Shown here: one piece after another, positions 1 to 37,770 of the stretch | Layout: each line of letters starts with the position of its first letter | How positions within the stretch are numbered: position 1 is the first letter of the stretch | Origin: Rickettsiales bacterium | Lineage (GTDB): Bacteria > Pseudomonadota > Alphaproteobacteria > Methylaequorales > Methylaequoraceae | NCBI GenBank assembly: GCA_028407765.1 | Contig: JAOOJU010000005.1 | Location: 1 to 37,770, forward strand | DNA: 37,770 nt | Direction: 5' to 3' | Notes under the pieces: generated by a model | What the model was told of the DNA's origin: nothing | Seen by the model: the letters and a program-made list of their open reading frames with translations, nothing else | The model's database searches: none | Made by a program: the position numbers and the translations under genes

Positions 1-399
1 AAAATTTTCATTCAAAGCGGAACCAATCCAATCAGCAAATTTTTCAGATTGTCCAATTTTTATACATAACTCAAATGTTATTAAAAAAAAAAAAATAAAA
101 TTTGATATCTGAAGTCCTTCATAACCAATGATAGAAATTAGACTGAATGAAAGCACATGAAAGAAAAAAATGAATATCAAGTAAGAAAATAGTATTAAAA
201 ACTTTTTTTCAGATAAAAAATTTATAATCTTAAACTTAAAAATTTTTAAGTTATAAATTTTAGAAATCTCTACAGAAGCAATTAATGTTGTAACTTGAAT
301 TAAACAGCAACAAAATATATTTAAGTAAATATTATTTATTTGATTTATCTTTCTTTTTATTTTTTTTTTGTGAAAGTTGAAAAAGTATTGCAATGAAAA
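1..399 (-). CDS. Open frame for a hydrophobic membrane protein, running off the left edge; no in-frame ATG (possible frameshifted continuation of the small ORF at 332..547)
   Basis: Manual translation of minus strand from ~399 to 1 has no stop: ...NIYLNIFCCCLIQVTTLIASVEISKIYNLKIFKFKIINFLSEKKFLILFSYLIFIFFFHVLSFSLISIIGYEGLQISNFIFFFLITFELCIKIGQSEKFADWIGSALNENF; hydrophobic stretches resemble TM helices; upstream in-frame stop at 400-402. Confidence 0.4.
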
Positions 400-547
400 T
401 TATAGAAAAAACATAAAATAAAACAAAAGCTAACGGGTTATCTAACATTGATTTATGAATTTTACCTTGATCACAGATAATCTCCTCTTTTATTGTTAGA
501 TTCTCTTTCTTACAGAAATCAAGTTCTGGTATTTGATTTTCACTCAT
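332..547 (-). CDS. Small single-TM membrane protein, translationally coupled to guaA (MSENQIPELDF...)
   Basis: ORF track 332..583; the ATGAGTGA junction (start ATG overlapping guaA TGA) suggests start at 547; one hydrophobic helix (NPLAFVLFYVFSIIFIAILFQL) and Lys-rich tail. Confidence 0.55.
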   Translation of the reverse strand: MSENQIPELDFCKKENLTIKEEIICDQGKIHKSMLDNPLAFVLFYVFSIIFIAILFQLSQKKNKKKDKSNK

Positions 548-2090
548 ATTCAATAGTTCCTGGAGGCTTAGAGGTAAAATCATAACAAACCCTATTTATA
601 CCTTTAACTTTATTTACAATCTCGTTAGCACAATGTGAGATAAATTTTGAATCAAATGGATAAACTTCAGCAGTCATACCATCAAGTGATTTAACTGCAC
701 GTAAAACACAAATGTTTTCATAAGTTCTATTATCTCCCATAACTCCAACAGTTTTTACTGGAAGTAAGACACAAAAAGCTTGCCAAATTTTATCATATAA
801 CTTTGCCCTTTTTAGCTCATTAATAAAGATATTGTCTGCTTCTTGCAATATTTTAATCTTTCTTTTAGTGATTGTACCTAGAATCCTAATGGCTAAACCT
901 GGTCCAGGAAAAGGATGTCTCGAAATAAATTGATTTGGGATACCTAATTCTCTTCCTAGTCTTCTTACCTCATCTTTGAAGAGATTTTTTAATGGTTCAA
1001 TCAATTTAAGATTCATCTTTTTAGGAAGACCTCCTACATTATGATGAGATTTTATTGTAACTTTCGAGTCTCCGAAAGACGAAATAGACTCAATTACGTC
1101 AGGGTACAAAGTTCCTTGTGCGAGAAATTCCGTATTTTTTAACTTTTTTGATGAGTCTTCAAATATTTTAATGAATGTCTTACCAATAATCTTCCTTTTC
1201 TTTTCTGGGTCTTGTGTTTTATTCAATTTTTCAAGAAAAATCCTTGATCCATCAATAACTTCAAGATTAATTTTATAATTTTTAGTAAAAAGTTTTTTCA
1301 CAATTTCTGGCTCATTTTTTCTCATCAAACCAGTATCAACAAGAATACACCTCAACTGACTACCTATCGCTTTATGAACCAATATTGCGGTTACGGAGGA
1401 ATCAACACCTCCTGATAAAGCACAAATTACATTATTTTTTTGAACTATTTTTTTTATATTTTTAATAGCCTCGTTTTTAAAAGAATGCATATCCCAATCT
1501 CTAATGCATTTTGAAATTAAAAAAATAAAGTTTTTGATAATTTTTTCTCCTTTTTCTGTATTATTAACCTCTGGATGAAACTGAAGACCATAAATTTTCT
1601 TTTTACTATTTTGAATTATTGCAAATTTTGAATTTTCACTTGAAGCAACTACCTCAAAACCATCAGGCAAATTGATTACACTGTCACTATGACTCATCCA
1701 TACCTGATAATCTTTATTTTTTTTATATATATTTCTCAATAAATCTGAATCATTGATTAATCTAATATTAGCTTTGCCAAACTCTCTGAATTCAGTTGAC
1801 TCTACTTTTCCATTAAAATTTTTACATATTAACTGCAATCCATAACAAATACCTAATATTGGGATCTTAAGATCATAAACAAATTTTTCGACTTTAGGTG
1901 ATTTTTTTTTTTCCACTGAAGCTGGTCCACCAGAAAAAATTAAAGCTCTTGGTTTTCTTTCATCAATTATTTTTTTATTAACTTTGTTAAAGGGTATTAT
2001 CTCACAGAATACTCCCATTTCTCTAATTCTTCTTGCAATTAACTTAGTTAATTGGGATCCGAAATCAATGATCAAGATTTGACAATTCAT
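540..2090 (-). CDS. guaA: GMP synthase (glutamine-hydrolysing)
   Basis: Class I GATase GICYGLQ, SGGVDSSV PP-loop, C-terminal ...SKPPGTIEYE. Confidence 0.97.
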   Translation of the reverse strand: MNCQILIIDFGSQLTKLIARRIREMGVFCEIIPFNKVNKKIIDERKPRALIFSGGPASVEKKKSPKVEKFVYDLKIPILGICYGLQLICKNFNGKVESTEFREFGKANIRLINDSDLLRNIYKKNKDYQVWMSHSDSVINLPDGFEVVASSENSKFAIIQNSKKKIYGLQFHPEVNNTEKGEKIIKNFIFLISKCIRDWDMHSFKNEAIKNIKKIVQKNNVICALSGGVDSSVTAILVHKAIGSQLRCILVDTGLMRKNEPEIVKKLFTKNYKINLEVIDGSRIFLEKLNKTQDPEKKRKIIGKTFIKIFEDSSKKLKNTEFLAQGTLYPDVIESISSFGDSKVTIKSHHNVGGLPKKMNLKLIEPLKNLFKDEVRRLGRELGIPNQFISRHPFPGPGLAIRILGTITKRKIKILQEADNIFINELKRAKLYDKIWQAFCVLLPVKTVGVMGDNRTYENICVLRAVKSLDGMTAEVYPFDSKFISHCANEIVNKVKGINRVCYDFTSKPPGTIEYE

Positions 2091-2095
2091 TTATT

Positions 2096-3565
2096 TTATT
2101 TATTTGTCTGATAATTAGGGGATTCTCTGGTAATTGAAATACTATGAACATGACTTTCATTTAAACCTGCTGATGTTATTTTCACAAGTTTAGTATTTTT
2201 TTGCATATCTTTAATATTCTTATTGCCTGTATATCCCATAGCCGCTTTTAATCCTCCAATAAGTTGGTCTATAACATTCTTTACAGGCCCCTTGTAGGGA
2301 ACTCTTCCTTCCACTCCTTCAGGTACTAATTTTTTGGTATCTTGTATTTCTTCCTGAAAATATCTATCCGCCGAACCTTGTCCCATTGCACCTATCGAAC
2401 CCATTCCTCGGTAAGATTTATAACTTCTTCCTTCTGATAAAAACACTTCTCCAGGGGCTTCATCAGTCCCAGCGAATAGTGAACCAATCATCACAGCGTC
2501 AGCACCAACTGCAATGGCTTTAGCAATATCTCCGGAGTATTTGATACCACCATCAGCAATTATAGGAATTTTTTTTCTTTTTGAAATTTTATAAACTTCA
2601 GATATTGCAAAAAGTTGTGGAACTCCAACTCCAGCAATAATTCTTGTTGTACATATAGATCCAGGTCCAATTCCAACTTTTAGGGCATCGGCTCCAGCAT
2701 TAATCAAATCATCAGCTGCCTTAGATGTAGCTATATTCCCAACAATTACAGGTAATTTTGGATAAATATTTTTAATTTTTTTTAAAGTTTCTATTACTTC
2801 TTTTGAATGACCATGTGCTGTATCGATTACGACTAGATCTACCTCAGATGCATTTAAAGCCTTAACTCTTTTAATTCCCTCTTTATCTCCAACTCCAATT
2901 GCAGCTCCTGTCATCAACCTTCCAAAAGAGTCTTTACTAGCTCTTGGAAATTTTTCAGCTTTTTCTATATCTTTAACGGTAATCAAACCAACACATCTAA
3001 AATTATTATCTACAACAAGTAACTTTTCGATTCTATGAGAGTGTAAAAGTTTTTTAGCTTCACTAGTTTTTATATTTTCTTTAACAGTGATTAAATTTTC
3101 CTTTGTCATCAGAGAACTAACAGGTTGTTTGAGATTTTTTGCAAACCTTATATCTCGGTTGGTTAGAATACCAATTAAACAACCAGTATTTTTCTTAACT
3201 ACAGGTATACCACTTATATTATTTAGGTCCTTCAGTTTTAAAGCGTCTTCTAGAGTATTCTCAGGGTTAATCGTTAACGGATTTATTACCATTCCAGATT
3301 CAAATTTCTTAACTTTCTTAACTTCATTAGCTTGATCCTGGGGTGTAAGGTTCTTATGAATTATACCAATACCTCCTGATTGTGCCATCTTGATAGCTAA
3401 GGCTGACTCAGTTACAGTATCCATTGCAGAGGAAATTAAAGGAAGATTTAATTTTAACTTTTTAGTAATTTTTGTACTTACGTCAGCATTGTTAGGTTTA
3501 ATACTGGATAATGAAGGAACTATTAAAACGTCATCAAAGGTAAAGGCTTCTTGAATTTTCTGCAT
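2096..3565 (-). CDS. guaB: Inosine-5'-monophosphate dehydrogenase
   Basis: [11 protein letters not shown]-terminus, CBS region, GPGSICTTR catalytic loop, adjacent to guaA. Confidence 0.97.
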
Positions 3566-3616
3566 AATAGTTTCAAAATAATCTAAAAGCAGTAAATTTT
3601 AAACAGTAAATTAAAA

Positions 3617-4249
3617 TTATTTTTTTTTACCAACTAAGTAAGTTTCCGGTGATTCTTTTCGAGAAGCATCAGGCTTAAAATATTTAATTTCTTTAATATG
3701 AAGATTCATAAATTCAAGAAGTTTTCCCTGAGCACCTCCTTGGAAAACTTTGCAAACAAAAAAACCATTTTTTTTTAAATATTGATTAGCTGTATCAATT
3801 GCTAGTTCAACCAGATTTATTATTCTTAAATGATCTGTACTACCATGACCGGTTGTATTTGGTGCCATATCACTTAAAATAACATCAAACTTTTTAATAT
3901 TTAAGTTTAAAAGTTCATATTTAAAAATATTATCGCCTATGTTAGCTTTATAAAATTCAATGCCATCTATTTTTTTTATATCCAACTTATCTATACCAAT
4001 CACCGCACCATCCGAACCGATTAGTTCTCTGGAAACTTGGCACCAACCTCCAGGAGCAGCTCCTAAATCTAAAACATTTGCGCCTTTAAAAAAAACATCA
4101 AATTTCTTATTAATTTGTATTAGTTTGAAAGCTGACCTGGAACGATATCCCTTTATTTTTGCTTTCTGATAATAAATATCATTGAAGTGTCGTGTTAACC
4201 ATTTCTTACTTTTTTCTTTTTTATTTTTTTTGAGTTTAATCTTTTTCAT
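3617..4249 (-). CDS. rlmE: 23S rRNA (uridine-2'-O)-methyltransferase RlmE/FtsJ
   Basis: RSRSAFKL, DLGAAPGGW SAM motif, SDMAPNTTG. Confidence 0.93.
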   Translation of the reverse strand: MKKIKLKKNKKEKSKKWLTRHFNDIYYQKAKIKGYRSRSAFKLIQINKKFDVFFKGANVLDLGAAPGGWCQVSRELIGSDGAVIGIDKLDIKKIDGIEFYKANIGDNIFKYELLNLNIKKFDVILSDMAPNTTGHGSTDHLRIINLVELAIDTANQYLKKNGFFVCKVFQGGAQGKLLEFMNLHIKEIKYFKPDASRKESPETYLVGKKK

Positions 4250-4255
4250 TATTTC

Positions 4256-5191
4256 TTAAAAATTATAGTCTTCAATCATTCCGTCTATCAAACCTCTATC
4301 AGAAACTACAATATTTTCAATTTCAACCATATCAAGAATGGACTCAAGAATTTTCACTCCGTTATCTAAAAGTTCTTTCCTATTTTTTCCAATACAAGGG
4401 TGATTATTTTTTTCATTATTTGTCATTTTTTTTATCATTATACAATTTTTTTTTATATCTTCTATTTTCATTACTACACCATCTACTTTTTTCTTATCAT
4501 AATATTTTAAATTTTTATGAATGGCACAAATACTTGTAATAGTTCCGCAAGAGCCAATCACATTAATTTTTTTTTTAGATACCTCTTTGAAAATAGTAAT
4601 ATTTTTGTTGATAAAATTGTTAACATATTCTTCACCAAATACTTCAATTTTTTCGCTTAAATTTATAACTCCTAAGGGTAAAGAAATAAATTCAAAATCA
4701 TCTATAGAAATATTTTTAGTTAATTTCTTTATGAAAACTAATTCAGTACTCCCTCCCCCAATATCTAAAACAAAATCACAATTAATTGGCTTCTTTTTAT
4801 ATATCATATTACTTTTTAAACTTAATCTTGCTTCTTCCTCAGTGGAAATAATCTCTACTTTAATTCCAGTATGCTTGTAGATCTCTTCAATTAGTTGTGA
4901 AGAATTTATAGCCTCTCTGCATGCATGAGTTGCAATGCATCTATACTCTAAAACATCAAATTCATACATTTTTTTTGCTATAATTTTAAAAAAATTTATT
5001 ACTGAATTTATTTTTTCACCTGTAAACTCATTACTATATGTAAGGTTTTTAGCAAGGTTTAAGACTTTAGAGAATCTTAATAAGTCTCTTTTCTTTTTAT
5101 TTTCAAATTCAACAATCAACAATCTACAATTATTACTACCTAGATCTATTGATGCGAACTTATTTTTCAAATTACTTCTTTTTTTGTTCAT
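4256..5191 (-). CDS. Ppx/GppA family phosphatase
   Basis: IDLGSNNCRL, DIGGGSTEL and GSCGTITS ASKHA phosphatase motifs; next to rlmE. Confidence 0.9.
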   Translation of the reverse strand: MNKKRSNLKNKFASIDLGSNNCRLLIVEFENKKKRDLLRFSKVLNLAKNLTYSNEFTGEKINSVINFFKIIAKKMYEFDVLEYRCIATHACREAINSSQLIEEIYKHTGIKVEIISTEEEARLSLKSNMIYKKKPINCDFVLDIGGGSTELVFIKKLTKNISIDDFEFISLPLGVINLSEKIEVFGEEYVNNFINKNITIFKEVSKKKINVIGSCGTITSICAIHKNLKYYDKKKVDGVVMKIEDIKKNCIMIKKMTNNEKNNHPCIGKNRKELLDNGVKILESILDMVEIENIVVSDRGLIDGMIEDYNF

Positions 5192-5220
5192 GCTTTACAA
5201 AAAACATCTTACATCTTAAG

Positions 5221-5226
5221 TATAAT
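5221..5226 (+). promoter_or_regulatory. Candidate -10 box (TATAAT) upstream of the RND operon
   Basis: TATAAT 20 nt upstream of the ATG at 5246 in the ppx/MFP divergent gap; no convincing -35 at 17 nt. Confidence 0.25.
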
Positions 5227-5245
5227 AACTATAAATAATATTAAT

Positions 5246-6322
5246 ATGAGTAATCTAAAAAATTTAATCATAACTAATAAAAAGTATTTACTCTACTTTT
5301 CTATTTTATTAATTTTGATCTATTTTTTTCCATTTTTTCTTACTTCAGACGAAGAATCAAAAATTAGTATGCCTGAAGAAAATGATATTCAAACAGTTCT
5401 TGTAAAAAAAATAGTCGCAAAAAAGTTTTCAAAACCTTTGATTATCCGAGGTCATACAAGATCATCAAGAATTGTGACACTTAAATCTCAAGTGGAGGGG
5501 AAAATTAGTGCAATAAATTATGTTAAAGGAGAGTTTGTTAAAGCTGGAAAAGAAATAGTTCTAATAAATCCTGAAGACAAAATTGCTAAATCTACAGAAA
5601 TGGAAGCTTTACTAAACCAAAGAAAGAAAGAATATTCGGTTGCAGAACAACTATATGAAAAGGGTTATAGATCCGAAGTAAAACTGTCTGAATCAAGAAC
5701 TAAATTTGAAGAAGCTCTAGCATTATTTGAAAAAAGTCAAGTTGAATTAAATAATACAAAAATCATAATCCCATTTGATAGTTTTATTGATGATAGTTAT
5801 GTAGAATTAGGTGATTATTTAAAAAAAGGGGATAAAATTGTAACTGTTGTAGATCTGGACCCTATTTTTTTAGTGGCATATGCATCCGAAAAAGAAGTTA
5901 GCTTACTTAAAGTTGGTCAAATAGGTACCGCGAATTTAAGTAATGGACAAAAAATTAAAGGATACATAAATTTTATATCAGTAAGTGCTAACGAAAAAAC
6001 AAGGAACTTTAAGGTTCAACTTCAAATATCTAATCATAATAAAGAAGTTCTAGCGGGTATTTCTGGTGAAATAAGAATAAATTTAGACCCTGTTGATTCA
6101 TTTTTTATTCCTTCTTCAGTAGTAACATTAAATAATAAAGGAAAGTTAGGTATAAAAATTATAAAGGATAAAAGGGCAAAATTTTTATCCATAAACATCT
6201 TAAGTGATACTGGGAAAGGATATTGGATTTCAAATAATAATTTATTTGAAATTGATTTAATAACGAGAGGGCAAGAATTTGTTCTTGAAAATGAATTAGT
6301 TAATCCAAGTTATGAAAACTAA
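5246..6322 (+). CDS. RND efflux periplasmic adaptor (membrane fusion protein)
   Basis: N-terminal TM; lipoyl/barrel-sandwich pattern (SQVEGKISAINYVKGEFVKAGKEIVLI); directly followed by an RND transporter. Confidence 0.9.
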   Translation: MSNLKNLIITNKKYLLYFSILLILIYFFPFFLTSDEESKISMPEENDIQTVLVKKIVAKKFSKPLIIRGHTRSSRIVTLKSQVEGKISAINYVKGEFVKAGKEIVLINPEDKIAKSTEMEALLNQRKKEYSVAEQLYEKGYRSEVKLSESRTKFEEALALFEKSQVELNNTKIIIPFDSFIDDSYVELGDYLKKGDKIVTVVDLDPIFLVAYASEKEVSLLKVGQIGTANLSNGQKIKGYINFISVSANEKTRNFKVQLQISNHNKEVLAGISGEIRINLDPVDSFFIPSSVVTLNNKGKLGIKIIKDKRAKFLSINILSDTGKGYWISNNNLFEIDLITRGQEFVLENELVNPSYEN

Positions 6323-9300
6323 ATGTTAGAAAAAATATTAAAATCAGAAAAAGCATTATTAACAGTCTTGTTTTTTTTTATTTGTATGGGTATTTTTTCA
6401 TATAAATCGCTACCTCGAGAAGCAGACCCAGATATAAGTATTCCGGTAATCTATATTTCTTTATATCATCAAGGTATTTCACCTGAAGATTCTGAAAGGT
6501 TGCTTGTCAAGCCATTAGAAAAAGAATTAAAAAAAATTGAAGGAGTTAAAAAAATGTCCTCAACATCTTATCTGGGTGGAGGTAATGTAATTTTAGAATT
6601 TGACGCGGGATTTGAATCTAGAAAAGCATTGAGTGATGTAAGAGTTAAAGTAGATTTAGTTAAAAGTAAGCTACCCGATGAAACAAAAGAGCCTATAGTA
6701 TCAGAGGTTAATCTCTCCAGATTTCCTGTCCTAGCTATTGCTATATCTGGAAATATAGAAAAACGTGCATTAATAAAAATTGCCAAATTCCTTAAAAATA
6801 AGATTGAAAGTATTTCAGAAGTACTGGAAGTTAAGACTACAGGAGAGGATGAAAGAGAAATAGAAATTATAGTAGATCCTAAAATTGTGAAAAGTTATGG
6901 ACTAACTGCAAAAGAACTTTTGATGACACTCAAAAATAGTAATATTCTTGTACCAGCTGGTTCGATTAATAATGAAACAGGTAGTTTTAATATCAAAGTT
7001 CCGAGTTTATTTGAAAACTTTGAGGATATATTAAGTTTACCAATTAAGTCTGATAACGAATCATCAATTACCTTAGGTCAAATTTCAGAAATAAGAGATT
7101 CATTCAAGGATACAAAAGGTTTCGCAAGAAATAATGGAAAAGAGGCAATTATTCTCGAAGTATCTAAAAGAACAGGGGAAAATATAATAGAAACAATAAA
7201 GGAAATTAAAAAACAAGTTAATAATGCAAAAGAGTATTTTCCTGAAAATTTAAAAATTGATTTTTTTCAAGATGAATCAAAATCAATAAATTCCATGATA
7301 TCAGATTTAGAAAATAATGTAATCTTAGCAGTTTTACTGGTTCTTATCATTATAATTTTTTGGATGGGATTTAAGTCAGCCATATTGGTTAGCATCTCAA
7401 TTCCAGGATCATTTCTTATATCCATGGTTTTCCTGTCTTTTATGGGAGTTACTATAAATGTTGTTGTCTTATTTTCTTTAATTTTATCAGTAGGCATTTT
7501 AATTGACGGTGCAATAATTGTAGTTGAATATGCCAACAGAAGAGCCTCAGAGGGACTAAATAATAAGGAAGTGTTCATACTATCAGCTAGAAAAATGTTT
7601 ACCCCTGTTCTGGCTTCTACACTGACAACACTGGCGGCTTTTTTCCCTCTAATATTTTGGCCAGGAATAGCAGGAGAATTTATGTTTTATTTACCAGTAA
7701 CACTTTTAACAGTATTAACTTCATCTCTTATAATGGCTTTAATTTTTATTCCTGTTCTTGGAAAATTAATTGGAAGTGATTTAAATAAACAAAAGGAGGT
7801 AAATAATCTAAAATTGCTTGAGTCAGGTGACTTAGAAAAAATTGAAGGAATACAAAAATATTATTTAGATGTTTTAAAAGTTTGTTTGCACAATCCATTT
7901 AAAATTTTAATGACTACTTTTTTTTTAATTATTTTCGTGCAACTTGTATATTCCAAAATAGGAAAAGGATTTGAATTTTTTCCTCCAATAGAACCTGATT
8001 ATGCTGAAGTTGTTATACGTGCACAAGGAAATTTTTCAGCTATTGATAAGGATATAATAGTCAAAAAAGTAGAAAAAATTATTCTCCAAAATAAATTTAT
8101 TGAAAATAGTTACTCAAAAAGTGGCTTAATTAATTCTGACAATAGACAAAACTCAGATGATATCATTGGTTCAATAAACATTGAACTAATCAACTGGAAA
8201 AAAAGACCTAAATCAACTGTTATTACAAAAAAATTAGAACAACTATGTAGTTCAATTCCTGGAATTAAAGTTGAAATTATTGAAAAAAAAGATGGGCCAC
8301 CAAAAGATAGAGATATTGAAATTGAATTTTCAAATATTAATAAAAGTAATTTAGCAAAGGATGCAAAAGCAATTTTAATTTATCTAGACACACAGCAATG
8401 GGTAAAGAATCTTGATAATGGTTTTAATTCTCCTGGTATTGATTGGGAGCTGAAAGTAGATAGAGCTGAAGCTGACAAACAAGGAATTGAAATACTTACA
8501 ATTGGTAATGCTATTCAGATGGTTACTCATGGATTTAAAATAACTGAGTATATGCCAGAAGATAGTGATGAAGAAGTTGATATAGTTGTTAAATTTAAAG
8601 AGGGATATAGAACGTTAGATGAACTTGACAGAGTTGAAATAACAGGTAAAAATGGTCCAGTGCCTCTCAGTCTTTTTATTAAAAGAGAACCACAATCCAA
8701 GATAGGTAAAATAAAAAGAACAGATTCAGAAGCTTCTCATACTATAAGATTTGACGTTTCTGGTGATTATATTGCTAATAATAAAGTTAACGAAATATCA
8801 ATCTGGTTAAAAGAAAACAAACATATCCTCACCTCAAAGGTCAAATTTCGAGGTCAGGAAGAAGATCAAGAAGAGGCGAAGTCATTTTTAATTAAAGCGT
8901 TTTTTGTTTCCATTTTTTTAATTTTAATAATTCTAATAACTACTTTTGAAAGCTTCTATTATACCTTTGTAATTCTTACTTCAGTTATTATGTCTACAAT
9001 TGGTGTAATGATTGGTTTGTTGATAACAAATCAACCATTTGGAATAATTATGTCTGGAATTGGTGTTATTGCACTAGCAGGTATTGTTGTTAATAATAAT
9101 ATTGTTTTACTTGATACATATAAATCGCTTCGAAAAAAAACTTCAAATTATTACGATGCAATTTTAAGAACTGGGGCACAACGTCTACGTCCTGTAATGC
9201 TGACTACACTTACAACATTTTTTGGATTAATTCCAATGGCTGCAGGAATCAACATAAATTTTATTGAACAGAGTTTAAGTTTTGGAAGTCCAACTTCTCA

Positions 9301-9439
9301 GTGGTGGCTACAACTATCTAATGCAATTGTATTTGGAATAATTTTTTCATTTCTTTTGACTCTTTTAGTTACACCTTGCTTAATTTCTATAGGAGAGAAA
9401 ATAAATATTAAATTTTTAAAATTATTTAGTGATCGGTAG
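6323..9439 (+). CDS. RND family efflux transporter permease (AcrB/HAE-like)
   Basis: 1038 aa; PREADPDISIPV N-terminus, LIDGAIIVVEYANRR TM4 and VVNNNIVLLDTY TM10 motifs. Confidence 0.95.
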   Translation: MLEKILKSEKALLTVLFFFICMGIFSYKSLPREADPDISIPVIYISLYHQGISPEDSERLLVKPLEKELKKIEGVKKMSSTSYLGGGNVILEFDAGFESRKALSDVRVKVDLVKSKLPDETKEPIVSEVNLSRFPVLAIAISGNIEKRALIKIAKFLKNKIESISEVLEVKTTGEDEREIEIIVDPKIVKSYGLTAKELLMTLKNSNILVPAGSINNETGSFNIKVPSLFENFEDILSLPIKSDNESSITLGQISEIRDSFKDTKGFARNNGKEAIILEVSKRTGENIIETIKEIKKQVNNAKEYFPENLKIDFFQDESKSINSMISDLENNVILAVLLVLIIIIFWMGFKSAILVSISIPGSFLISMVFLSFMGVTINVVVLFSLILSVGILIDGAIIVVEYANRRASEGLNNKEVFILSARKMFTPVLASTLTTLAAFFPLIFWPGIAGEFMFYLPVTLLTVLTSSLIMALIFIPVLGKLIGSDLNKQKEVNNLKLLESGDLEKIEGIQKYYLDVLKVCLHNPFKILMTTFFLIIFVQLVYSKIGKGFEFFPPIEPDYAEVVIRAQGNFSAIDKDIIVKKVEKIILQNKFIENSYSKSGLINSDNRQNSDDIIGSINIELINWKKRPKSTVITKKLEQLCSSIPGIKVEIIEKKDGPPKDRDIEIEFSNINKSNLAKDAKAILIYLDTQQWVKNLDNGFNSPGIDWELKVDRAEADKQGIEILTIGNAIQMVTHGFKITEYMPEDSDEEVDIVVKFKEGYRTLDELDRVEITGKNGPVPLSLFIKREPQSKIGKIKRTDSEASHTIRFDVSGDYIANNKVNEISIWLKENKHILTSKVKFRGQEEDQEEAKSFLIKAFFVSIFLILIILITTFESFYYTFVILTSVIMSTIGVMIGLLITNQPFGIIMSGIGVIALAGIVVNNNIVLLDTYKSLRKKTSNYYDAILRTGAQRLRPVMLTTLTTFFGLIPMAAGININFIEQSLSFGSPTSQWWLQLSNAIVFGIIFSFLLTLLVTPCLISIGEKINIKFLKLFSDR

Positions 9440-10153
9440 TTTTCTTCCTTCAATTAAAGCAATAGGAATTGTTAAGAAATAAATAGAAATAAATAATATC
9501 ATTGCTAACCAAAAGTCCGTTATTAATAAAGAAATAAATCCTGCACAAATAATAATAAAGAAGGGAATTACTTTTCTCTCAATTTTGATCCCTTTTAATG
9601 AATAGGAAGGAATATTTGTTATCATCAATACTGCTGAAATAACGATTGAAAAGACCGAAATTAAAGGGTTTAAGAAAAAATCATTATCAAATCTAAAATA
9701 AAACATCATTGGTAATAATACCATTCCAGCAGCTGCTGGTGTTGATATTCCTTTAAAAAACTTTATTCTGTCATGTTCTTCATTTGTTTTTTCGAAAGAA
9801 GATATATTAAACTTTGCCAGTCGTGACGAGGAACAAATTGCATAAAAAATAACGAATGCCCAACTATTATTCACATTTTCAGACATATTCCAGAAATATA
9901 CAATCATTGCAGGTGCAATGCCAAAGCTGACAAAATCAGCTAATGAATCTAACTCAACACCAAACTTTGAACTACTTTTTAATAATCTTGCAATCTTGCC
10001 ATCTAAATTATCAAGGAAAGATGCGAAAACAACTAATGACACTGATATTTCCCATTTTGCATCAAGAGCAAACTTGATAGAAGTTAACCCCAAAGTCAAA
10101 GATATGAAGGTAAATAGATTTGGCAATAATCTAATGATTGATAATTTCTTCAT
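9422..10153 (-). CDS. pssA: CDP-diacylglycerol-serine O-phosphatidyltransferase
   Basis: CDP-alcohol phosphotransferase motif DNLDGKIARLLKSSSKFGVELDSLADFVSFG; next to psd. Confidence 0.93.
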   Translation of the reverse strand: MKKLSIIRLLPNLFTFISLTLGLTSIKFALDAKWEISVSLVVFASFLDNLDGKIARLLKSSSKFGVELDSLADFVSFGIAPAMIVYFWNMSENVNNSWAFVIFYAICSSSRLAKFNISSFEKTNEEHDRIKFFKGISTPAAAGMVLLPMMFYFRFDNDFFLNPLISVFSIVISAVLMITNIPSYSLKGIKIERKVIPFFIIICAGFISLLITDFWLAMILFISIYFLTIPIALIEGRKLPITK

Positions 10154-10172
10154 TTAAAATTTCTAATTTTTT

Positions 10173-10934
10173 TTAGTCTGATTTTTTTTTTGTGATGACC
10201 TTCTTTACAGATTTTTTTTGTAAATTTGCCAATACCGTCTCACCGCCAATCATAGTCTGACCTTCTAATACATTTAATTTATATGATAATGGCAAGTAAA
10301 CATCGACCCTACTTCCAAATCTTATTATTCCAAATTTTTCACCAGTTTTGACAGTCTGACTCTCTGACAAATCACATTTAATTCTCCTTGCTATTAATCC
10401 TGCGATTTGGACTACTACTATTTCTATACCTCTCTCAATTTCAATTTTTATTATCATCCTTTCGTTATCTTTGCTTGCTTTGTCTAATGAAGCATTAAAA
10501 AAAGCACCAGGCTCGTAAGCAAGTTTGGTCACCTTCCCATCAAACGGAATTCTATTTACGTGAACATTAAAAACATTCATAAAAATACTAACTTTTTTCA
10601 TTTTTTCTTTTAGACCAGACTCAGAAGGAGGTAAATCGACTCTTAAAGGTAGAACTAAACCGTCAGCTGGTGAGATTATTAAATTTTTTTCATTCGGAAT
10701 TACTCTTATTGGATCTCTAAAAAAATATACACACCAAATTGTGAGGATCATACCTAGCCAACCTAGAGTATCTGAGAAACCTCCCAAAATTAAAGAAATA
10801 AATGCAAATATTAAGATAAATGGATAACCTGCTGAATGAATTGGAACAAAAAAATTTTTTAGTGATTCGACCTCATTAAAACTTACTTTTATTTTTTTTA
10901 TAAGAGATTCAAAAAAATCGTTTTTATCTTTCAT
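10173..10934 (-). CDS. psd: Phosphatidylserine decarboxylase proenzyme
   Basis: FMNVFNVHVNR and IIRFGSRVDVYLP (Gly-Ser self-cleavage site). Confidence 0.94.
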   Translation of the reverse strand: MKDKNDFFESLIKKIKVSFNEVESLKNFFVPIHSAGYPFILIFAFISLILGGFSDTLGWLGMILTIWCVYFFRDPIRVIPNEKNLIISPADGLVLPLRVDLPPSESGLKEKMKKVSIFMNVFNVHVNRIPFDGKVTKLAYEPGAFFNASLDKASKDNERMIIKIEIERGIEIVVVQIAGLIARRIKCDLSESQTVKTGEKFGIIRFGSRVDVYLPLSYKLNVLEGQTMIGGETVLANLQKKSVKKVITKKKSD

Positions 10935-11901
10935 AATTTATTTTTTCTCTTAAAACTGGAAGGTCAAAAACTTGGCCAGGAAAGATCATATCAGGATTTT
11001 TAATCTTAATTGCATTTCTCTTATAAATCTCAGAATAAAAAATTCCTCCGCCCAAAGTCTTTCTCGCAATTCTCCACAAACTATTTCCTGGTTGAACGAC
11101 TATCTGATTTTCTGAATTATTTATCATCTTAGCCATATTTTCCATAAATATAGGAGTACTCAAAGAAATTTGATTATTATTTGATATTAAATCAATTCTT
11201 AAATTAATCTTACCGTATTTAATTTTTTCATCATATTCAAATTTCCATACACCTCTACTGTCAACAATAGTTTTACCAACTAATTCATCGTCAAAAAAAA
11301 AAGATAGTTGACTATTTTCCTTAGATCTTCCAGATACTAAAACTTTACCAGAAGGAAAATATTCAACTAAATCAAGCGAAATATTATTCTCTATTTCCTC
11401 TAAGTTAAGAATTGATGAATTATCAGTACCATTCATTGTTGTTTTGAACACAACAGGTTCTTTCTTAGAATTTTCATCTAGAAAAATTATTATAGTCTGC
11501 TCTGACTTTATCACTAAGCCATTTTCTTTAGACCTAAGAAAAAGTTTTTTAATACCTGATCCTAACGGAGATTCACTTGTCCAAACCCATTCACCATTTG
11601 CATCACTGATTATATTTGCTAATTTTTCATTTCCATCAAACAAATTTATTACTTTGTTTGGTTTTGATCTCCCGGCGATGACTGCATCTCCATATTTAGT
11701 TATCCTTACTATATCGAAAGTTAGTTTATTTTCCGTAAGGTTAAAATTTTCAGTTTCAGTTTTAAATTCAACAAATTCATCATCAATATTATGTTTGTTT
11801 GATGAATTTAACTCTTCTTTACTCTCAGGTAGATGTAAATAATTGTAAGCACCAAAACTAACTGATATAAGAACTAATAGTAATAATATTTCTTTTTTCA
11901 T
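10924..11901 (-). CDS. LysM domain protein with Ig-like repeats, membrane-anchored
   Basis: C-terminal LysM VQPGNSLWRIARKTLGGGIFYSEIYKRNAIKIKNPDMIFPGQVFDLP; N-terminal TM; internal VSGRSK/IAGRSK repeats. Confidence 0.85.
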   Translation of the reverse strand: MKKEILLLLVLISVSFGAYNYLHLPESKEELNSSNKHNIDDEFVEFKTETENFNLTENKLTFDIVRITKYGDAVIAGRSKPNKVINLFDGNEKLANIISDANGEWVWTSESPLGSGIKKLFLRSKENGLVIKSEQTIIIFLDENSKKEPVVFKTTMNGTDNSSILNLEEIENNISLDLVEYFPSGKVLVSGRSKENSQLSFFFDDELVGKTIVDSRGVWKFEYDEKIKYGKINLRIDLISNNNQISLSTPIFMENMAKMINNSENQIVVQPGNSLWRIARKTLGGGIFYSEIYKRNAIKIKNPDMIFPGQVFDLPVLREKINYER

Positions 11902-11971
11902 TATACTGTACTATGTTTTTTTATTACTATAACTTAGTTTTTCATTATTTTTAATTTTTTTTTTAAGTATT

Positions 11972-12523
11972 ATGTCTTTAAATATTGGGATTTTCTGTGG
12001 ATCCAAATTTGGTCGATCAGATTCTTATTCAAATATAACTAAAAAATTAGCAAATTGGATAGGTAAAAATCAATATAACATCATATTTGGAGGTACAAAC
12101 CTAGGATTAATGAAAGTTTTAGTCAAAGAAGCATCCAAATATGATATAAAAATTTATGGTATAATCCCAGCTTGTCTTATTAAAAAAAAAAAAAACATTA
12201 AGTACTCAACTGATTTAATTACAACTAATAGCCTTGAAGAAAGAAAAAAACAGTTTTTAAAAAGATCGGACTGCTTTGTTGCCCTTCCGGGGGGAATTGG
12301 GACTTTAAATGAAATTTTAGATCTTCTAGTTAAAAAAGAATTAAATGAAATTAAAAAAAATATCTATCTAGTTAATGAGGATGGTTTTTGGGAACCTTTT
12401 ATACTTTTGATAAAACATTTAATAGATCAAAAATTTATCGATAAAAATAAAATAAATTCTTTACTTCAGGTTTCATCCTTAGAAGTTTGTTTAAAAAGAA
12501 TTAAGGAGGAGAGCAATGCCTAA
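11972..12523 (+). CDS. LOG family protein (TIGR00730 type)
   Basis: IFGGTNLGLMK and PGGIGTLNEI motifs. Confidence 0.92.
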   Translation: MSLNIGIFCGSKFGRSDSYSNITKKLANWIGKNQYNIIFGGTNLGLMKVLVKEASKYDIKIYGIIPACLIKKKKNIKYSTDLITTNSLEERKKQFLKRSDCFVALPGGIGTLNEILDLLVKKELNEIKKNIYLVNEDGFWEPFILLIKHLIDQKFIDKNKINSLLQVSSLEVCLKRIKEESNA

Positions 12524-13730
12524 AATAAAAGTATCTAATCCCATAGTAGATCTTAATGGAGATGAAATGGCCAGAATAGTTTGGAGTGAAATTAAAAAAA
12601 AACTTATAACTCCGTTTCTCGATATTGATTTAATTGATTATGATCTTGGTATAAAGAGTAGAGATAAAACTAATGATATTATAACTTCACAAGCAGCTTT
12701 TGCCATAAAAAAATACAGTGTTGGAGTAAAATGTGCAACAATCACTCCAGATGAAAAAAGAGTGAAAGAGTTTAACCTAAAAAAAAAATATCCTTCACCA
12801 AACGGAACGATAAGGAATATTTTAAATGGTACAATTTTCAGAGAACCAATTATTTGCAACAATATTCCAAAAATTGTTAATCATTGGAATAAACCAGTGA
12901 TCATAGCTCGACATGCTTTTGGAGATATATATAAGGCTAAAGATTTAAAATTCGACAAACCAGGAAAACTATATTTAAAATTTAAACCAAATGATGGAAG
13001 TAGAAGTTCTGAAGAACTGGTTTATAGTCCAGAGAATCCTGGGGTTGCAATGGGAATGTTTAATTTAGATAGTTCAATTATTGATTTTGCTAACTCATGT
13101 TTTAATTTTGCTCTAACAAAAAAAATTTCAGTTTATTTATCTACAAAAAATACAATACTTCAAATATACGACGAAAAGTTTAAGGAAATCTTTGAAGAAA
13201 TTTACAAAAAGAAATTTAAGGAAAAATTTGAAGAATTAGGTCTATTTTTTGAACATAGACTGATTGATGACATGGTTGCATGCCTCATGAAATGGAGTGG
13301 TGGATATCTATGGGCATGTAAGAATTATGATGGAGACGTCATGTCAGATTTAGTAGCACAAGGATATGGATCACTGGGTTTAATGAGTTCAATCTTACAA
13401 AGTCCAAATGGTAAAATTATAGAAACTGAAGCTGCACATGGAACTGTTACAAGTCATTTCAGAAAACATCAAGCTGGTCAAGATACATCCACAAATCCAA
13501 TCGCATCAATTTTTGCTTGGACTAGAGCATTATTTCATAGGGGAAAGCTTGATAACAACATGAAACTACAAGAATTTTCAGTTACTCTTGAAAAAATCTG
13601 TATTAAATTAGTTGAAAAAGGAGAAATGACCAAAGATCTTGCGCTTTTAGTCGGACCAAATCAAAAATGGCTAACAACATCGGAAATTTTAAATCTAATT
13701 AAAAAAAAATTAGAAGTGGCTTTAAATTAA
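12516..13730 (+). CDS. icd: NADP-dependent isocitrate dehydrogenase
   Basis: NPIVDLNGDEMARI, SPNGTIRNILNGTIFREPI, DVMSDLVAQGYGSLG, EAAHGTVTSHFR. Confidence 0.96.
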   Translation: MPKIKVSNPIVDLNGDEMARIVWSEIKKKLITPFLDIDLIDYDLGIKSRDKTNDIITSQAAFAIKKYSVGVKCATITPDEKRVKEFNLKKKYPSPNGTIRNILNGTIFREPIICNNIPKIVNHWNKPVIIARHAFGDIYKAKDLKFDKPGKLYLKFKPNDGSRSSEELVYSPENPGVAMGMFNLDSSIIDFANSCFNFALTKKISVYLSTKNTILQIYDEKFKEIFEEIYKKKFKEKFEELGLFFEHRLIDDMVACLMKWSGGYLWACKNYDGDVMSDLVAQGYGSLGLMSSILQSPNGKIIETEAAHGTVTSHFRKHQAGQDTSTNPIASIFAWTRALFHRGKLDNNMKLQEFSVTLEKICIKLVEKGEMTKDLALLVGPNQKWLTTSEILNLIKKKLEVALN

Positions 13731-16334
13731 AGCCATAATATGTTGCTTTAAGGAATCTGGCTTTCTAATTTCTAAACCTCCTCCTTGTGCCATGTCCTCT
13801 CTTCCTCCACCACCTTTGCCTCCAAGGAAAGTTGAAATTTCTCTTACTAGAATTAAAGCATTATATTTATTAACATGATCTTTCGTTACAGATATAACAA
13901 AAGTTGATTTATTTTTGAAATTTGTAACAAGAACAATTATCCCGGATTTCACTTGTTCTTTAATCAAATCACATTGTGATTTAAGTTCTTTAGGATTCAC
14001 TTCGCAAATTTGAATGTAGACTTTAATTCCTTTTACAATATTAGTATTTCTATTATCAAAAATTAATTGCTTTCCTTGTTTTTCTTTTTTTTGTAAATTT
14101 TGATTTTCTTTTAATATACTTTTCATCTTTGATAAAATATTTTCATCATTGGTATTTAAAATATTTTTTAACTCTGAAATTAATTGATTTCTAGTATTCG
14201 AATAATTTTCAACTTCTTCCCCAGTGATTGCCTCAATTCTTCTAACTCCAGACGAAATAGATGTTTCACTTAATATTTGAATTGAACCAATCTCTCCAGT
14301 AAAATTTACATGCGTACCTCCACAGAGCTCCGATGAAAAAATATCTTCATTATTCTCTCCCATACTAACTACCCTAACTTTTTCTGGATATTTTTCACCA
14401 AATAATCCAATAGCTCCATCATCAATTGCTTGTCGTGGTGACTTAATGACCGTTTCAACTTTTAAATTATTACGAATTGAGTCATTAACTAATCTTTGAA
14501 CATCCTTAATTTCAATATCTTTCATTGATCTATTATTCGTAAAATCAAATCTTAATCTATCCGGTGAGACTAAAGATCCTTTTTGTTTAATATGATCTCC
14601 TAAAATTCTTCTGAGAGATTCATGCAAAAGATGTGTTGCAGTATGATTGTTTCTGGCTTTATTTCTCAAAGATTTATTAATAACCAATTTATATTTAGTT
14701 CCTACTTGAAGTTCTCTTTCAATTTTATTTGAAAAATGAAGATAAACATTATCCTCCTTTTTTGTATCTTCTATTTCACAAATTTCTGAATTATCATCTA
14801 TCGAAAAAATATAACCTCTGTCACCAACTTGACCACCTGATTCTGCATAAAATGGAGTTTTATCAAAAATCAATATCGCACTTTTAAATTTTTGTGTCTT
14901 TGTTAGAAATTCTTCATTTTTAATAATTGCTATTAATTGTGCATCTTCAATATAAGATTGGTAACCACTGAAATCGGTTGACTTATATTTTTCTTTAATT
15001 CTAGAAAAGAATTCACTTTTAGTATTATCTCCACTTCCCTTCCAAGATTCTTTTGATAATTTTTTCTGGTCCACTATTAAAGAGTTAAGTTTATCTAAAT
15101 TCATACTTAGATTATTTTCTTTGATAATAGTTTGAGTCATATCAATCGGGAAGCCGTAAGTATCATAGAGCTTAAATGCTACTTCAGACGAAAAACTATT
15201 ACCTCTAGTTTTATTTATTTCTTTTTTTAATAACTTAATTCCTTCCTTTAAAGTTCCAGAAAATTTTTCTTCCTCAATTTTTAAAGTTTCCTCTATAAAT
15301 GCTTTTTGTGATTTAAGACCTATATAAATATGCTCATACTTATTCGAAATAACTTCAACAAGTTTATAAAGTAAAACTTTTTCATAACCAATCTGATTTA
15401 AATGTCTTGATGCTCTTCGAACAATTCTTCTAAGTACATATCCTCTACCTTCGTTTGATGGGATAATACCTTCACTAATTAAAAATATTATTGAACGAAT
15501 ATGATCAGCAATAACTCTAAATGAAATAAGGTTATCCTTATTAACCTTAAAGTCAGAGAAATATTCAATACTTTCTATGGTTTCCTTAAATATATCCGTC
15601 TCAAAATTATTAATTTTCTTATTCAAAACAGCCGTAATTCTTTCCAAACCCATTCCAGTATCTACGCATTTTTTTGGTAACGATGAAAGTTTTCCATTTT
15701 TTTTTTCATATTCCATAAATACTAAATTCCATATTTCTGTATATCTTTCACCATCTTGGTTCTTCGTCCCAGGAAGTCCTCCAGTAATACCTTCTCCATT
15801 ATCATAAAATATTTCACTACATGGTCCACATGGTCCAGATTCTCCCATAGACCAAAAATTATCATCTGAAGTAATTTTTATAATCTGAGAATTACCGAAA
15901 CCCGAAATTTTTTTCCAAATTTCGTAAGACTCCTCATCTTCTTTAAAAACAGTAATAATCAAGTCTTTAGTTTTAATCGAACAGTTTTTAGTTAAAAATT
16001 TCCAAGCAAACTCTATAGCATTTTCTTTAAAATATCCTCCAAATGAAAAGTTTCCTAACATCTCAAAAAATGTATGATGCCTAGGAGTAAAGCCTACATT
16101 ATCCAAATCATTATGTTTTCCTCCAGCCCTTATACACTTTTGAGAAGTAACAACATTTTCTTCCTCAGGATTTTCTATGCCTGTGAACCAATTTTTAAAT
16201 TGAACCATTCCTGCATTAGTAAAGAGTAAGCTAGGGTCGTTATCTGGAATTAGTGACGAGGATTCTATATGGACATGATTGTTTTTTTGGAAAAACTCTA
16301 CAAAACTTTTACGTATTTCGTCAGACTTAATCAT
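13722..16334 (-). CDS. alaS: Alanyl-tRNA synthetase
   Basis: 870 aa; SSSLIPDNDPSLLFTNAGMVQFK, HTATHLLHESL and CGGTHV motifs. Confidence 0.98.
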   Translation of the reverse strand: MIKSDEIRKSFVEFFQKNNHVHIESSSLIPDNDPSLLFTNAGMVQFKNWFTGIENPEEENVVTSQKCIRAGGKHNDLDNVGFTPRHHTFFEMLGNFSFGGYFKENAIEFAWKFLTKNCSIKTKDLIITVFKEDEESYEIWKKISGFGNSQIIKITSDDNFWSMGESGPCGPCSEIFYDNGEGITGGLPGTKNQDGERYTEIWNLVFMEYEKKNGKLSSLPKKCVDTGMGLERITAVLNKKINNFETDIFKETIESIEYFSDFKVNKDNLISFRVIADHIRSIIFLISEGIIPSNEGRGYVLRRIVRRASRHLNQIGYEKVLLYKLVEVISNKYEHIYIGLKSQKAFIEETLKIEEEKFSGTLKEGIKLLKKEINKTRGNSFSSEVAFKLYDTYGFPIDMTQTIIKENNLSMNLDKLNSLIVDQKKLSKESWKGSGDNTKSEFFSRIKEKYKSTDFSGYQSYIEDAQLIAIIKNEEFLTKTQKFKSAILIFDKTPFYAESGGQVGDRGYIFSIDDNSEICEIEDTKKEDNVYLHFSNKIERELQVGTKYKLVINKSLRNKARNNHTATHLLHESLRRILGDHIKQKGSLVSPDRLRFDFTNNRSMKDIEIKDVQRLVNDSIRNNLKVETVIKSPRQAIDDGAIGLFGEKYPEKVRVVSMGENNEDIFSSELCGGTHVNFTGEIGSIQILSETSISSGVRRIEAITGEEVENYSNTRNQLISELKNILNTNDENILSKMKSILKENQNLQKKEKQGKQLIFDNRNTNIVKGIKVYIQICEVNPKELKSQCDLIKEQVKSGIIVLVTNFKNKSTFVISVTKDHVNKYNALILVREISTFLGGKGGGGREDMAQGGGLEIRKPDSLKQHIMALI

Positions 16335-16386
16335 TATTAAAAATTTTCTGCATAAAAAAAATTAAAAATTGCCAAAAAAATACTTT

Positions 16387-17430
16387 TTAAGAATCTTTTT
16401 TTTCCTCTACTAAATCCTGGTTTATTTCTTCTTCGGAGATATCTTGTTCTTGTTTATTATTATTTTTTCTTAGCATATTTTCTATTTCTTCAGCAATAGT
16501 TGGATTCTCTTTTAAAAAAATTTTAGCATTTTCCCTGCCTTGTCCAATTCTATCATTATTATAAGAATACCAAGCACCTGCTTTATCTACAATACCAGCT
16601 TTTATTGCTAGATCAAGAATTTCTCCTGTTTTTGAGATGCCTTCACCATACATGATATCAAATTCAACAGTTTTGAATGGTGGAGCTAACTTATTTTTAA
16701 CAACTTTCACTTTAGTTTGATTACCAACAATTTGGTCTCTATCTTTAATAGCCCCTATTCTTCTAATATCAAGGCGAATAGAAGCATAAAATTTAAGTGC
16801 ATTTCCACCTGTTGTTGTTTCTGGATTACCAAACATTATGCCAATTTTTTGTCTAATTTGATTAATAAAAATGACTAAAGTATTAGATTTGGCAATCGAA
16901 CCAGTAAGTTTCCTCAAAGCCTGACTCATTAACCTTGCATGAAGTCCCATATGTGAATCTCCCATATCACCCTCTATTTCTGCTCTTGGAACTAAAGCTG
17001 CTACAGAATCAATAACAAGTAAATCTATTGCACTAGAACTTACAAGCGTATCTGCAATTTCTAAGGCTTGTTCTCCATTATCAGGTTGAGAAATAAGCAT
17101 ATTATCAGTATCAACACCCAATTTTTTTGCATAAATAGGATCTAATGCATGTTCGGCATCTATAAATGCACATGTTCCTCCAGACTTCTGGGATTCAGCT
17201 AACGCATGCAAAGCTAAGGTTGTTTTTCCAGAACTTTCAGGCCCGTAAACCTCTACTATTCTTCCTTTAGGAAAACCACCAATACCTAATTCAAGATCAA
17301 GGCTAAGTGAACCAGTTGAAATAGTTTCAATTTCTACTTTATCTTGTTGGCCTAATCTCATCACTGAGCCTTTACCAAAACTTCTTTCAATTTGATTTAT
17401 TGTTGATTCTAAACTTTTAATTTTATCCAT
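16387..17430 (-). CDS. recA: Recombinase RecA
   Basis: [13 protein letters not shown] Walker [18 protein letters not shown]. Confidence 0.98.
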
Positions 17431-17496
17431 AATTATTTTGTTCTATAAATGTTCTCTTAAGACTAACACATAATTTTTTTAATTAAAGCAAAATTT

Positions 17497-17934
17497 TTAA
17501 TACTCTTTCTCTCTGTAAACTTTTTCTGATTTTTCATGATTTTCTTGTGCTTCTAACGTTAAAGTTGCAATTGGTCTTGCTTTCAACCTTTCAATACTTA
17601 TTGGCTCCATAGTCTCTTCACAGTATCCATAAGTTCCGTCTTCAATTTTTAAAAGTGCTTTATTTATTTTTGATAATAATTTTCTTGCTCTGTCTCTTGT
17701 TCTAAGTTCAAGAGATCTATCAGACTCTAGTGAAGCTCGATCAGTTACATCAGGTTTATTGGATGGTTCTTCTTTGAGTTTCTCAATAGTAACATTAGAT
17801 TCTTTTAAGAGATCTTTTTTCCATTCAAGCAATCTATTTTTAAAATATTCCAACTGTTTTTTATTCATAAACTTTTCATTCTGATTTGGTTCATAATTAT
17901 TTGATGTTATTTCAGATTTCATAGTTTTATCCAA
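17497..17934 (-). CDS. dksA: DksA/TraR family transcription factor, alphaproteobacterial single-Cys type
   Basis: DRASLESDRSLELRTRDRARKLLSKI...YGYCEETMEPISIERLKARPIATLTLEAQENHE. Confidence 0.9.
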   Translation of the reverse strand: MDKTMKSEITSNNYEPNQNEKFMNKKQLEYFKNRLLEWKKDLLKESNVTIEKLKEEPSNKPDVTDRASLESDRSLELRTRDRARKLLSKINKALLKIEDGTYGYCEETMEPISIERLKARPIATLTLEAQENHEKSEKVYREKEY

Positions 17935-17984
17935 AAAGAGTTAATATTTTAATATTTAATGCATATAATTATATTTGAAAAAAA

Positions 17985-18506
17985 ATGAATCAAGTGAAAT
18001 TTAAAAAATTTGAAAAAAAAAAGGCTGTTTTTTTTGATAGAGATGGTGTTTTAAATTATGATACGGGATATGTCCATAAAATTCAATCGTTTAAATGGAT
18101 TAGCGGAGCAAAAAAAGCTATTAAGTTTTTAAACGATTTGGATTACTTAGTAATAGTGATTACAAATCAATCAGGTGTTTCAAGAGGTTACTATACAGAA
18201 AGTCAGATTGAAATCCTGCATAAATGGATGAATGAACAGCTAAAAGAAAAACAAGCAGTTATAAATGATTTTTATTATTGCACAGAGTTACCTGGCAGTG
18301 TAGAAAAGAAAAAATCAAGAAGAAAGCCAAGTCCGGCAATGATTAATGAAGCTATAAGTCAGCATTCTATATCAAAAGAAAATAGTTTTCTTGTTGGAGA
18401 TAAGGAAACTGATCTTATCGCAGCAAAGAAGGCACAAATAAAGGGTTTTCTTTTTAGAGGTGGTGATTTATTTGATAAAATTCAAAGAATTTTAAAAGAA
18501 TTCTAA
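17985..18506 (+). CDS. HAD-family phosphatase, GmhB-like (D,D-heptose 1,7-bisphosphate phosphatase)
   Basis: FFDRDGVLNYDTGYVHKI, ITNQSGVSRG, VGDKETDL. Confidence 0.8.
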   Translation: MNQVKFKKFEKKKAVFFDRDGVLNYDTGYVHKIQSFKWISGAKKAIKFLNDLDYLVIVITNQSGVSRGYYTESQIEILHKWMNEQLKEKQAVINDFYYCTELPGSVEKKKSRRKPSPAMINEAISQHSISKENSFLVGDKETDLIAAKKAQIKGFLFRGGDLFDKIQRILKEF

Positions 18507-18530
18507 ATCTAGCTATTCAAATTATTAAGA

Positions 18531-18546
18531 ATATATATATATATAT
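18531..18546. repeat. (AT)8 dinucleotide tract upstream of the formate dehydrogenase operon
   Basis: Read directly: atatatatatatatat. Confidence 0.95.
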
Positions 18547-18574
18547 AAATAATAATAAAATGATAATGTAGATT

Positions 18575-20257
18575 ATGTTAGATAATTTTGAAAAAAAAAA
18601 AAAAAAATTTGTTCCTTATCCAAAAGGTAGAAGTTTTGATAACAAGTCCCTTGAAGAAATCAATGAACTCATCTCAAGTCTTCCATTATCTAGAGATCTA
18701 TTAATTGAATATCTTCACTTAATTCAAGATAAATATAAGTGTATTAAAAAAAAGCATCTTGCCGCGCTATCCTCTATAATGAAAATACCTTTTGCAGAAA
18801 CCTTTGAGGTTGCAACCTTTTATGCACATTTTGATGTTATTGATGACAATGAGAAAGTTCCACCAGAAATTACAATTAGAGTGTGCGATAGTTTAACGTG
18901 TGAATTAAAAGGTGCTCAAAAACTAATAAATGAACTAAAAGATACATGTGACCCAGACAAAGTTAGAATACTTAGGGCTCCATGTATGGGACTATGTGAT
19001 AAAGCACCTGCATGTGAAGTAGGCCACAATCATCTCACAAATGTTAATGTTGAAGAGATTAAAAATGCAGTTTCAAAGAAATTAACTCATCCTAAAATTG
19101 TGAAAGGAATATTGTTTGATGAGTATATCAAAAACGGTGGTTATGATACCCTAAATGCCTGTTATGAAAATAAATTATCCTTTGAAAAAATTACAGAAAC
19201 ATTAAATGAATCAGGTTTAAAAGGCATGGGAGGAGCTGGTTTTCCAGCTGGTCAAAAATGGAAATTTGTTAAACTAGAAAAAGGTCCAAGGCTAATGACA
19301 ATCAATGGAGATGAGGGTGAACCTGGAACTTTTAAGGATAAACTTTATTTAGAAAACGACATGCATAGATTTTTTGAAGGAATGTTAATAGCAGCATGGG
19401 CAGTAGAGGCTGAGCAAGTTTATATTTATTTAAGAGATGAATATCCTGGAATTAGAATAAAAATGATAGAAGAATTACAAAAACTAAAAGATAACAAAAT
19501 AATAAAAGGTACTGAAGTTTTTATAAGGAGGGGAGCTGGAGCATATATTTGTGGAGAAGAATCGGCTATGATTGAGTCTATTGAAGGGAAAAGAGGACTT
19601 CCCAGACATAGACCACCCTTTGTCTCGAAAGTAGGTTTATTTGGTAAACCAACATTAAATCACAATATTGAAACGGTTTTCTGGGTTAGAGAAATACTTG
19701 AAAAAGGCTCTAAATGGTTTTCCAATCAAGGAATTCGTGGAAGAAAGGGACCCCATAGCTTTTCAGTATCAGGTAGAGTTAAAAATCCCGGAGTTAAACT
19801 CGCCCCAGCGGGTGTGACAATGAATGAACTAATAAAAGATTATTGCGGTGGAATGGAAAATGGTCATTCTTTTTATGGTTATTTACCAGGAGGAGCTTCC
19901 GGGGGAATACTACCTGCATCTATGGCAGACATACCCCTTGATTTTGGAACTCTGGATGAATACGGATGCTTTATAGGTTCAGGAGCAATTGTTGTTTTTT
20001 CTGATAAAGATGATATAACCAAAGTTGTGATAAACTTACTTAAATTTTTTGAAGATGAAAGTTGTGGTCAATGCACTCCATGCAGAGTTGGAACTGAAAA
20101 AGCGGTCAAGCTTTTAGAAAAAAGAGATTGGAATAAAGGTTTACTCAAAGAGCTTGTATCTATAATGGGAGATGCTTCAATTTGTGGACTAGGACAAGCA
20201 GCGGGAAATCCTATAACATGTGCGATCAATTATTTTGGAGAAGATTTAAATGGATGA
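18575..20257 (+). CDS. NAD-dependent formate dehydrogenase beta subunit, fused NuoE-NuoF type
   Basis: NuoE-like [2Fe-2S] Cys pattern (VCDSLTCEL...CMGLCDKAPA), then NuoF-like GMGGAGFPAGQKWKF, CGEESAMIESIEGKRG, ESCGQCTPCRVG; followed by FdhA. Confidence 0.93.
   Translation: MLDNFEKKKKKFVPYPKGRSFDNKSLEEINELISSLPLSRDLLIEYLHLIQDKYKCIKKKHLAALSSIMKIPFAETFEVATFYAHFDVIDDNEKVPPEITIRVCDSLTCELKGAQKLINELKDTCDPDKVRILRAPCMGLCDKAPACEVGHNHLTNVNVEEIKNAVSKKLTHPKIVKGILFDEYIKNGGYDTLNACYENKLSFEKITETLNESGLKGMGGAGFPAGQKWKFVKLEKGPRLMTINGDEGEPGTFKDKLYLENDMHRFFEGMLIAAWAVEAEQVYIYLRDEYPGIRIKMIEELQKLKDNKIIKGTEVFIRRGAGAYICGEESAMIESIEGKRGLPRHRPPFVSKVGLFGKPTLNHNIETVFWVREILEKGSKWFSNQGIRGRKGPHSFSVSGRVKNPGVKLAPAGVTMNELIKDYCGGMENGHSFYGYLPGGASGGILPASMADIPLDFGTLDEYGCFIGSGAIVVFSDKDDITKVVINLLKFFEDESCGQCTPCRVGTEKAVKLLEKRDWNKGLLKELVSIMGDASICGLGQAAGNPITCAINYFGEDLNG
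18591..18607 (+). repeat. A17 homopolymer inside the fdh beta-subunit coding region (Glu6-Lys tract)
   Basis: Read directly after atgttagataattttg; encodes the end of Glu6 plus five Lys codons. Confidence 0.95.
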
Positions 20258-23012
20258 ATCAGTTAAATTTTTCTTGGATGGTAAAGTAGTAACTGCACAA
20301 AAAAATGAGTCAATATGGCAGGTTGCAAAAAAACACGGAAATATTTTACCTCATTTATGTTACTCAGATAAAACTGGATACAGAGCTGATGGTAATTGTA
20401 GAGCATGTATGGTTAGTATTGAGGGTGAAAGAGTCTTAGCAGCATCTTGCATAAGAAAACCATCAGAGGGCATGAAAGTCTCTACCCTAGACGAAAGATC
20501 AAAAAAATCAAGAGAAATGGTTTTAGAACTACTTGTTACCGACCAACCAAAAAAAAATAATTCTCATGATCCGAATTCACATTTTTGGAACATGGCAAAT
20601 AAAGTTAGTGTTGAAAAAAGTCGTTTTGATAAAAAGTGTGACTCTGAAGTACCTATCTCTGATGTTTCAAATAAAGCTATGTCAGTTAATCTTGATGCAT
20701 GTATTCACTGTAACTTATGTGTTAGAGCTTGCAGAGAAGTTCAAGTAAATGATGTAATTGGGATGGGTATGAGAGGTCACAGCTCAAAGGTTGTGTTTGA
20801 TTTTGATGATCCTATGGGAGATTCAACCTGTGTTAGTTGTGGAGAGTGTGTGCAAGCCTGTCCTACAGGTGCTTTAATGGAATCAAGTTTATTAGACGAA
20901 AACGGCAAACATAAAGGAGAACCTGACAGAGAAGTAGACTCATTATGTCCCTATTGTGGTGTAGGATGCCAATTAACGTTTAAAATAAAAGACGAAAAAA
21001 TTATTTCTGCAGTTGGGAGGGACGGTCCAGCTAACAATAATAGACTTTGTGTGAAAGGTAGGTTTGGTTTTGATTATATACATAATCCAGAGAGAATAAC
21101 TAAGCCTCTAATTAGAAAAGAAGGGATTAAAAAAGATCCAACTGAAAGAGTGAATCCCCTAGATCCATCTTCACATTTTCGTGAAGCTTCTTGGGAAGAA
21201 GCTCTGGATTTAGCTGCAAAAAAGTTGATTAAAATAAGAGATAATGTCCCAGGAAAGTCTCTTGCAGGCTTTGGTTGTGCAAAAGGATCAAACGAAGAAG
21301 CTTATTTATTTCAAAAATTAGTCAGAACTGGTTTTAATAACAATAATGTAGACCATTGTACTAGAATGTGTCATGCATCCTCCGTGGCTGCTTTAATGGA
21401 AGCTATCGGAACTGGAGCTGTAACAGCACCAGTTTCTGAAGTTAAAAATTCAGATGTTGCAATTATAATCGGAGCTAGACCTACGCAAAATCATCCTGTT
21501 GCTGCAACTTTTATAAAAAATGCTGTTAAGAAAGGCCTTAAGCTTATAGTTATGGATCCAAGAGAACAGGATCTATCAACTATTGCAACAAAAAACTTGC
21601 AATTTAAGCCAGGTACTGATGTTGCACTGCTTAATGCTATGCTTAATGTAATAATAGAAGAGAGTCTAGTTGATAGACAATACATTGAAAAACATACAGA
21701 AGGATATAAAGAAATTGTTAATCATGTGAAAGACTTCACCCCAGAGGAAATGGAAAATATATGTGGTATTTCGGCAAATGAGATAAGAGAAACAGCCAGA
21801 ATTTTTGCTGAAGCTAAATCTGCTATGATTTTTTGGGGGATGGGTATTTCTCAGCATATTCATGGTACTGATAATTCAAGGTGTCTCATTTCCATGGCTT
21901 TACTAACAGGAAATGTTGGAAGACCAGGAACTGGATTACACCCACTCAGGGGCCAAAATAATGTTCAAGGTGCCTCTGATGTTGGACTTATACCGATGGT
22001 TTTTCCAGATTATCTTCCGATTTCTGATTCAAATAATGTTAAATTCTTCGAACAATACTGGGAAACAAAACTTGACCCCAATCCAGGCTTAACTGTTGTT
22101 GAAATTGTTGAAGCAATGTACGAAAAGAAAATACAAGGCCTATATGTTATGGGAGAAAATCCTGCGATGTCTGATCCGAATGCCAGTCATGCTCGTGAAG
22201 CTTTGGCTAGACTTGATACATTAGTAGTTCAAGATATTTTTTTAACTGAAACCGCTTATTTGGCAGATATTGTTCTACCCGCCTCTGCATTTCCTGAAAA
22301 AACTGGAACATTTACTAATACCGATAGAAGAGTTCAATTAGCAAAAAAAGCTGTTAATCCTCCAGGAGATTCCAAACAGGACTGGTGGATTATTCAAGAA
22401 CTTGCAAAAAGATTTAATCTTAAATGGAACTACAATGGACCCGATGAAATTTATGATGAGTTAAGAAATTGTATGGATTCTATAAAAAATATAAGTTGGG
22501 AAAGGTTAGTTAATGAAGGAGCAGTTACTTATCCTTGTGATGCGGAGGATAAACCAGGAAATGAGGTAATTTTTGGTGAAGGCTTTCCGACGAAAAATAA
22601 AAAAGGTAAATTGGTTCCTGCAAAAATAATTTCTCCAGATGAAGTTCCAGATAAAGATTATCCATTTGTTCTTACAACTGGAAGACTACTTGAACATTGG
22701 CATACTGGCTCAATGACTATGAGAGCAACAATATTAAACTCCATTGAACCTGAACCTTATGTTCATGTTTCGAACAAGGATATGAAGAAAAATAACCTTT
22801 CTCAAAATGAAACCGTACAACTTTCAACCAGGAGAGGTAAGGTTGACGTTAAGGTGAGGATAGATCGAATGATACCAGAAGGAATGGTTTTCATGCCTTT
22901 TTGTTTTGAAAAAGCTCCAGTAAATCTACTAACTAATCAAGCATTAGATCCGGATGGAAAAATACCAGAACTAAAATATTGTGCAGCAAAAATAGACAAA
23001 GTTATTGTTTAA
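20250..23012 (+). CDS. NAD-dependent formate dehydrogenase alpha subunit (Mo/W-bis-PGD)
   Basis: N-terminal NuoG-like ferredoxin domain, CIHCNLCVRAC and CVSCGECVQAC clusters, CPYCGVGC, DHCTRMCHASSVAALMEAIGTGAVTAP with Cys as likely metal ligand. Confidence 0.95.
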   Translation: MDESVKFFLDGKVVTAQKNESIWQVAKKHGNILPHLCYSDKTGYRADGNCRACMVSIEGERVLAASCIRKPSEGMKVSTLDERSKKSREMVLELLVTDQPKKNNSHDPNSHFWNMANKVSVEKSRFDKKCDSEVPISDVSNKAMSVNLDACIHCNLCVRACREVQVNDVIGMGMRGHSSKVVFDFDDPMGDSTCVSCGECVQACPTGALMESSLLDENGKHKGEPDREVDSLCPYCGVGCQLTFKIKDEKIISAVGRDGPANNNRLCVKGRFGFDYIHNPERITKPLIRKEGIKKDPTERVNPLDPSSHFREASWEEALDLAAKKLIKIRDNVPGKSLAGFGCAKGSNEEAYLFQKLVRTGFNNNNVDHCTRMCHASSVAALMEAIGTGAVTAPVSEVKNSDVAIIIGARPTQNHPVAATFIKNAVKKGLKLIVMDPREQDLSTIATKNLQFKPGTDVALLNAMLNVIIEESLVDRQYIEKHTEGYKEIVNHVKDFTPEEMENICGISANEIRETARIFAEAKSAMIFWGMGISQHIHGTDNSRCLISMALLTGNVGRPGTGLHPLRGQNNVQGASDVGLIPMVFPDYLPISDSNNVKFFEQYWETKLDPNPGLTVVEIVEAMYEKKIQGLYVMGENPAMSDPNASHAREALARLDTLVVQDIFLTETAYLADIVLPASAFPEKTGTFTNTDRRVQLAKKAVNPPGDSKQDWWIIQELAKRFNLKWNYNGPDEIYDELRNCMDSIKNISWERLVNEGAVTYPCDAEDKPGNEVIFGEGFPTKNKKGKLVPAKIISPDEVPDKDYPFVLTTGRLLEHWHTGSMTMRATILNSIEPEPYVHVSNKDMKKNNLSQNETVQLSTRRGKVDVKVRIDRMIPEGMVFMPFCFEKAPVNLLTNQALDPDGKIPELKYCAAKIDKVIV

Positions 23013-23093
23013 TTAATTTAAAAACTTTAAATATCTTGTTCTTAAGATTCACGAATGTTTATCATAGGAACATTATAATTACATAAACAACAT

Positions 23094-24875
23094 CTAATCT
23101 TCAGAGTTCTCTAGCTCTCTTTTAGTCATATGATGCTTACTTGCAACAGGCCCGATTAGTAAGTTAGCTATAAAAGCAATTGCAAGCAGACCAGCCATTG
23201 CGAACATAGTAGTGTTATATAAGGTAGAAGAAGGGTCTATTGTACCCTCTGGAACAATTTGCATCAAATTTGTTATTGTCACTGTCTTCTGATTTATAAG
23301 CTCGGGCAAATTTTCCATTGAGGCACCATAACTCTCCAAAAACTTTTCTGGATCAGCCTTACTTGCCAATTCATTTATAGATTCTTCAACAGAACTTTGC
23401 CTTAACTTGGTTATTGCTAAAGGTCCTAAAACTCCCGCTGTAGCCCAAGCTGTTAATAATCTTCCATGAATTCCACCAACATATCTAGTCCCAAAAATAT
23501 CCGCAAGATATGCAGGTATAGTTGCAAATCCTCCTCCATACATTGTAAAAATAACCATTGATGCTGCATAGAACATTATTAAGTAAGTCACAGAAGGATT
23601 TATACTCATTGCTCTTGCACTGTATGGAATTGATAGATAAAGCAATATACCCAATGAAAAAAATAAAAAATAAGTTGTTTTTCGTCCAATTAAATCAGAC
23701 ATAGAAGCCCAAAAAATTCTTCCAATCATATTGAAAACACTTATCATTAAAACATAAGTCCCAGCAAAACTAGCTGTCACAATCATTGGTAATGTGGAGC
23801 CAAAAATTTCAATCATCATTGTTTTAGCAACTCCTATGACTCCAATTCCTGCTGTAACGTTAAAGCATAATACTATCCATAAAAAATAAAATTGTGGAGT
23901 TTTAAGTGCTTGATCTATATGAACATGGTTCTTTGTTATCAATCTTGTTTTAGCCGAGTCTTTTGGAGGAGTCCAACCTTCAGGAACCCAACCTTCCGGT
24001 GGAACTCTATATGAAAATGCAGCTACAGTCATAATGATAAAATATATAACTCCTAAAAATAGAAATGTCTGGGCAGCTCCACTTGAACCTGTTCCTACAA
24101 TATAAACTCCAGGTTCACCCGGAACTATCATTCTTGAAACTTCATTTGCAGCAACTACTACTACCTCAATCATTGATCCCGAAATTTCAGCAAATCTTCT
24201 TCCGCCTTCAGTAATTAAGTTAAGTGAGTCTACTGAACCTAAAAATTCCGGTACTTTATAAAACTTTTCTAGTAATTTATCTATAGTAAACTTAGCAATC
24301 ATAGCTCCTCCTCCAAAACCCATAATTGCCATCCCAGTAGCCATCCCTCTTCTGTCAGGGAACCATCTGATTAAAGTAGAAACTGGAGAGACATAACCTA
24401 AACCTAATCCGATACCACCTATTACACCGTAACCAAGATATAATAGATATAAACCTAATTGGAGTGTTATTTCATCAGAACTTACCATTGGTAATGAAAT
24501 ATTAATCTGGAAACCTAATTCTTGAAGGTATATTCCCAATGACCCAATCACAAAACCTCCACCCCAACAACATGCTGCAACAAATCCAACCATTCTAGGA
24601 CCTACTTTTTCCAGCCATTTACCTGCGTAAGCAGCAGCTAGACCCAAAGAAACTATTGCCACAGAAAAAATCCAAACAACTTGACTCAAACTCCAATCAT
24701 CACCAGATGACGCTGCAACTCCTAAAACTTTTACGAGTGCAGGGTTAAACATACTCCATGCATAAACTGAACCGATACATAGATGTATGGCAATTGATGC
24801 AGGGGGAACCAACCAACGATTAAATCCAGGTTTAGCAATAATATTTTTCTTTTTTAATCTATCTGCAAAGTTCAT
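23094..24875 (-). CDS. OFA-type (oxalate/formate antiporter-like) MFS transporter
   Basis: Polytopic; WSMFNPALVKVLG, IGGIGLGLGYVSPVSTLIRWFPDRRGMATGMAIMGFGGGAMI; located in the FDH gene cluster. Confidence 0.85.
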   Translation of the reverse strand: MNFADRLKKKNIIAKPGFNRWLVPPASIAIHLCIGSVYAWSMFNPALVKVLGVAASSGDDWSLSQVVWIFSVAIVSLGLAAAYAGKWLEKVGPRMVGFVAACCWGGGFVIGSLGIYLQELGFQINISLPMVSSDEITLQLGLYLLYLGYGVIGGIGLGLGYVSPVSTLIRWFPDRRGMATGMAIMGFGGGAMIAKFTIDKLLEKFYKVPEFLGSVDSLNLITEGGRRFAEISGSMIEVVVVAANEVSRMIVPGEPGVYIVGTGSSGAAQTFLFLGVIYFIIMTVAAFSYRVPPEGWVPEGWTPPKDSAKTRLITKNHVHIDQALKTPQFYFLWIVLCFNVTAGIGVIGVAKTMMIEIFGSTLPMIVTASFAGTYVLMISVFNMIGRIFWASMSDLIGRKTTYFLFFSLGILLYLSIPYSARAMSINPSVTYLIMFYAASMVIFTMYGGGFATIPAYLADIFGTRYVGGIHGRLLTAWATAGVLGPLAITKLRQSSVEESINELASKADPEKFLESYGASMENLPELINQKTVTITNLMQIVPEGTIDPSSTLYNTTMFAMAGLLAIAFIANLLIGPVASKHHMTKRELENSED

Positions 24876-25510
24876 ATTTTGTTTTCCCCCAGTGTTTTAA
24901 TTGAATGGTAAATTTTTTTAGCTTCAAACAAGTCATCTTCATTATTTATATTAAAAAATGGATCATAATCAATAAATGGAAAATTAACTACCTTCATTTT
25001 AATTTTTTTTGTAAAATCATCAATTTTTCTTACTTTCTTATCAATTGAATGTTTAAGCGGCTCCAGTAAATCTAAGCTCCATAAAGCAAAAACAGGGTGA
25101 ATTCTATTATTACTTTGAGCAACTATTACTTTTTCCTCTTGTAAGTTTAAAAAAAATTTTTCCACAATATTTAATGGAAAAAAAGGAGAATCTACAGGAA
25201 CTGTCATCAACCACTTATGTTGCATTTTATTATCTTTTAACCATGTCAAACCTGTGAGTAAACCGATTAATGGACCAAGATGTCCTTCGATACAATCATT
25301 TAAAATTTTTATTTCTTGAAATTCTTCTTTATCACTTATCCTATTCGAATTAATTGCAATTGAATCAACTTGAGGAGATAGCCTCTCAATTGATATTTGA
25401 AGCAATGATTTATTATCTATTTTTTTGAAAGTTTTATCATTAAAATTCATTCTACGTGATTTTCCACCCGCAAGAATTAATCCAGCTACTAATTTTTTAT
25501 TATTTTTCAA
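24872..25510 (-). CDS. mobA: Molybdenum cofactor guanylyltransferase MobA
   Basis: LAGLILAGGKSRRM-type motif (VAGLILAGGKSRRMN), MTVPVDSPFFP. Probable TTG start at 25510 overlapping fdhD end (ORF track start is 25561). Confidence 0.88.
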   Translation of the reverse strand: MKNNKKLVAGLILAGGKSRRMNFNDKTFKKIDNKSLLQISIERLSPQVDSIAINSNRISDKEEFQEIKILNDCIEGHLGPLIGLLTGLTWLKDNKMQHKWLMTVPVDSPFFPLNIVEKFFLNLQEEKVIVAQSNNRIHPVFALWSLDLLEPLKHSIDKKVRKIDDFTKKIKMKVVNFPFIDYDPFFNINNEDDLFEAKKIYHSIKTLGENKI

Positions 25511-26297
25511 TTCTTTGTTCTCCAGATAAAGCAATAAATTTTTTTCCTTTTGCTCTTCCAATTAAAGTAAGGTTAGCTTGCTTGGCTAATTCAACACCCC
25601 AGGCAGTAAAACCAGATCTAGAAATAATTATTGGTATTTTCATTTGAACAGATTTAATTACCATCTCACTTGTCAATCTACCTGTTGTGTAAAAAATTTT
25701 ATCGTTTGAAATTATATTGTGAAGAAACATATATCCAGCTATTTTATCAATTGCATTATGTCTTCCAACGTCTTCCATATAAATTATTGGTATATCTTTT
25801 TTACACAATACACATCCATGAATTGCTCCTGCTTTGAGATATAAGCTTGGTGTTAAATTAATCTTCTTTGATAATCCATATATCCATTCTATTTTTAATT
25901 TATGGGTGTCATCGAATTTGATATTATTGAAATTTTCCATAACATCGCCAAATACTGTTCCTTGGGCACAACCTGAAGTCAATGTTTTCTTTTTTAATTT
26001 ATTTTCAAAATTTGTCTTTCTTTCTGTTCTAACAACTACAGTGCTGGTATCATCATCAAAATCAACACCACTAATTATATCTTCCTTAACTAGCATATTT
26101 TGATTGAGTAAATATCCTACAGCTAAATACTCAGGGTAATCATTAATCGTCATCATTGTAACAATTTCTTGGCTGTTTAAATATAGTGTGAGTGGCCTTT
26201 CTTCAATAACATCAATTTCTTTTCTTTCTAGATTTTCATCATAACCTAAAATTTTACGAGTTAATGTCAGATTTCCTATGTTAGGTTTAATTTTCAT
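25500..26297 (-). CDS. fdhD: Formate dehydrogenase accessory sulfurtransferase FdhD
   Basis: ERPLTLYLN, TSGCAQGTVFGD, MEDVGRHNAIDKIAGY, TTGRLTSEMV. Confidence 0.94.
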   Translation of the reverse strand: MKIKPNIGNLTLTRKILGYDENLERKEIDVIEERPLTLYLNSQEIVTMMTINDYPEYLAVGYLLNQNMLVKEDIISGVDFDDDTSTVVVRTERKTNFENKLKKKTLTSGCAQGTVFGDVMENFNNIKFDDTHKLKIEWIYGLSKKINLTPSLYLKAGAIHGCVLCKKDIPIIYMEDVGRHNAIDKIAGYMFLHNIISNDKIFYTTGRLTSEMVIKSVQMKIPIIISRSGFTAWGVELAKQANLTLIGRAKGKKFIALSGEQRIEK

Positions 26298-26331
26298 TTT
26301 TCTAGTTTTATTTCTCTTTGATATTTAATAC

Positions 26332-26344
26332 TGATAGTATATCA
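26332..26344. promoter_or_regulatory. Perfect inverted repeat TGATA-gta-TATCA in the fdhD/moaA divergent intergenic region
   Basis: Read directly; centred between two divergent Moco-related genes; possible operator. Confidence 0.3.
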
Positions 26345-26365
26345 CTATAATTTTATAAAATTAAT

Positions 26366-27347
26366 ATGCTTGATTCATTTGGAAGAAAAATAGATTATAT
26401 GAGATTCTCAATCACAGACAGATGTGACTTGAGATGCAGATATTGCATGCCAAAAAATATGGTCTTTTCCGATAAAAGAGACCTACTAGATTTAAAAGAT
26501 TTAAAAAATTTAAGTCAATCTTTAGTGGAAATTGGTATTAAAAAAATAAGAATTACTGGAGGTGAACCCTTGGTAAGAAAAGATCTAATTCCCTTTATAG
26601 AGTATTTAAATTCTTTCTTAAAAAAAAATATCTTGAAAGAAGTTACAATTACAACGAATGGAACTCTTCTAGAAAAATATGCAAAAAAACTTCGTGAAAA
26701 CGGAATAAAAAGGATTAATGTATCAGTTGATAGCATTATACCTGAAAAATATGAGTTTATAACAAACGGTGGAAAACTTGAGAAAGTAATCTCTGGAATA
26801 ATTAAAGCAAGAGATTTAGGGATAAATATTAAGATTAATACCGTTTTAATAAAAAACTTCAACATTGATGAAATAATTTCTATATCAAATTGGTGTTCAA
26901 AACTATCTATGAATCTATCATTTATAGAAATAATGCCGATTGGTGATATGGAATATTCGAGAAAAGATCAGTATTTTCCTATTACTTCTGTTAAAGAAAT
27001 AATAAGAAATAATTTAGGTCTTAAACCTATAGATTTAAAAACAAACGGTCCCTCTAATTATTTTGAAACCGAGAAATTGAAGTCTATAATTGGCTTTATC
27101 AGCCCTATCAGTAATCATTTTTGTGAATCTTGCAATAGAATTAGAATAACGAGTAATGGTATTTTATATAGTTGTCTAGGTCATGAAGATTCCTTAGACC
27201 TAAAGCCATTTTTAAAAAAAGAATCACCCGAAGCACTGACTGAATCCATCAAAAAAAGCTATATATAACAAACCTGAAAAACATTTCTTTGATATTAACA
27301 ATTCTAAACCTGCAGTAGAAAGATATATGAATTTAACTGGAGGTTAA
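26366..27347 (+). CDS. moaA: GTP 3',8-cyclase MoaA, frameshifted near the C-terminus (frame 0 stops at 27268; +1 frame from 27258 gives AIYNKPEKHFFDINNSKPAVERYMNLTGG)
   Basis: CDLRCRYCMP radical-SAM motif, FCESCNRIRITSNGILYSC second cluster; C-terminal LTGG found in the +1 frame after an A7 run. Confidence 0.92.
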
Positions 27348-28123
27348 TGATGAAAAAATCAGAAAAAAAAATTGCTTTCGTGGCTTCTGAAAGTGATGAG
27401 GCTCAAAAATCACTATTAATATTAAAGAAAAAATATGACTTTGTCACACCAAATTCAGCAGACGTAATTATTGCTCTAGGTGGCGATGGTACAGTTTTAG
27501 AAACGCTACATACTTTTCTCAAAAAAAGACTTCCGATTTATGGCATGAATCGTGGTCATATTGGTTTTTTAATGAATGAATATTCTGAAGAAAATTTAAT
27601 CGATAGAATTAATTTAGCCAATGCTACAAAATTATTTCCCCTAAAAATTAAAAGTTATCTAATAAATGGAGAAGTTGAAGAGAGTATAGCATTTAATGAC
27701 GTATCACTTATTCGTGATACCAGACAAATAGCAAAAATTTCCATTGAAGTAAACGGCATTAAAAAAATTGATCAATTACTCTGTGACGGTTGTCTGATAT
27801 CAACTCCTGCGGGAAGTTCTGCCTATAATCTTTCATTAAGAGGTCCAGTTGTCCCTGTTGATGCACAACTTCTAGCTCTGACACCTATTAGTCCCTACAG
27901 ACCGAGGCGTTGGAGAGGCGCATTACTTCCAAATACTGTTAAAATAACTTTAACTGGAATAGAAGTTAATAAGAGACCACTCAGGGCAGAGGCAGATTTT
28001 TTTGAAGTTAAAGCAATTAAAAAGCTTGAAATTGAATTAGATAAAAGTCAATACATAAATCTACTTTTTGATAAGGGGCACGACCTTGAAGAGAGAATCA
28101 TTAATGAACAATTCATATACTAA
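27347..28123 (+). CDS. nadK: NAD kinase
   Basis: ALGGDGTVLETLH, NRGHIGFLMN, STPAGSSAYNLSLRGPVV. Confidence 0.95.
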   Translation: MMKKSEKKIAFVASESDEAQKSLLILKKKYDFVTPNSADVIIALGGDGTVLETLHTFLKKRLPIYGMNRGHIGFLMNEYSEENLIDRINLANATKLFPLKIKSYLINGEVEESIAFNDVSLIRDTRQIAKISIEVNGIKKIDQLLCDGCLISTPAGSSAYNLSLRGPVVPVDAQLLALTPISPYRPRRWRGALLPNTVKITLTGIEVNKRPLRAEADFFEVKAIKKLEIELDKSQYINLLFDKGHDLEERIINEQFIY

Positions 28124-28126
28124 ATT

Positions 28127-29269
28127 ATGAAAATAGAAAAATTAATAGCAAAGTTAATTAGTTATAAAACAATAAGTGAAAGTGAAAATATTTCATTATT
28201 AAATTTTATTACTGAATATCTTGATAGCTATAATGTTTCATCTAAAATAATTAATAAAACGAACAATAGAGCAAATTTGTATGCTCGCTTGGGACCGAAT
28301 GTATCAGGTGGAATTATGTTTTCAGGACATACTGATGTTGTTCCAGTTGAAGGTCAAAAATGGAATAGTGACCCTTTTAAATTAAAAAAAAGTGGAGATA
28401 GACTCTACGGTCGAGGCACTTCAGATATGAAAAGTTTTATTGCAATAGTTTTATCTCTAGTTCCTGAAATTGTTAAATTAAATCTTAAACGTCCCATTGA
28501 TTTTATGTTTTCTTTTGACGAAGAAATCGGGTGTGTTGGAATACAAAAAGCTATCCCATTTATTGAAAAAATAAAATATAAACCAGCTTCTTGTATTGTT
28601 GGAGAACCAACTGAAATGAAAGTAATAAATCAACATAAAGGAAAAAAAAATTTTTTAGTTATTTTTAATGGAATAGAATCCCACTCCTCACTGGTTGATA
28701 AAGGAGTAAATACTATTAATTATGCTGCAAAATTTATTTGCTTTCTTAAATCAATTGAAGAAGAGTTAAAGAAAAGTGAGAATTTAGATAAAAGCTTTAG
28801 TCCACCATATACATCTATAAATGTTGGAATTATTGATGGTGGTATTGCACTAAATATTATCCCTAAAGAGTGTAAAGTTGAATTTGAAATAAGAGACTTA
28901 CCAAATACAGATTCAAAAGAAATAATCACAAAGATCAAAAAATTTCTATTTTCTAATTTGGAAAAAGAAATGAAAAAAGAAAATAAAGCTTGCTCCATAA
29001 GTTTTCATGTCACCAATAATTTTCCCCCACTTAAAACTAATCAAACAGATTCTCTCATAAATTTATGCTTAAGATCTTTAAACTCTAATAACATTGGCTC
29101 AGTTAGTTTTGGAACTGAAGCAGGAGTTTTTGATAAAATTGGAATTGAAACTATTGTTTGTGGCCCAGGAAGCATAAATCAAGCTCATAAACCGGATGAA
29201 TATATCACCAAAAATCAAATTCAGAAATGTGAGGTATTTCTTAAAAAAATTATAAAAACTTTGTGCTGA
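28127..29269 (+). CDS. argE: M20 peptidase, acetylornithine deacetylase ArgE type
   Basis: SGHTDVVPVEGQKWNSDPF, GRGTSDMKSF, FDEEIGCVG, GEPTEMKVINQHKG. Confidence 0.88.
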   Translation: MKIEKLIAKLISYKTISESENISLLNFITEYLDSYNVSSKIINKTNNRANLYARLGPNVSGGIMFSGHTDVVPVEGQKWNSDPFKLKKSGDRLYGRGTSDMKSFIAIVLSLVPEIVKLNLKRPIDFMFSFDEEIGCVGIQKAIPFIEKIKYKPASCIVGEPTEMKVINQHKGKKNFLVIFNGIESHSSLVDKGVNTINYAAKFICFLKSIEEELKKSENLDKSFSPPYTSINVGIIDGGIALNIIPKECKVEFEIRDLPNTDSKEIITKIKKFLFSNLEKEMKKENKACSISFHVTNNFPPLKTNQTDSLINLCLRSLNSNNIGSVSFGTEAGVFDKIGIETIVCGPGSINQAHKPDEYITKNQIQKCEVFLKKIIKTLC

Positions 29270-29273
29270 CTTT

Positions 29274-30302
29274 ATGCTTACAGAAAAATTTGATTTCAAA
29301 GTACCTGATAGTTTAATAGCACTTAAACCCTCTAGTCCAAGAGATTCTTCCAAACTAGTAGAAGTTTCAAAAAATTTTACCATACTCAGTTTTACTAATA
29401 TCTTAGATATCTTAAAAAAAGGTGATTGTTTAGTTCTAAATGATACCAAAGTTATACCAGCAAGATTAAAGGGGGTGTGTAATTCAAAAGAAGTTGAAAT
29501 CACACTAAATAAATTAATTATAATATCCTCAAAAATTATTTGGAGTGTATTTGTAAAACCATTAAAAAAAGTTAAAGATAATAGTACTATCAAATTTGGG
29601 GAGGGTTTCTTTGGAAAAATAAAAAAATCCGATAATCTCTTATTAATAGAGTTTAATTATTCACAAAAGAAGTTTGCCAGTCTAATCCATCGTTATGGCA
29701 CGCTCGCCTTACCACCTTATATTTCAAAAAAAAGATCTATTAAAAAAATTGATTACAAAAACTATCAAACTATATTTGCTACTAAAGAAGGTGCAATAGC
29801 TGCACCGACTGCAAGTCTACATTTTACAGAAAAGTTATTAAAAAAAATTATAAATAAAGGTATTAAAATTGTAATGGTTACTCTCCATATCAATGGAGGT
29901 ACATTTCTACCTATCAGAAAAAAGAATATTGATGAGCATGAAATGCATTTTGAATTTGGTGAGATTAGTAAAGATGCAGCTAAAATTATTAATGAGACCA
30001 GAAAAAAAGGATATAGATGTATAGCAGTTGGTACTACTGTTTTAAGGCTTCTAGAAACGGCTAAAAATAATACTGGTCAAATTTTTGAGTATCGTGGTGA
30101 AACAGACATCTTCATTAAACCGGGATGGGAAATTAATTCTATTGATGGCCTAATCACAAATTTTCATACCCCAAAATCAACACTTTTTATTTTAATCTGT
30201 GCTATGATTGGAACAAATAAAGCTAAAAAACTTTATAAATTTGCAATCCAAAATAATCTTAGATTTTTTTCCTATGGAGATGCATGTTTATTATGGAAAT
30301 AA
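29274..30302 (+). CDS. queA: tRNA preQ1(34) S-adenosylmethionine ribosyltransferase-isomerase
   Basis: LVLNDTKVIPARLKG, AAPTASLHFT, LHINGGTFLPI, NFHTPKSTL. Confidence 0.97.
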   Translation: MLTEKFDFKVPDSLIALKPSSPRDSSKLVEVSKNFTILSFTNILDILKKGDCLVLNDTKVIPARLKGVCNSKEVEITLNKLIIISSKIIWSVFVKPLKKVKDNSTIKFGEGFFGKIKKSDNLLLIEFNYSQKKFASLIHRYGTLALPPYISKKRSIKKIDYKNYQTIFATKEGAIAAPTASLHFTEKLLKKIINKGIKIVMVTLHINGGTFLPIRKKNIDEHEMHFEFGEISKDAAKIINETRKKGYRCIAVGTTVLRLLETAKNNTGQIFEYRGETDIFIKPGWEINSIDGLITNFHTPKSTLFILICAMIGTNKAKKLYKFAIQNNLRFFSYGDACLLWK

Positions 30303-30305
30303 ATA

Positions 30306-31427
30306 TTGAAAAATAATTTCTTTAAATTAATCAATCAAGATGGTAGAGCCAGAACAGGTTTGCTTAAAACCAAACATGGAGAAGTAGAAACACCTGTTTT
30401 CATGCCGGTTGGGACATTGGGAACCGTAAAAGGAGTTTTTCCCAGAGATTTATTAGATATTGGTGTTCAAATTATTCTTGGAAATACTTACCACTTAATG
30501 TTAAGGCCAGGTGAAAAACTCATAAGTGAAATGGGTGGACTACAAAAATTCATGAATTGGAACAAACCTATATTAACGGACTCAGGAGGGTTTCAAATTT
30601 GGTCTTTATCGAAGTTAAGAACAATTGATCGAGATGGAGTTACTTTTAATTCTCACATTGACGGAAAAAAATATAGATTAACCCCAGAAACTTCAATCAA
30701 AATTCAAGAAAAACTAAATGCAAATATAACAATGGTACTAGATGAATGTACTACTCATCCTTCAACTCATACGGAATCCAGTGGATCTTTGAATCTAAGC
30801 TTAAATTGGGCAAAAAAATGTAAAAAAATATATAAAGAAAGAAATGGTTTTGGTCTGTTTTCTATAGTTCAGGGTGGAATGTATAAAGATCTTAGAAAAA
30901 AAAGTTGCGAAAATCTAATTGATATGGACTTTGACGGATATGCTATTGGTGGTTTATCTGTAGGAGAAAAACATTCTGAAATGATAGATATAGTTAAATT
31001 CACAACAAACTACTTACCTATTGAAAAGCCACGTTATTTGATGGGAGTAGGGAGACCTATAGATATTCTTAAATCTGTAGAAAAAGGTATAGATATGTTT
31101 GACTGTGTATTACCAACAAGATTTGGAAGAAATGGTAGAGCATTTACCAAAGAAGGAGAATTGAATCTTAAAAACTCAAAATTTTCTTATGATGACAGAC
31201 CTCTTGATAATAATTTAAAATGTTTCGTATCAAAAGAATTTTCAAGAGCTTACATTCATCACTTAACAAAAACTAATGAAATTTTGTCCGCAATGATTTT
31301 AAGTTTACATAATATTGCATTTTATCAAAAAATGATGTCAGATATTAGAAATTCGATTAAAAATAAAAATTATAAAAAATTAATGCAATCATATTTAGAA
31401 ACTCATAGGTTTTATGAAAAAACTTAA
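30306..31427 (+). CDS. tgt: tRNA-guanine(34) transglycosylase, degenerate zinc site (TTG start)
   Basis: TPVFMPVGTLGTVKG, LTDSGGFQIWSL, GVGRPIDIL, FDCVLPTRFGRNGRAF; zinc region LKCFVSKEFSRAYIHH. Confidence 0.95.
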   Translation: MKNNFFKLINQDGRARTGLLKTKHGEVETPVFMPVGTLGTVKGVFPRDLLDIGVQIILGNTYHLMLRPGEKLISEMGGLQKFMNWNKPILTDSGGFQIWSLSKLRTIDRDGVTFNSHIDGKKYRLTPETSIKIQEKLNANITMVLDECTTHPSTHTESSGSLNLSLNWAKKCKKIYKERNGFGLFSIVQGGMYKDLRKKSCENLIDMDFDGYAIGGLSVGEKHSEMIDIVKFTTNYLPIEKPRYLMGVGRPIDILKSVEKGIDMFDCVLPTRFGRNGRAFTKEGELNLKNSKFSYDDRPLDNNLKCFVSKEFSRAYIHHLTKTNEILSAMILSLHNIAFYQKMMSDIRNSIKNKNYKKLMQSYLETHRFYEKT

Positions 31428-31860
31428 CCAACTTGGAAAAAAATCAAAAATATTGAATGACCCTAAGAAAGTAGTCTTAGACACAGTAGAAAATCCTAAT
31501 AAAAAACTTAAATATGTTATCAGATTATCCTCACCAGAATTTACAAGTATCTGTCCTTTAACCGGACAACCAGATTTTGGAAATATTATTATAGACTATA
31601 TTCCAAAAGAATTGATAGTTGAAAGTAAGTCTTTTAAACTTTTTCTACATTCTTTCAGAAATCATGGAGCCTTTCATGAAGAATGTACTATTATGATTGC
31701 AACAAAAGTTATTGAGGCATTAAATCCTCTTTGGTTAAGAATTGGGGGCTTCTGGAATCCCAGAGGTGGTATACCCATAGATATATTTTATCAAACTGCA
31801 AAAAAACCTGCTGATATCTGGTTGGAAGATTATGAAATAAGAAATTATAAGGGAAGGTAG
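31414..31860 (+). CDS. queF: NADPH-dependent 7-cyano-7-deazaguanine reductase
   Basis: TSICPLTGQPDFG, SFRNHGAFHEECT. Confidence 0.96.
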   Translation: MKKLNQLGKKSKILNDPKKVVLDTVENPNKKLKYVIRLSSPEFTSICPLTGQPDFGNIIIDYIPKELIVESKSFKLFLHSFRNHGAFHEECTIMIATKVIEALNPLWLRIGGFWNPRGGIPIDIFYQTAKKPADIWLEDYEIRNYKGR

Positions 31861-31863
31861 AAA

Positions 31864-32220
31864 TCATTCACCTTTATAAACACAACCACCAATCCTCGGT
31901 CGATTAATTTCAATTTGTTCTAGGTTTTTAACTTTACTTTTTAAATTTTCCCAAAACCATTTGGCTATATTTTCGCTCGTCGGATTTTCTAGACCACTAA
32001 TATCATTTAATAAATTATGGTCAATTTTTTTTAAAAGAGGTTTAACGTAAATATCAATTTTTTCAAGATCCATTACCCATCCCTTTTTCTTTTTCTGTTT
32101 GCCATTAAGGAATATTGTGATCTCATAGCTATGTCCATGCACTTTACTGTATTTATGATTTTTAGGGTGATTAAGCATAAAATGTGCAGTATCAAAATAA
32201 TATTTTTTATAGACAATCAT
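31864..32220 (-). CDS. queD: 6-carboxy-5,6,7,8-tetrahydropterin synthase family protein with substituted catalytic residues
   Basis: FDTAHF, VHGHSYEI zinc His, IDHNLLND, LENPTSENIAKWFWE, GGCVYKGE; lies in the que cluster. Confidence 0.9.
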   Translation of the reverse strand: MIVYKKYYFDTAHFMLNHPKNHKYSKVHGHSYEITIFLNGKQKKKKGWVMDLEKIDIYVKPLLKKIDHNLLNDISGLENPTSENIAKWFWENLKSKVKNLEQIEINRPRIGGCVYKGE

Positions 32221-32222
32221 AT

Positions 32223-32855
32223 TTAACTAATATTTAGTGATTTATGTAATTGAAAACTTGGAAACCAGGGTTTATGTGACTTACAATAGTTGATAGTATT
32301 CCATATATTAATTTGTTTTCTACTATTATCCATTGGTTGTAAAAAAAAATATTTAAAATCTAGTTTTTTTAAAATATTAAGATCAAAGTTTTGTTGCGGA
32401 TATACAACTTTTAATTCATCTCCATTTAGAACCTCCCATTTAGATTTTTGCTTGGGGCTAACGCAAACCCAGTCAAAGTGAATGTTAAATCTTATTGTTC
32501 CATTTGTTTCCAATGAAACGAAATATCCTCTATGCTGAAGAGATTTCACAAGATTTTCATTAACTTGAAGCATTGGTTCACCACCTGTTAAAACAACAAA
32601 TTTTTCGTTAGTAAAAATTTTTTGACGCCAAATCTTATCAATTTTGTCTAATAAATTTTCAAGCGAGTAGGTTCCACCATTTTGACCACTTATTCCCAAA
32701 AAATCAGTATCACAAAACTGACATTGAGCATTTTCTCTATCTTTAAAGAGACCATTCCATAAATTACATCCTGTAAATCTAACAAAAACTGCTCTTTTTC
32801 CTGAAAAAAAACCCTCACCTTGTATAGAATTAAAAATTTCTTTTATAAAAAACAT
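32223..32855 (-). CDS. queE: 7-carboxy-7-deazaguanine synthase (radical SAM, C-x14-C-x2-C type)
   Basis: EIFNSIQGEGFFSGKRAVFVRFTGCNLWNGLFKDRENAQCQFCDTDF; VLTGGEPMLQ. Confidence 0.95.
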   Translation of the reverse strand: MFFIKEIFNSIQGEGFFSGKRAVFVRFTGCNLWNGLFKDRENAQCQFCDTDFLGISGQNGGTYSLENLLDKIDKIWRQKIFTNEKFVVLTGGEPMLQVNENLVKSLQHRGYFVSLETNGTIRFNIHFDWVCVSPKQKSKWEVLNGDELKVVYPQQNFDLNILKKLDFKYFFLQPMDNSRKQINIWNTINYCKSHKPWFPSFQLHKSLNIS

Positions 32856-32857
32856 AA

Positions 32858-33535
32858 TTAATATCTATAACTTATCTTATCTTCAACCGAAGCATTTTCA
32901 AAACCTTTCTTTCTTAGAAGGCATGAGTCACATTTTCCACAACTCATTTTATTCATTGGATTATAGCAACTTGAAGTATTTTTAAAATCTACATTATTTT
33001 TTACACCCTCATGTATAATTTTTTCTTTGGTCATGTTAATCAAAGGAGTATGAATTTTAAATTTCTTGCCTAGTATACTTTTTTTTGTTGCAATATTTGC
33101 TAGCTTTTCAAATGCCCTAATAAAATTTGGTCTACAATCTGGATAACCTGAATAATCAATAGCATTTACTCCTAAAAAAATATCATCACATTTTAAAAAT
33201 TCTGCATAACCCAAAGCATATGATAGGAAAATGGTATTTCTAGCTGGAACATACGTTACAGGTATTTTATTGGGTATATTTTCAACATTTCTATTTTCTG
33301 GAACAGCTATATCATCTGTTAAAGAGGAACCACCAAAAAAATCTATTTTGAATATTTTGTGACCACTAGCTTTTTGAAGTTTTACTTGTCTCTTTGCATA
33401 AATTAATTCTCTGCTATGCCTTTGACCGTAATTAAATGAAATACAATATACATCAAATCTTTTTATAGCCATGGATAAAACAACAGAAGAATCAAGTCCA
33501 CCACTTAAAAGTACTACAGATTTTTTTTTTTTCAT
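32858..33535 (-). CDS. queC: 7-cyano-7-deazaguanine synthase
   Basis: VVLLSGGLDSSV, NYGQRHSREL, DYSGYPDCRP, SCYNP...CGKCDSCLLR. Confidence 0.97.
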   Translation of the reverse strand: MKKKKSVVLLSGGLDSSVVLSMAIKRFDVYCISFNYGQRHSRELIYAKRQVKLQKASGHKIFKIDFFGGSSLTDDIAVPENRNVENIPNKIPVTYVPARNTIFLSYALGYAEFLKCDDIFLGVNAIDYSGYPDCRPNFIRAFEKLANIATKKSILGKKFKIHTPLINMTKEKIIHEGVKNNVDFKNTSSCYNPMNKMSCGKCDSCLLRKKGFENASVEDKISYRY

Positions 33536-33572
33536 TAATTACTCTTTAGACATAATAAAGTAATACTTTTAT

Positions 33573-34691
33573 ATGAAAATAAATAAAAAAAAAAAATTAA
33601 TTATAGATAAATCTTTAGAGCTAGGTTTTAGCATAATTAAGTTTAGTCGTCCTAAAATTGAGGATCATATAAAAAGTAATTATAAAAAATTTCTAAATAA
33701 AAATTATCATGGTCAAATGAAGTGGATGGAGAGACATTTTAAAATAAAAAATAATCCTGAAAAACTATGGAAAGAAGTTAAAAGTATAATTATTCTTGGT
33801 AGTAACTACGCGCCCGAAAAAAACCCTTTAATTGATAATTCAAAGAAAAAAAACGCTAATATAAGTGTTTATGCAAGGAACAAGGATTATCATACTGTTA
33901 TTAAAAAAAAACTTAGAGTTTTAAAATCATGGTTATATGATGCACTACAAATAGATGCTAAATTATTTGTGGATACAGCACCAATATATGAAAAACCACT
34001 TGCTCAAGCATCCGGGATTGGTTGGCAAGGTAAACATACTAATATAGTTTCCAAGAAATACGGTTCATGGTTATTCTTAAGTGAAATCTTTTTACCAATT
34101 GAAATTGAAGAAGATTCTAAAGAAATCGATAATTGCGGTAGCTGCTCTAAATGTATAAATATTTGTCCAACTAATGCCTTCATTGACGATTATAAAATTG
34201 ATGCAAGAAAATGTATTTCTTATCTAACTATTGAGCATAAAGGTCCTTTCCCAATGTCACTAAGAAAAGAAATAGGAAACAAAGTTTATGGTTGCGATGA
34301 TTGCCTAGCTATTTGTCCATGGAATAAATTTTCCAATAAAACTGATCAAATAGACTTTATATCAAGAGAAAATCTGTTGAACCCCGAATTATCATATTTT
34401 TTAAAATTTGATAAAAAAATGTTTGATAAGGAGTTTTATGAATCACCAATTAAAAGAATAGGTTGGGTCAGCTTCATTAGAAATATTATAATTGCTTCAG
34501 GTAATAGTAAGGCTAGAGAATTAATTAAAGATTTAAAACCATTACTCCTCAATTCCAACCCTATAGTAAGAGGCAGTACAATTTGGGCATATGGTCAATT
34601 AGCAAACAAAAAAGAAAAGGATGAAATTAAAAAGAAATTCATAAATTATGAAAAAAATAGTTATGTATTATATGAATGGTCATTTTTTTAG
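33573..34691 (+). CDS. queG: Epoxyqueuosine reductase
   Basis: CGSCSKCINICPTNAF...CISYLTIEHKGPFP...CDDCLAICPWNKF. Confidence 0.96.
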   Translation: MKINKKKKLIIDKSLELGFSIIKFSRPKIEDHIKSNYKKFLNKNYHGQMKWMERHFKIKNNPEKLWKEVKSIIILGSNYAPEKNPLIDNSKKKNANISVYARNKDYHTVIKKKLRVLKSWLYDALQIDAKLFVDTAPIYEKPLAQASGIGWQGKHTNIVSKKYGSWLFLSEIFLPIEIEEDSKEIDNCGSCSKCINICPTNAFIDDYKIDARKCISYLTIEHKGPFPMSLRKEIGNKVYGCDDCLAICPWNKFSNKTDQIDFISRENLLNPELSYFLKFDKKMFDKEFYESPIKRIGWVSFIRNIIIASGNSKARELIKDLKPLLLNSNPIVRGSTIWAYGQLANKKEKDEIKKKFINYEKNSYVLYEWSFF

Positions 34692-35638
34692 TAAGAAATA
34701 ATTTCTCTCAGAGCAATCGACAAATTCTCCATAATTCCTTGATCAGATGAAGAATGGCCTGCGGTATTGACTAATTTTATTTTTGATGTTTCCCATGACT
34801 CTCTCAGCCTGTAAGCATTAATAGGAGGACAAATTAAATCATATCTTCCTTGCACTATATATCCAGGTATATTTTTAAGTTTATTTGCATTATTAATAAT
34901 TTGGTCATCCTCCATGAAAAACCTATTTTTTATGTAATGTGTTTCCATGAACGGAGAGTTAGGTAATCCATGTCTTTTTTTTATCGAATCAATTTTTTCA
35001 AAATTATGAGAGTCAGGATTTATTTGCGACAAAATTCTTTCGTAATCATGCCAAACCCACGAATATATTTGTGTTTCGCTGCTATGAATTTTTTTAATAT
35101 AAGCTTTAATTGGATCGATTTTTTCACGCTCATCTAAGAAACTTAAAAATTGTTTATAAAGTTCTGGTGCAAATGTTTTGGGTCCATCTTTAAAAGCCCA
35201 ATCAATCTCCTTCATTGTTCCTAGAAAAACTGACCTCAATACAATCCCCAAAATATTTTTTGGATACTTTTGTGCATAACAAAGTGCTAAAGTAGCTCCC
35301 CATGAACCTCCTACTAATAAAAATTTTTTTATTTTAAGAAAATTTCTGATCAATTCTATATCAGAGACTAGGTGGGCAGTATCATTATTTTCCAAATTTC
35401 TCTCGGGTTTACTTTTACCACATCCTCTCTGATCAAATATGATAGACTTAAATATAGATGGATCAAATAAACTATGATGCTCACTTCTGCAATGACCACC
35501 TGGACCCCCATGTAAAAAAATTACTGGTATGCCGTTTTTTTTTCCATTAACCTCAATATATAACTTATTTCCATCTCCTGTATCAAGATGATACATTTCT
35601 GGAAGTGTAAGATGTGTATAAAAATTTTTATTTTTCAT
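34688..35638 (-). CDS. pip: Proline iminopeptidase (alpha/beta hydrolase, S33)
   Basis: FLHGGPGGHC, DQRGCGKSKP, LVGGSWGATLAL, GRYDLICP, AGHSSSD; start assigned to ATG at 35638 because the ORF-track extension lies over the divergent gene. Confidence 0.93.
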   Translation of the reverse strand: MKNKNFYTHLTLPEMYHLDTGDGNKLYIEVNGKKNGIPVIFLHGGPGGHCRSEHHSLFDPSIFKSIIFDQRGCGKSKPERNLENNDTAHLVSDIELIRNFLKIKKFLLVGGSWGATLALCYAQKYPKNILGIVLRSVFLGTMKEIDWAFKDGPKTFAPELYKQFLSFLDEREKIDPIKAYIKKIHSSETQIYSWVWHDYERILSQINPDSHNFEKIDSIKKRHGLPNSPFMETHYIKNRFFMEDDQIINNANKLKNIPGYIVQGRYDLICPPINAYRLRESWETSKIKLVNTAGHSSSDQGIMENLSIALREIISY

Positions 35639-35654
35639 TTTTTTTTTTTTTTTT
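35638..35654 (-). repeat. A17 tract (T17 on + strand) abutting and including the first base of the pip start codon
   Basis: Read directly: cat followed by 16 further t on the + strand. Confidence 0.92.
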
Positions 35655-35669
35655 AATATATAGTAAATT

Positions 35670-36119
35670 ATGAAATATGAAACATTAAATGAAGTGATTT
35701 TAGCTTTAATTCTATGGATTACAAGTAATACAGAATACATAAAACCTGAAAAGGAAATATCCGTTGAGTTCATACAACAAGAAGAATTGAGTAAGATTGC
35801 ATGCGGAAAACCATGTGAAATAATGGCCTATACGCCTAAAAGTGAAAAGTACAAAATATATTTGATTAATACCATGGATCCACAAAATAATGTTTGTGAT
35901 CAAGGGATTTTAATGCATGAAATTATTCATGTTCTTCAAGAACAAAATGATTTTGCTAATGACTACGATGAACAAACAAAAAAACATCTTAGAGAAATGA
36001 ATGCATTGGTTAATCATAATATTTTTTTAAGCCAATTTGGAAAAAAAATATTATATAGCAACGGATTTGCTGCTAAGTTTAAGACAGATGGAAATAAAAA
36101 AGATAATTTATATTGCTGA
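35670..36119 (+). CDS. Small HExxH putative metallopeptidase-like protein (resembles DUF6647-type proteins from memory)
   Basis: 149 aa; MHEIIHVLQEQNDF zincin-like motif. Confidence 0.6.
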   Translation: MKYETLNEVILALILWITSNTEYIKPEKEISVEFIQQEELSKIACGKPCEIMAYTPKSEKYKIYLINTMDPQNNVCDQGILMHEIIHVLQEQNDFANDYDEQTKKHLREMNALVNHNIFLSQFGKKILYSNGFAAKFKTDGNKKDNLYC

Positions 36120-36836
36120 TTAGTTATCTTTTAACAAAGAAATCATTATTTTTTTGTTCACAAAACCTGATACTAACTCTCCATTTATGATAAATGCTGG
36201 CGTTCCGCCTATATGAAGACTTTGAGCCGTTGAAATATTTTTATTTATAATCTCTTTGACTTTTTGAGATTCTGAAATTTTTTTTACCTCTTCAAAATTG
36301 AGTCCTAATTTCTCAAGAAAAAGCATAATTTGGTTATTTTTTATTGGTTTTTTGGAACTTAACAAAAAATCATGGAATTTGTTAAATTTTATTTTATCCT
36401 CTAGGCCTACTGCTAATGAAAATTTTGCTAACTCCATGGAATTTTCCGATAGAACAGGTAAATTCATATATATTACCTTTACATCGTTTCCCTCTGCTAA
36501 AATCTGTTTAATTTCTTCATGGGACTTTTTACAATATCCACAATTATAATCAAAAAACTCTATGATAATATTTTTTGATTGTTTGTTACCACTAAAAAGT
36601 AAACCATCACCTTTTTGAAGAATATCTATATTATCATTGATATATTTTCTTATACCAACATCTTTTTCTTTCTCTTTATTTCTCTCGTAATTTTGAAGAG
36701 ATTTAATTATTACCTCGGGATTTGTCATAATAAATTCTTCGATTCTACTTTCAAGTTCAAGACTTTGGCTCAAAATAGTTGAACTTGTAAAAATAGAAAA
36801 AAATAAAATTAGTAAGAATTTAATTCGTTTAAGCAT
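36120..36836 (-). CDS. DsbA-like thiol:disulfide oxidoreductase, exported
   Basis: Signal peptide; FFDYNCGYCKKSH CxxC; cis-Pro GGTPAFIINGELVSG. Confidence 0.9.
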   Translation of the reverse strand: MLKRIKFLLILFFSIFTSSTILSQSLELESRIEEFIMTNPEVIIKSLQNYERNKEKEKDVGIRKYINDNIDILQKGDGLLFSGNKQSKNIIIEFFDYNCGYCKKSHEEIKQILAEGNDVKVIYMNLPVLSENSMELAKFSLAVGLEDKIKFNKFHDFLLSSKKPIKNNQIMLFLEKLGLNFEEVKKISESQKVKEIINKNISTAQSLHIGGTPAFIINGELVSGFVNKKIMISLLKDN

Positions 36837-36972
36837 TCCAATTTTTTCTCAAAAAGCGTAAATATTAAAATATTAGCTAATCATTAACTCTGTAATTAAT
36901 CAATTTAAAATACTATTAAAAAGAAAATACTGATGTATAATTTTAAACTTTAAAATATACAACTTTTAAAAA

Positions 36973-37461
36973 ATGAAAAACATAATTTTTATATTAATTA
37001 TTTTATCATCATGTTTGAAGCACAAAGAAGATTTTAAACTAAATATTAACTCGCTTTTAGAACAAAAACAAACATCTGAAAAAGATATTTGTATTTTAAA
37101 CTCCCTATTTTTTTTTGAGGACTTTATAAGAGCTATAAATGAAAACAAAGGGAAGGAAAATATTGAAAAGATAGCACAAAAAATTTTATCGAATCAAAGA
37201 GATCATGAATTAATAAAAATTTCTTTAAATTTCAAAAAATTTGAGCCAGGAAAAAATCATACTTTTAAATGGAGCAATCTAATCGGAATTTTGAATAAAA
37301 ATATTAAAAAAGAGTCGGAAGATTTTTATTACTCAGACTTTTATATTAAACATACACAATTATTTGCAGAATTTAATAAATCAAGTGATATTTTTACTGA
37401 AAAAATATACTCATTTACTGATGGATCAATTTGTACTTTTCAACTTGAAAAATACAACTAA
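36973..37461 (+). CDS. Hypothetical lipoprotein
   Basis: MKNIIFILIILSSC lipobox-like N-terminus; no recognisable domain. Confidence 0.55.
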   Translation: MKNIIFILIILSSCLKHKEDFKLNINSLLEQKQTSEKDICILNSLFFFEDFIRAINENKGKENIEKIAQKILSNQRDHELIKISLNFKKFEPGKNHTFKWSNLIGILNKNIKKESEDFYYSDFYIKHTQLFAEFNKSSDIFTEKIYSFTDGSICTFQLEKYN

Positions 37462-37466
37462 TTATT

Positions 37467-37483
37467 ATTCTTTTTTAAAGAAT
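37467..37483. other. AT-only inverted repeat ATTCTTT-ttt-AAAGAAT just after the lipoprotein stop
   Basis: Read directly; 7-bp perfect arms, 3-nt loop; no following T-run, so terminator function is weak. Confidence 0.3.
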
Positions 37484-37637
37484 AAAGCACACATCAATAC
37501 GATTCATTTATTTCAAAATAATAACTCTCTTATTAATGTACATATGATACAATATTATAAATTATTAAATATATTTAATAAATTTGGATAAGTCTTTTAA
37601 AAAATAATCCCTACCGAATATATCTTTAATTAAAATC

Positions 37638-37769
37638 TTATTTAGTGTCATAATTATTATTAAGGAATTTCTCATATTCTGGAAAAAAATCTTTTATTAC
37701 TTCAATATCAAATCTTTTTAGAATAATGGTATTGTCTTCTCTTTTTAATAAAAATTTAAATGATTCATG
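37638..37769 (-). CDS. C-terminal end of an unidentified CDS running off the right edge
   Basis: Open minus frame HESFKFLLKREDNTIILKRFDIEVIKDFFPEYEKFLNNNYDTK ending in TAA at 37640-37638. Confidence 0.4.
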   Translation of the reverse strand, partial: HESFKFLLKREDNTIILKRFDIEVIKDFFPEYEKFLNNNYDTK

Positions 37770-37770
37770 A

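Follow-up and report, generated by a model that had tools for sequence, protein, structure and literature searches.

The C-terminal double glycine of MoaA/MOCS1A is needed for GTP 3',8-cyclase activity. In Neurospora, the double glycine of the MoaA counterpart NIT-7A has been called functionally relevant (PMC7232280); beyond that remark, a full statement of the requirement was not found in the open literature. Transcriptional slippage has been documented for AT-rich endosymbionts (PMC3017870). With E. coli RNA polymerase, slippage was undetected at runs of fewer than 7 T or fewer than 8 A, and an A7 run gave mRNA insertions at 0.39% (PMC6260861); in E. coli and Buchnera, slippage at A/T runs mostly inserts bases, and runs of G or C are not slippage-prone (PMC5574713). 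Single-cell assemblies produced with one established workflow carried a mean of 3.0 indels per 100 kb relative to known genomes (PMC8443664). Here, we report the analysis of a moaA gene with a frame break at an A7 run, located in a 37,770-nucleotide window (the whole stretch of DNA that was analyzed) of an AT-rich alphaproteobacterial draft genome.

Reading frame of moaA and its neighbors

The following features of the window surround or make up the break:

18575..23012, forward strand: formate dehydrogenase, a NuoE/NuoF-like fusion plus the molybdenum catalytic subunit, intact, 75-87% identical to relatives
24872..25561, reverse strand: mobA, intact; homology of relatives begins near 25498-25516
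25500..26297, reverse strand: fdhD, intact, 80% identical to a relative
26366..27268, forward strand: moaA as assembled, frame 0, 300 aa, Gly-Gly tail cut off; TIGR02666 match
27251..27257, forward strand: A7 run bearing the +1 frame break
27258..27347, forward strand: conserved out-of-frame MoaA C-terminal tail, AIYNKPEKHFFDINNSKPAVERYMNLTGG and stop
27347..28123, forward strand: nadK (NAD kinase; NF003406), overlapping the TAA of the tail frame

Frame 0, read from the ATG at 26366, ends in ESIKKSYI with a TAA at 27266-27268, and the Gly-Gly is encoded in the shifted frame only, not at the C terminus of the product as assembled. When one A was removed from the A7 run, the moaA frame ran on as AIYNKPEKHFFDINNSKPAVERYMNLTGG to a stop at 27345-27347, and this TAA overlaps the nadK ATG at 27347. 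The moaA body (to 27259) and the tail (27252-27344) were joined by tblastn with two relatives as queries. An A7 frameshift that cuts off the Gly-Gly tail of MoaA had been described in an earlier note on this DNA, and both the frames and tblastn confirm it for the sequence as assembled.

The product scored 328 bits against TIGR02666 (moaA equivalog, NCBIfam; cut-off, 284), which makes it a match to the MoaA model, and also exceeded the cut-off of PF06463. It resembles TIGR02666 proteins in its radical SAM body, its Mob_synth_C domain, an encoded Gly-Gly C terminus, and the position of nadK directly 3' of the gene, as in relatives; unlike them, the assembled frame stops ahead of the 29-residue Gly-Gly tail. 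One copy of moaA was found in the genome, the further matches being radical SAM relatives of 25-30% identity. The gene is an ordinary moaA. The broken A7 is no unusual tract, since four other A runs of at least 7 bases are kept in frame inside moaA (26540-26546, an A9 at 26620-26628, 26683-26689, and 27214-27220).

Within the window, formate dehydrogenase, fdhD, and mobA are all intact, with identities to relatives of 55-87%, and moaC, moaE, and two moeA genes lie elsewhere in the genome with open frames; nothing suggests an ongoing loss of molybdenum cofactor synthesis. A major facilitator superfamily (MFS) transporter of the oxalate/formate or lactate type (23094-24875), 87% identical to relatives and scoring below curated cut-offs in its family models, adjoins the formate dehydrogenase. 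In nadK, the region homologous to a relative begins with the second ATG, at 27350, and the tail-frame Gly-Gly codons, GGAGGT, may double as a putative nadK ribosome binding site (27339-27352).

Conservation of the MoaA tail among relatives

The genome (1.13 Mb, 101 contigs, 67% complete) belongs to a family of 32 genomes including itself, of which 26 have moaA; the other 25, none of the same genus, formed the comparison set, and an order-level search covered the same 32 genomes as the family-level search. In 25/25 family relatives (52-63% identity), moaA runs without an internal stop to its last residue, and in all 25 the protein ends in Gly-Gly, in frame. The break is common to none of the 25.

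The tail was compared without gaps to four close relatives of equal length (L089, L090, L091, and L093) and showed 62-73% identity, while the body showed 59-64% identity to the same four. Tail differences at third codon positions numbered 18, 15, 15, and 13 of 27-29, with just 2-4 at second positions. This predominance of third-position changes argues for selection of the tail in its own frame and against decay, and by this codon pattern the tail was under selection until very recently, or is so still. The earlier note had taken the conserved 29 residues as a sign of a recent or corrected event; the comparison of orthologous moaA genes that it proposed yielded reading through to Gly-Gly in 25/25 relatives and no unrelated C terminus. 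No exact match to the tail DNA was found in viral contigs.

No sign of an endosymbiont was found, and the nearest named relative, AG-337-E20, is recorded as an uncultured alphaproteobacterium, which we take, by its name, to be a marine single-cell genome.

Frame breaks across the genome

Open reading frames of two relatives were scanned against about 878 kb of the genome (L114-L133, L154-L173, L234-L253, and the window), and 645 kb of coding DNA under strong matches to the two relatives was assessed. Nine frame breaks were found (1.4 per 100 kb, counting frame-breaking changes only); in the window, the scan found none besides moaA. The sites were as follows:

C14:35616-35632 (L157 about 15616-15632): trpS, A10, +1 A; sole copy in the genome
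C14: truB, T6, +1
C14: Alph_Pro_TM membrane protein, broken twice, at T9 and at A10 (weaker evidence)
C14: glnD, A8, +1
C14: phoR-like kinase, A10, +1
Positions of these five further C14 sites (truB, Alph_Pro_TM twice, glnD, phoR-like): L127 about 14143; L157 about 13320, 13690, and 18325; L158 about 8610
C17, L130 about 6817-6848: nuoG, A9, +1
C22, L169 about 1220-1233: ribD, G9, +1
Window 27251-27257: moaA, A7, +1

Each of the nine is one additional base within a homopolymer (two-sided chance of a single sign, 0.004), with no deletion among them. Six lie on C14, a 52-kb contig that makes up 7% of the DNA assessed (probability of such clustering by chance, 8e-6). The broken share climbs with run length, from 0.05% at 6 bases to 2.7% at 10 bases, and 1 of the 1264 seven-base runs here is broken. 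Breakage that rises with run length is the usual signature of homopolymer error. The single trpS copy in this genome is broken, and trpS was present in 14/14 control genomes. Candidate breaks numbered 4 in 248 kb in one of the two relatives, per base similar to the genome studied here, and at most 4 in 634 kb in the other, AG-337-E20.

Origin of the extra A

We infer that the extra A at 27251-27257 is very probably an error of the draft genome that would have been introduced during amplification, sequencing, or assembly, and the organism's real moaA probably reads straight to the Gly-Gly tail. Given +1 breaks at eight other sites, including the sole trpS, the break in moaA is most probably technical. 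Tryptophanyl-tRNA synthetase is indispensable to the cell and trpS is universal; these breaks must therefore, at least in part, be error or efficiently rescued, and a living cell would not carry the broken set of trpS, nuoG, ribD, truB, glnD, and the phoR-like gene unrepaired. As in homopolymer indel errors of draft and single-cell genomes, one base is changed in an A/T or G run, the same type of break recurs elsewhere, longer runs are more often broken, sites cluster by contig, and indispensable genes are affected; unlike in such errors, all nine changes are insertions. The rate of 1.4 per 100 kb has the same order of magnitude as the 3.0 indels per 100 kb published for single-cell assemblies, and the clustering of breaks on C14 fits uneven coverage. 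From contig sizes (down to about 2 kb) and a contig order consistent with names ranked by length and then sorted alphabetically, we infer a short-read and possibly single-cell assembly. Against a technical error stand the uniform +1 sign (9/9), the rarity of errors at runs of only seven bases (1/1264), and the location of the cluster on C14, while the window contig has a single break; the window contig may, for that reason, be better covered.

The earlier note had offered three options for the break. Of these, sequencing or assembly error has by far the strongest support, from the homopolymer +1 class and the sole trpS; a real lesion ranks below it as the main alternative, and rescue by slippage fares poorly. 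Such a lesion would have arisen very recently, by +1 slippage during replication in the cell or strain that was sequenced; it would leave a truncated MoaA lacking Gly-Gly and abolish molybdenum cofactor and formate dehydrogenase activity. This is how the assembled DNA reads, the A7 run is a plausible slippage site, and a recent event would equally leave the tail undecayed, but we consider it unlikely: the same type of break affects the sole trpS and nuoG, genes that are hardly dispensable, so real null mutations do not account for the class as a whole, and formate dehydrogenase, fdhD, mobA, moaC, moaE, and moeA are all intact. Rescue of a real frameshift by slippage of RNA polymerase along the A run, the mechanism known from Buchnera and Blochmannia, is highly improbable. 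The AT-rich genome (29% GC) with its many A/T runs, the single indel in such a run, and the otherwise intact gene are all like the rescued genes of these bacteria, and Blochmannia has likewise been reported with frameshifts in otherwise intact core genes (PMC3017870). However, the runs here go down to 6-7 bases and include one G run, and an A7 is too short by the thresholds measured in another organism, E. coli (PMC6260861). The rescue of moaA would also require a deletion from the mRNA, the direction disfavored in E. coli and Buchnera, and ribD is broken at a G9, although G/C runs do not slip (PMC5574713). Moreover, the in-frame A9 and three in-frame A7 runs of moaA would slip equally or more, and the broken gene occurs in 0/25 family relatives, so that by run length and direction (thresholds from E. 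coli and Buchnera) and by retention of the break in relatives, moaA departs from slippage-rescued genes.

Recoding, by programmed +1 ribosomal frameshifting or by a tail made separately as a peptide acting in trans, deserves hardly any credence. The tail frame is open from 27240, but moaA is split in 0/25 relatives, which argues that nothing here is programmed or conserved, and the frame of the tail has a single ATG, GTG, or TTG start, an ATG at 27327, which would give just MNLTGG; a separately translated tail was rejected for want of a useful start codon. A more general alternative, that all nine +1 frameshifts, with moaA and the sole trpS among them, are real and tolerated because the RNA polymerase or the ribosome is unusually prone to deletions, would likewise be very surprising.

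The moaA break is thus most probably no real biological feature. For annotation, the formate dehydrogenase and the molybdenum cofactor pathway should be recorded as present and moaA flagged as a probable sequence error. In AT-rich drafts generally, gene loss or recoding should be claimed for a broken single-copy gene only after comparison with how often homopolymers are broken across the genome.

Downstream in the window, 29274-34691 holds an apparent queuosine cluster (queA, tgt, queF, queD, queE, queC, and a queG-like gene; named by eye from the translations).
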